Assembly (NCBI RefSeq): GCF_000003815.2
Contig: NC_049983.1
Location: 15,748,246-15,812,245, forward strand
Direction: 5' to 3'
Length of the DNA stretch: 64,000 nucleotides
Source of the DNA: Branchiostoma floridae
Taxonomy: Eukaryota > Chordata > Leptocardii > Amphioxiformes > Branchiostomatidae
This document shows, in pieces, positions 1 to 64,000 of this stretch; position 1 is the first letter of the stretch, and each line of letters begins with the position of its first letter. The notes under the pieces were generated by a model. The model worked only from the letters and a program-made list of their open reading frames with translations. It did not search any database and was not told where the DNA came from. The position numbers and the translations under genes were made by a program.

Positions 1-2113
1 TCGTCCCTGGTTGCGTGGTTGGAAAAGTGAGATTTTTACCGTGTTGGTTGTGCACCATGCAAAAGTCTGAAATTCCATTTTCGGAATGTGTAAGTTTGGG
101 CATGGATGAACATTAACTATTTTGGATTTCTTAAGCATGTAACCAACCACAGTACCTTAAAGTTATTGAGACGACTTTTCCCACCTTTTTTGGTCTCAGA
201 GTCAGATGGCCCATGTAGTTATTCTGTCACATATGATATATTCAGTACTGATATCTTCCTATTTCAATGTACTGACCTAATGCAGCTGCTAAGTATCCTT
301 ATTGTACCAATGATATTCATTAAAGATTTATTTCTGGAGTGTTATATCACTTGACACTGGAAGGTTAATTGCATAATTTGAAAAATTATATTTTTACAGT
401 AGTTCCATAGACAATATGAATAGTGGTAGGCCCCATCCAGCAGCATTAGGGTGGTATGATATTTTATTCAATCCGTCCAACTAAAACCTAAATCTCCTGA
501 AGTACCTAAGCCAAATTTTACAGCAGAATTTACTACTCAAAATGTCCTTGTCAATCCCATTCATAAATGGCAAGCTGCTGGCAACTTTAAAAAGTTCAGA
601 AAGCTGATGCAGTCAGAGTGAACACCCAGCAAACATCCCACAAAATCAATGAGCAGTTGCTTAGAGGAGGAAACAATTTCATCATATTTTTGCAGTGACA
701 AAATGCAACAAAGGATACCAAATTTAAAACAAAACAAAGCCTCTACCACTTAACCCTGCCCGTACTATAGATTAAGCAGGCCCCCAAATCAAGCAAAATT
801 ATGACTAGCCCCAAACTACAAATTACCTGCATACAATACGGAAATGGCATCCCCAACGAAACAACAAGAAACAGGAAAAATCATACACATACCTTTGTCT
901 TACACTCAAGCTCTATACATTTCTCCTCCACTTTAGAAAGTTGTATCTTCTGCTGATTGCCAAACAGGGTAAAGGAACTTGTACCAGAACTTTAAACTCA
1001 GTACTACACAGCTCTCAAAACACCACAAACTCGGACTAAGAAGCAAACTCAAACTGTACCTAACAAATACAGCAACAGATACTAGCTAGACTAGGTATGT
1101 CATCTGGCAGGTCAGACACTGTTGATACAAAGTAACCTGATACATTGAAGGTGGCCCAGGCCAGATGATGGTTTTAGGTGTAAACTTAAAGACCTCTCAA
1201 TCTACCAAAACAGATGATGGTTCTACATATAAACCCAAACGTCACCTGTTTTTACAACCAAGCAGATATTGGGAGGATGCCCCAACCACACAAATACAGG
1301 GTCAACCTATACAGTATCAAGTTGAAGCACTAGGAGGCCCAAAATCAAACATGACCACCAGGACACCACCAACAATTCACGTACCAAATAGCAACACAAT
1401 GGCACCTTGCATTCCGGAGATACAGCGCACGCCCCGTGCCCGCACAAAAAGTAACCTAAAATGTCAAGTTCAAGCACCAAGGGCGCCAAAATCAAAATTG
1501 AGAATTATTCAGCCACCGCCAACACATGTGCAAAATATCATCGCGCCAGCACCAACCGTTCAGAAGATATAACTCCGGAAATACCCCTCCCGGACACAAA
1601 ATTCGACCTGCCGGGTCAAGTTCAAACGCGACAAGGCCCAAAGTCAATCCTAGGCAACAAGCAACAACCCCCCACCAATGCACCAAAAATCGTGGCAATC
1701 GCGCGTATCGTTCTGGACACACAGCGCCAAAAGTGCCCCCAAAACACCAAAAATGCCACCTGCAATGTCAAGTTCAAGCGCCAGGAGGCCCAAAATCAAA
1801 CCTGAGTGTCAGGCTACCACCCTCAACCCACGTACCAAAAATCGTTGTGCTCGCACCATCCGTTCTCGAGATACAGCGCCCTAAATCCCCAGCTTCCAAA
1901 TTTCCCCACGCCCGTGAAAACCATACCTGCATACATGCAGGTAAAAAACTATGGTCACGACTTTTTTTGGTGTGCGTCTTTTACGCAGTCTTTTACTGTC
2001 TTTTATATTGCACCTTTCGCTCCCGGTTTGGAAATATAACCGCAACAGTATGATATTCTTAGGACACAGTTTGCTGCGTAGCCAATATATGTACACTACT
2101 TCTCTACCTACAG
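1..2113. other. Intron or upstream sequence of fibrocystin-L
   Basis: No exon supported here. The first exon I can place begins at 2114 in mid-protein, so this is presumably an intron of the same gene. Apart from the 150-bp tandem repeat (1316-1895) I see only AT-rich, low-information sequence. Confidence 0.5.
1316..1895. repeat. Tandem repeat, about 150-bp unit, four copies
   Basis: Units begin near 1316, 1463, 1615 and 1767 with (G/A)TCAAGTT(C/G)AAGC, followed by a shared GGCCCAAAATCAA, then CCACC..CCAAC, then GT(A/T)CCAAA and a late GAGATACAGCGC. Spacing is 147-152 bp. The copies are diverged, and the open frames across them are a product of base composition. Confidence 0.75.
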
Positions 2114-5100
2114 GCCGTCCAATGAGGAGACGTACAGTGTTCACGTGACCATAGACGGCGTGAGCCTGGAGAATCTAGGCGGATCCTACTGTAGCCCAGA
2201 GTGCACCTTCCAGGTAACGACTTGTCTCACCGTACAATATGCGTTCACAACAGAAAACTAAGGGCATCCTCCTCACAGTTGTATAAGTGTTTGAACGTCT
2301 TGTGACTGCAATTTTGTTGTACATCCTAGTTGACTGTTGAAAAGTTCAACCATAGCTTCACTGAAATTCTACAAAATGACAATAAGACAACATTACGAAT
2401 CTGGCAGGGTCTTGGCAATGTTCTGAATAAAGATCCTTGACATTCTTAAGCAATTGGAACGTGTAATAGAATATCTTTGCTTATGCATAGTAGAAAAGAT
2501 GTGCGAATGCGACTTGGTGGCACAATACTTACTAACCTGCTGCTCATGTTTTTTTTTGTTCTTCTTTACAGTATACTGACGACAAGACACCGACCATCAC
2601 AGGTGTATCTCCGCGCTCGGTTGTCCCAGGTATATCTAGCCTTTATACACATAGTCTTACTTCATCCAAGCAGCTCAAAGTTCAAATAGGACAAGATTAG
2701 TACACACCTAGCGGAGAGCGTCAGTATAGCAATTTTACAAAGTATCACTGTTCAGACCATATGCTCATCAATCTTTAAAATCACGATTGGTAGTGCACTA
2801 TAATTTGGTTTGATCTAAAAAGATACTGAAATGATGATAACGATGTGTTTGTCTAAGATATACAATATTTTGATGCCGTAGCTCTTTAAAAAAAGGTGTT
2901 GAAATCAGAAGCTATATTGACATGTAACTTGGTCCAACATGTAGTTGAGACTGTCTAAAATTTTGTGATTTCTGTGATTAGAAATATTACTTTTTCATGT
3001 TGATCAAAAGAGTAATGCTTAGCACATTGCCCATCTTACAGGTGAGATAGTGACGATCTCAGGCCGGATATTCACAGAGAAGTACATGGAGCCAGATCCG
3101 GATGTGCGGAAGATACAGGGGTGAGTACAGGGGAGTGGCATCTTTCAGTTCAGCCTGGATGACTCCCCTCTTCTTTAACCTTGATAATCTAGTAGTATTT
3201 AATTTCATGTATTCATTTATAGTTACTGGCAAATGTCGTGCGGGACCTGTTGTATTATCTAGTTTGTACCTCGATTTATCGGCACATTTTCGTGTATGCA
3301 TCACAAAGAATCAGGTCCGATACTCTCAGTCTATCTGTTCTAAAGTTAAGCAAAGCACTGCATATGGTGAAAGCAAAATTTTCATCGCATTCTTATCCTT
3401 TTTCTGCCAACTCTAGGCCTGTAATTCTGACTGAAAAGACAGAAGAAAAGTTGGAAAACTGTAACCTGCTGAACCCGACAACAAAGAAACCGTAAGTACA
3501 ACGTTTGCCTTACTTGCAAATGGCGTTAGAAAGTTGTGTTTATGCATTGATATTTTAGTTTGTTTTGATATGAAAACAAATGATTCACATCATACTGTAA
3601 AACATTGTCGTTCTTTAGATACGGCATAGCCTTGGACACTGATTCAGCTACACAGGGAAGTTTGACGTGCAGAGTAGAACACAGCTTCATAGGTAAGTTT
3701 GTGTGACACCACATTACTTGAACCATGGCGGATAAAATACTTTTAGTGCGTTTCGAACTTAAGGGATTCTTTTTATTATGCTTCTACGTTTTACTTATCT
3801 AGGGGATTAACTTTTTAATGCCGTGTTAAAAGAACAATTTTTTGCTGTATGTGAAAAGTGAGTTTTGTGATTTCAGTAGAAATATTTAATGGTCTTGGGG
3901 AGGTTTTATAGATGGCGACTTTGGTGTTGATACTTATTACCAACTTGAACTGGCGTATCCAAATGAAACAGGTATCCTTTTTTCTATTTCCTTTGTAGGG
4001 AATCTAAACGCCAGCTACATCGTGTCGGATCTCGGAAGGTTTGTAAGATTACGTCAATGGATAAGTCCTTGCCAAGTGTAATGGTCAATGGAGTTAAAAA
4101 GAAGATGTAAAAATCATTAGTTTTATGATTAATGTTAAACAAGTTTTACAAAAAGGCAACTTTCAAGGAAATGGGCTCATGATTAAGAATAGTTTAAAGG
4201 ACTAGCTAGAATTGGATGGAAATAAACTCGGAACAACCACTAGCATCGTTTGTACTGCAGGTCACGAATTGAGGAAAGTGCTTTGCAGACTAGCGCCAGT
4301 GGAGAACGCTATCTGATCCAGACACATGCAGGTAAGGAATTTGCAACCTCCGGATGATAATCCTAATATATTCAATGCTCAACGGTTGCATAAGTTATTA
4401 AGTACAGGTTAAAGCTATTAACTTTGGATGGGAAAGAGCAAGTTTTACAGTTCCAAGTTCGCATGTTGTGACTATTGCACATGCGAACTTGGAACTGTTC
4501 ACATACGTACTACGGAATGTTGGATAGCTTATTGTCTATTGGCGTAAATGGCATGAATTAATGTACGAATTCCCATTGAGCTTTTTCAACATAAGTGACT
4601 ACACCCCTACGCGTTGTATTATTATATATACGCTTGAAGCTTTGAGCTTGAGTTATTCAATCTTCTCTGTCTACGAACATATTTTGCTACTTTAGTATTC
4701 TTGGTAAAATACTACGTACCATGTAGGTTGTGACTAACACTAGACAAATTCTTTTTGACAGAAATTCTAACCGTCAGTCCCTCAAAAGGAAGTACAGCAG
4801 GGGGTACATTGGTCACCATCCAAGGAAGGTACTTTATGGAGAACGCCAACGTATCTGTCCAAGGTATATATGATGTAGATTTCATTCACTAACTCACCAT
4901 GAGTCATGCAGTTTCAAACTGGTATTTTCGCAAAAAATGGAATTCTATTATCGTTTCATCAAGCACGAAGAAAGTATAACATATAATAAAAGCAACACTT
5001 GGTACTACTAATTTGATACATATCTGTAAGCTGAAAGTTAATGGTCTGACATTTATATCAATCTTGGCAACTATACGCAAAAGTAGTTAGCGGTATCCGT

Positions 5101-5317
5101 GCCATAATTGCAATGAAACAATGCTATAGTTAATGAGCGTGTCAGAACAACCAATACAATGCAATTTTTAGTGAAATGCTTCAATCTTAAAGTAACGGAA
5201 TGGGCTCTGTGTCCTTCTCAGGTGTCATCTGTGACGTCCTGTCTGTCTCACCTGTGGAGATCACCTGTCGAACACGTGCAAAACCACCTGGCACGAGACG
5301 AAAACAGCTCTATCCTG
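2114..5317 (+). CDS. PKHD1L1: Fibrocystin-L exons 1-9 as seen: two N-terminal IPT/TIG repeats
   Basis: Nine short exons. Exon 2572-2629 opens an IPT/TIG repeat with the typical start TPTITGVSPRSVVPG, continued in 3042-3120 (EIVTISGRIF). Exon 4762-4863 opens the next (ILTVSPSKGSTAGGTLVTI, then GRYF), and 5222-5317 closes it with CDVLSVSPVEITCRT. IPT repeats are immunoglobulin-like beta-sandwiches in cell-surface receptors and fibrocystins. Exon 2114-2213 carries SYCSPECTF and is probably the tail of an earlier repeat whose start lies before the window. Phases join cleanly, for example 2114-2213 into 2572-2629. The exon at 3999-4038 is only 40 nt; I trust it because its borders and phase fit, but it is the weakest of the group. 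Confidence 0.8.
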
Positions 5318-8300
5318 GTAGGCTTATATCCTTAATCGCTTTATTTTTAAACTTGAAAAAAACGTTCCAGTACCAATATATAATGAATGATAACTATGAT
5401 AAACCAATCGTGTTATGTTTTAAGGTGAACAGGTAATATATAAAAGAAGGGAAAATCCACAATGTCCATATCAAGTTCCATCCTAAAATTCAATATGCTG
5501 GGCAAATCCGCGAAGAATGAAGAACACAATAATGATTGTTTAAGTCTGTAAATGATTTTCTTCTCACTCACTTTCAAGATAGTTTTATAAAGTATATGAG
5601 ATAAGTAATGTGCACTGCAGTATTCAGCTTTTAGTCTATCTCGACATTTGTATATCACTCATGCTGAAAAAGATACATGTTTCTTCGCCAATTATGTTTC
5701 GACGTTCTTCTTATCAGGAAACCGAGGACTTCTCTACGAGATCTGGACAAAAACTTTCACTTCTGACGTTCGTGACGTCACCAAGCTTCCATCAACATCC
5801 GGGGACTACAAATCCTTCTTCGCCCCAGAAGCCGCAAACCCACCGAAGGTTATTTCTATCATAATCTACTAGTAGTTTGATGTTTAACAAATTAAATATC
5901 ATTTAGTAATGAGGTGACAGTTTGAAAACAAGAACACTCAAAAACCCCTCTAAAGTATGATACAATACACAAATTTCATAGATTGCACCAGTTTTTGTCA
6001 CGCGTACGGTAAAATTTACTGTAAAAGGACAAGAATTATCACTTTCTGTGTATATAATGATACCTTAGTCTTGAACGAAACGTAGCTATTTAATACACAG
6101 GCTGTACATATTGTTTTAAAACATGCCGCCTTATGTAACGAATGTAGTCAATCTTAATAGCATCAGGATGGCATTTGATGCAAGAGAACAAACAGAAAAT
6201 AGTAAATAACAACAACAATGAAAATTATTTTCCATCCAGGCCGTGACTGGAGAGTGGAACCGATACAGCTTTAGACTCAGTGGGTTTTTCGTGCCACCGG
6301 TTACAGCCGAATATACCTTCTGGATCTACTCAGACGATCAGAGCGTTCTCTCCCTGAGCGACTCGGACAGGAAGGAAAATAAGGTTAGAGACTAATGTTT
6401 TAATTGTAGGTTATCATTTGCTTGTATACCAACACAATACGTGATAAGGAGCTTACTAACAGTGGTTAATCTGTTTTATTTACAAGGATATCGCATTATA
6501 AACTCTGACCTCCGAATACACTCACTTATTTGTATATACATAACTGTCACTGATGTGTAATATTCCCGCTATCTATGTATGTTTTCCGCGTCTATATGTT
6601 TTATCTCAAAACATCAAAGATTGCTGTCTTGAGAGTAAGTGTAATGTCCTTCTCAAATAAATACTAACAGCGATGCGAATGCAGAGTAGTTACAATATAT
6701 TAATCAAATCAGACATTCTATTTCGTAGCTAAAATTATACATCAGTTTAAAGAAACATCACCCATGTAACCATTGTATCGTATGTGATAAAAGAACACAT
6801 AAATGTCATAGCCCATTCATATTGCTCAGCTAGTAGGCAATGAAATGGATGGTGATGTCCAGGAGAGAGTGTGTTCAGCACCAAGGGCAGGTCTCATTCC
6901 AATAATGAACAGACAGTTAACGTTTAAAAGTAACTGTGCTTTCTTTATTGCTTTGTCTCAAAACAGGTTGAAATTGCTGAATGCCCATCCTACACATCCA
7001 GCTACTTCACAAACCGGTCCCAAAAGTCAGTGAAGCTCCCTCTAGCGGCCGGCGAGCGGTACTACATGGTATCCGTGGCGCATGACTATGGTGGCCCAGA
7101 CTACGTCAGTGTCGGGGTGCAGATACACAGCTCCGCGTTCTGCACGGCAGATTCAACCANNNNNNNNNNNNNNNNNNNNNNNNNNNNNNNNNNNNNNNNN
7201 NNNNNNNNNNNNNNNNNNNNNNNNNNNNNNNNNNNNNNNNNNNNNNNNNNNNNNNNNNNNNNNNNNNNNNNNNNNNNNNNNNNNNNNNNNNNNNNNNNNN
7301 NNNNNNNNNNNNNNNNNNNNNNNNNNNNNNNNNNNNNNNNNNNNNNNNNNNNNNNNNNNNNNNNNNNNNNNNNNNNNNNNNNNNNNNNNNNNNNNNNNNN
7401 NNNNNNNNNNNNNNNNNNNNNNNNNNNNNNNNNNNNNNNNNNNNNNNNNNNNNNNNNNNNNNNNNNNNNNNNNNNNNNNNNNNNNNNNNNNNNNNNNNNN
7501 NNNNNNNNNNNNNNNNNNNNNNNNNNNNNNNNNNNNNNNNNNNNNNNNNNNNNNNNNNNNNNNNNNNNNNNNNNNNNNNNNNNNNNNNNNNNNNNNNNNN
7601 NNNNNNNNNNNNNNNNNNNNNNNNNNNNNNNNNNNNNNNNNNNNNNNNNNNNNNNNNNNNNNNNNNNNNNNNNNNNNNNNNNNNNNNNNNNNNNNNNNNN
7701 NNNNNNNNNNNNNNNNNNNNNNNNNNNNNNNNNNNNNNNNNNNNNNNNNNNNNNNNNNNNNNNNNNNNNNNNNNNNNNNNNNNNNNNNNNNNNNNNNNNN
7801 NNNNNNNNNNNNNNGCAAGTACGTACATCTACATTGTCTCGGCAAATGATAGCAATAAAGTAGGCAATACAAAGTAGAGAAAACTGTTTATAGTTAACTT
7901 AGCAAAAATTATCACATATTTAGCTTTGAAGCTGGTGGTATTGTTTTGATGTAGTAAATATTCATTATTATAATGCAAATTTAGTAATCATCAGATTTGC
8001 TGATGATTACGTACACAGATAGCACATAAGCTAAGCATACATATTGCAACATATAGAAATAAGTTGTGCCGTCATTTGCAAAACAGCTCCGCGCGGCGCG
8101 CGCGTGGTGTACTGCAGCGCACAATGGCAGACGAATCAGATCGGTTTGTCTGACTCTCTGTTTAGTAAAAAGTCTTCACATTTGAGCACTCGAGAATAAA
8201 GAGATAGTAGCGAAGGACTCGTGGAGGATAATACCTTACAGGTTTGTCAAACAACAGCATTCATACAGGGCCGTATCATATTGGTGCGCCAGTCTTTAGT

Positions 8301-11300
8301 CATCATCGGTCGACGTGATCAAATGTAGACATGTTCGCACATGTCTACACACGACGGGGTTATACCGCCCCTTACGGGGTGACATACCCTTTCGTAGGCT
8401 AATTACAAGACGGGGATGCGCCAGGTCTCCCGTCCGGGTGAATGATGTAATTCACCATGTGGCTGATACGAGACAGAGGTTCGCCAGGCCTCCATCCGGG
8501 TGATTTGAAGTGAATCACCAACTCCCGACAGAAGGATTTGCACCAACGCACACCGCACCATCGCACGTGTGGGGGTTCTTTAACGTGCATGGGGTATGGC
8601 TCTCCCCATACACGGGACCTCCATTTAACGTCCTATCCGAGGGACGACTCATTTTTCACTTGAGTAAAGTGAGGAAAGTCGTGTAAAGTGCCTTTCCCAA
8701 GGGCACAAGACCGGCATCACGGTAGGCGGATTCGAACCGGCGACCTCTCGATCACGGGCCGAATACAATACCACTGTGCTACGCGGCCCCACGACACAGT
8801 CTTTAGTGGTTTACCTTTTCACGCACATCGAGGGAGGTGGCAGAATGTTCTAACAACCATTGGCTTTGTTTACATTTATAATCAAGTGTATCTACCTACC
8901 TCCGGCCTTTTTGTACCGATCGTGTTTTCGTGGCGTCTCTGGCTTGGCCAAAGCTTGGCTGCGGGAAAGATGGAGAGCTCAAGGCAGCATCAAAACTGTC
9001 GTCTTCAAGATATGCCGAGCACAGAACAGATCGCTAAGCTGGCGAAAAATACAATCTCGTCCGACGAACCTGCCTGACCAACTATTCCCACGAACCAACA
9101 ACTTTGGGCAACTGACACCATCCTTAGAAATGTCTTAGTAATATCCCACAACACACTGCAAAGTATGTTGAGAGAATAAGGCAAAATTTCACGACGAAAC
9201 AGTCTAGAAATGGCTGTAAACACAATAGCTTCCCGCCATCATTTTGAGCCTGTTTGTTCTTCGAATAACGTCATTTCCGGTTTCTAGCCAGGCGGGTAAA
9301 ATGATCCCAGAAGCGCGACGTTCAAAAACCCCCAAAATGTGCAGATATCAAGAAGATGGTGTAAATATTTTGTTTACGTTATATCATGTTAATGTTGTGT
9401 AATCCTTTCAGGTATTTTGTAAGATGATTTGTGTATATGTGACTCAGATTACTTTTGGTTCTGTATTGAGTAATAGTAATATGCGTCTTTTTGTTATCTC
9501 TTTCCAGACGATAGCGATACAGATACCTGACGAAAGTAATGGACCGGAGGAGTTTTCCCTCCTTTGGGACGGCGTCAGGTCCAAACCTATTCCTACTGCT
9601 GCCACAGCCCTACAGGTAGGTGAATCGTAGAAACCGATACGATGCATATTTATTGATAGTGACACTAGATGTTGAGTGACTATCCATTCAATACTATTCA
9701 TTTTAAAAAGTCTCCATCTAATTACGGTAAATAGTTTCCTAGTCATAAAGTGTGCTACGTTCGGAGTGTACTTGTGCATATGAATGCGCGTGTGTGTGTG
9801 TGTGTTTGCATGGGCGAGAGATAGGGGAGTGGGGTGGGGAGAAATATAGACAGGGACGGACACACGTTTGGGCACTTATCAATGGCTTATTCACCATTGA
9901 ACAGATCCAGGAGGCAGTGGAAGCCATGTTGACAGTTCAGTGTGTACAGCCTGTGCCCTCAGATGTCCTGTTCCACCGTGATTACGAGACGGTGCATGGC
10001 ACCGTGTGGGGTACCCTGTCACGGGACACCGAGCCGTACTGCGGACGGGCGTCCCTCCGTCTCCCCGCCTACCTTTTCGGGCACGGTCGGGTGAAGATGC
10101 GTGAGGATAGTGAGGCCATCCCCATGTTTGACGTTGACGACTACCCGATTGTAAGGCTTAGTAACGATTTATGACATTAATCATTCTTCAAAGCTTCTGT
10201 CGAGTTTTAAAAACGTCCAAACAAGAAAACCTCTAGCTAACTAGCAAGGCCGGATCTTGGTCTTTTACCTTGACCGGAGTGTATCACGGCTACACATGCG
10301 CACTGAAATATGAGGACAAGGATCCTAGACAATATTTTTGCCTTACTCATGCACGACTGTCATTTATAAGGGCTAAAGCAGTATAACACTACAATGCGAG
10401 GTTGTTTCTATACGTCTACATGTACACAATGCAATATACTTATCTGTGTGTGACAGGTGTGCCTCGCCTACAAGGGCCATGTTGCCCGAAGTCTTGCTGT
10501 CCAGCTCCGGTACCACAACAAGTTTGTTGATGACATCAGAACGGCGTGGAGGCACTATCAAATCTTCCCAGAAGCCACAGAAGATGAAAAGTAAGTCTTG
10601 TCTTACCGTCTTGCGGAGAAGCCTTTACTATCAGATAGTATACTTAGTGTGCATAATCTGCTATAATACAGACTTATGTCTGCTTTAACATCAGCTAAAG
10701 CAGTGATCTTGTAGTCCCCAGTGTCTTTTCCCATATCCCTAAGTAAATCCATTGGCAACACATCTAACATCCCTACCATGCATTTTAGCGATGTAAATTC
10801 AAGGATTTTCAGTTCCATGTATGGATATGTAAACTCATATTGCGCAGCAAACTCCAGCAAAAATCAATCATTGTAAGACATAAATATTTAGGGTCACTTC
10901 TTGTTGATACGGTTTAAACATTTTTAAAGATTTACGGACTATAATCATTTGGAAAAAGCCTATTGGAATAGATATTCATTTCTTGTTGATTTCCTAACTG
11001 CAGATGGCAGTACACCTGCGCAGATCTCCGCAACCTCACGCAGGATGATCAGTTTTTTAACGACCGGAAGAAGCAGGGAACGAGACTGCACGTTTTGTGG
11101 ATTCACATTGGCGTCATTTCCGGTCGGCCGGCGTATGTTGATGAGTTTTTCATTGCAGCAAGTCCAGTTTCCGGTAAGCAGAAACTATGATGTTCTCTCT
11201 TTTCATATCAGTATTGCGCTGACGTTAAGCTAACTTCCATATAATGATAAAATGATAGTCTACTTTTAGATAAATCCTGAAAAGTAACGTTAGCACGTTT

Positions 11301-14300
11301 ATTTGTTGATATTCAAGTTGATTTGAAACAAGCCAATTATTACATGATTATATACAGTTTGTTATCATTTGCACATCAGGTAGATTCATTGGTGATGAAA
11401 TAAAACACGGTGTAATATTTTTTTTAGTGGCCCAGTCGAACGACACAGTACCTGCTCGTCCGGGTGGTAGTATCATCAAAGACCTGACGGTTACACAGAC
11501 TGATAAGGATGTATACACATTGACCTTTAACCCTGCCGGGTGCGCAGGCGCGATACCGTTGCTCGCCGTGGCCGACATGACGGCAACAGCTGGTGACGTG
11601 ACAGCAGAAAGTAACGTCGTCATGTACTCAGACGCAGTGGAAGGACCCACGTGGGTGATCATGGTGGTGAGGAGGTCACGTGCAACGCCGGAAGTAGGGG
11701 GCTACTTTAGCATAGGATACAATGAAAGTTACGTAACAGGTAGGTTATTATCTGAATCTTCAAATATTTCTGTTACTGTGAAAGTTTATCTGCGTCGATA
11801 GAATCATTCTGAAACAAGACTGGATCGTGACCTCCAACGCAGCCAAAAACTGAGCTGATTTTTTTCGACTGAACAGCACTACTCAGGGACTCTTTATCAT
11901 TAAGAATGCGAAATCCACCGGTCGTGTGACATCACATCACGGCAATTTTGCCCCAAAAAAGACAGATGATCATACATTTCAGAAAGTTTATGAGATCTTC
12001 CTTCTATTTTCTGTCTTATTGCATTTCTGAACATCCACACTCAGTACTATGTACATGTAGTCTCCGTTCCATCACTACCCTAAGACTACAAGGGTTGCTG
12101 TTAAGTCCTCTACTATTAGCCAATAAACCATTGAGAGACTTTGAGACCTATTTGATAGGCTTATCGCTTTTAGTCTCTCAGAATCTTTGACTTCGGTTGC
12201 CATGTCTGTTTCAGTCAGTGCACAGGTTAGTGCCCATGACCTACAGACCTTGCTGCTGGACAAGTATCCAGAGTTACGTGGTTACGGCCTACATGTGGAC
12301 AAACATGGCGACTGCGTTAGTCCAGAGTGGACGCTAACCTTCACAGGGGGTCCATGTGATTCACCAGACTTCCAGGTATTAAGACACCACTTGGTGGCCA
12401 TGATTCCCTGGCAAATTGTTCTCCCTATAACCAACGAAGTAAGTCTGGTAGGAATAGTATATAACATTGATTTCGTACTTGTTTGCTGGTACTTTTATTC
12501 ATAGATATTTTGTAAAACTGTTTTACATTTGAAAATAGAAGATACCTCAACATTCAATTTTTAATCTTCAAACAATTGATTGATCTTTCAATCGCTTTGA
12601 AGGTTTTCAATGTGTCTCTTAATGGTGATGACCCGCAAGTGATAAACTACATCATCGACGGCGGGGTCATCTTGTCTCCAATACCAGGGGACATGTTAGC
12701 GACGCCGCATATGGAACCTCAGGTGGGCACGTTTACTAAGCAAACAAACGAAAAGAGAGACAGGCATTGTGATATTTTACCCACTGGATCCTGAAAGGTC
12801 TATTGCATACTACTATTACTATCATACATGATAGCAAAAATAAGACACCATATGATGAATTGGATATTGTCTTTCTTAAAGGTTACTGTGACTGTGAACG
12901 ACATCCCGTCTACCTGTTACCATGGTGACTGTACGTTCTACTATACGACCGTCTCCATGCCAACCGCCACAACAGTCAACCCTTCCTCTGGTAACTTTAT
13001 TTTCCATCGATCAAGTTTGATTATTGCTACAAATGACAGCTTTGATTCCATTCAGCAAAGTTATAGTACTACATGTTTCCTTTTCATATATGTTATTTTC
13101 AGGCTATGATACTCTTCTCACTTTAAGAGCTTTCTGACACTGCACTAACTAAATGATCACAGGTAGCATATCTTAGAAGTGTTTTTTTGTGTGAAATATT
13201 CGTATAATGTTTTTCTATCCCTTTGCAGGTTCCGCAGGTAAAACAATAGAAGTCACTGGCTCTGGATTTCCAAACGAATTGGGTGCCATAAATGTCACAG
13301 TGGGTGACGTCACCTGTGATGTGGTCTCCGTGACGTCGACAAGTGTCAGGTGCACTGTCGGGCTGATGACGTCTGGCGGCGTGCACCATGTTGTTGTTTA
13401 TGTCCATCCCCATGGTTACGCTATAAACTTGCAAGGACCCCTGACGTTTACCTACAGCGTGAATCTTACAGGGATTCAGCCTATTAGAGGTAGCACTGCT
13501 GGTAAGTCACATGATTGAGTTGTGGTTTTATGTGATTCGAACAAGTCATCTCGTAATCTGGAATGCGCACGTGCTAGGTCAAGAGTAGCATTCTAGAATT
13601 GTTATTTCAATGCATTTGTAGCAGCATTAGGTGCATGTTGTGATAAACTTAAGGAATTGTACGTGAAACTTATTCTTTCATTCAGGGGGAACACTTCTGA
13701 CTCTGCACGGGGATGGTATCAACAACGCCACCGTGTGGATCGGAAAAGAACTCTGCACTTCCGTCGAAGAGGATAACTCTGGTTCTGGGACGATACAGTG
13801 CACAACGCCTGCAATAGTAAGTACTTTACAACATTTTCTGCTTGGTTATTTTTACTGCTTGAAGTTACAAAACACTTACAATTTATCAATATCCTACATT
13901 TATGCTTTTAAATTTTGTTTTAAACCCTTTTGTGATCAATTACACAAAAGACAGAGTACAAAAGCTCGTCTAGTCAATGGCAGTTTCCAGTTTCTAATAG
14001 AGAATAAAAGCAGCCACTAGCTTCCGTGGTTAATCCACATCATTTAATTTTGATATTTTCTCTGATAGGTGGATAATGTTAACACTGTGGCTAACGTCAC
14101 GGTAGAAGTGGGTGGGGCCAGCGCCATGTTGGAAGGCGCATTTACATACGGCCCTTCCATTACACCTGTCGTCACGGTTTCCATGCCAACGAACGTTTCA
14201 GTGTCAGGTGAGTAACACTTCGTTCTTACACATTAAACCATCATGAATATCATATTTTAATTCACAATTGACATTCAAAATTTTGCCATGTAACTAAACT

Positions 14301-17300
14301 TACTCATTAAGTGCGCATGTTTAAGACTGATGAATTCTGGTGTAAATTCACTTTCTTTGTCTCGAGATGTTTGAAACGTTTTCGAGTGGATATGTATTTA
14401 CTTTAGATTCAATTCAGCACTGATGCCTTATCCGATCACTTGTTAGTCAGCAGAAATGCATTGTTATGCCATTCAGCCATTTAGTATAACAATAGCAACA
14501 CATATAAACGCTAAAGCTATAAACAATGAGTATTTTCTACTTTCCCTAGGAGGTGACATATTGCAGCTAGAGGGCTTTCTTTTCGGAAACAACGATTCTC
14601 TAATATCTGTGACTATTGGGTCGAATATATGTGAGATAACGGACCTGGTCACCGACAACAACATTTCATGTATCCTTCCACCACAACCCCAGGGGCGATA
14701 CCCTGTACTACTTTACGTAGATGGCGTCGGATATGCCTACAGCAGGTGAAGATAATGTCATGATTCTTTGCTGTTGTTTGATTTGCACTTTTCTTTGTTT
14801 AACGTCTTTTTAAGGCAATCTAAGCAGCTCAACTAGAATTGTTGACGCTTCATGGATTACTTACAGCATTAATAATCTTAGGGCAAAATTTAACCTCGAT
14901 TTTTTTTTAAATTTCTGACATGCTTTTTTCCTCTCAAGAAACCCTTTGGAGATAGAGTACGTCTTCAGGGTTGACACCATCTCTCCCATCGAAGGCTCGT
15001 TAGCAGGTAATGTTGGCAGCTTCTGCTGAAAAATAACAAAAGGTGCAAAATAAGTCATTCATTTTCCGTCGGGCCGAATCAAGGTTGCGGTCACATTCAG
15101 ATTAGGGTTGTTGAGTTTTCAGTAAGGCTATATATATATGGAAAAACTAACTTTTGACAAGGATTCAAGACAATTTTTCTGCCTTACACATTCACGATTG
15201 TTATCGAAATCCACACATTTAATAAACATGTCATACGCTGAACATGGAAAGACCCGTGTTAACGCTTTCTGACTACACCATTTTCCGTGAACTAATTCTT
15301 ATGAAAGCTAACTCCCTCAACTACATTCACCCCAACCTGAAATCCGCCCATCAACAGTCAGGTCATTAGCATCAAATTCAAGTCATTAGCATCAACGCCT
15401 TCCTCAGTGCTAAGCGTCAGCGGCCTAAGTTGAACAAGACAGCTGCCTGGACTGGTTCCATGGGATATTCGAAATAGTGCTAGTCAAATCTATTCTTGTT
15501 GTTATTAATACACTAATTATCCCTTAAAGCTAGGTGTCGTTATTGATACACTAATTTTTTTTCTTAAACCTAGGTGGAACGGAACTACGTATAAATGGCG
15601 AAGGTTTTCCAACAAACATTTCTGCAACGGAAGTTAAAATTGGACCTGTCCTTTGCGACATCCAGGAGATATCTGAGACCACCTTGTTGTGTGTAACGCG
15701 ACCGTACGTCAGGAGGTACCGTGTCATAAATGTCGGTAAGACCCTAAGCTATATTACAGTAAGAGGTCAATTTCGACAGAAGTAGCTTTATTTCGGATGC
15801 CATATTTATATTTTCATATGAGCTTTGGATGGAAATTTTTTTTTAATTTTTGCCCACTGAATCCACATTCTATTGATGACTATTTGAACTATCTTCACAT
15901 AGTTAACTATCTTCAAATAGTCAACACAGTGAAATTGAGCATTGTTAAGATTTTAGTAATTTGTCAGGGATAGAATCTTTACAATCTATATCAAAAGATA
16001 CATTTTCTTCACACAAGCAATCTTCATCATCTAAAACTCTTTTTACGCTTTCAGTTTCTGGTTCAGTGTTGGCATGGGAACCAGAAGTACTGGAGTGTAA
16101 GACTGGCGACGTAGTGGAGTGGCAATGGTCAACGCTAGAGGGCGTGGTTGATCTATCGAATGGTGTACACAGGATCTCAGTCACCAACGCTAACGACACT
16201 GTGGTTTTGGAAGATTCATTTTCTTCTGATAAGGGTAAAGAGCTATTGATTTTAGTAGAGCACTTTTAGACATCTGGATATTGCAACCTCTTGAAAACCT
16301 TACAATTCTCGATTACTTTTATTGATTTCAATATTAGCTATATTTGAAGCTATATTTGAGACTCACATCATTATTAAGTCGATTTCAGTCAAGCAGTATC
16401 TAATATATCAATTGAAATTGCATAAAAGGCACGTGTTCTGTATAGATATTAACGCATACCTTTATCAGAATGAAAGCTTATCTGTGTTAGTAGAATCCAT
16501 AGTTGAAAAAGTTTAAATTTGTTCCAACACAACAGATCTTTCTTTTCGAAGTTTAAACTTTTTAAAATACGTATTTTTTATAATCTTATTTTGTTGTTAA
16601 AAGGACCTGTTACGTTCAAATTCATCAATCCTGGAGTCTATAATTATGAAAGCCAATTCATGGGATCACAACAGGACATCATAATCAACGGGACTGTTAT
16701 CGTAACGGACAGAACGGAAGAAATTGAGAAAATAGCGCTCGCCTTCAGCGGAATCTTTGCGGACAACAAAACCGGTAAATACTAATATTTTCCTTTATAT
16801 AGAGTTCCAATCTTTTCTACCGTGAATAGAAAGTAACTCAGAATTCTATGAAATACGCTGCAGGACAACTTTACTATGCGTTTGCACTAAAGTGCTCTTC
16901 ATAAACCGTTGTAGTGGCATGAGCAGATAAGCATTGGTAAGTCAGGATTAGATAACTAGGATGTTATGAAAATTTGATAATGTGAAATGACCACCAAATG
17001 ATCACTTGTAGCCGTTTACATGAACTACATTTTTCTCTGCTCTGTTTCTGCCAAAGCAAAGAAGATTCAATTCTACCTGACGATTTACCATGATCTGTTT
17101 TCAGACATCCTCAGCTACACATTCTCCGACAGCCACACACCTGTAGTTACCAAAATCACTCCGCTAGTCGGCGCAGCTGGAACCGAGGTTGTTTTGGAAG
17201 GGAAACACTTCAGTAACACGGTTAGCGGCAACCGGGTCCACATCGGACACTACAACTGTAACGTCACTACTGTCAGCGAGTCAAAGATTGTGTGCACCGT

Positions 17301-20300
17301 CAACGATCAAGTATGTGAAATCCCATAAAGATTCATTCTATTTTCTATTAGTTATTAGTTTTCGCTTTAGCACACTTTATATAATTAAAGAAATACAAGG
17401 CTTCGTTAGTGCGCATTCAAAAGGAATTGAAATGAAATTATTTTCCCCTTTACTTTATAAGCATTTAAACATTCATATAAATGGCATCTAAAAGGTATCA
17501 TTTCTCCGAATGTGCCATCTTCTAAACGACGTGTGTACTTAACGTATTTGATTTTGGTAAAAAGAGTTGACGTCACTATATGTAATACATCGTATGTCTG
17601 TTGATGAAATAATTCAAAAGGAGCGGTTTAGATGGATAACCGCGAAACCTTGTGTTGTACAGGAAACACTACCAACAGGAGCAACACTGCCCGTGTCTCT
17701 CAAGGTAGCAAATTACGGAAACGCCGTGATTTTGGAAGAGAATGCCATGTTTTTAGTTGTTCCGGTAATTATGAGTCCGGCACCATCCTCCGGATCTGTC
17801 GCCGGTGGAACAAGGATCTCCATATTTGGCTGTGGATTCCACAGGGCTGGGTATGAGACCAAAGTTGTCATAGGAGAAGAACTCCAGTGTGAGATAATCG
17901 AACTTTCATACACAAACGTCGTGTGTAAAACAGACTCAAGTACAATAGGAACTACAAACACGTCATATCAGGTTTCTGTTGTTGTTGGCAACGCCGAATC
18001 GATGTGTCTCACAAACTGTGATTTTCAGTACAGTTCGGACAATATTCCAGTTATTGATGATTTAAGAGTTGACACATTTTGGATGGATCTCGCTACAATT
18101 GACACAGTATGGAACACTACAGAGAACGGCAATTTCAATTACACAACTGCTGTAACTCATATGTCATCAGCTGCACAAAATGTAACTCTGATGGATCCAT
18201 CCAATGGGACGTTTGCAGAAGCGAGCACGGAAACACCGGAAACCACGCCCGATACTACCCATGGAAACTCATCTGTCAATGCAGCTTACACTTCACTTTT
18301 TACCAGACCCTACAATGAATCTGACACTACACCCGTCAATACAGCTGGAACTACACCAGATTCTAACGTAACACTCGGGACTTCGGTCAGAAATACATCG
18401 AGCACTACCACCGGCCCTATATCTATCCATCCAATGAGCACTGAGGATGGGCCAATATCAGAGGTGACAGTTACGGCCTTTACTGAAACAACCGATGAAG
18501 TATATTTTACAGAAGTCGCATCTACTGAGGCTGAAATGAATACATCAACAAACACTGTATTGGATGGAAATCTAACCACAGGTTCGGCCACCACAGTGAC
18601 AACGGATGCATTAGTCGTTGATAACTTTACGACAGGGGCAGGTAATGTAAATAGCCCAATGTCTCCAACAAACATGGAAACTCAACCAGTTACACGCGCG
18701 GCAACCACGATATTGCCTACAACTTCTCCATACTCTCCTGAAAACATGTCTATACTAGGATTAACCACAGTGTCTTCATCAATAACTATGGCTACGATGC
18801 GAAACAACACTGAAGAAGAGCCGCCATATTGGAGGACAGAGGTCACAGTCGTCGGGTCAAACTTCCCGGATGACATGACGTCAGTGAACATCACTGTAGG
18901 AGACCACCCATGCAACATACGGTCTTTTAACAAGCACGTTGTGATATGCTGGATTATAAACGCCACTGCCGGCCATCATGTTGTAGCTTTTAATGTCGAC
19001 CAGAGGGGTTTTGCTATTTTCAATACCACAAATGTAGTCACAATTTCTCCCATTGTCACAGATATAGCTCCATCCCAGGGAAGTGTGGCAGGTGGCACTG
19101 AGATTGCCGTGACTGGACAAGGTTTTGATGTACAGGGCAACACTACCGTTACTATCGGAAAGAAACCATGTTCTTTTCTTTCTGTGGACTTTGCTGAAAT
19201 CAGATGTACCACTCCCCCTGGAAGTGGCGAGACAGAAGGTTTTGTGACGGTGAATAATGTGGATTCAGAGTCTTTTACATTCTTATACGACCAAGACAGA
19301 ACTCCATTTATTCACTCTGTGTATCCCAGAATAGGTGTCTCCGGTGAAAATCTGACCATATTTGGAGAGAACTTTTCCAACAGAACTTCAGGTGTTCATG
19401 TTCTTGTCGGAGGACAGAAGTGTGCTGATGTTGTCAGTAACGACACAGTGATCACCTGTACCACAGGTGTGAGGTTCGCAGGTGTGTATCCGGTGCAGGT
19501 GTCAGTGACTGGGCTTGGAGACGCTCTATCTAATGCTACGTTTGAAGTTCAACTTCAAGTGACGGGGGTGTCAGAAACAGAAGGTACGAAAAGTTTACGT
19601 TTCCTACTGAAACAATTTTTTTTCATATTAGTTGAATTTCATTTATGCTGTTTTATCACTTGACGTATACAATAAAGTAAAATGACAATAAACATACTAT
19701 AACGACAAAGTGAGTCTGCCAAATTGTTTCTGTATAACTGTAACTTTCTTGTGGTAAGCTGTCCACTGGGTGGAACAAAAGGCGACATCAGTAACAACAT
19801 TAACTGAGGTCTACAAGAGGAAATGAAGCAACTGTTACAAATGTTAGGATTGTATTGCCATAGTCAGTCTAACAATTACGTGAATGTTTGTTACAACATT
19901 TGTTTTGAGAACTTAAGTCAAACAAGGTTTCAACCATTGTACCTCATTGGTTTATGCCGCAGGTAGTTTCGGTGGTCATCAGCTTATCGTCATCAGTGGG
20001 TCCGGTTTCCATCCCAACAACACGTCAATCATTCTGTGCGGGGAGCCATGTGCTGTTGTTAACATATCAAGGGATCAACTCAGCTGCTTAACTCCCTCCA
20101 GATGCAACGGTAAACATTATTCTTTTTAGTTCCAAACAGACGCCTGCTTACAATGTTTTGGCTAAATCCATATTAAAATTGTGGATGTAATGAGCATTCA
20201 GTCAAATAGCTGTTGTCATAACTGGCAAATACTCAGTAGAATTCTTTTGAATCCAAGAAAAATTATTTTCTTTAAATGGAAAACTTACTGTCTTGTAATG

Positions 20301-23300
20301 AAACGAAACACTCGTTCTTCAAATTCTGGTGTACTCTTTGAAATGTTTGGTGGTACTAAATTCAATTTTAGTAGTATCTTTAAAAACAGCGTAACTAACG
20401 GTTGCCGCATTTTGCATAGTTTTGACAGATCTTTCTGAGGTGGAGCAGAACTGCACGGTTGTCCTGACCGTTCCAGGTGGAATAACTACAGAAACGCTGT
20501 CTAGCTATACCTACCGGACGAACAGCACTCCGATAGTTACCTCAATATCACCACAGATAGGAGAGGAAGGAACCATTTTGATAATTTCCGGTAATGGATT
20601 CAGGTCAGTATGGTTAATCTTCGCTGCGCCCGCCGACATGATTTTTTCCCTATTTAAACGTATCCAATATGTTTAATAAAAAGCTTATTATTATTTATTT
20701 AAGCGTATCCAATATGTTTGACAACAAGCTTATTATTTCCTGATTTAAACGTATCCAATATGTTTGATAAAAAGTTTATTACGCTGTCCTTGGTGCTGAT
20801 TATACTATCAAACAGGCTTAATGCTGTTTACCTCAGAGTCTACATAGGTTTTGATGTATTTTTAGCACTGTGTTTGTTAGAATATCGTCTTTAGCATCTT
20901 AACGATTATAGGTAGCGCATGACAAGTCTGTGTATATGTTATCAAACATAGCTTTGAATTTTCAAAGTAAATATCATATAAAAATTGGCGAGATCAATGA
21001 CGCTTCCACCTATTCATACATGAAATAGCATCCATGTGTATGTAGCCAGAAAAATAATATGACTAAAAATTATGATATCGTTTCTAATGTAGTGACGGCC
21101 TGAACACCGTTCGTATCGGAGATGACACTTGTACCATCAGTAGTGAGAACAGCACCACCCTTCAGTGTGAACTGGGCCACTCCGCTACATCCGGGTCTTT
21201 TGAAGTGCTGGTTACAGTGGGTAACCATGGGAGAGCCTGTATGGTACGTTTCTATGTCTCTAGCATTGGTGATGCGATCACTGCTGAGTTGAATTTGAAT
21301 AGGTCATTTTGTGCAACTTCCGCTTACTGGCAGCCAGAATTTATTCTTTACACAGAATGTCACGCGTTTGAAGAAGTAGAACAGTACAGACGTAGAATGG
21401 GTAAATGAAAGTAGAGTGTTTCGATTCAAGTTAATAAATGCAAGTAAATTTCTTCAGAATTTCATTCTACCCTTCTCTCGTAGTAAATGAACTCCGCTTA
21501 ACAATTTAAACCCCCTTCCTCATCCACAAAAAGGAAACTAACTGGTTAAAAGAGCAAATACAATGCATTCACCTCTAAGTGGTATTGAAAATGAAATACA
21601 AAAAAATATAGAAGGGAAAATAAAGAAGGTAAGACAAGGCTGCTTATGGTGAGCACGCGCTGTGGAGACTTACGTACTGCTCAAAGCATAAACAGATTAC
21701 ATCTATTTTTCTCCAGGATCCAGGAGTATCGTTCCGGTACGTCCACCGGTGGTCCTCCCCGCTGACATGGCCGGTCCGCGCTGTCCCACAGGACGGGGAT
21801 ACCGTCACCATCGGTCCCGGGCAGTCCGTCTTGTTAGACACCAACACAACCGTACTAAAACTACTGCATATAGACGGTACGTCTCATATCTTCCTAATGG
21901 TCTATGGGTAGAATTCGGCTAAAGTAGGGTGAATAATTATTGGCTTGGTGACTGAGCCTATTAGTAAGTTAAGGGTAACAAACGATTTCCAGCAAATCAT
22001 TCTCCCTATTTGGACTAAATGTTACTATTTCTTAAAAGCTTAGCCAGCGCACTGATATTTGGATCTTAGTATTTTAGAGTTCTTTAAGGGATAGTGAACT
22101 CGGCGCTGTTAGCATGTGAATGATAACCTAGAATGGGATGCATCCATACATACATAACAAGGTCAGTCGATTATAAAATATGGTGGAGCACACGTCTATT
22201 TGAAGAGTAACGAAGTGGGTAGAGATGGGAGCCTTCTGTTTGTTGTTCTTTCCCAGGTGGAGAGCTAATATTTGAGCAGAAGGATCTTAAGCTACATGCG
22301 GAGGCAGTCCTGATCACAGAGGGAGGGATTTTGCGGATTGGCACGGCGGAAGAGCCTTTTCTGCACAGGGCACACATCGTTCTGCACGGAAACGCCAGCA
22401 CAGAAGGTCTTCCTCTGTACGGAGCCAAGACTGTGATAGTTCGGGAAGGAACTATTGAGATGTATGGTAAGTAACCTTTAATTAATTAAAGATGATTAAC
22501 TTAAAACATACGAATACGAGAAAAACGACCGAAACAAAATTACATACTAGATGCTTATCGAGGACACAACACATCACAAATGATAAAGAATCGATCCAAG
22601 AACAATCAACAGAAAATGATTCAATGTCTTCTTTTTGCCAACCGAAGCAGCTCTCTGTAGTTGAGTCTGTAAATCATGGATGGTCTTATTGCAATATCGC
22701 TGGCGGGTTTTCAAAATTATGTAAAACATCCTTATGACGTTTCCATATTGAAATGTGCATGGTACAGAGAAGATTCGACAATCTTTTCCCGTACTAGATA
22801 TTGTTCTTTACAGGGATGCCAATCAGTCCTAGCTGGACCCATCTGAACGAGACGGCTGTCCCGGGAGACACCAGCGTGACCCTGCGGGAACCGGTGAACT
22901 GGGCTCCGGGCGGTACGGTCGTAGTCGCCGCCACCGCAGACTGGAACGCCGGGGATCAACACGAAGAAGTTACCGTAAGTTGTAGCTTATGATGGTTATC
23001 TTCCGTCCAATCAAATTTGAGCCAAATGGACTATTAAAGCAATAACCAGTTAACACACGTGCAGCTGTGGTTTGAAGCTCGTTGAATGATGCTGAAAGAT
23101 TTAGTGTGGTCTGTACATTTGGACAAATGATAGGACAGAAGAAGAACTTTATTGCGCAACAATTGTAACAGTTACAATGTATGGCAATATGAACAACTAT
23201 ATACTAATACAAATAACTAACAACTAATGATAATACTATGATAGTTCATGACACAAGCTATTCGTCGATTTCGCCGGCCTTTTCAGAACAAGCATTAACA

Positions 23301-26300
23301 AGTATTATAATGAAAGCAATTAGAGACGATTTGTATTACCTCAAATTACATTACTCCTTTTGTATCCTCTACCAGGTAACCGAAGTTTCCCCTGACGGTC
23401 TGACCCTGTACTTCACACCCCCTCTCCGGTACACACACACGGCGGAGGAAGGGGAGCTGGCGGGATGGACCTTCGGGCTCAGGGCGGTGGTCTTCCCGAT
23501 CAACAGGAACACCGTGTTCCGGGGACATGTCGAGGACGAGTGGCGAGAACAGCAGGACGTGTGCGACGTAGTGGAAGGTAGGTTGATTTGATAATTAGTA
23601 CATTGAATTAATCAAGTTTGAAACCGACTTCACAGCCGTCTCTGGGCTAGTTGCTTAATAATCATAGTCAAATCTTTAAATTTGTATTTTCATAATGTCA
23701 CGATTCAGCAACTGCAATGTATGCATCCGTACATAATTATGTAGAAATTCAATTAAACCTTATAATGGACAAGACGTTCATCATTGCGATGATTTTGAAA
23801 ATTACTTTCGAACAGAATATGCCATAAGTTTTATTCGTATCTACCTAATAGTAACTTACATATACCCTTAGGGCTACATCATGTACGTAGGCGATAGTTT
23901 TAAGAAGCATTGCATACGGCTATCTGCGTATGTATTCTGCACACAATGGATTTATCTGACGTGTACTGTAAGGATACAAGAATTATATAAATGCTGGCAA
24001 CAAATATTATTTATGTTGTTCAGATTCGCAGCATGTTGGTAACAACACGTGCTTCCAAGAGAGACACGGGCGGACCTTGGGACGGGGACAATATGGCGCA
24101 CAGCTTATACTTCATCCGGAGAATCCATCATCGTCACACGTCCACATTCATGTACAGGACGTTGAATTTACAAACGTCGGAAAGGGTTACAACTTAGGTA
24201 AACATCCAATCACGTTTCGGATGTGCGGTGACGTCAGCGAGTCGTTTATAAGGAGCTCCGTGATTCGTCAAAGTTTTAACCGCGGCCTGGCGTTAAAAGG
24301 TACCGACAACTTGTCAGTGAAGGACAACGTTCTGTATGACGTCAACGGTCACGGGTTCTTCACTCAAGATGGGGACGAAGAAAATAACATATTTGAGAAC
24401 AACTTAGCTGTTATGATCAAACAGTCTGTTAGTCTTCAAGCGGACGATTTGATGCCGTCAGGTTTTCTACTTCGGCATCCTGGAAACCTGTTGGAAGGAA
24501 ATTTGGTGGTCGGGTCTGAGTACGGCGGGTTTTGGTACAACCTGCCGGCACGTACCGGGGGAACGGCCCGCACCAGCCATGTCTGTCCTCGCAAGGTCCC
24601 CCTGGCGACTTTCCAGGGAAACGCTGCGTACTCTTGCTACGGGTAAGCGTTTTATCACATAGTAGTCTTGTATGTCTTTATATATCTGTTTGGGTGTTGT
24701 TCACACCAATCAGAGATGCAACATTGCACAAATTGTTGTTGTTGTCATTGTCTATTACGATTGAAGCCGTATTGTATGCATCTACCTTTGTTATTTATGA
24801 CCTTATCCACAGCCCAAATCGTATGGTGTGATCAAGTAGTTATATTTTTGTCAGTTGTTACCACGCAATACTTTCTGTAAAATTGGTACACTGTAGTTTG
24901 CACTTCTTGCTGACTTTGTGAAATTTTAATTCTTCCAGAGCTGGACTTCTCGTCAGCCCGTCATACCGCCCCGCAGTCGGCGGAGGCTGCGGCAACACCA
25001 AAGACCAGTTGGTCACCTTTGGCAACTTCACAGCATCCGGCTGCTTTAGAGGAATTCATATGGCCTATGTGGGAACTGTACAAGTCAATCAAGCAGCCGT
25101 AATCGGTAGCGGACTTGCCGGCATCGAATACACCGAAACCGAGGGAGAATACAGTACTGATGCCCCGTTGATACAGGACACTGTCGTTGTAGCGACGAGG
25201 ACGGCATTTGATAGCGATGGTCCTTGCACGGAAGTTGGCATTAGGACTCCTCAATCAAACGATGTAACATTGTCGGATGTCACGTTCGTTCACTTTGATA
25301 CTGAGGGCTGCGGGGCGCTTGGTGGTTGTTCCGGTTGTGAGTGGTATCAGGCAGGATCTGATGTCAAAGTTGAAAGGTTAAAGTTTTACAACTCCCCCAA
25401 CAGAGTTGCCTTTCGTTGGGAAAGCGAGTGTTGGTTTAAGGACTTAGATCGATCACTGAGTGGGAAGAAGCACGCCATGGTCCTGCCCTGGAGTCCGATT
25501 CTTCCCACGGAGAACTGTAAGGTTGTCCCTGCGTTCAGCAAGGGTTTGGTCAGCGGCGCCATGTGCGACAAGTCGGTAGTATTGCACCGCTGCGATTTCT
25601 ACAAAGTCAAACCCGGATGGCTAAGCGGGGGCAACATGTCGGTATCCACAGACACGGCAACGCTAACTGTCCCGTTCGTGAAAAACGGACTCAGATTTCA
25701 AAACGGCTGGGCGACCACGTTACCGAGTTGGCAAACTTACACCATTGAATTCCAGGCTGGCAGCCTACCTACCAACTTGAGCTACGAAGCTACTTTGCAC
25801 AACTTTAAAGATGGTGACTACCTAGTCATTAAACATGCTCTCGCAAGCCAGCCCGACAAGGTTTTGATAAACAAGCGTCTCGCTGAGAGAAGTTACGAAC
25901 CGCTGACCTACCAGAAGCACAAGAGCCTACAGTGGCATCTAGAGAACAACACATTCAGCTACTTGGGTACGTGCCAATTGCTATTGATTACTAACCATAT
26001 TTTAAATCGAAAGGTTCGCACAGTGCCAATCAGATGCTGGAATGGAATATCGAAAAGTTTTCAGGGGCCTTGCTGGAAACTTCTGTTATGATTAATGCCT
26101 GTCATTAAGACAGAGCAACTAGAACTCCCTGTATCTTTTTTGAGATTACCTTTTGCATGCATCATTATGTCTTCCTGCATATATTTTATAACAGGCATGC
26201 TTACACCGACCGATACTATGCAATTTAAGATTAGAAAGATTCTAGAATGGAAGAAAATGATCGCAAAACATCTAAACATCTCTTGGTCTGGTAACTAAAA

Positions 26301-29300
26301 CCATTCAAGTTGAAACGATATTGTGTTTTTTTAGGTTAGTGCATGAGTAAATTTAAGGTTAAAGTTGACCGTGATGTTAGATGTATCAATATAAGGAAAT
26401 AGAATATAGCACAAAATGTTTGTAAATCATATGTATTCACATAACCGCTATAACCATGCACAACGTCTTTACTGCAGTTAGTGGAAAGGGGAAGAAGACT
26501 CCGACCGACCTATCCGTATACGTAGAGATTCACGACTGTAGCGAACCGACGTGTGGAGGAACGGTCTACATCTCCAAGAGACCACGTGATGCAGTCTTCT
26601 GGTCACATGACTCCAGCTGGCGAATAGGCGGCGGTGTAAGAAGCGGGCAGGACAAGGTACCACAAGAAGGCGACAATGTTGAGATTCAAGAAGGTATTAA
26701 ACTTTATGACTACTTTTATTGGAAGGATCATGAGTGCTTTCAACAGATTAAGATAAGTTAAAGTTGAAATTTATTCCGTTTTATGGATGATATCAACATT
26801 GTCTCTTTTTCCCTTTGTGAGACAGATTATTGGGGCTGTATATGTACTTTTTGTGCCTTGTTATAGTACAAATTTGTACTCAAATTTGCTTTTTAGTGGT
26901 TATCTATTATCTTTATTCACCGAAACCATTTACTTCCAGGCCTGTGGATGGTTGCGGATGTTCCTCTTCCTCGACTAGGCAGCCTGCTCATCCGGGGAAC
27001 TTTGGAAGTACCAACCGAACAAAGTCACGTGATCAACGTGACCTGCATCGTCATCATTGGTGGTCGACTCGTCATCGGTTTTGAGGATGAAGTGGTCCCG
27101 AATGGTCACACAGTAACCGTCGCTCTACACGGCGGCTGTTCGATTGAGGATGTCCTATCTTCTAGGGCAAAAAGGACAACGGCGGAAATTGAGAGTCTTG
27201 TTGGAATAGGTAGCTGGACCCTTTTCTTTGTTATTGCATTGTTATGCATGCTTATTGTATTGCTTGCATGTCAGTTGTCATTACATACAGTAAGCAAGCA
27301 ATCGTTTGGTATGTTACAGATAAACAATCAGAGAACAGCATATAATACGCTATAAAAAAGCTCAACTAGTAGGCCTGCTTACGATGCTATTGTACTCCGA
27401 GTAGACTAGTTTTTTTGATTTGATTCTAAGTGTCTTTATTAGTATGAATCCCATCTCTGAATAAGTCTAACATTTTACAAGGAGGTATTAAACTAGATTT
27501 TTCACGGTTTTATTGCAATCTTTGCAACTGTTTATGAAACTATTGTGCTCGAAACCTGTTTGACATGCTGTTTCTATATACATTGTATTTTTTTTTATTT
27601 AGCTGTTTATGGGAAACTAGAACTGCACGGTTCTCCCCATTCGGTCACGTGGACACATCTTTCTTCAACGTTTGCCGCGGGTAACAACAAAATCAGGGTA
27701 CGAGATGAGGTAGACTGGCGCCCTGGGGACGAGATTGTGGTGACGTCGACAAGCTACGACCCACATCACGCGGAGACATTCACTATCAGAAAAGTTGGGA
27801 AAGACCGGCGGACTCTGTACCTCGACACACCCCTACAGCACACACATCTTGGTAAGTATGGCGAAAATGAAGATTAAATGTGCGTTAGATCAATAAATAT
27901 GCCGGTACATATACATCAGGATCCCCCGAAATGGCCCCGCAAGGGGCATCGTACGGGTAGGGTGGGTAGCCCTCCTGCCTGGCACGTAAATTACTCAACA
28001 GTGGGAGCAATTCAGTGCCGGAAGGTTGAAACTTAAGAGAACAGGCATAAATGAAAATAGTTGACAATATGCTAGTTCACTGTTTCGGCTGCGTATGCGG
28101 GTATGTAGTTTAAGATACCCTAGATGGGTAGACAAAAACTTGCCAAAGGACCTTGATCAATGAACTTTGACTAGAATGCGCACGAATGCAAGGGTACTAG
28201 GAAATTTAGGTGGCTGATAGTCTTAGACATTTGCGTGTACCAGCCGCATAACGATAACTGATTGCATTGTCTGTGTGAAATTTAGATTACGAGACTTCAC
28301 GTTGTACGGAATTTCTAAAGTGCTCTTTGATTCTTTTCCCTTCTGTAAGGCGAAACTCAGTCCATTTCGGACGATAGCGGATCATACACAATGGCAGCCG
28401 AAGTTGGTTTGATGTCCAGGAATCTTCAAGTGATTGCAATGTCCACTGACAACAACCCGCCAGTCCATCTTCACGTTGGTCAACTCACAGAGGGTAGCAG
28501 GTCACACATAGGTAAAGTCAATGTCTATCGATTATTTTTTCGTTGTGACTACGAGATACAGAGATGTTAAAACTCCTAGCGTCTCCAAGTTGTTGTTCAC
28601 GTAAAAACATGATTGTATATATGACCACTAAGTGAGCTATCCGTTTCAAGAGACCATATCATTTTTCTTTAACTTTACATAGGTTCAGCACGTATCAGTG
28701 ATGTGGAGTTCGCGGGTCCATCAGGAGGAGGGGGAAACCAGGGGTCATTCACCATGACCTTCACTGGGGATTCCACCAATGAACAACTTTCAACTTCCTA
28801 CGCCATCAACAGTAGCATCCATCACATCCAATATGGCGGACTTCATGCCACTGACTCTCCCGATTTAGAGATCAACAACAATGTATTCTATTGGACTGTC
28901 GGGCCGACAGTTTTGATAGAAGGCCGCACCGGTGTTATAAGCAAAAACCTAGTATGTCTATCAGTGGTTCCAAATATTGAGGAAAGGAGTAAGATCTGGT
29001 ACGGTGCAATAGACGTCAGAAAGGCAGAGGGTGTGACACTGACAGGCAACGCTGTCGCAGGTTCGGAGAGAATCGCTTTCCAAACAAGCGGGATCACTTG
29101 TGACAGCTTAGGCAGTGATACAATGGAGGGCAATGTTGGTCATTCATCGCTTCACGGCTACCGCATCTCAGCCGGCAACGGGAAACAGGGTTGTACCAAG
29201 ATCAGCGGATTTATGGGGTACAAGAATTTAGATTACGGGATAAGCTTTCACACAGAGGCTAGCGTTGTAATTGATGACGTGACTCTTGTTGACAACGGTG

Positions 29301-32300
29301 TTGCAGTGTTGCCGATGGTGTATGGACCTTCCGCGCTGTCTCACGAACTTGTAAACAAATTCATCACCATCCGAGAGTCTTTCCTGGTAGGAAGTAGTCC
29401 ACTGTTCAACTGTGTGACAGACAGGTTGGTTACAGAAGTAGCGGAAGAAACCTCAGTGTTTCGGTCACCAAAGAGCCAAACCAATGGGCGCGTAGGGATC
29501 ATTTGGCCCTCTTTCACCTCAAGTTCCCCGGATGTACCGGAAACTCCTTGGCACGTCTCTACGTCATATCCTGCTATCAACGGTGTGCTGAACATCAACA
29601 GTAAGTTATGAAGTTATTGAATATATTTAATATAAGACTTTTTTCCCATTTCAAAGTTGTTCCTTTAGCAAATAAGATATATGGTGGTCTCCAACAAGAC
29701 AGCACATTATCTCAGACAGTCTTTCAATACAGTTTTCAATGAGTTTACTTTCGACAGCTCTGTCATCGCTCACGTCAGCTTATTTTTTTTTTCAAAACAG
29801 CCAACTTTAAGCATTGAATGGTGCAAAAAGGCCTTGCACTTTATTTGACATTTGCTTTCTTTTTTTTTTAACACAGACGTGACATTCGCAAATTTCGGAT
29901 ATCGATGTGCACAGAACAATCTTGACGTAGCCATCATGACGAACCCCAGTAATGCTGACGTCATGCACCCCGTGGTGGCTGAGGGGGTCCGGATGGTTGA
30001 CGTAGAAAAGGACAGCCGCTTATTTCTGCACAGGGAAAATCAAAGGTAGCCACGCCATTATTACGCAGTTATTGTTAACCATATATGATGCCTTAACTCG
30101 GAAGTAGCCTCGCTTGTAGTAGTACTGCGGACGACCCTTCAGTTCCAGAATTGGACTCCTGAACCACCTGCGGGTGCACAACAGATAAAACTAGGATGTA
30201 CGCAGAAGTCATCGTCGACCACGATGACAAACCAAGAAGAGCCACGCTTGACTGTTGACCTATAGCTAGAAGATGAACATGACATATTCTTTCATCTTAT
30301 ATCTTGTGGAGAGAATGATAGGAAAGCTTGCCTAACATATATGTGCTTAGGACAAGACTGACCCCTTGCTCATCCGTACTTAAGATTCCTTCTCCATAAG
30401 AATTAAGAAATGAATCACAAAATACGTTTTTATGTGACAGGGTTCCATGTGTGGAAAGCAGCTGTGGTGGTTCCAGCCTTCCCTTCATCCGGGACATGGA
30501 CGGTGGCATCACGGGACTGAGCGGAAATCTGTCAACGGTCATTCCCGAGGTGCACTATGGGTGGAATCAGCATAGTGAGTCAAAGAATAGTTTATCGAAG
30601 GCGTTCCATAGAGGGCAGTAAATAATTCATATTGTCCTAGTCTACGTTCTGCAAAAGCACCATTTATCGACAAACAAATGTTTTAAAAACAAATACATGC
30701 CCATACCTTGCAAACAATTCCAAGCATATGTAGCATCCAACAATTTTAAGTGATCTTTTCCCTTTTTTTTTCAGATGATCAGTTTCTTCCTGAAGGCATG
30801 AAAGACTTCTTGTCAGCTCAAAACCTTGGACTGCGTTCTGTGGCTCCGTTCAAAGGTAAATATAATTTTGTAAAGCTACGGTCTGTCTTCAAATTGTTTA
30901 TTGACTTTTGTGTCATTTTTCACGTCAATAAGATGCTAAGAAATCAGATAAAGAATTTATATTTATGTTAACCAGGTATTGTAAGGAAGCTTGGCAGTCA
31001 ACCGAATTGTTTCAAAAACGACGCCTGGCAGGCATATAACTGCACCGGAATCGGCCACTCGATGCTCGTCATAGAAAGTCTGGACCCCGATACGGAAACT
31101 CGTCGTGTAGGCCCCGTCGCCATTTTGGAAAATGGCTACCTCAACCTCGTTGAAGAACCCACGAAGCATGCTACGGGTGACTGTGGCGCCTCTACCTGTA
31201 CCAAGCGGATATCGAATTTCTACACGATTGTTGCGACAGGGCATCCGGTCCAAGTGTTCTTTTCCGCTTCGAATCCACAGAATCTACGCTTGCATTTACT
31301 GAACACGAAAGAAACTCAAGGTATATTGCTTCAGATATACTATGACAGACTAGAAAGGCTGGACGTGTACGTTGAAGGCGAGTACATGACACCAACTAAC
31401 GGCAAACTGTCCGGTGGTCAGCTGTACATCAATACACAAGACGAAGCGAACACGTTCATCCCAAAGCTGCCACCAAACAAGACGGGAGTCAACTACTTTG
31501 ACAGGGAGAATCAGGTGTTTTATGTCGTGGTAACCGGGAGCCAGCCCGTGGAGGTAAGGACTGTTCCAACTGTTCTGCTCATCATGGATGTACAGCTGGA
31601 GGTGGTTGCAGTCGGAGACGACGAAGTGCGACAGAAGTTTGCAGACCTGTTGGTGGTGGATGTCTCTCGCGTGAGAATCATCAGTAAGGTAGAAAAATGA
31701 TAAGTCACATTGAATTCCGTGTCTTCGTCTAAAAACAGAATTTTGACTCAATATAGAAGTCATGCAGAGTACATATCTATGGGATACACTACTTCAATGC
31801 AGTTGTTCTTTTCTTTCATTTTCATATTCCTGTCAAAAGATAATGGTCTAGAATTGCATCAGTTGCAACAATGAAATGATTTTGTTCAGTGCAAGATTTG
31901 CGAAAATCTACAAAGTCGATTCTTGAAAAATTGCAATTTAAACTATTTTGCAGAAATGGTGAGGGAGCATTTTCACTATTGAAAATAATATTTAGAAATA
32001 CAATCAACAGTGAAGTATGTTTTGTAATAAACAGACCGAGAGAAACTCCAGACGGCGGAAGCGTGACCTGTCCGGGGAGGTGGTGACGCTACAGGTGGAG
32101 GTCGCTGACCCTCCTCTACCAACGGTCGAAAGATATGACGTCAACGTAATGGCAACTGCGCAGACTCCGTCTGAGACGACAGAAGGTACTAGAGTACTTG
32201 TTTCAAGATAAAATGTTTAACCGTGTGGTTTTGTATGCATCTTAAGGTATAAGGATGTGCAATTATCAAAGTACGCCTCATTCAAAAGAACGTCACAGTA

Positions 32301-35300
32301 CAACAGCGTCTGTATATCTGTATCTGTATCTGTATCTATATAGCCGGTATAACCGCCATTCGGCGTAACACACCAGCTTCGCAGGCACGCGGCGCGGCAG
32401 CAGCTGGTTATATTACACTGAACGATCCGTCACACCTAACTTAGTTGAACGTTACCATACATGGGCTTGCTGTGTATGTTGCATTCTTGTCACCTTAATA
32501 TACAGAGATGTGTTCAGCTATAAGGCACACAGAGGCATTCGTTTGGTACACACCTGTCTACCTGCTTATGCCAGAGACTGGCCTCTTGCTACTTTCCGTC
32601 AAGAATCTTCATGTCGCACGGTCCTGTGCTCTAGTTTCCGCAGTCTTAGGACTTAGTCCAGTGTCTTTTGTGATCTGGTCCTTCTAATGCTTAGGAGGTC
32701 TACCATGTGGTCTTGGGTTGTGGAAATCCTGGTTGAAGACTTTACAGACTAAATGTATTCGGCGATCTCCTCATTACATGTCCGAACCATAACCCTTCTT
32801 AAATATCTTTGGTAGATAACAATGTTTACAAAAATGTTACATAGAATCCCAGGCTGAAGAGGTGTCCGTTACCTGGGAAGAGCTCCAGGCAGCAGCAGCG
32901 AGAGTCGTCAACAGTTACCAGAAGGGAACGATATCTGACGAACTCGGTTTGGAGGTATTGTTGTATTTATATTGAAGTAGCATAACCTCTGCTGTTGAAA
33001 AGAAAACTCACTTAAATACATTTAACGATCCAGACCACCATGCAGATATAGACAGTGCTTTAACTGTAGATTGGTGATGATATGTTGATTTCAATTTCTG
33101 TCTTTGCGTCTAATTCTGTGTTCCTCATTATCAGGTGCTGACGCTTTCCATAGCAGATGTTATTCCGCCTCCAGAGAAGATTGTATGGAACGCGACTACC
33201 AACACTACAAGGTAAGTTAAACTTACAAAACATGAAGTCTACACTGTACAACTTGATACTGACATCTTTATGAATATCTACCTAACTTTTTTATGAATAT
33301 CTGCGAAAAAGACAACCATAAATTGGAATTCTTACAAATATCACACAGACATTAGATATACGTGTAAACAGATAAACCAAACGCGGTATTTTTTTTTACG
33401 AAAAGACACCTTTCCCATAAACTGTACGATTTACTTTTCAGTTCGTCCGAGAATTTGGGATCATCAATCATCGTAAAGTACCCTGTTCCCGTCTCCATGG
33501 AGATTTATCAAAGCCCACCGCATGATGTCACTGTTGGTAAACTTCTAGTTCAGCCGATACTAGTTCTTCTTGATATCAACGGATGGCAAGTCACATCTGT
33601 CGGCCACACCTCCGCTCCGTGGACTGTCACTGCAACCGCAGAGGGCTACACCTTACCTCAAAACTCTCCACTTCAAGGTACATATGAGCTGTTGTTTGAA
33701 TTCTACACCAAAACAGCGAACGTTTGCTGATGTATAGAAATTACACTTTGAGCTGACTCAAAAGGAATAAATCACCGTATGTTTAACTATATCCATCGGT
33801 CTCCGTTTGAAAGATAAAGAACGTTTCTCAATCACAATGGTTATTGGGATGTGTGACGTCGGCGGAGGGACAAAGGTGCTTAGAAGTCGACACCTACCGC
33901 CGGTTCAGTTCAAAGTACTCTGCGTATCTTTTGACCTAGTTGGGCTTTTGACCTAGAATATTTTTACTCAATCTAATGTTTGCTGATGTTGTAGTCTTGA
34001 ACGAACTTTAATTTTGTATTCTTGCAGGAGGAGTTACCATATCTTTCAGAGATGGTTGGGCAAACTATACTGATCTTCAGATCACGAAACCTTCGAACGG
34101 ATTCCGAATTGTTTTTGAGATAAGCTACCCTCCTGGAGCGAGCCTCAGTCAGAGGACGGACAGGATATCGGTCGCGGATGAGGAGGGAGAGACAGTTGAC
34201 TGGATGATGTGGATCATAGGAGGATCCTCGGGAGGAGGGTTTCTTCTCGTGGTCCTATTGGTTATAATAATCTGCGTGTGCAAGAAGAAATCAGGTGAGT
34301 ACAAATATATATATGTCCTGGTTACGTAGTTCTCGTAATTTACTTTTCAGCACATTTGAAAAACTGGAATTGCTGATAGGCACATAAGTGTGGTATATAG
34401 AGCTGGTGTATATATGCGTATGGTCTGTAACACATTCCTTCCTCAGAATCTTTCTACTTTTGTTGGTATAAAAACGTCTACTACAGAGGAAAGCAATTTT
34501 TTGATAAGTGTCAAAACTTGTTGCTTCTTCATTAGATCAGTGTCATGTTCAGGACAAATAAGGTGCTTCGTCAATAGAATAGTGTCATGTTCAGGAAAAA
34601 TAAGGTGCTTCGTCGAACTATCTCTGTAATGTTACCGACCTTGCCTCATCATGCCAATCATTTTGATATTGTAGAAACACTTGATAGATTCTTGATCTAA
34701 CGTAAGGATACATCTTCCTTCCTTTACCTTCACAGCTCGTCGTGTGGGCTCCGAAGTCGTCGTTGCCAACTGGAGGAAACGACCTCACGGCAAGGGCGTT
34801 AAGGGCAAGAAATTCATCGACGAGGATACTCCATCGTCTTCCATGGTCGGCATGACTAGAGACGACGGCAATGAGGACAACAGAGTCGGTACTCCTATCG
34901 CTAAGGTCCCGATCGTCTATGAATTTCTGCCGCCGAAACCAAGTAGTCCAACAAGGCAGAGTTCGACATCCCCAAATACAGACAAAGTGACGCAAAAGGA
35001 CAAACTGGCATCCAAAGATATTATCGACTATGACGAGCAGTATGAGTTCATAGAGTTACCTAGGAAAAGTAGCAAAGCAGAAATTCAACATATAAGTCCA
35101 CCGGCGAACAAAACATCACACAACCAGGCAGCAGAACAATTACAGAGTGACACAAATGATGCTTCAACGTCGACTGTAACCAGAGAACCATTTTCATTGT
35201 TCAAGTCCTTGAAAAGAACGCACAGTCTGAAGCCAAGGTTGGGCTTTAGAAGGAATACCAGGAGGTCCGCTAAAAAGGGAGGGCCATGTGTGAAGACTCC

Positions 35301-35373
35301 TGCAGAGGAGATAATAGAAGAGGCGGGGGAGGGCGATGTCGAGGTTGATAACAGCGACCTACACTTTGTTTAA
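2114..35373 (+). CDS. PKHD1L1: Fibrocystin-L (PKHD1L1-type) giant type I membrane protein, 5' end outside window
   Basis: Exons placed by splice sites and continuous phase: 2114-2213, 2572-2629, 3042-3120, 3417-3491, 3619-3692, 3999-4038, 4261-4331, 4762-4863, 5222-5317, 5718-5848, 6240-6383, 6967-7159 (runs into N), 9508-9615, 9905-10150, 10457-10590, 11004-11173, 11428-11739, 12215-12438, 12603-12722, 12892-12990, 13229-13501, 13686-13816, 14069-14207, 14550-14745, 14939-15006, 15574-15735, 16055-16234, 16604-16774, 17105-17310, 17663-19583, 19963-20109, 20429-20603, 21093-21243, 21717-21876, 22257-22467, 22814-22974, 23376-23577, 24024-24642, 24939-25966, 26478-26693, 26940-27209, 27603-27851, 28350-28511, 28683-29600, 29877-30045, 30441-30574, 30775-30855, 30976-31688, 32035-32185, 32845-32954, 33135-33211, 33442-33677, 34028-34294, 34737-35373. 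About 13 IPT repeats, PA14, two G8 domains, beta-helices, one TM and a tail match fibrocystin-L rather than the shorter-repeat fibrocystin PKHD1. Known vertebrate relatives are cell-surface or ciliary proteins; the function here is inferred. No signal peptide or start codon lies in the window. Confidence 0.9.
4447..4498. repeat. Perfect 20-bp inverted repeat with 12-nt loop
   Basis: ACAGTTCCAAGTTCGCATGT at 4447-4466 and its exact complement at 4479-4498, with a 12-nt spacer, inside the intron 4332-4761. A transcript from either strand would form a strong hairpin. Confidence 0.85.
5718..7159 (+). CDS. PKHD1L1: Fibrocystin-L PA14 domain (three exons, last one cut by the gap)
   Basis: Exons 5718-5848, 6240-6383 and 6967-7159 give about 156 residues of PA14. 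Diagnostic stretches are RGLLYEIWT at the start, YSFRLSGFFVPPVTAEYTFW and IYSDDQSVLSLS in the middle, and the late strand GERYYMVSVAHDYGGPDYV. PA14 is a beta-barrel found in adhesins, glycosidases and fibrocystins and is often a carbohydrate-binding module. Its place between the second visible IPT and the later IPT array is where fibrocystin family members carry it. The last exon has no visible donor: it runs open into the N block, so its true end is unknown. Confidence 0.85.
7160..7814. other. Assembly gap (run of N, 655 positions)
   Basis: All bases from 7160 to 7814 are N. The gap begins inside a PA14-domain exon of the fibrocystin-L gene, so the end of that exon and its splice donor are lost, and one more exon could be hidden. 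N runs are often given a nominal length, so 655 may not be the real distance. Confidence 1.
8301..8796 (-). mobile_element. tRNA-derived SINE, about 496 bp, with 11-bp target duplication
   Basis: Read on the minus strand the head has a polymerase III box A, TAGCACAGTGG (8781-8771), and a perfect box B, GGTTCGAATCC (8738-8728). A body of about 430 bp follows, with the tail ending in ATGATGA. CAGTCTTTAGT flanks both sides (8290-8300 and 8797-8807) as a target-site duplication. It lies in a fibrocystin-L intron. An 11-bp perfect hairpin (8324-8349) lies near its 3' end. Confidence 0.85.
9508..12990 (+). CDS. PKHD1L1: Fibrocystin-L region between PA14 and the main IPT array
   Basis: Eight exons: 9508-9615, 9905-10150, 10457-10590, 11004-11173, 11428-11739, 12215-12438, 12603-12722, 12892-12990. 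They have no motif I can name beyond belonging to the fibrocystin backbone. Readable landmarks are FSLLWDGVRSKPI, the beta-rich CGRASLRLPAYLFGHGRVKM, AYKGHVARSLAVQLRY, RLHVLWIHIGVISGRPAYVD and GYGLHVDKHGDCVSPEW. The exon from 12215 could end at 12375 (weak donor GTATTA) or at 12438 (strong donor GTAAGT); both keep phase, and I prefer 12438. The start of 9905-10150 is also uncertain by six bases, since two in-frame AG sites occur. The gap upstream may hide an exon. Confidence 0.75.
9789..9806. repeat. (GT)n microsatellite
   Basis: Short GT dinucleotide run upstream of fibrocystin-L exon 9905-10150. Confidence 0.8.
13229..15735 (+). CDS. PKHD1L1: Fibrocystin-L IPT/TIG array, first part (about four repeats)
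   Basis: Exons 13229-13501, 13686-13816, 14069-14207, 14550-14745, 14939-15006 and 15574-15735. Each repeat shows the IPT signature, a Pro/Gly turn followed by GG(T/D) and a hydrophobic strand ending in GxGF or GxxF: GKTIEVTGSGF, GGTLLTLHGDG, GGDILQLEGFLF and GGTELRINGEGF. Each also has the later CxI or CDV...C strand pair, for example TVGDVTCDVVSVTSTSVRC. Repeats are split by introns at the Gly-Gly turn, so most exons begin in phase 1 with the second base of a Gly codon. This repeated splice position supports growth by exon duplication. Confidence 0.85.
16055..16774 (+). CDS. PKHD1L1: Fibrocystin-L cupredoxin-like module between IPT repeats
   Basis: Exons 16055-16234 and 16604-16774. The sequence CKTGDVVEWQW, then NGVHRISVTNANDTVV, then PGVYNYESQF resembles a plastocyanin/cupredoxin fold: an edge strand with GDxVxWxW, a central H, and a late PGxYxY strand before the C-terminal strand. 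It interrupts the IPT array, as a cupredoxin-like insert does in some fibrocystin-L proteins. The usual copper ligand set (two His, Cys, Met) is not complete here: the late strand has no Cys-His pair, so copper binding is unlikely. The fold call is from pattern only. Confidence 0.55.
17105..17310 (+). CDS. PKHD1L1: Fibrocystin-L IPT repeat exon after the cupredoxin-like module
   Basis: One exon from AG at 17103-17104 to a GTATGT donor after 17310. It opens with DILSYTFSDSH, closing the previous module, then a clear IPT start TPVVTKITPLVGAAGTEVVL followed by EGKHF and later YNCNVTTVSESKIVCTV. It ends in phase 0 at VNDQ, which joins the 1.9 kb exon at 17663 beginning ETLPTGA. Confidence 0.8.
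17663..19583 (+). CDS. PKHD1L1: Fibrocystin-L 1.9 kb exon: IPT repeats plus Thr/Ser-rich mucin-like insert
   Basis: A single 1921-nt exon, far larger than its IPT neighbours (70-270 nt). It starts at the acceptor ending 17662 in phase 0 and ends at GAAG before GTACGA. In order: the end of one IPT; an IPT starting MSPAPSSGSVAGGTRISIF; a Thr/Ser-rich stretch from about 18090 to 18830 (about 245 residues) with many N-x-S/T sites; then TEVTVVGSNF and the rest of the IPT it interrupts; then IPTs starting IAPSQGSVAGGTEIAVTG and VYPRIGVSGENLTIFGENF. Neighbouring repeats are split by introns, so this exon most likely lost several introns or arose by duplication inside one exon. The insert probably forms an O-glycosylated extended spacer. 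Confidence 0.85.
19963..21243 (+). CDS. PKHD1L1: Fibrocystin-L last IPT/TIG repeats before G8
   Basis: Exons 19963-20109, 20429-20603 and 21093-21243. The first has GGHQLIVISGSGF and CGEPCAVVNISRDQLSC; the second closes that repeat and opens another at TPIVTSISPQIGEEGTILII; the third has NTVRIGDDTCTISSENSTTL. Phases agree (G|AT at 20429, AG|T at 21093), and the third exon ends in phase 0 before the G8 exon. The intron between the last two carries a small three-copy tandem repeat (about 20651-20782). Confidence 0.8.
20651..20782. repeat. Three-copy tandem repeat, about 45-bp unit
   Basis: The core (C/G)GTATCCAATATGTTT follows TTTAA at about 20654, 20699 and 20745, each followed by A-rich sequence and (A/T)AGCTTATTA or AGTTTATTA. 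It lies in an intron of fibrocystin-L. Confidence 0.75.
21717..23577 (+). CDS. PKHD1L1: Fibrocystin-L first G8 domain and following strands
   Basis: Exons 21717-21876, 22257-22467, 22814-22974 and 23376-23577. The G8 domain, named for eight conserved glycines in fibrocystins, CEMIP/KIAA1199 and TMEM2, begins HRWSSPLTWPVRAVPQDGD and continues TVTIGPGQSVLLD, GGELIFE, EGGILRIG and VREGTIEMYG. The next two exons give SWTHLNETAVPGDTSVTLRE, NWAPGGTVVVAAT and LYFTPPLRYTH, the usual post-G8 segment of this family before the beta-helix. CEMIP and TMEM2 act in hyaluronan breakdown; that activity should not be assumed here. Confidence 0.88.
24024..25966 (+). CDS. PKHD1L1: Fibrocystin-L first parallel beta-helix (PbH1) region
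   Basis: Two long exons, 24024-24642 and 24939-25966. They show the repeated G/N-rich rungs of a right-handed beta-helix: IRSSVIRQSFNRGLALKG, NLSVKDNVLYDVNGHGFF, NIFENNLAVMIKQ, NLLEGNLVVGSEYGGFWY, then FTASGCFRGIHMAYVG and QAAVIGSGLAGIEYTE. In family members this follows the first G8 domain. Exon 24939-25966 ends FSYLG in phase 1 and feeds the second G8 exon. Confidence 0.85.
26478..27851 (+). CDS. PKHD1L1: Fibrocystin-L second G8 domain
   Basis: Exons 26478-26693, 26940-27209 and 27603-27851. The second G8 reads VFWSHDSSWRIGGGV, then VPQEGDNVEIQEGLWMVADV, GSLLIRGTLEVP and GGRLVIGFEDE. Exon 27603-27851 gives YGKLELHGSPHSVTWTHLSS, VDWRPGDEIVVTSTSYD and TLYLDTPLQHTH, mirroring the segment after the first G8. 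All join in phase 1, consistent with an internal duplication of the G8 to beta-helix unit in the family ancestor. Confidence 0.87.
28350..31688 (+). CDS. PKHD1L1: Fibrocystin-L second beta-helix and C-terminal ectodomain
   Basis: Exons 28350-28511, 28683-29600, 29877-30045, 30441-30574, 30775-30855 and 30976-31688. Beta-helix rungs are visible in the 918-nt exon: DVEFAGPSGGGGNQGS, IHHIQYGGLHATDSPDLEIN, NVFYWTVGPTVLIEGRTG and GVTLTGNAVAGSERIAF. Later exons carry CVESSCGGSSLPFIRDMDGG and a long segment with AWQAYNCTG, ISNFYTIVATGHPVQVFFSA and GQLYINTQDEANTFIPKLPP. For 30976-31688 I chose the donor after AGTAAG at 31688 rather than after TCA at 31683, because only that phase keeps the next exon open. 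Confidence 0.82.
32035..33677 (+). CDS. PKHD1L1: Fibrocystin-L stalk exons with dibasic furin-type site
   Basis: Exons 32035-32185, 32845-32954, 33135-33211 and 33442-33677. The first reads TERNSRRRKRDLSGEVVTLQ: RRRKR followed by D is a strong proprotein-convertase site. Vertebrate fibrocystin is reported to be cut by a proprotein convertase and shed, so the same processing is plausible. The remaining exons read TWEELQAAAARVVNSYQKG, LTLSIADVIPPPEKIVW and SMEIYQSPPHDVTVG, a juxtamembrane ectodomain without a named fold. The intron 32186-32844 holds a decayed LINE fragment and its repeat tail on the other strand. Confidence 0.78.
32310..32815 (-). mobile_element. Decayed LINE 3' end with simple-repeat tail
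   Basis: On the minus strand about 32720-32600 reads PRPHGRPPKH, stop, KDQITKDTGLSPKTAETRAQ, then DRAT, stop, RFLTES. This is the C-terminal end typical of RTE/CR1-type reverse transcriptases (GRPxxRWxDQI..DTGL). Both stops stand where Trp is expected and are single transitions. Downstream comes a 3' region ending in GGCGGTTATACCGGCTATA and a (GATACA)n tail at 32340-32310. Linking ORF remnant and tail into one element is inference. Confidence 0.6.
34028..34294 (+). CDS. PKHD1L1: Fibrocystin-L transmembrane exon
   Basis: One exon from acceptor TTGCAG to donor GTGAGT. It ends the ectodomain (FRIVFEISYPPGASLSQRTD) and contains a hydrophobic segment rich in Val, Leu and Ile, from about WIIGG to ICVC, directly followed by KKK. 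The Lys stop-transfer on the C-terminal side gives type I topology: large ectodomain outside, tail in the cytoplasm. A Gly/Ser-rich patch (GGSSGGGF) sits in the outer half of the helix. Confidence 0.88.
34737..35373 (+). CDS. PKHD1L1: Fibrocystin-L cytoplasmic tail and stop
   Basis: Last exon, starting after the TTCACAG acceptor in phase 1 and ending with TAA at 35371-35373. About 211 residues, low in hydrophobics, with a basic run (WRKRPHGKGVKGKK) near the membrane, an acidic/Tyr patch DYDEQYEFIEL and a second basic stretch LGFRRNTRRSAKKGG near the end. The basic membrane-proximal motif could act in membrane targeting or nuclear import of a released tail, as proposed for fibrocystin; this is inference. 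Tails of this family diverge fast, so no sequence match is claimed. Confidence 0.85.
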
Positions 35374-36949
35374 ACTCAGAACTATGCCAAATCTTTTGAC
35401 TGACAGACGAGGACAATGAGGCACTGTAGTCAAGTTAGTTAATCATTTTAACAGTGCTTCATACAAAATGACAGGTATAAGTTTTAAGGTAGTCGCATAT
35501 CCATTTTTAGGCTGTAGTGGTATCCAATGTGTCTCGGGCACGGTATTCAAAGGCGAAGCCTAACCCACATCATCCACCGCCTTTTACCTCCCCAACTGAA
35601 GTCAGGTGCTCTGACATTCATCGTACGATCGTCGCACAATCACACACTGAGGGGGTCATTCCTGTTAAAGTCGTACAAAAGTCATATATCCCCATACCAA
35701 AATAAAAGTCTCAGATCATTGTTGGTTGTTGGTTCTGCTATAGCCAGGTGGGGATAAACTACGATTTTAAAACCGCAAAATGGCCTACGACGAATTTAAG
35801 CACACAGCAAGAATTTTTAGTTATTTAGTCAATAGCCTTTAGCAGAGAAACCCAACGATCGTGGCGGATCTAATTATAAGTTAATTGTGTTGCATGTACA
35901 CTCGTAATCTTTTTTTGTTCAATGTTTTTTCACGTTCGTTTAGAAATGATATCACATGGTCTTTTGTTTGGTTAGACCTTTTATTTCAACTGTCAAATTA
36001 CATTTGACACATACTTATCATTCAAAAGCACTACAAGTATAGGGTTAAAATCATTTCAAAATGATATAGCTACTAGTTATATGAGAACATACATTACAGC
36101 GCAAACAGAAAGAAACGGAAATTAATTGATATTATGACACAAGCTTTGAATGATATTTGGAAGCTTTTGCATGGCCTGCTTTTGTTACTTACTCTTAACA
36201 TGCGTCATAATTATACATAGGCATCATGCAAAGTGACCAACAATGATTAGTCCAAGGCTTATGTAGCTTACAGCTTAACTGTCACAAAACTAAAGGAGAA
36301 AACAAACTATTAACGCAGAATGATTCTTCTAAGATATACCGGTTCTTTGTTCTATTTTAATTCGGTCACGATGATTGTGGACATCAAAAAGGATTTAAGC
36401 AAAGATTAATTTGATTGAAAATGAAGTTGCTCGACGATGCTATGTTACAAAGAACCCACATACATAAACACACGTCATGATCGCTTTGCTGGTTTGTCAG
36501 AAGACTTAAGCTAGATATCTAGTGCAAGCAAGTCCCACATTTCGGTACTTAGAACAGTACGCACTAGAGGTGTACAGGTACAAAATCGTTTTTTTTTTCT
36601 TGTAGGACCGGCCCAGAAAAAAACGGACCTGAAAGAAATCGGTGGACCGTATTTTGTACCGATAGTAATACCGATAGTAATTTTTATCATGTTTTGTACA
36701 ATCAAACTTGGTTAAGTTAACAGAGACAGTGTTGTTAACAAATAAAGTCACCAAACAAAATCCTTAGTAACGAAATTGACCATTTTTTGTGTAGAATCTA
36801 TCACCAATTCAAAAATGTTCACTGACAATTAAGTTTAGGACCTGACCGTCTGGACCTGGACCGTACCTGTGCATTAAAGTTCTGTACTTATCCCCACCCC
36901 TATTACGCACACATTGTGTTATCTTCTGTTGCATTGAAGACGAGGATAT
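35374..36949. other. Convergent intergenic / 3' UTR interval
   Basis: About 1.6 kb between the plus-strand fibrocystin-L stop (35373) and the minus-strand mosaic gene stop (36950). It must hold both 3' UTRs. Apart from the AATAAA at 35701 I see a minus-strand AATAAA (TTTATT on plus, about 35980) that could serve the other gene. Short open frames here have no coding character. Confidence 0.5.
35701..35706 (+). terminator. Candidate poly(A) signal of the fibrocystin-L gene
   Basis: AATAAA about 330 nt after the stop codon, the first canonical signal downstream. Usage is not shown. Confidence 0.45.
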
Positions 36950-37136
36950 CTAGTAGATATCAGGTGTTGAGAGCCAGCTCGCCCGTGTGGACGTGGAGCT
37001 GGCCGTACTGGGCGGTGGGGACCACGATGACGACAGGCGGCCGTACACGGCGTCTGGGTCCCGGAAACGGTTCAGCTGGGGCCCCTTCTTACCGACCTGG
37101 TGACTTAGGTTGTCGTCAATGGAGGACTGTAACGAA
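36950..37136 (-). CDS. Mosaic gene, cytoplasmic tail and stop
   Basis: Last exon, acceptor TTACAG, in phase 0 from the transmembrane exon, stop TAG at 36952-36950. About 61 residues: [37 protein letters not shown], then [24 protein letters not shown] fits a YxxPhi sorting motif, and the Ser/Thr-rich end could be phosphorylated. The high GC and absence of stops over the whole exon support coding. Confidence 0.8.
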
Positions 37137-40100
37137 CAACGTATGGTATGAGTCATAGTAAGAGCTCAGATTCCTGCTTTGCATATTGCTCATCATTCCT
37201 ACGACGACCTAATTTTTGGCAATTTATCTAACGACGTGTCACATGGTTCCTGAATACAATTCATAAACTATGTGATATGATAGTATGTGGTGTTTGCGCT
37301 TATTTGGTAATATTATTCAAGCATACACTTTACCATGCCGCCTTTACCGTTATGTATTGAAGTAAGTGATGATACAAATATCACATCACAAACATGATGT
37401 ACAGGTTTTGATTTTGTTCGCGACACTTTTCCTGGATTTGGCGAAGTGTAAATACCATGTCTATGGTTCCTCTGTTACTTCTGAAGCCGCACTGGCTTTC
37501 TGACACCACGTCGTCCAGCAGGTGCTGTGTGATGCGATTGAGGACAATGCGGGCCATGACTTTTCCAGCAGCACTCAACAGCGAGATTCCCCTATGGTTA
37601 TCGCATGCTGCTCTGTCTCCCTTGTGCTTGTAGAGATGAATGATGTTGGCGTCCTTAAAGTCCTGCGGCACCGATCCCTCCTTCCAGAACATTTGCATAA
37701 GTTCTGTCAGTTTGGCTGTGACAGCATCTCCTCCCTCTTTGAGGACCTCAGGGGGTATGCCATCTGGCCCAGGTGCTTTTCCTCCTTGGAGTTGCTTAAT
37801 GGCCTTCTGGGTTTCTTCCAGGCTGGGAGGGTCATCCAGAAAGGCCAAGAGTGGTCGCTGCGGCATGTCCTGGATTGCCTGTTGGTCGATATTGGAAGGT
37901 CTGTTGAGCAGCTGGCTGAAGTGTTGTCTCCAGCGCTCGGTTATGTCGCTCTTCTCTGTGAAGAGAGTACCATCAGCTGAGCGAACGGGTGCCATGGCAT
38001 TGGACGAGGGACCATACACTGCTTTCAAACCTGAGAAGAACATTCTTGTGTTGTGTTCGTCTGCATACTGTTGCAGTTCTGCCGCCTTGGACTTCCACCA
38101 CTTGTCCTTCATTCTTCTGAGTTCTACTTGAACTTTACTCCTGAGGTGTCTCAAGTGATCAAGCTTTGCAGTGGAGTTTTTATCATTCAGCCACCGTGTG
38201 AACGATTCTTGCTTTTCCTTCAGAAGGCTGGTGATTTCTTCATTATTGTTATCAAACCAGTCCTGGTGTTTACGCTTTGTGTGACCTTATGTGCGTTCGG
38301 ATGTGTCAAACATTACTTTGCAAAAGTTGCCCCATGCTTTCTCTGGGTTACTTTCAGCTGGCAGTTTCTTGATCTGTTTCCTGAGGTTTCTCGCTAGCGC
38401 CTCTTTTGTTTCCACATGTGAAAGTTTTGAGACATCAAGCTTCTTCTTCGTGCTGTCTTTCCTCCTCATATGTTTACGGTCTGCCTTTGCAGTTGAGAAA
38501 GAGAGCTTTGATCGCAGCAGCGTGTGGTCAGTCCAGCAGTCTGCTCCTCTCATTGCCCTGGTGATGCGCACATCACGGATGTCTTGTCGTCTTGTTATTA
38601 TGAAGTCTATTTGATGCCATCGCTTTGAGCTGGGATGCATCCAAGTGGCCTTGTGAATGTCCGGTAGTTGGTACAGGGTGTTTGTGACTGTGAGGTCGTG
38701 CTCAGAGCAGAGTGTAAGGAGCATTTGGCCGTTTGAGTTCTCCCTCCCTATGCCATGGGGTCCGATGACACCTGGCCATGCTTCACAGTCGCTGCCCACG
38801 CGAGCATTAAAGTCCCCCATGAGCAGCATCTTGTCATGTTTGGGTACGGTATGCACTAAGTGTGCAAGCTTCTCATAGAATTGTTCTTTCTGTTCCTGGG
38901 CATAGCTCATGGTAGAGGCATATGCGCTGATGAGGGTCAACTGAGTATTCCCTTTCAGGGGTAGCCTCATCACCATAAGACGGTCATTGATTCCTTTGGG
39001 AAGGGTTTCTAGCTTTCTCACAAGTGAGGTCCGGATGGCAAAGCCAACCCCGGATTCTCTGGGTTCGTCCTGACGCTTTCCTGACCAGAAGAATGTGTAT
39101 CCGCCACCAGACTCGGTTACCTCCCCTGTGTCCGCCAAGCGTGTTTCGCTCAGCGCAGCAACGTCAATGTTGTATCGCTGTAGCTCACGTGCTACGAGAG
39201 CTGTACGTCGTTCTGGTCGGTCAGAGTCTTTTCTGTCCATCAGGGTTCTGACGTTCCAGGCTCCAACACAGAGCATTGTCTTCTTTTGTTTGTGCTTTGA
39301 TGCATATTGTCTCTGTTCTCGACCGCAGTATTAGATGTCCAGACAGCTACGGTGCGCTGACAGGATGAGCTGAGACAAGCTTTCTTTAGTCCACAAACAT
39401 CATGTTTGTGGACTTAACCAAGGCGTTCGACACAGTCAGCCGAGAGGGCCTGTGGTCAATCCTGTCCAAACTGGGCTGTCCCCCCAAAGTTTGTCAGCAT
39501 CATCAGGTCATTCCACGATGGGATGATGGCCCGTGTTGTGGGAAACGGCACAGTATCTGACTCATTCCCTATCACGAATGGAGTAAAACAGGGCTGTGTT
39601 ATGGCACCCACACTTTTCAGCCTCATGTTTGCCACCATGCTGTTCAAGGCACTCTCTGCGACAGATGCCGGGATAACCATCCGCTACAGATGCGACGGGC
39701 GGGTCTTTGATCTACGGCGTCTCAAAGCAAAAACCAAGGTGCTGGAGGCCCTGGTGAGAGACTTTCTCTTTGCAGATGACTGCGCCCTTGCTGCTCTCAG
39801 CGAACCGGACCTGCAAGAGCTCGCTAACTGCCTGTCAACAGCCAGTAAAGCCTTCGGGCTAACAATTAGCCTGAAGAAGACAGAAGTGATGCTTCAACCT
39901 GCGCCAGGAGTGTCACTAGCAGCTCCTCACATCATGATAGAAGGAACAGAGCTAAACAGTGTAGAGAGCTTTACCTACCTGGGAAGTACACTGACCTCAT
40001 CCTGCAGCACAGACAAGGAAGTGTCCAACAGGATTGCGAAAGCCGGCTCCTCCTTTGGTAGGCTCTGGAAGCGGCTGTGGGGTGAACGTGGCATCAAACT

Positions 40101-43100
40101 TCAAACAAAGCTGGCAGTTTACAAAGCAGTTGTTATCACAGCGCTACTCTACAGCTGTGAAACCTGGACACTGTACAAAAAGCAGCTGAAAGCTCTGGAC
40201 AGATTTCACCTCCGCTGCCTGCGCAGAATTATGGGTATCTCCTGGACAGACAAGGTTCCCAACACAGAAGTGCTCCGTCGAGCAAACATGATGGGCATTG
40301 AAGCGCTCATCATGAAAGCTCAGCTGAGATGGGCTGGCCATGTGGTGCGCATGGACGAAGCACGACTCCCGAAGACAGTGTTGTGTGACGGACGTCCTTA
40401 CAAGCGCCACAAGGACTCACTGAAGTCGTCCCTCTCCGCATGCAGCATTCCACACCGGGAATGGGAGACTACTGCAATGGACAGATGCGCATGGCGCCAT
40501 GCTGTCCATCAGGGAGTAAAAAACTTTGAAAACAACAGACTAAATGAAATAGAGAAGAAACGACAAGACAGGAAGGAGAAAGAGAAGGAGGGAAGACCCA
40601 TCCCCAGCACCGCTGTCGTGTGCCCGACATGCGGACGCATATGCGCCTCGGCCTTCGGCCTTCGGTCGCACCAGAGACGCCATTGAAGTCATCATCGAAG
40701 TGACGATGGACATCCAACAACAACATTGAAGTAAGTGATGATACAAATATCTAAAAAAATCCTCATAGCATTAAAAGCCTCTACTACTAATGAAAACATT
40801 TACAATTCAAAACAGTTTTACACTACGGGTATAGTGTACATATATGACTTATTGCTGACTAATAATCCGACGAAATTTGATAATTTAATTAGTCCCATTC
40901 AAAAGACAATGCCAGGATTGTCGAAAGGAAAATATATTTCCATGTCTTTACATATGGAAGGCATGATAAAGATAGCACGTTTGCCTGTCTGTCCTAATCT
41001 AGCAAATACAAATGGAACTCCCTACCCTATAAATGTTGGTCTCGAACGAGTCCACGGCGGGAGAGACGACTCTCCTCCGCGGCTTGACTGTCGGTGGCCT
41101 GTACGTCCCCTTCTTCTTCAGGCAGAACATGAGCAATGCCGCTAGTGCTGCTAGGGCTGCCAGAGCTACGGGGATGCCGACAGCCAGCCCGAGCTTGTCA
41201 GCAGTGGACAGCCCCGCACTGGCAACAGGGTCCTCATACTAAAGGGAGATACAAAACAAAATTCATTTATAAGTCATACAAAACATACGCCCTTTTACAG
41301 AGGTCCGAACGAATGTGCGGCGACAGGAATTCTAGGAATCCATTTAATTGCACTCCCCATTTGCCAGCTAATTCTTTGCAATTATCCGGATGGTGCAACA
41401 TAGCGAAGTTACTCAGCTGGACAACATCACGAGGCTTTGGGATTTCGTGCAATAAACAGAAGTGTGCAGTTATCCGTTGTGCAATTAACTGGCTTCCACT
41501 GTATGTCAAAGGGTAAGACCCTGAATTTGTCAGTCCTTGTCTCGACTATTGTTCGATTTGCATAACAAGGTCCAGATGGGTAATGTTTTCAATTTCGGCG
41601 CCTTTACCTTTGACATATTGCCTAGAATTACTGTCGCCGCACATGTGTTCTTACCTCTGTGAAAGGGCTTATTGATCCTTATTGTACCCGATACAAACGA
41701 TCGCTGTTTTTGTTTACATCCGGATATTCTACGACTGGTCGTTTACCTGGAATACCAGGACGTCGGCAGCTTAGGTTGCTAGTCGGTATTGAATCACCCT
41801 CACCTCACCTCACCTCACCTAGTCCCATCCTCATCAGGAGGGTCGGGGACTATGGTAGCCTCCAGCACAAGTCTTCGCCATTCCTCCCTGTTCTTGGCCG
41901 TCTGGGTGCATACCGCCAGGGAGCAGCCTGTCCAGTCCCTTACGTCATCACACCATCTCCTCCGTGGTCTCCCCCTGCTTCTGGTACCGTTGATCTTGCA
42001 GTATGTGGGTGGATATGTTCTGTGCCCTAGTGACGTGGCCAAAGTACTGTAACTTCCTCCTTTTCACCAGGTTTAGGAGTGTTCGTGTTATTCCCAGTTC
42101 TGCTAGCACTGAGTCGTTGTTGCGGTGTTCAGTCCAGCTGACCCTGAGCAGTTTCCTGTAGCACTTCATTTCAAAGGCTTGGATCTTCTGGGTGTCTTTG
42201 GCGTGGAGTGTCCAAGCTTCACAGCCATAGGTCACTACTGGCCAGACCAGTGCCTTCAGTACCCTCAGCTTGGTGGACTTCCTTAAGGCTCTGTCCTTCC
42301 AGATGGACTCCAGAGAACCAAGGGCTATCCGCGCTGCTCCCAAGCGTGCCTGGCTATCTCGGCTACTTCCTCCTGATCCATCAATAATGGCACCCAGGTA
42401 CTTGAAGGTTGGTACTTGCTCTAGCTGGACCCCCTGGCAGAAGATCTTCAGTTCTGTGGGCTGTTTGGTTGCTGCCATGACCTTGGTTTTCTTGGTGCTA
42501 ATCTCCAGGCTGTACTCCATGGACACTGTGTGTACTAGGTCCAACAGCTCCTGCAGACGCTCTGGTGATGTTGCTATCAGGCCAATGTCATCTGCGAACC
42601 TCAGGTTGTTAATGAGCCTTCCACTGATGTTGACCCCAATCCAGGAGAGTTCGTCGGCAGATTCTCTCATTACTGCTTCGGAGTAGAAATTGAAACAGGC
42701 CGGAGAGACCAGGCATCCCTGCCGCACGCCTTTGGTGACTTCAAACCAGTCGGACAGCTCCTCCTCTACTCTCACTGCAGCCTGCTGACGTCTGTACAGC
42801 TGTCGTAGTGAGTTGGTGATGTACTTGGGGACACCCATTCTTTCCATCACTCTCCATAGAATATTGTGTTTTACAGAGTCAAAGGCTTTTTTATAGTCAA
42901 TAAATGCCATATAAAGACTTACATTGAATCAGTAGATCAAATTACATTGAATCAGTAGATCAAATTACAAATTGGTATGGAATTTAGTCATCAGTCTTCC
43001 ACCTGCCTTCTATCTGGTAGTGCGTCATCGTGACGTCATCACGATCAATCGAGCTCATATTGCTCCAAGACTATGACTATTTTGCCTTTCTGTGTATAGG

Positions 43101-46100
43101 GCACGCACTGATACATTAATTGTGGTCCAAGGTCAGGGTTTAGGCGTTCACTTGTCTTGACATTCTTGTACTGTTTCCATACACGATGTTCACTTCCTCG
43201 GGGTCTTAGCGCCATCTTGCCCAAAGCATTCCTTGATAATGCGATCCGGTACTGGAACAATGTCATTGACATGACTTTCTGACGTATTTGGACAAGCTTT
43301 GTTTAGAGTAGGAAGAATTTCACTCACCTCAAGAGAAAAGACGTCTTCTGTCTGACAGTTGCATAGTTGTGGGCAGATGGTGGCAAAGGTCCCATTGTAA
43401 CAGCTGACGTGACCAATTAACACCAGGCCCTGAAACACATGTACAGCAAAGTCACCCGATCGATCCTACCACATCTTTGAGTCACATACATCGAAATCAC
43501 TTCGCCGTTTAAATGCAATATACAGATACAAAGGGATCGACGCATAGGGTATTTTTAAGACTTACCGGTTGAAGATTCAGTCGAAGGGGTCCTGTTTTTA
43601 TCTTTTTGACTTCTAAGTTCAGGTTGATTGTACTGTCTGGTTCTTTCCACATGGAGAAAGTGATGTAATCCTGCAAACAAAACTTTTGTTGAGATCAAAT
43701 AGATCATGTAAATGTGTGTCTCTCTTGCTGTGTGTTCGTGTCTGTGCGCTTGCTTGATGTGCATGTATTTATGTGTGTGTGTGTGCCTGGGGTGTTATTC
43801 GATGACTACAGGCTACAGATTTTTTGTCTGTCACAATTCTACATTTGTGTATATTGTTTAAGAGCCAAAATAGTGGTTTACCTTTCCCCTCGCCAATAAC
43901 CTGCTTGAGGTGCAAGAGACACCAGCACTCATCAGCATCTCTTTGACAGCTAGGAGCAGCTGGTAAGAAAGCTGGCTGGTCAAGTCCTCGCTGAACTCTA
44001 TCGTTACATCCATGCTGAAACATGACAGCAATGTAATTGATAGTGTCATATATTTCACTCGTGAATACATTGTCCAGAAGTTGCTTGTAAGGAAACTGAA
44101 GTTAAAATGAATGCAAAGGGGAAGTTAAAGTAGCGCTACGCAAATTGACGTCATGCTCTTTCTGTTGCTTCGTCTTATAATTGGCACTCCTGCAGTACAT
44201 ATGAAAATCAAAATGCTATCTAAATGGCTTTCCTAGATCTACAGCATGTGTGTCTAACTTGAATCTTGTTATATCATGCATTTGATTGACTTACTCGGTG
44301 AAGTCTGTCCGATCCCGAATCTGAAACAGATGGGGATTGATATCATCTCCAACGGTAAAACTGTAATGGCGCAGCAGATCGGCAGAAACCGTCAGGAATT
44401 TCTCCTGCACTGCAGCTGGCAGCTCGAAAGTAATCCCATGCTGAAAAATAGACGAATGACAGTTAAAAACTTCAATATGAATACAAAATGGTCAAGGATC
44501 TACCAGCATACTTTTTATATATTATTCCTATGCTGTTAAATCTTCATTATACATTTTAAAAACTGTTTTTAACAACACATCTGATAACAATTCAAATAGA
44601 TACTAATATAAATTTAGTAAAGACAGTTTGTGACCCTATGCTTAATCACAATTATAACATGAATGTAGTTTCTGATTAGTTTTAAATTGAACACCGTGAT
44701 TATAACGAAGTAACGAAATAACGTACTGGTGTTCAGCTCATAAAGAGTAAGTAGATAAAACCGACGAAAATGCTCCCGAAGTTAAAACTGCGACGTTGAC
44801 AATGCAATTCTTCATCGCGTTGACAGAAGGCTAATATCACTCTAAATAAGACTTCACGTACGTCGGTAATGACAACGTTCTGGACATAACGTTCCGGTAA
44901 CTCCACCATGTCCGCCACCTGCTGACGGAAGTTGTCTCGCAGCTGTTGTCGCTGATTGGTATTCAGGTCACGTGTCTGGCCGCAGGGGATAAAGACACTC
45001 TGCTCTACCCTGTAGGGCAACATTCGCCATCATCGAAATCATTACCATCAACATCATCATCACATCATCCCCATCAACAAGATCATCATTATTGACATTA
45101 ACATCATCATCATCATCACCAACATTATCAACGATATCATCATCATCAACTTCATCATCATCATTATCATTATCATTGTTCACATTATTCATTGGGGTAG
45201 ATCGTCTGAGCAAACAAACATTTATGATGCTTGAATGCAGTCTCAATAATTTTATGCCGACTGAAAATAACTCGTACTTCATTGAAAAATGAAGAAATTG
45301 AATATTTTCGGTACGTGTTGTGAGGCAATGCTGTGGCTCATTAGATGGAATACGTAATGTTTGAATTCACATTAAAAACCTAAATGCTCATGAGCTTGTT
45401 GAAACTATACGTACTCACCAGATTAGCCCTGGTGGTGGTGACCCAAAGAGTAGTAGATCTGGTGGTGACAGGGCTGCGGGCTCTGATACATGAAAGACGG
45501 CAGTCCATTTTCATACATAGGAAAACGGCGGAACTGTTCCACATCATCATTCAGGCTATCAACCGATGATTAGGCATCCAATACTTATGTGTATAAGGCA
45601 TGCGTAGTGTTTAACAGTATTCGTATTAACATGACGTAAGTACATCGTAGCCCTTTTTTTTTTTCTTTTTCATAAAAATGCATGATCATCAAAATGCATG
45701 GTAATAATAAAAACAATTCAAGGAGCGTTATGGGCACTCAAAGCCGTAGACCTCTCGAGAGCTAAGCGTGGAGCTTACATTGCGGAACTGTGCAAAAGAA
45801 AATAGAAGGTTAATTGGCGGACATGTTTGATCTAATCTACTTCGTTCCAGTAATAACATAAAATCAACATAACGACACACAAGCATGAAAAATACATACA
45901 GATTTAACACTGTAAACCTTTAAATGTACGATGTGTGTCCTTCATTTATAAACACATACTTGTGTACCTTTGCAGGTTGGAACCGTATTACTCCATGTAA
46001 GACCGATGCTGGTAGCTTGACACGTCACACTGGAAACCCCGACCAGCTCGTACCCCGGTTTACAGATGAAAGTGACCACGTCCTGCTGGTAGTGTGGACC

Positions 46101-49100
46101 AGAAAGGCTCAAATACCCGTTAAGTGGGGCCATCAAATTGGGACATTGTAAACCTGAAAGCATTAAAGAATGTTTATAATGGTACCACATTGATTCAGAA
46201 AACATTTCAAATTGCAAATAAAGAATAGACATTGCCATGTAGACATTGCCATGGCGTTTATAGCGGAGCTATACAATACACCATACATCGGAGCTTAAAT
46301 GACAAAATGTTCTCTACTTTTACATGAAAATACTGTTTTATTCGTCTTCCAGGTGCAGATTCAAAGTTAAACCATTTTTTTCTGTATGGAAATGAAGGAT
46401 TAACGAATCTTTCCTACCAGCACAAGTGATGCTATTGCCGTTGTTGTTGCTGTTACAGGTACAGATAAAACTGCCGGGAATGTTGACACAGGTATTAGGG
46501 GCGCAGTTATGACTCCCATCTGTGCATTCATCGACATCTGCAACGATATAATGCCAGTTTACTATCTCATTATAAATGACGTTTAGAATGTGTATTCAAC
46601 AATCAAACAAGAAACATTATCAGTCACACGCATAGATAATTGTCGTTGTGTCTGCCTGTCTCTATCTCTCAAGGAAAATCGGAGATGTGTCCACACCTAT
46701 ATTTTTCTCTTGTGACTAGTTTTAAAACAAAGTGTTCATCATCATCATCTGTTTAAAACAAAGTGTCGGAAACAAAGGATACAAAAGGACATGATGACAG
46801 ATTGACGTATCAGCATTTTGTTCTATTTTGATGGAAAAGCCAGAGAAAACAAACATGGCGCCGATGTGACGTCAAAATTGAAAATGATGATGCTAAGCAT
46901 GGCCAAAACATACAAACTCCTTCTCGCATGTGTGACATTTAAGTACTCAATGTATGTTTAGTATTATCAACACTTGTACCTCTGCAGTTTGGAACCGCTG
47001 CAGTCCATGTTAGACCGTTGTTGTTAGCTTGACACGTCACACTGGAGGCCCCGTCTAGCTCGAACCCAGAGTTACAGATGAACGTCACATCGTCCTTGTC
47101 ATAGTGCGGTCTTACTGGACTGAGATATCCATTATCAGGGGCGGTCAGAGTCGGGCATTGTTGAGCTGGAATCATAAAAAAATGCCTGTGATGAATGAAG
47201 TCTGCGTATCTGGGGAAACATTGAAAACTTCGAACGTTGCGGTGATATCTATACTAGAGCTATATATCATGATGAAAGAGAGGAAATTTGCAGCAGTATC
47301 TCCTACCTGTACAGTAGATACCATCTCCACTGTATCCTGGGTAACAAGCACAGGTGAAACTGCCGGCTGTGTTGGTACAGGTGGCGTCGGGGCTGCAGTA
47401 GTGGCTCCCATCTGCACATTCGTCATCGTCTGCATGAACAAAATTTAACAAGGAAAATAATCATCCTTACAGTATCCGTGTATTCAATGCCCAGCGCCGC
47501 AATTCAAGGCTATGCAACCTATATGCTGATTTATTAGTCTTTAGACACCTGGTAATATACTGGTGTGTTACGCCGAACGGCGGTTATACCGACTATATAG
47601 ATACAGATACAGATATTATTCCCTTATGAAAACATAGTTACAGAATTCTTCCTCACCAGTACAGGTGAGACCGTCTCCGCTGTACCCTGGGTTACAGGCA
47701 CAGGTAAAACTGCCGGCTGTGTCGGTACAGGTGGCGTCGGGGCTGCAGTAATGGCTCCCATCTGCGCATTCGTCAATATCTGTAAGAACAAACCACAATT
47801 ATCTTTTCATATAGATGGCGTCGACATGACCAAATATATCATACTGGCACCCAAGTATCCAACAAATCTCAGATAAGCAAAGCATTGAATATATCAAATT
47901 TATATATGTATATATATTCATGATTTTTTACAGAAATGTTTCATGTAATTACTGCATTTAGCCAATATAGACAAGAACGTGCAAATAAATATCATTGTCA
48001 ATTTAAAAAAAAACTTAATACTCGTAGTTGTACCTCCGCATGTTGGAATTATATCACTCCAAATCAGACCGTTGTTGTTAGCTTGACACGTCACACTGGA
48101 GGCTCCGTCCAGCTCGTACCCCGGGTTACAGATAAACGTCACCACGTCCTGGACATGGTACGGTCCTGTCGGACTCAGAGCTCCGTGAGCAGGGGCGATC
48201 AGTGTCAAACATTGCTGAGCTGGAATCATGAACAAATGCCTGTAATGTATGACGTCATAGTATCTGATAAAACATTGAAAACTTCGAACTTTTCCTTGAC
48301 GTTGCGGTGAAATCGATACTGGAGCTGTATACCATGATAAAAAAGAAAAAAAAATTGAAGCAGTCTCTCCTACCTGTACAGATGACGCCGTCCCCGACGT
48401 AACATTGAAAACTACGAACTTTGCCTGACGTTGCGGCGACATCTACATTATATACTGGAGCTATCTTAAAGTTGATAGAAAGTACACTCTCCTACCTGTA
48501 CAGATGATGCCGTTTCCGCTGTATCCTGAGCTACAAGCACAGGTAAAACTGCCGGGAGTGTTGGTACAGGTGGCGTCGGGGCTGCAGTTATGGCTCCCAT
48601 CTGCACATTCGTCATCGTCTGCGTAAACAAAGTTTAGTAAAGAAAATAATATTTCTAGACAGAAACATGGTGATATACTGGTGTGTTGCGCCGAACGGCG
48701 GTTATACCGGCTATATAGATACAGATACATATATTATTCCCGTATTACAACAAATTAAAAGAATTCTTCTTCACCTGTACAGATGACACCGTTTCCGCTG
48801 TATCCTGGGTTACAAGCACATGTGAAACTGCCGACTGTGTTGGTACAGGTGGCGTCGTTTGCACAGTTGTGACTCCCATCCGCGCATTCGTCAATATCTG
48901 TGTGAAAAAAGTTTAACAAAGAAAATAAGTTTTCTTACAGTATCCATGTATTCAATGCACAGCGCAGCAATTCAAGGCTTTCCAAACTATGTGGTGATTT
49001 ATTAGTCTTTAGACAGATGGTAATATATCATTCCCCCATTAAAACAAAGTAACATAATTCTTCCTCACCTGTACAGGTGAGACCGTCTCCGCTGTATCCT

Positions 49101-52100
49101 GGGTTACAAGCACAGGTAAAACTACCGACTGTGTCGGTACAGGTGGCGTCGGGGCTGCAGTTGTGGCTCCCATATGCACATTCGTCAATATCTGTAAGAA
49201 CAGAATCTTTTCATACGGATGGGTCGACATGACCTAATGCATCATACTGGCACCCAAGTATTTTAAGTATCAAATTTTCTACGCATTAAATGAACAATAT
49301 ATTAAGTCACTGCATTAAATGAACCGCATTAAATGAACAATATATTAAGTCCACTGTCGATGAATTCATTAATGCTTTCGCTGACTCTGTTCAGATGGCA
49401 AGGGCGTCCCGCCCTGACGCGATTGTCATTCTGGGCGACTTCAATGCAAAGCATGCGCAGTGGTGGCACCGTGATTCTACCTCACCTGTCGGTGCCAAAT
49501 TGTACCAGACATCTCAATTTTTAAACCTCGGTCAAATTATTAATGAACCCACCTGTGATCTCTCCCAAAGCCCCTCCCTCCTTGACCTAATTTTTACTGA
49601 TGCCACCAATTATGTAGATTCCGTTTCTGTCCAAGCCCCGCTGTCAGGATGTCACCACTGTCCCACAATCTGCTCTATGACCCTGTCAGTACACATGCCC
49701 AAACCTTATCATCGTGTTTTATGGGACTATTCTAAAATGGACCTAGATAAACTCACGACATTCTGTTCTTTACCTGAATGGAACGATATATATCTTCTCC
49801 CATCAGTTGATGCATCTGCTCTCAAACTATCTGATCTTATTATAGAGGCCAAGCATCAGTGTGTCCCTAACAAAAAGGTTCTAATCAAACCTAAAAACAA
49901 ACCCTGGATCACTTTCAAAATTCGAAATCTTATGCGCTCTCGTGACAAATTACACCGCATAGCAAGGCTCTCAAATACAGATGCAAATTGGGCTGCATAC
50001 CGTAAGGTACGCAACAGGCTCTCTAACCTTATCTCCCATAGTAAATCCAATTATTACCAACATCTAACGAACTCTCTTAACGACCCATCTACTACCAGTA
50101 AAAAATGGTGGCACATCGTTAAATATTTTTATCGACCCAAAGTCACGTCTTCCATTCCCCCTCTCAAGGAGGGAAACTCTACTATTTTTGATGCGTTGGA
50201 GAAAGCAACAATTTTAAACCAATATTTTGTATCTCAGTCTACTATCAATGATTCTCATGCCTATCTCCCAAGCCATTGTTACCTCACATCCAGTCGGCTC
50301 TTTCACATCAGTACCTCTCCCGAAGAAGTTCTCCAGTTTGTCCTAAATCTCGACACTGGCAAGGCCCATGGTTACGACAATATCGACAACTATTTTCTGC
50401 AAATGATCACCCCATTGATAGCGGATAAGATTTCCTATGTATTTAATCTATCACTCACTCATGGCTCGTTTCCCCAAATATGGAAATTTGCCAATATCAT
50501 ACCAATCTACAAAAAGAACGATCCACAAGAAAAAAGTAACTACCGACCGATATCTCTTCTCCCCGCCCTGTCGAAGGTACTTGAAAAAATTGTTTACAAA
50601 CACTTATACAATCATCTCATAAGCAGTAATCTGCTGTATCGCTTCCAATCAGGATTTGTGAAGGGTGATTCCACAGTTTGCCAGCTGGCCCACTTTACAC
50701 AAACTATTTTAAACGCTTTAGAGTCTGGATACGATGTGCGAACAGTCTTTCTTGATTTTTCCCGTGCCTTCGACAGGGTGTGGCATTCTGGACTTATTTT
50801 TAAACTCCAATGTAATGGTGTCGAAGGGCCACTCATAAATTGGATATCGAGTTATCTTAGCAAAAGATCACAACGTGTTGTCATAGATGGTCAGTCTTCA
50901 TCCTGGCTCAATACCAATGCAGGCGTTCCACAGGGCTCTATATTAGGCCCACTGTTCTTTCTCATATACATCAATGATATTGTAAATGATCTCGTTTCGC
51001 AACCCTACCTTTTCGCCGACGACAGTTCTCTTCTCGAGATAGTTAAGAACCCTTTTGATTCTGCAGCGATCCTAAACTCTGACCTGTCCAAAATTCACTC
51101 ATGGGCCTGTCAATGGCTCATGGAGTTGAACCCACAGAAAACTGAAGAAATGTGTATTTCTGTCAAAAGACATCCCATTGTTCACCCACCCCTTTATCTT
51201 GACAATTGTCTGATCCAAACTGTTATCACCCATAAACACATCGGAGTGATTCTAAGTTCAAATATGTCTTGGGATGCACATGTCAATCATATTGTTTCCA
51301 AAGTTTCAAAAAGTGTTGATCTCTTCAGTGGTCTGAAATTTAGGCTCCCCCGCAATGTTCTGGAAACGCTATATAAGTCATACATTCGTCCATGTCTCGA
51401 ATACGCCGACGTCATTTGGCACGGCACTACAAGTGAGCAATCAAATCTCATTGAACGTATCCAATATCATTGCTCAATTGTCGTGACAGGTGCCATAAGG
51501 GGGTCGTCGTATTTGTCATGTCGTCAGGAGCTGGGTTGGGAAACGTTATCAGATAGAAGACATGTCCATCGTCTCTGCTTGTTCTTCAAGATTGTTAACG
51601 GTTTAACTCGTGATTATCTACTAGATTTTGTCCCCCCAGCTATTTCTTCCGAATGTACATATGATTTACGTAACAAGCTAAACCTAAGGTCTACCAATCT
51701 CTCGACAAACCGCTCTCTAAAGTCTTTCTATCCATACTGTATTTCACACTGGAACAACCTCGACCCCTCAACCCGCTCCTTAAACTTTAGTCAGTTTAAA
51801 ACCTTTATTTTCAAACAATTCCGCCCGGCTAAATGTAAATACCTTAGTCATGGCCCCCGCTATCCCTGTCTTTTGCTGACTCGTCTTCGGATCGGCACCT
51901 GCAGCTTGAACTCCAGTCTCTTTTCCCGAGGGCTACGTAACAGCCCAGCATGTAGCTGCGGGTGCCGATCCGAAACAGTCGCCCATTACCTACTTCACTG
52001 CCCAAATTACACCAACCAAAGGTTACTTCTCCTCGGCAAACTTTCTCGGCTTTTAGGACAGTCATTTAACTTATTTACACATTCCGAAAATATGCATATT

Positions 52101-55100
52101 TCCTTATTACTTAATGGAAGTCCTTCTTTCTCATATTCCTTAAATTCCAAAATTCTTACTTTAACCCAAAACTTTATTACAATATCTAAACGTTTTATAT
52201 CCTGATTTATACTTTTTAGTTCTCTGCAAATCTGATCTTTTGTTACTGGGGTAGGGGAACCGGCATGCGCTCATACCAACTTTTGTTACACATCATTTAA
52301 TTTTTACTTGATGTTAGTATTATTTATATCTTTCTTAATTTTGTATTTCGCTTAGTTCAGTTATGTCTAAGTCTTTGTACACATGTATAGTGGTGGCGTG
52401 AATATAAGTTCCCAACTTGAGTGCGCCACCACTATGTCTGTCTTCTATGTCTTATTTGTCCGAATAAAAAAAAAAAAAAAACAACAATATATTATGTACA
52501 ATATTCAACAATAGTAATCACAGTTGTACCTCTGCAGGTTAAAACTGTATTACTCCAAGTTACTGCGACATGATTATGTATAAAAACTCTCTCTTAACTT
52601 ATAGCACCGATATGGTGTCAAAACCCAACATGCTGGTTCCACGGGTCACATGCAAAGTAACAACGTCTTGGTCCAAGTGTCGGCCGGGTTACAGCGGAAA
52701 GTCAAATCACAACGTCCTGGTTTAGTGCGATAACGCAGGACTTAAGTCTTCGTTAGCTAGGGCCATTAACTGTTAACATGGTATATCTGAAAACATGAAA
52801 GTAATAATGATGTCACGGTGTGGCGTAACTGGTAGAGTGTTCGGTTCGGAATCGAGAGGTCCTGAGTTAGATACCCGCCGTGACCCAGACATTGTGACCT
52901 TGGGAAAGGCACTTTACACGACCTGGGTACTTTACTTCGGTCGGGGAGGTAAAAGACAAATTACCTTCAGTCTGTACTGTGTATGTGACACTGTTAGTAA
53001 AAGCTACTAACTTGAGTGCCAGTGCCACATTGTCCTCGTCTGTCCAAAAGCAAATAGTAATAATGCCACAATGTCCTATGAAAAATTGTAAAAAACTTTG
53101 AATAACATGAATACTTACTGTTGAGCGCTGTGGGTACTACCGGCTGTAGACCTACCGGAGGGGAGGCCAGGGTAGTCAACGTGGAATTCTGCGAAGCTAA
53201 AACATAGGACATGAAAAGAAAGGATGGAAAGAAATGGTGGGATAGAGGGAGAAGTTAGAGTAAAGCCAATGGGGTTGGGCCAATGGTTGACTGTCAGAAA
53301 ACATGATGGCAGCAAAACCGAAGAAAATTTCAATTTTTTTTATCATTCACTGTTCACTTATGTAGTCGAAGCAAGCAGAAGATTCTGAACGTACCGAACA
53401 AAAGGGGGTCTGGAGTTGTTGCTCCATCAATCGTCGTTCTATCCTCTGTTGTTGTAGGCCATTCGGACGTCGTCGCGACGTCTGTAGTTTGCTGCAGCGT
53501 CGTTTCTGCCGTCGTCATTATCTCTGTCGTTGGTGCCAGCGTCGTTTCTGTCGTTGTCGTCATCTCTGTCGTTGGTTCAAGTGTCGTTTCTGTCGTTGTC
53601 GTTATCTCAGTCGTTGGTTCAAGTGTCGTTTCTGTCGTTGTTGTCATCTCAGTCGTTGGTTCAAGTGTCGTTTCTGTCGTTGTCGTTATCTTTGTCGTTG
53701 GTTCAAGTGTCGTTTCTGTCGTCGTCATCTTTGTCGTTGGTTCAAGTGTCGTTTCTGTCGTTGTCATCATCTCTGTCGTTGGTTCAAGTGTCGTTTCTGT
53801 CGTTGTCGTGACGATGTGAGCTGGAAGTGTGACGTATGTGTATTCAGACGTGAGCTTGAGCTGTGACGTATATGGATGCATTGCATTAGCTTGAAGTTGG
53901 ACAAATGTCAATGCAGACGTAAGCTTGGAGTGTTACGTAATACCATGTTGATGTACTACGTGAGCTTGAACTGTGACTTACATTGATGTATTATGTGAGC
54001 TTGACGTGTGACGTACGTGCATCCATGACATGAACTTAAAGTGTGATGTATATTGTTTTTTATGTGTGACGTATGTGCATCCATATGGTCAGCTTGAAGT
54101 GTGATGTATATAAATGCATTATGTGAGCTTAACTTTTATGTATGACGTGAGCTGTATAAGGTCAGCTCGAAGTGTGACGTATATAGATACACGACGTGAA
54201 CATGACAAATGTTAAAGCAGACGTGAGCTTGAAGTGTGACGTATGTTCATGTTTGACGTGTACTTGAAGTATGACGTACTCGCTGCATCACCTTGTGTTG
54301 TTGCAGGTTTCATGGTTGTGGTTTCCGGTTCAGGAGTGGGGAGCGGAGGTGGCGTTGGGGAAGTGGTCGGCATGGGTGTTTGAGTGGTTGTTGTTGTTGG
54401 TTTCGATGTCGTAGTCTTATCTGAAACAAGAATGTATGAGAAAAATAAGACTTAAGCACAAACTCAACTCAACTCAATATTTTAGCTAGACTTGAGTTCA
54501 AGCTTTAGCAATGGATAAATAAAGACATTGCTGATGAATATCGTGCTATTGGTTACCCATTGGTTAGAGTGTTCATATCTCTCCCAACTAGATACAGAAT
54601 AGAACCGACATGGTGTCATAATGCAACATGGTGGGGATGCCGCATTAAACATTGCAAACAACTAGTTATAGGATATTAATGCATATGAATGTGCTTACCG
54701 TTGAGCGTTGTGGTATCCGGTTCAGGAGTGGGGAGTAGAGGTGTCGTAGTGGTCGGCATAGATGTTGGGGTGGTTGTCGTTGTAGGTTCCGATGTCGCAG
54801 TCTCATCTAAAACAAGAAATTATGAGAAGAAGAATACTTAAGCACAAACTGAATGTTTTGCTAGACTTTTGTTCAATCTTTGTCAATTGATTGATAAAAC
54901 ATTCCTGATGCATAACGTGCTTATGGTTAACAGTCAATGAAACAATTTATCTCAGATATATCACACAAGCTGGATTGTGGCAACTTGTCACATGACAGGT
55001 AATGTGCGTTATATTTAGAACTACATTTAAACAAACAATTTTACGATGGTGGCGTATTTTTCCATCGCGTGCTCGTAGCCTCCACAGTTGATTATAGCCC

Positions 55101-58100
55101 AAGTCATGAAAAAAATCCCACAAATAGCCCAAAATGGACTGGGATCCTTGTAGTAGACTTTTAAAAACAACATTTTGGCGTTCAAGAATCGTAATTGTTT
55201 TTAAACTCGGAATCGTTGGTGAACAAGTGACCAAGCCGCCAGATATTAGTAATGGCAACCCGTTACGTTTAGGCAACGCGCCCATCAGCGCTGGAGGACT
55301 ATACTTCTGGTCATCCTTCGGGTCCCGCCCACCTTCGGGTACCTTTATCATACGTTGGAACTCGCCACCATTACCAGCTCCAGTGATCCCGAGTGCATTA
55401 TTTCGACCATCTACGCGAACGATTCAGCACGGGGAATTCAACGACAATTCCTTGGCACATGTAAAGACCGTACTTTTGACGATGACAACATTGCCATGGG
55501 AAGTACTAGTACATGTACGTATGTGAGAAGTGGGAGAGAGACGTGCTTTGTGTGTAGCGTTTCTTTTCGTCAGGCAATACGTTAGGTTTTCACCGGATGG
55601 ACAATTTGTGAGACGCGTCATAAAATTAATTTACCTTCGCAAAGCTGAGACGACAGCGTCACCGTAATGCCGTCCAAGGCATCAAAGTCGGAGGCAGTGA
55701 AAACGTGGTCCGGACTGCCGGCCATGTCGGCCAGCTGCCAGTCGGTTGCCATGTCTGTCACACCGATAGCAAACGTGGTGACGCCGTCGTTACGGAGATT
55801 CTACAGTAAATAGAAACAAATTGTTTGCTAATAAACAGCAAAAGTTGGCGGGCAGCTCCTGATGCTATCGACCACGTCTTTCTTGTCTTATTTACCGTGA
55901 TCTGGAGCTGTTTAAATTATAGAAAACAAACTTCAACTCCGGCAACAGAAGATTGTAGAACGGCCGAGCACAATTCCGGGACTTTGTGGTCGGTGTCTTT
56001 TCATGTCCTTTGCATCTTACCTCTTTAAGTAGCCACACATATCTTACGGAGTCAAAGAGAGTGTAGTAATAAACGGGATCGTGCGTTGTTACCTGAGAGG
56101 GGAGGGTCACATCGTCCGCAGACATTCCATCTGTCATCACCACCACAATCTTGGGCACTCCCGGCCGGGCGCCGTTAGCCGCGGTCAGGGCATGATCACG
56201 GGCAAATATCAGCGCAGATCCTACAACAAGCCCAATCGTTCTTAGACATCTTAGGCATATATAAATCGTAACATTGCTTTATGGTATTATCACGCGTGTT
56301 TTAGTCTTAAACAAATAATGACGCGGTGCCAATTGTCATAGTTTGTTGTACGATTTTGATTTCGTAGTATTTCCTAAGCAAGCTGTAACAGAATCAACCA
56401 GTGACAATGATACACCATATGGCATAATCATTCCCGTAAGAAGACAGCCGAATTTCGTACTACACAAACACACACTCGATGATTGTATGACGAATAAGAG
56501 TGCAATGATAAATGACGACGAATGTAGAATCTCCAGGTACGATTGTGATATTGAGACATCTCAACAAAGTTTAACCTTAACATCTTGTCGCTGTAACAAA
56601 AGCCTGTTGTGGTAAATACGAAAACGCTTGAAGAAAACGTCCTCAGCAAAGACACCAGAGAAGAGGCGTGGTATAATGAGAGATCTTCATTTAACAATGG
56701 TTTATTGTACAACTCTACTCAACTGCCGTTCCAGTTCCCGTCTCGCAAGTTCAAGGTAAAAAGAAGAAACCTGTCTAAGACGAGTTTTTACTGTACCTGT
56801 GCTGGTACCGCGGCCGATGACAACGATGTTACTGATGGCCTGCTGCAGACTGACCAGTGAGCTGTGCGCGTTCAGAGCGAACTCCTGCTGCGGAGACGAG
56901 CTGTACTGGACAACTCCCACCTGGGTAGCTGTGGGGCTGATGTCGAAGTGACCAACGATGTTGTTAAGAAATGTCTTTACCTGTAAGAAATAAGAAGGTA
57001 TGCTATAAGAGCACAGATATGAGTGACATAATGAAATCAGAGCTCTTTCGAGTTTCCATCCAATTAAACCAAAGCAAGAAATACGTTCTAAAGGAAAGAC
57101 GTTCTATGTATCTTAAGATATCTCAAATACTTACAACGAAAATATAAATTAGACATCTTCAGATAGATCATAGTAACATTTAGCATTCGCGTACCTTATT
57201 TCTTATATTTTTCACATTTACAAAAATGATAAACGTTTCATAAAAAAAGGGATTTTGGAAAAAGTTTATCCGAATTAGAGCGTACAATCAATGTCTCTCA
57301 AGAGATGCCTAATTCTCGTTGATAACAGCATTATCTCAAATACCTTACCTTTTCGAATTCTTCAGGCGGGATACTGGAGGAACCATCGACAACAAATAGG
57401 ATGTCCGCCTGCATCTTACAAGTCTGCGAAGCTTAAGCAAAGAAAAAACGGTATAGATTTGTTTGTTTGTTTGTTTGTTTGTCTTACGTATTTTTATAAT
57501 ATTTCTATTATTATGTATTGAAACCAAGATCATCATGACTCTCGTGTTTAGTAACTGCAGAGGCTTCTGTACGGGAAGCATAGATGGCATGCAAAAATGA
57601 TTTAGTTGCTTCATCAAAATGAAACATTACAGACAACAAGAGAAAATGGTGACTTTGCCGCGAAAAAAAGTACTTACGGCTGAGCTGTGGGCCTCCCGGG
57701 ATCATGGCCGTGGGAGCCAATGTGGAACTTTGCAAGGCTGAAACGAGGGAAGCCGATTAAGTAATGAAACAAAACGATGCCTGTGAGTAGTGTGTGTTGA
57801 GAAATTTGCATGTCCTCTTGTGAACGACCAAATGGGAAACAAGATGGCAACATCATGACGTCCATATCCAACAAGATGGCGTCTAAGGATGACAAAGAAA
57901 AGTTTAACATAAAAGCTGCAGCTTCCTACCTGCGCATTCATCGACTTCTACACAGACAACGTGTTTCTTACAATATATTAGATTACATACGTATATTAAG
58001 ATGTAAGAAAATAATTTTCGTGCAACTATTCCGAGATTTGCAGCATGCATGTCTTCAAACACATTTATCATTCCTGCATTAAAACAAAGAAACAGAATTG

Positions 58101-61100
58101 TTCCTCACCTGTGCATGTCAGACCGTCTCCGCTGTACCCTGGATTACAAGCGCAGGTGAAACTGCCGGGTGTGTTGGTACAGGTGGCGTCCGTGCCGCAG
58201 TTATGGCTTCCATCTGCGCATTCATTGTCATCTGCATGAAGAAAAATTAACAAAGAAATAAGCTTTCTCACAGTATTCGTGTATTCAAAATTTGATTAAA
58301 ACGAGGACTCCAGTGCAGTAATTCCAGACTTTAAAACCTGCATGATGAGTTATTAGTCTTTAAAGTGTATAAGACAGCCCAATGCAACATTTTCGGATTA
58401 AATGGCAACACACGTCACGATATCACTTTGACATTAAAACAAAGTTACAGAATTCTTCCTTAAGGCCCCCTCTCACTTGACGTGCGGCACGCTTGCGGCA
58501 TTGCTGCGTTCTTTCACTGCGGTACTGTTTTGTTATTTTCTCCGATTTGTTATAATTCAGATATTGCGCAATACGTGAAAGTGTGACATAGAAGACCACA
58601 AAATACACAACAAGTAAGAAAATTCGTTCTTTATCTCTGAAATTCGTTGAGCATCTTCCGAACGCAGCAATGCCGCAAGCGTGCCGCACGTCAAGTGAGA
58701 GGGGGCCTTTACCAGTACATGTAGTGCCGTCGCCGCTGTAGCCCAAGTTACAAGCACAGGTAAAACTACCGGGTGTGTTGGCACAGGAGGCAAGGGGGCT
58801 GCAGGAATTACTCCCAACTGTACATTCATCGATATCTGCATAAATACGTAAATTATATCATGAAACGTAAGCTTGTAAACTTCCATTTATCAGACATTGC
58901 TTGTCGAAGCAAAGAAAGATGAATTATGCTTACTTAAACAAACTTCGCGCACTACACAGTTCATTAAATGTTGCAAGATTCCTCACCGGAACAGCTCACA
59001 CCATCGCCGCTGTAGCCCGACATACAACTGCAGGAATAACTGCCTGCTGTGTTGGTACAGTCGGCGTTTTGATTGCAGTTGTGGGTACCGTCTGTGCATT
59101 CGTTGTTATCTGCACCGAAGGAATATGAATAATTTTTATGGAAACTTATATGTTTTCTTAAAATATTTCGGCACAAATATGGTTACCCATGATTACGGGC
59201 TTTTTTGATGGGATATCAATCTTATAGAAATGTAAGAAATTATTTATGCATCAAGAAGAACTCCGAGAATTGGTTTCTTACCCGTACAGACAAAGCCGTC
59301 GCCGCTGTAGCCGGGTACGTTACAATCACAGACGTAACTACCAATCGTGTTGGTACAGGAGGCTTTGGGGTCACAGGTGTGGGTCGCATCCGCACATTCA
59401 TCTCTATCTGCATGAACAAATTACAAATTAGGGGCGAAATAGCATAGTGAGATAGTAAAAATGTCCACATTTCATTAGAAAATATAATCCTTGTCGTGAA
59501 TAATCTTTAAACAGTATCAAAGGGTCCAAGTAGCCACTGTGGCAACTAAGGTGGAGTTTTGGCCCCGTGTCTTTCGCAGGAAGATCTGATTGAATATTAG
59601 CCCTAGATGTTAAAGTCAAGGAAAAAATATTGGCTACACAAATACATCCACATCTAGAAAATATACGTGAAAGGTTAGAAAGAGCAGAATGAAGGTGACC
59701 ATGTTTGGGTGGGGTGGGGGGTGGCTTAAATTGTTAGCCTTGAATTTATTTTGGTACCTCTGCATGTTGGGAAAGGCTCACTCCATGTTTGGTTATCTCG
59801 ACACGTCGCACTGGCGGCCCCGTCCGGCTCATATCCCTGGTCACAGGTGAACCGTACGGCGTCCTGGGGGTAGTACGGACCGGGAGGAACCATCGTTACA
59901 TTACCTGGGGCCGGCGGGCACTGTAGAACTGAAATCATGAGTGGAGATTAGTTGTTGGTAAAGAAAATATCTAGATTTTCTAATGAGCCGTCCATAAAGC
60001 ACCCTTATATGCAATTACGTCTAACTACATGTAGCTATTCCTCATGATATTAGGTTTGAAAATTGGATAGCATATTTTTTTACATTTCATTTGGTGTGAC
60101 GTAATGTAGAATTAAAATGATGATGGGTAGATATGATAAAGATAAAGACTAGGCTAGTAATAGGTGTGTTTGAACTGTGTTTGAAGAACTTACCAACACA
60201 TATTGGCGTTAGGTCCATGCACGTCAAAAGGTCCCAATCGAAGTACATTGATTCGGGGCACTGCTGAAGCCCGGGGCGTCCTCGTGTCGTGTCCGGGCAC
60301 TCGTAAAACCCGGAACAGTCAATCATGTCTGGATACTGGCCAGGTGGTACACTATTGCAGTCCACGTTGCCCCCTGATGGTGGTAGAAAGTGTAAGAAAA
60401 TCAAAGGAATAGAGAGTGGGTTTGACGTGCCCATATCCAAACCCCTGACTTCTTAATAACACATTTTTCTTGCAAACTACAGTATCAAAACCTCGTTACT
60501 ACATGCTGTCATTTATCATGTGCATCAATATCATGATCCATAGTTAAGTTGTGGAGTAAAACAAATTTATCAACCGTCATCTCTTGCCGAACGTTATCAT
60601 GGAACTGAAATTGTGGAACTCTTATTCATTAAATTGAACGTACCAGCACAGAGTGGGTCGCCTGTTGCACTACGCTCGCCCCTTATGTGAACTTCCGTTC
60701 CAGTCTCTTCTGCGCTTGCCACGGTGTGTGTTCTGTGATGAACAAAATAGGTACGTTACAATTTAAAAAATAAACAACATTTGCATGATTTTACATTTTA
60801 TGTTATGTTATGTTATGTTACGTTATGTTATGTTATGTTATGTTATGTTATGTTATGTTATGTTATGCTGAATGATTTCAATGTCTGAAAGTGTCATTTG
60901 TGGGAATCTATCAAAATAGCATACTTAAAACAAGTCTCTTTACAGATGGGAAAGTCCAAGTCTTCACACCAGTTGCAATGCTTGAGAGCCTCGCATGAGG
61001 CGCCGTTAGACCTGTAATGAAAATGGAGTAAGGATGCTCATGGAAATAGACTGTATGATGATTCTTCAATTTGACACTTGGAGTTTTTACTCCGTTATAG

Positions 61101-61278
61101 CTTTACATTAACTGTTATGTGAATATATGCATAAAACATTGAAGCACCGGATTTGTCTAGTGTACATCTTTTAATGTTTTCTGTTACTTACTGTGTGCTA
61201 CACTTACCTTTCCTCACAGCTCTGTACTCCTGGGCTCGGTGCATTTGACTTATATTCTTGGGGGTGCAGGTCCTCACT
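36950..61278 (-). CDS. Mosaic type I membrane protein: CBM14-CCP-EGF-VWA-mucin-EGF/CCP-TM
   Basis: Thirty-five exons in transcript order: 61278-61208, 61011-60925, 60732-60644, 60373-60194, 59928-59758, 59407-59282, 59109-58987, 58835-58713, 58231-58109, 57737-57678, 57431-57349, 56980-56797, 56220-56093, 55800-55635, 54806-54699, 54420-54292, 53820-53395, 53196-53119, 49191-49069, 48897-48775, 48618-48496, 48219-48034, 47779-47657, 47429-47307, 47165-46980, 46537-46418, 46153-45968, 45482-45419, 45009-44862, 44440-44295, 44014-43882, 43670-43566, 43429-43328, 41238-41026, 37136-36950. Every junction keeps phase, giving about 1,615 codons ending in TAG at 36950-36952. The 5' exon or exons with start and signal peptide were not found; they may lie within 61279-64000 or beyond. 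I do not recognise a named orthologue. Adhesion or immune recognition would fit the modules, but function is unknown. Splitting into two genes is possible but not needed. Confidence 0.8.
37383..40724 (+). mobile_element. APE-type LINE with inverted 5' half and 27-bp target duplication
   Basis: Perfect 27-bp direct repeats flank the element (37356-37382 and 40725-40751). The 5' half lies on the minus strand, 39276-37383: endonuclease [36 protein letters not shown], then the first reverse transcriptase motifs ([31 protein letters not shown]), ending NLYIMFV. The frame is broken once by TAA at 38289-38287. The 3' half is on the plus strand from about 39400: [19 protein letters not shown], a +1 shift in a six-C run (39480-39485), then RT with LFADDCAL, and a C-terminal C2H2 finger ([21 protein letters not shown] positions 40621-40683). 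The 3' end is (CAA)-like. Clade not assigned; CFDP2/RTE-like. Confidence 0.9.
41026..41238 (-). CDS. Mosaic gene, transmembrane exon
   Basis: A 213-nt phase 0 exon. It reads [20 protein letters not shown], then an Ala/Leu-rich helix ([17 protein letters not shown]) followed by [11 protein letters not shown] and [18 protein letters not shown]. The Lys/Arg stop-transfer on the C-terminal side gives type I topology. Acceptor CCTTTAG, donor GTAGGG. The intron downstream (41025-37137) received the inverted LINE. Confidence 0.85.
41797..42922 (-). mobile_element. 5'-truncated LINE with (GGTGA)n tail
   Basis: The reverse transcriptase C-terminal half is on the minus strand from 42910: [50 protein letters not shown], then [12 protein letters not shown]. 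Near 42005 a small indel shifts the frame; the other frame continues [18 protein letters not shown] and ends DEDGTR, stop, immediately followed by (GGTGA)n (41821-41799). ATTGAATCA at 41788-41796 and 42923-42931 is the probable target duplication. It lies in a mosaic-gene intron in gene orientation and is 5'-truncated inside the RT. Confidence 0.85.
42923..42968. repeat. Short direct duplication (23 bp twice)
   Basis: ATTGAATCAGTAGATCAAAT plus TAC occurs at 42923-42945 and again at 42946-42968, directly behind the truncated LINE's 5' end. Confidence 0.75.
43328..45482 (-). CDS. Mosaic gene, unrecognised juxtamembrane region
   Basis: Exons 45482-45419, 45009-44862, 44440-44295, 44014-43882, 43670-43566 and 43429-43328, all in phase. 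After a Pro-rich start ([19 protein letters not shown]) comes [94 protein letters not shown] and finally [16 protein letters not shown]. About 230 residues of mixed alpha/beta character with two segments of the type hydrophobic helix then V-x-I-x-F strand, which might be SEA-like folds, but no GSVVV cleavage motif is present. I do not recognise the family. The 64-nt exon is the least certain. Confidence 0.72.
45027..45180. repeat. Degenerate (CAT/ATC)n trinucleotide tract
   Basis: Long run of CATCATCAT and CAACATTATCA variants in the intron between mosaic-gene exons 45482-45419 and 45009-44862. Asp/Asn-rich or Ser/Thr-rich open frames over it are low-complexity artefacts. Confidence 0.8.
45968..48219 (-). 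CDS. Mosaic gene, CCP/EGF alternating block
   Basis: Order: CCP 48219-48034, EGF 47779-47657, EGF 47429-47307, CCP 47165-46980, EGF 46537-46418, CCP 46153-45968. The CCP exons are all 186 nt and very alike: [56 protein letters not shown] in one. The EGF at 46537-46418 is shorter, with a rearranged second half ([13 protein letters not shown]), and may be losing its fold. The alternating pattern and the dead CCP at 52527-52790 suggest that a CCP-EGF pair was the unit of duplication. Confidence 0.88.
47560..47613 (+). mobile_element. 54-bp LINE/SINE 3'-end insertion in an EGF intron
   Basis: CTGGTGTGTTACGCCGAACG, then GCGGTTATACCGACTATATA and GATACAGATACAGA. It matches the tail at 32375-32310 (other strand). 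The paralogous intron near 49020-49035 lacks it, running straight from GGTAATATA to TCATTCCC, so it is a discrete insertion. Confidence 0.65.
48368..48398 (-). pseudogene. EGF exon remnant (3' end only)
   Basis: On the minus strand a piece reading GDGVICTG with donor GTAGGA remains, while the upstream five cysteines are gone and intron-like sequence takes their place. The flanking intron sequence is present twice (about 48262-48330 and 48400-48465), consistent with an unequal exchange that left a stub. No acceptor or cbEGF start is visible. Confidence 0.6.
48496..49191 (-). CDS. Mosaic gene, EGF modules 5-7
   Basis: Three 123-nt phase 1-1 exons: 49191-49069 ([18 protein letters not shown]), 48897-48775 ([18 protein letters not shown]) and 48618-48496 ([18 protein letters not shown]). 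All are calcium-type EGF with CT(N/D)T(P/V)GSFTC. Their high mutual identity and shared intron sequence point to recent tandem duplication. They could also bring unequal crossing-over and copy-number variation. Confidence 0.9.
48678..48731 (+). mobile_element. Second copy of the 54-bp 3'-end insertion
   Basis: Near-identical to 47560-47613, at the equivalent place in another EGF intron of the mosaic gene and followed by the same TATTATTCCC intron sequence. Shared position and flank imply that it was copied with its exon rather than inserted twice. Confidence 0.65.
49348..52483 (+). mobile_element. 5'-truncated Jockey/CR1-type LINE, intact frame, poly(A)
   Basis: The frame is open from about 49353 through TGA near 52203 (about 950 codons; first Met at 49395). 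It starts inside the endonuclease ([15 protein letters not shown]) and goes on with reverse transcriptase motifs [50 protein letters not shown] and [10 protein letters not shown], and a C-terminal Cys/His knuckle ([17 protein letters not shown]). Poly(A) is at 52466-52481. ACAATATATTA repeats at 49337-49347 and 52484-52494 look like the target duplication. The open frame with truncated 5' end suggests a young, non-autonomous copy. It sits antisense in a mosaic-gene intron. Confidence 0.9.
52527..52790 (-). pseudogene. Decayed CCP/sushi exon
   Basis: Aligned by eye to the intact CCP exons, this stretch keeps the 3' end (CCTGCAGAG followed by a GTACAA donor), the GTTGTGA...TTCCGCTGTAACCCGG core and the 5' end near CAGATATACCATG, but with several indels and in-frame stops. 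It lies upstream of EGF 49191-49069, the place occupied by an intact CCP in the paralogous pair 48219-48034 / 47779-47657. So it is a dead member of a duplicated CCP-EGF unit. Confidence 0.65.
52810..53055 (+). mobile_element. tRNA-derived SINE, about 246 bp, second copy of related family
   Basis: Box A TGGCGTAACTGG is recognisable near 52821; box B is decayed (GAGTTAGATACC). Then comes CTTGGGAAAGGCACTTTAC, shared with the SINE at 8301-8796 just after its tRNA head; downstream the two differ. AGTAATAATG flanks at 52800-52809 and 53056-53065, a likely target duplication. It lies in the intron 53118-49192 of the mosaic gene, on the opposite strand. Confidence 0.75.
53119..53196 (-). CDS. Mosaic gene, 78-nt linker exon after the mucin block
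   Basis: Phase 1-1 exon reading [18 protein letters not shown] then VVPTALN, between TTTTAG and GTAAGT. It resembles the linker at 57737-57678. The next intron (53118-49192) is about 3.9 kb and holds a SINE, a dead CCP exon and a LINE. Confidence 0.55.
53395..54806 (-). CDS. Mosaic gene, Thr/Pro-rich mucin-like block
   Basis: Three phase 1-1 exons: 54806-54699 ([18 protein letters not shown]), 54420-54292 ([20 protein letters not shown]) and 53820-53395. The first two are clear duplicates. The third has about eight copies of a 14-residue repeat, consensus [14 protein letters not shown], encoded by a 42-nt tandem repeat (about 53470-53815), before a unique end [18 protein letters not shown]. 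Such stretches are normally densely O-glycosylated, rod-like spacers. Copy number is probably polymorphic and may be collapsed or expanded in the assembly. Confidence 0.85.
53470..53815 (-). repeat. 42-bp coding tandem repeat of the mucin-like exon
   Basis: About eight units of 42 nt (one of 39) with minus-strand meaning [14 protein letters not shown]. Antisense frames on the plus strand (Ser/Leu/Val and Cys/Arg-rich) are shadows. Confidence 0.85.
53812..54285. repeat. Intronic minisatellite rich in TGACGTA
   Basis: Irregular tandem units of roughly 40-60 bp built on GTGAGCTTGAAGTGTGACGT followed by A(T)GTGCATxxAT. I count about ten diverged copies between the mucin-repeat exon (ends 53820) and exon 54420-54292. 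TGACGTA resembles a CRE/ATF half-site but is most simply part of the repeat unit. Confidence 0.7.
55635..57431 (-). CDS. Mosaic gene, von Willebrand factor A (VWA) domain, four exons
   Basis: Exons 57431-57349, 56980-56797, 56220-56093 and 55800-55635. The domain starts [20 protein letters not shown] with a full MIDAS motif DGSSS, continues [16 protein letters not shown], then [18 protein letters not shown] with the MIDAS Thr, then [17 protein letters not shown] with the third MIDAS Asp, and ends [19 protein letters not shown] and [11 protein letters not shown]. All metal-site residues are present, so divalent-cation dependent ligand binding is likely, as in collagen- or matrix-binding VWA proteins. 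The acceptor at 57431 is AAG rather than CAG, weaker than usual; a start at 57423 is the alternative but would break phase with upstream modules. Confidence 0.88.
57456..57482. repeat. (GTTT)n microsatellite
   Basis: Five to six GTTT units in the intron before the first VWA exon of the mosaic gene. Confidence 0.8.
57678..57737 (-). CDS. Mosaic gene, 60-nt linker exon before VWA
   Basis: Short phase 1-1 exon reading [19 protein letters not shown], between acceptor TTTCAG and donor GTAAGT. A related exon, [18 protein letters not shown], occurs at 53196-53119 on the other side of the VWA and mucin block. The pair suggests that the linker was duplicated. Both flanking acceptors contain nearby second AG sites, so the start may shift by up to 10 nt. 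Confidence 0.55.
57930..57947 (-). pseudogene. 18-nt EGF stub or micro-exon
   Basis: On the minus strand, an acceptor ending TGTGTAG is followed by 18 nt encoding VDECA and a donor GTAGGA. The piece would be phase 1-1, so it could splice in as a six-residue micro-exon. More likely it is the first part of an EGF exon whose remainder was deleted: the DEC start matches the true EGF exons next to it. Confidence 0.4.
58109..59407 (-). CDS. Mosaic gene, EGF modules 1-4
   Basis: Four phase 1-1 exons: 59407-59282, 59109-58987, 58835-58713 and 58231-58109. The first three start DRDEC, DNNEC and DIDEC; the fourth DDNEC. All have six cysteines; most have the calcium-binding pattern DxD/N-E-C plus CxN/DxxxxFxC (for example [10 protein letters not shown]), the signature for Asp/Asn beta-hydroxylation and Ca2+ binding. 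Exon 58835-58713 ([15 protein letters not shown]) has a 246-bp MITE four bases past its 3' end, replacing part of the donor but leaving GTAAAG. Confidence 0.88.
58463..58708. mobile_element. 246-bp MITE with 49-bp perfect terminal inverted repeats
   Basis: Ends AGGCCCCCTCTCACTTGACG... at 58463-58511 and its exact reverse complement at 58660-58708; TTA at 58460-58462 and 58709-58711 is the 3-bp target duplication. A TTA/TAA target with long inverted ends and no coding capacity fits a PIF/Harbinger-type MITE. It is inserted four bases beyond the EGF exon 58835-58713 of the minus-strand gene; the empty-site sequence survives in paralogous EGF introns (GGAAGAATTCTGTAAC after the donor). Confidence 0.9.
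59758..59928 (-). CDS. Mosaic gene, CCP/sushi module 1
   Basis: A 171-nt phase 1-1 exon with the sushi pattern: [54 protein letters not shown]. It has four cysteines, GYEPDG turn and the buried W before PxPTC. Slightly shorter than the three 186-nt CCP exons further on, it is the most diverged copy. Confidence 0.88.
60194..60373 (-). CDS. Mosaic gene, chitin-binding type 2 (CBM14/peritrophin-A) exon
   Basis: A 180-nt exon. Reading [20 protein letters not shown], then [16 protein letters not shown], then [13 protein letters not shown] and MDLTPIC gives six cysteines with the CBM14 spacing (14, 5, 12, 12 and 6 residues between them) and the aromatic FYEC and YFDW positions that line the sugar site. 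CBM14 binds chitin in peritrophins, chitinases and amphioxus variable-region chitin-binding proteins. Its presence with VWA, CCP and EGF modules in a membrane protein is unusual. Confidence 0.88.
60644..61278 (-). CDS. Mosaic gene, Cys-rich N-terminal exons
   Basis: Exons 61278-61208, 61011-60925 and 60732-60644. Joined, they read [20 protein letters not shown] followed by [15 protein letters not shown], a compact six-cysteine segment with a CxxC that may be a small disulfide domain (PSI-like at best). The third exon, [16 protein letters not shown], ends DPLCAG and leads in phase into the chitin-binding exon. Phases: 0 in, AG|G between first and second, AA|A between second and third. These are the most upstream exons I can support; no signal peptide is included, so more lies upstream. 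Confidence 0.65.
60797..60866. repeat. (TGTTA)n microsatellite
   Basis: About 13 units of TGTTA/TTATG with one TACG variant, in a mosaic-gene intron. Confidence 0.85.
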
Positions 61279-64000
61279 CTATTAAAAACGTGATCAGCGA
61301 AATCAATAGACAGTGTAAGTAATCTAGTTCACAAGAAAAACAAACTATGTCAACAGTACAATTGACCCTCTAAACATGTAAGAAAACGATGTATACAATG
61401 CACGTGATCTAGAAAACCTGGCACTACGATAATGCTATCATTGAAGTACCACAAACGCACTTATTTCTCGGTTAATAACATGTTCCAGTGAGACATCCTA
61501 TATGTTGCAATGCTGGACATGTCTGCAAAATAGTATCAGATATTTATTTTATATTCAATATCAACGTTTTAAGTCCAAGCTATCAGCTGGGACTGAAGTT
61601 AATCCATCTTGTTTGAGGGATAATGTTACGGTTCTGTATTGTAAAATAAAACAGTTATTGGTTGATCTCATGGGCGAATATATGATAGTCTATGATAACT
61701 TTGTCAAGAAGCACCACGTTTGTTAAGTTCTAAGCTAGTGTAGACATGTAGGGGTCTTAATGTCTTCCTAGAATGTATTTTATGGTATTTTGTTAGAATT
61801 TTTAAGACAAAACATAATATTTTGGGCTTCTGCGTCCTGGATATCAAATATTACATTATTATAAACCATTATTAAATACTAGATATCGACTAAAGTTGTA
61901 ATTGCCGGCCATGTTCAAATATCCCTTCACTTTTGCATAAAATTCATTAATGACTAGCAAACAACAAGCAATCTAAATGTTTTTCAACCAATAATTTATC
62001 AAAATATAACTTATTTGGGTCTCAAGTATCGTGGTATCCCTTAATTAACTTTCCAAACATCGGGACCCCCTACCTACATTACCAATTTAAGTTGCGATAG
62101 CATTTGATGTCGTGATAGCTTTAACAAAAGTCGAGTTTCTCCGTTCTCCAGCAACGCATGTTTGTGCCAAACTTAAGTCTTAGGCAGTAAATATAGGCTA
62201 CTTATAGGCGTTTGAGCACTCAACATCTTTGATTTGAACAAACACATTAACTTATTAATGGACATACGTCGTATCTCCCAAAATTAAGTATTTTATAAGT
62301 TTTGACGTAAGTGGTAAGATTTTAGACAAGAGAGATTGGTTTCCAAACATACGCAACGGTAATTGTGCTGACCGGGATCCAGAGGACTACGCAAACAGCC
62401 AGAGTTATGGATGACGTAAAGCCAATGATAATACAATGGTCTTTTAGTTACCATCAATTAATTACCCAGTACAAGAACACTGCAAGGGGTTAGACACATA
62501 AACCAATTTAGATCCCACGTAAGCCACATTCTGCAAGAGACGGTACAGATCTTGGTACTTTGGCACTTCGTGTAAACAGTATTGGTCTTTTATAACACAC
62601 GGCTGTTTCAAAGGCCCTGAATTCGATCACTTAGTTCGAACGTGGGTTCTACTAGGCATAGAACACGATCCCCCGCCCGCCGCCGATCCACGTGAGCCGG
62701 CTGATTGCGCAATAGTGCACGCTGACTTTGACCCCCGTGCAGGCATGCATATCCGGGTCACAGGCGCTTCATATTTCAGAGGCAACATGGCCACGGTAGA
62801 AGGAACACGTGAACGTAAAAAAACACCCGAAAATGCGCATTTTCTTGGTCAGAGCCGCATTTTTCCCCGTAGAAGAGTGGATGAGTGCCTTCGTCATTGA
62901 ACATCCGACTTAGGTAAGTTAATTCGATCGTTTAAAGACTTTATACAGTTTTTTGTGTGTCCAAATGCAATGCAACAGCTAGACGGAATGTTGTCGAGTG
63001 CTTGTATAATTTCGGAATTTTTCTCACGTTTTTTTTTAATTTCTCAGTGGAGGAATACAACGAGATGATGTTTTTCAGAGCGATGACGTCATTACTGCGA
63101 AACAAATACCTGCTGTCTGATATTGTCTCGTTTGTTGTAGTAACAAAAGTAGAGCATTTTATAATAGAATATATATATATTTGAAGTGTGCTTCTTTCAC
63201 AAACATTAGCCAAGTCAATTGCAATCAAAAGAGTCTCCAAATTGAATTTTGAAAGTAGACAGTAACACATCCATAGTTCATGCAGTGCATGGAGGGGAAG
63301 TTGCATACATATAATACATGGGACACTATTTTATACAAAACTTCTATACTTCTAATTTTTATGAAAATGTTTGAAATCAGTGCACAGACAGTACTTTGGA
63401 CTTAAAGCTGTAATATTTTTCTTACTGTAAGTAAGTGTAAGTTTTATTACTGGTACGATTTTAAAAGCTTATGTAAAAAGGTACTAGTACTTGCAGACAT
63501 TGGATATAAAATCAAAGGTGGTCCGGTTACAATCAATTGGTCTGGTATACTACTGACAAAGAATTGCTCTTCAGATTTCCACTTTGTCAACAACTATGTC
63601 ATCAGGAAAAAATTATGTAATCCACTATCCCTACCATTGTACCTTGAAGCCATGTTTACCATGTGTTATCTATGTTTAAGGCTTGACAAGTGCTGGGAGA
63701 AAATGAAGTACCAGGAATGAGAAGAGGATGACAACTCACACAAGTCCTTATTCAAGGTAGCCCCAAGGTATGTGTGCATATGTATAAATCATTTGTATTT
63801 ATAATACCCTGCATCTACATGTAGAGACAACTATATTCTGGACATTCTGAGAACTTGTGACAGGTTGCAGGGAATGTTTAATTGTCAGTGTAAATAATAA
63901 AGGTCTTAGGAAGTGTGAATAATGAAGACCAACTTGACCAGAACAAAAAATTATAAACATGTTGTGTATATTCCCCAGCTCAGTGAAGTCATATACCACA
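61279..64000. other. Sequence upstream of the mosaic gene, no firm gene
   Basis: No exon with both splice sites and a recognisable product. The missing 5' exon of the mosaic gene (minus strand) may be here. Mostly AT-rich, except for a CpG-richer patch at about 62560-62913. Small open frames such as those at 61502-61726 and 62941-63306 lack coding character. Confidence 0.5.
62640..62913 (+). promoter_or_regulatory. Possible promoter / first exon of a plus-strand gene
   Basis: The patch has CCCCGCCCGCCGCCGATCC and several CpGs against an AT-rich background and ends at a strong donor, TTAG|GTAAGTTA, after 62913. That would suit a first exon leading off the right edge of the window. It might equally be the promoter of the minus-strand mosaic gene. 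No TATA box or start codon choice can be defended. Confidence 0.25.

Follow-up and report, generated by a model that had tools for sequence, protein, structure and literature searches.

The EGF-Repeat Gene and the Inserted Element

The window (the whole stretch of Branchiostoma floridae DNA analyzed, 64 kb) carries a minus-strand gene with tandem EGF exons. These exons were searched for by phase (1-1), length (105–147 nt), and the EGF cysteine pattern, so that exons of other lengths or patterns escape the search. It returned 16 rows, six of which were dropped because they differed from other rows only in where the same exon starts or ends, leaving ten distinct donors on the minus strand (59282, 58987, 58713, 58109, 49069, 48775, 48496, 47657, 47307, and 46418). 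The exon that concerns us here retains all six cysteines in an open frame and ends in ACTG, with the G of its donor at position 58712. Pfam matches to EGF_3 (2.9e-12) and EGF_CA (1.3e-10) cover its positions 58714–58833, and both domains were also found in the two neighboring exons. Matches to VWA, CBM_14, and Sushi lie near the EGF exons on the same strand. The features of the locus are collected in Table 1.

Table 1. Features at and around the altered splice donor, with positions counted from the first base of the window.
Feature	Position	Strand	Remarks
Previous EGF exon, phase 1-1	58987..59109	-	In frame with 58231-58109 if the hit exon is skipped
Hit EGF exon, 123 nt, phase 1-1	58713..58835	-	Six-Cys pattern in an open frame bounded by AG...GT
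Present donor GTAAAG (+1 to +6)	58707..58712	-	+1 to +4 from host/target site duplication; +5 A and +6 G from element
Target site duplication, copy 1, TAA	58709..58711	-	Donor +2 to +4
MITE-like element, 246 bp, AGGCCCCC...GGGGGCCT	58463..58708	-	Terminal inverted repeats and target duplication
Terminal inverted repeat, donor-side arm, 49 bp	58660..58708	-	GC 0.65
Terminal inverted repeat, far arm, 49 bp	58463..58511	-	Exact complement
Donor-like CAA|GTGAGA within the far arm	58471..58476	-	PWM 7.47 vs 5.81 at 58712
Target site duplication, copy 2, TAA	58460..58462	-	
Read-through frame, 96 codons	58426..58713	-	Exon, whole element, and a bit of host intron to the first stop
Remaining host intron, start GGAAGAATTCTGT	58232..58459	-	Homologous to paralogous introns (intron-head comparison)
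Next EGF exon, phase 1-1, donor CAG|GTGAGG	58109..58231	-	Exon search and Pfam

An earlier note on this DNA had described a MITE inserted at a TAA inside this minus-strand donor, and this was confirmed with exact coordinates, a duplicated TAA, and perfect terminal inverted repeats (TIRs) of 49 bp, which extend to 50 bp when the flanking A/T pair is counted. The interior of the element has a GC content of 0.345 vs 0.653 in the arms. The window was scanned for perfect inverted repeats of at least 18 bp within 1.5 kb, excluding 18-mers with N or with fewer than three kinds of base. The scan gave two results, namely this element (58708–58463) and a pair with 20-bp arms. No second copy of the 246-bp element was found in the 64-kb window, and the TIR had no match among viral contigs and none among prokaryote contigs, as expected for an animal element. 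Pfam gave no match in the exon's read-through frame, the one frame of the element that was scanned, and the other frames contain two to four stops each. The element thus has the makeup of a MITE: it is short, bounded by TIRs, and free of a transposase (as judged by Pfam in one frame and by stops in the others), and its target duplication is accompanied by a matching paralogous empty site.

Several other features of the window were recorded. A 56-bp segment (with ATAGCCGGTATAACCGCC) occurs with 95–96% identity at 32321–32376 (plus strand) and at 47560–47615 and 48678–48733 (minus strand). The latter two copies lie within EGF introns, and the segment is probably a dispersed repeat. A 42-bp tandem repeat in 7.5 copies occupies 53499–53809, where an open frame on the minus strand encodes Thr-rich units that appear mucin-like by eye. 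A LINE coding piece at 49323–52205 is open over 960 codons with Pfam matches to RVT_1 and an endonuclease, open frames at 37381–42928 look by eye like further LINE pieces, and a run of 655 N at 7160–7814 marks a gap in the assembly where GC content is low.

The Empty Site in Paralogous Introns

When the element and one TAA are removed, the intron head reads GTAAGGAAGAATTCTGT, the joined flanks read G|GTAAGGAAGAATTCTGT, and the longer intron read is GTAAGGAAGAATTCTGTAACTTTGTTTTAA. The empty site obtained by joining the flanks without the element is GTAAGGAAG, and an element-free allele would read GTAAGGAAGAATTC. Over the first 30 intron bases, the element-free head matches four of the nine sibling introns at 24–27 positions (58109, 26; 49069, 27; 47657, 27; 48775, 24), which bears out the empty site proposed earlier, and the remaining five at 11–17 positions. 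With the element in place, all nine sibling introns match at 7–11 of 30 positions, the four best siblings at 8–11. The +3 A of the empty site was taken from the target site duplication, since the four best-matching paralogs have G at this position.

A degenerate pattern for the paralogous intron head was also used, with at most two mismatches allowed. It gave five matches vs 0.05 expected: the heads after 47657 (GTGAGGAAGAATTCTGT exactly), 58109, 49069, and 48775, and the far flank of the element. Judged by these sequence comparisons, the paralogous empty-site test is positive.

Class and Age of the Element

PIF/Harbinger elements are mobilized by a DDE transposase together with a second, SANT-domain protein. 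They are described as having a 3-bp TWA target duplication, TIRs that are mostly shorter than 60 bp, and a first base that is usually A or G (PMC4482050). The element studied here has TAA as a TWA target (read from one copy) and a 49-bp TIR with A as its first base (AGGCCCCC). In target, TIR length, and first TIR base, it fits the description of PIF/Harbinger. The insertion is probably recent, the one indication of its age being the identity of the two arms.

An origin from another TIR group, such as NuwaII of the PHIS superfamily, appears improbable. The NuwaII target is given as C|TNA|G, which is a preference (PMC4482050). At the present site, G|TAA|G, the TAA fits TNA and a G follows it, but the 5' C is absent, which is no strict exclusion. 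The G in front of TAA makes NuwaII the less likely class, and both the length of the TIR and its first base (A or G) agree with the description of PIF/Harbinger. A TTAA target, as used by piggyBac-like elements, was rejected: TTAA stands at the far border of the element and GTAA at the near one, so that the direct repeat amounts to TAA only.

Effect of the Insertion on the Splice Donor

The donor 9-mer has changed from CTG|GTAAGG to CTG|GTAAAG, and the sole difference is the replacement of G by A at +5. Duplication of the three target bases has left G|GTAA in place on the exon side; this retention of GTAA, with the first copy of TAA forming +2 to +4, agrees with the earlier description. Since the element begins with AG, +5 changes from G to A while +6 is still G. 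The claim that the element supplies +5 and +6 holds in so far as A and G now come from the element end, but +6 was G already and the change at +5 amounts to a loss. The idea of a new donor kept by target-site choice was not upheld, as only +5 is altered, TAA lies inside any GTAAG, and the window contains 2439 TWA sites. The TAA survives because every GTAAG donor contains the target, and nothing shows or requires that the target was selected to preserve the donor.

To describe donor strength, U1 pairing energies were taken as the best single run of pairs. A previous register-locked score, by which donor 58712 was eighth of 40 GTs, was abandoned, since it added up isolated pairs on either side of mismatches. 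The predicted U1 pairing falls from 6 bp (–8.5 kcal/mol) at the empty site to 5 bp (–5.3 kcal/mol) at the present donor, whereas the nine sibling donors range from –7.7 to –11.6, so that the present donor is the weakest of ten. With pairing predicted below that of all nine siblings, the statement that the donor is "still usable" could not be retained as worded. On a donor frequency table (PWM), the score drops from 9.34 to 5.81, the lowest of the ten. By this table, 181 of the 4103 minus-strand GTs in the window score at least as high as the present donor and 22 at least as high as the old one. Both models suggest that the donor was probably weakened by the element. In LHCGR, a polymorphism at +5 of a donor shifts transcript levels (PMC5377329).

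Among the 40 GTs in 58835–58232, position 58712 is surpassed in U1 pairing only by CAG|GTTTTA at 58337 and on the PWM only by 58476. Because it is second on both scores, it is still a serious donor candidate. One sibling EGF donor, 48775 (minus strand, CAG|GTGAAG), naturally carries A at +5 and G at +6, as does the donor at the insertion, although the exon end at 48775 is the better one.

Predicted RNA Structure at the Donor

According to predicted folding, the two arms would pair in the pre-mRNA as a 50-bp stem that starts at +4 or +5. The predicted unpaired values of +4, +5, and +6 are 0.17, 0.02, and 0.00 with the element and 0.45, 0.18, and 0.18 without it. Several of the eight sibling donors folded (46418 was left out) are predicted to be equally closed, and openness varies widely among them. 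Since several siblings are equally inaccessible, structure alone fails to single out 58712, and the stem is a plausible handicap to the donor in these models. A hairpin at the donor of MAPT exon 10 has been implicated in setting exon inclusion (PMC9236610).

In co-folds with U1, one-sided pairing at –1 to +3 or +4 beside the stem gave –142.3 and –142.0, and two-sided pairing across the stem base gave –138.0 and –139.6. The optimum of the unconstrained co-fold was found at AGGAAG in the far flank (–142.5 vs –142.3 at the donor), where no GT stands in register. Within the model, this far-flank optimum shows the weakness of the donor's own pairing.

Predicted Transcripts and Alternative Outcomes

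Normal joining is predicted to keep all four EGF units tested, while skipping of the hit exon keeps the frame and removes one 41-residue EGF unit. We consider it fairly probable that the TAA of a GTAAGG donor was the target of a probably recent insertion by a PIF/Harbinger-type MITE, which left a weakened, partly working donor and some in-frame skipping. In this course of events, a short non-autonomous DNA transposon entered the donor of an EGF-repeat gene; the TAA duplication kept G|GTAA at the exon, and the AG of the element turned +5 to A and left +6 as G. The sequence itself shows the insertion, the duplicated target, the change at +5, and the frame of the skip product, while the class of the element, its recency, the partial use of the donor, and some skipping are inferred. 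The weakened donor most likely still works in part, and the 123-nt phase 1-1 EGF exon is probably skipped in-frame in a share of the transcripts. Against this explanation it can be held that five of the nine sibling introns resemble the empty site poorly, that the dropped pairing score placed the donor eighth of 40, and that the unconstrained U1 co-fold favors the far flank slightly over the donor.

It is possible, if doubtful, that the donor has practically ceased to work and that most transcripts skip the exon, the in-frame loss of one EGF unit masking the damage. The phase 1-1 exon would permit this, and a weak donor that adjoins a 50-bp stem, with the hairpin of MAPT exon 10 as a precedent (PMC9236610), and the placement of U1 on the far flank in the unconstrained co-fold point in the same direction. 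However, 58712 ranks second of the 40 local GTs on two scores, and the equal inaccessibility of several of the eight folded siblings speaks against such a complete loss.

Rather unlikely is the view taken in the earlier note, namely that GTAAAG is a fully usable donor and splicing is unchanged. Although GT, +3 A, +4 A, and –1 G are intact, and the sibling donor 48775 (GTGAAG) shares +5 and +6, with CAG instead of CTG in front, the +5 G has been lost, –2 is T, the U1 pairing is the weakest of ten, and the stem spans the positions from +4 or +5 onward.

We regard it as quite unlikely that the element itself provides a working donor (CAA|GTGAGA, 58476), or that the intron is retained, so that element-coded residues are added. 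This site exceeds 58712 on the PWM, and both outcomes find some encouragement in the exon frame, which is open across the whole element, and in the exonization and alternative 5' sites linked to MITEs in mulberry (PMC6593561). Its predicted U1 pairing is nevertheless weaker (–4.6 vs –5.3), it is part of the stem as well, and both products are cut short by a frameshift or a stop. Splicing from 58476 is predicted to add element-coded residues and then to shift the frame of the next exon until a stop is reached. The open frame is weak evidence for retention: noticed post hoc, it also arose in 3.0% of 5000 randomizations that shuffled the inner part and kept the TIRs, and it was therefore treated as chance and rejected as a signal. 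A rebuilding of the old donor in RNA, with the element looped out by the stem and U1 bridging the stem base via GGTA and AG, is very improbable and was rejected as the main mechanism, since two-sided pairing is less stable than one-sided pairing in the nearest-neighbor model even though the geometry would permit it, with the old donor's two halves directly on either side of the closed stem.

Relation to Known Systems and Significance

Insertions of maize Ds lend splice sites to host genes, and there, as here, a TIR end and host sequence together make donors. In contrast to the present element, Ds belongs to hAT, has an 8-bp duplication, and inserts mostly into exons. The PIF/Harbinger MITEs share the TWA duplication, a TIR shorter than 60 bp, and A or G as the first base (PMC4482050), the difference being that the copy in the window sits in a splice donor. 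Introners, many of which resemble DNA transposons, co-opt splice sites from the target duplication (PMC9860276), and the likeness consists of one splice signal formed jointly by target duplication and element end. Unlike in Introners, the intron existed before, only its donor was altered, no intron was created, and no acceptor was supplied; at the sibling exons the homologous intron is present and lacks the element.

In mulberry, MITEs are linked to alternative 5' splice sites and exonization (PMC6593561). They are likewise found at splice sites of host genes, but they belong to plant families and were studied with transcript data, whereas our case is read from DNA alone. In amphioxus, a gain of an intron in PRHOXNB involved the MITE LanceletTn-2 (PMC5802833). 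A MITE is tied to an intron of an animal gene in both cases, but an intron was gained there and a donor changed here. Among the matches listed, by title and opening of the abstract, in a literature search, which covered few subscription journals, there was no TWA element within an existing donor, and a case may exist in print. Taken together, the case is ordinary in kind, a known kind of insertion with a neat anatomy.

A more general idea, which we put forward as a long shot, is that GTAAG donors are self-patching landing sites for transposons with a TWA target, in that GTAA is always restored and the first base of the element sets +5. If this were true, families starting with G would leave the donor as good as before and families starting with A would weaken it, and more surviving donor insertions would be expected for the former than for the latter. 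Elements with a TWA target could then add length to introns at their 5' edge and hardly be noticed.

The locus offers a natural and clean +5 substitution made by a transposon, for which the paralogous introns serve as built-in empty-site controls. In this one case, known from its sequence, the rescue of part of a signal may explain how an insertion at a bad place can be tolerated. The rule that it suggests, that a signal for splicing can be saved in part when a target duplication overlaps it, is testable across genomes.
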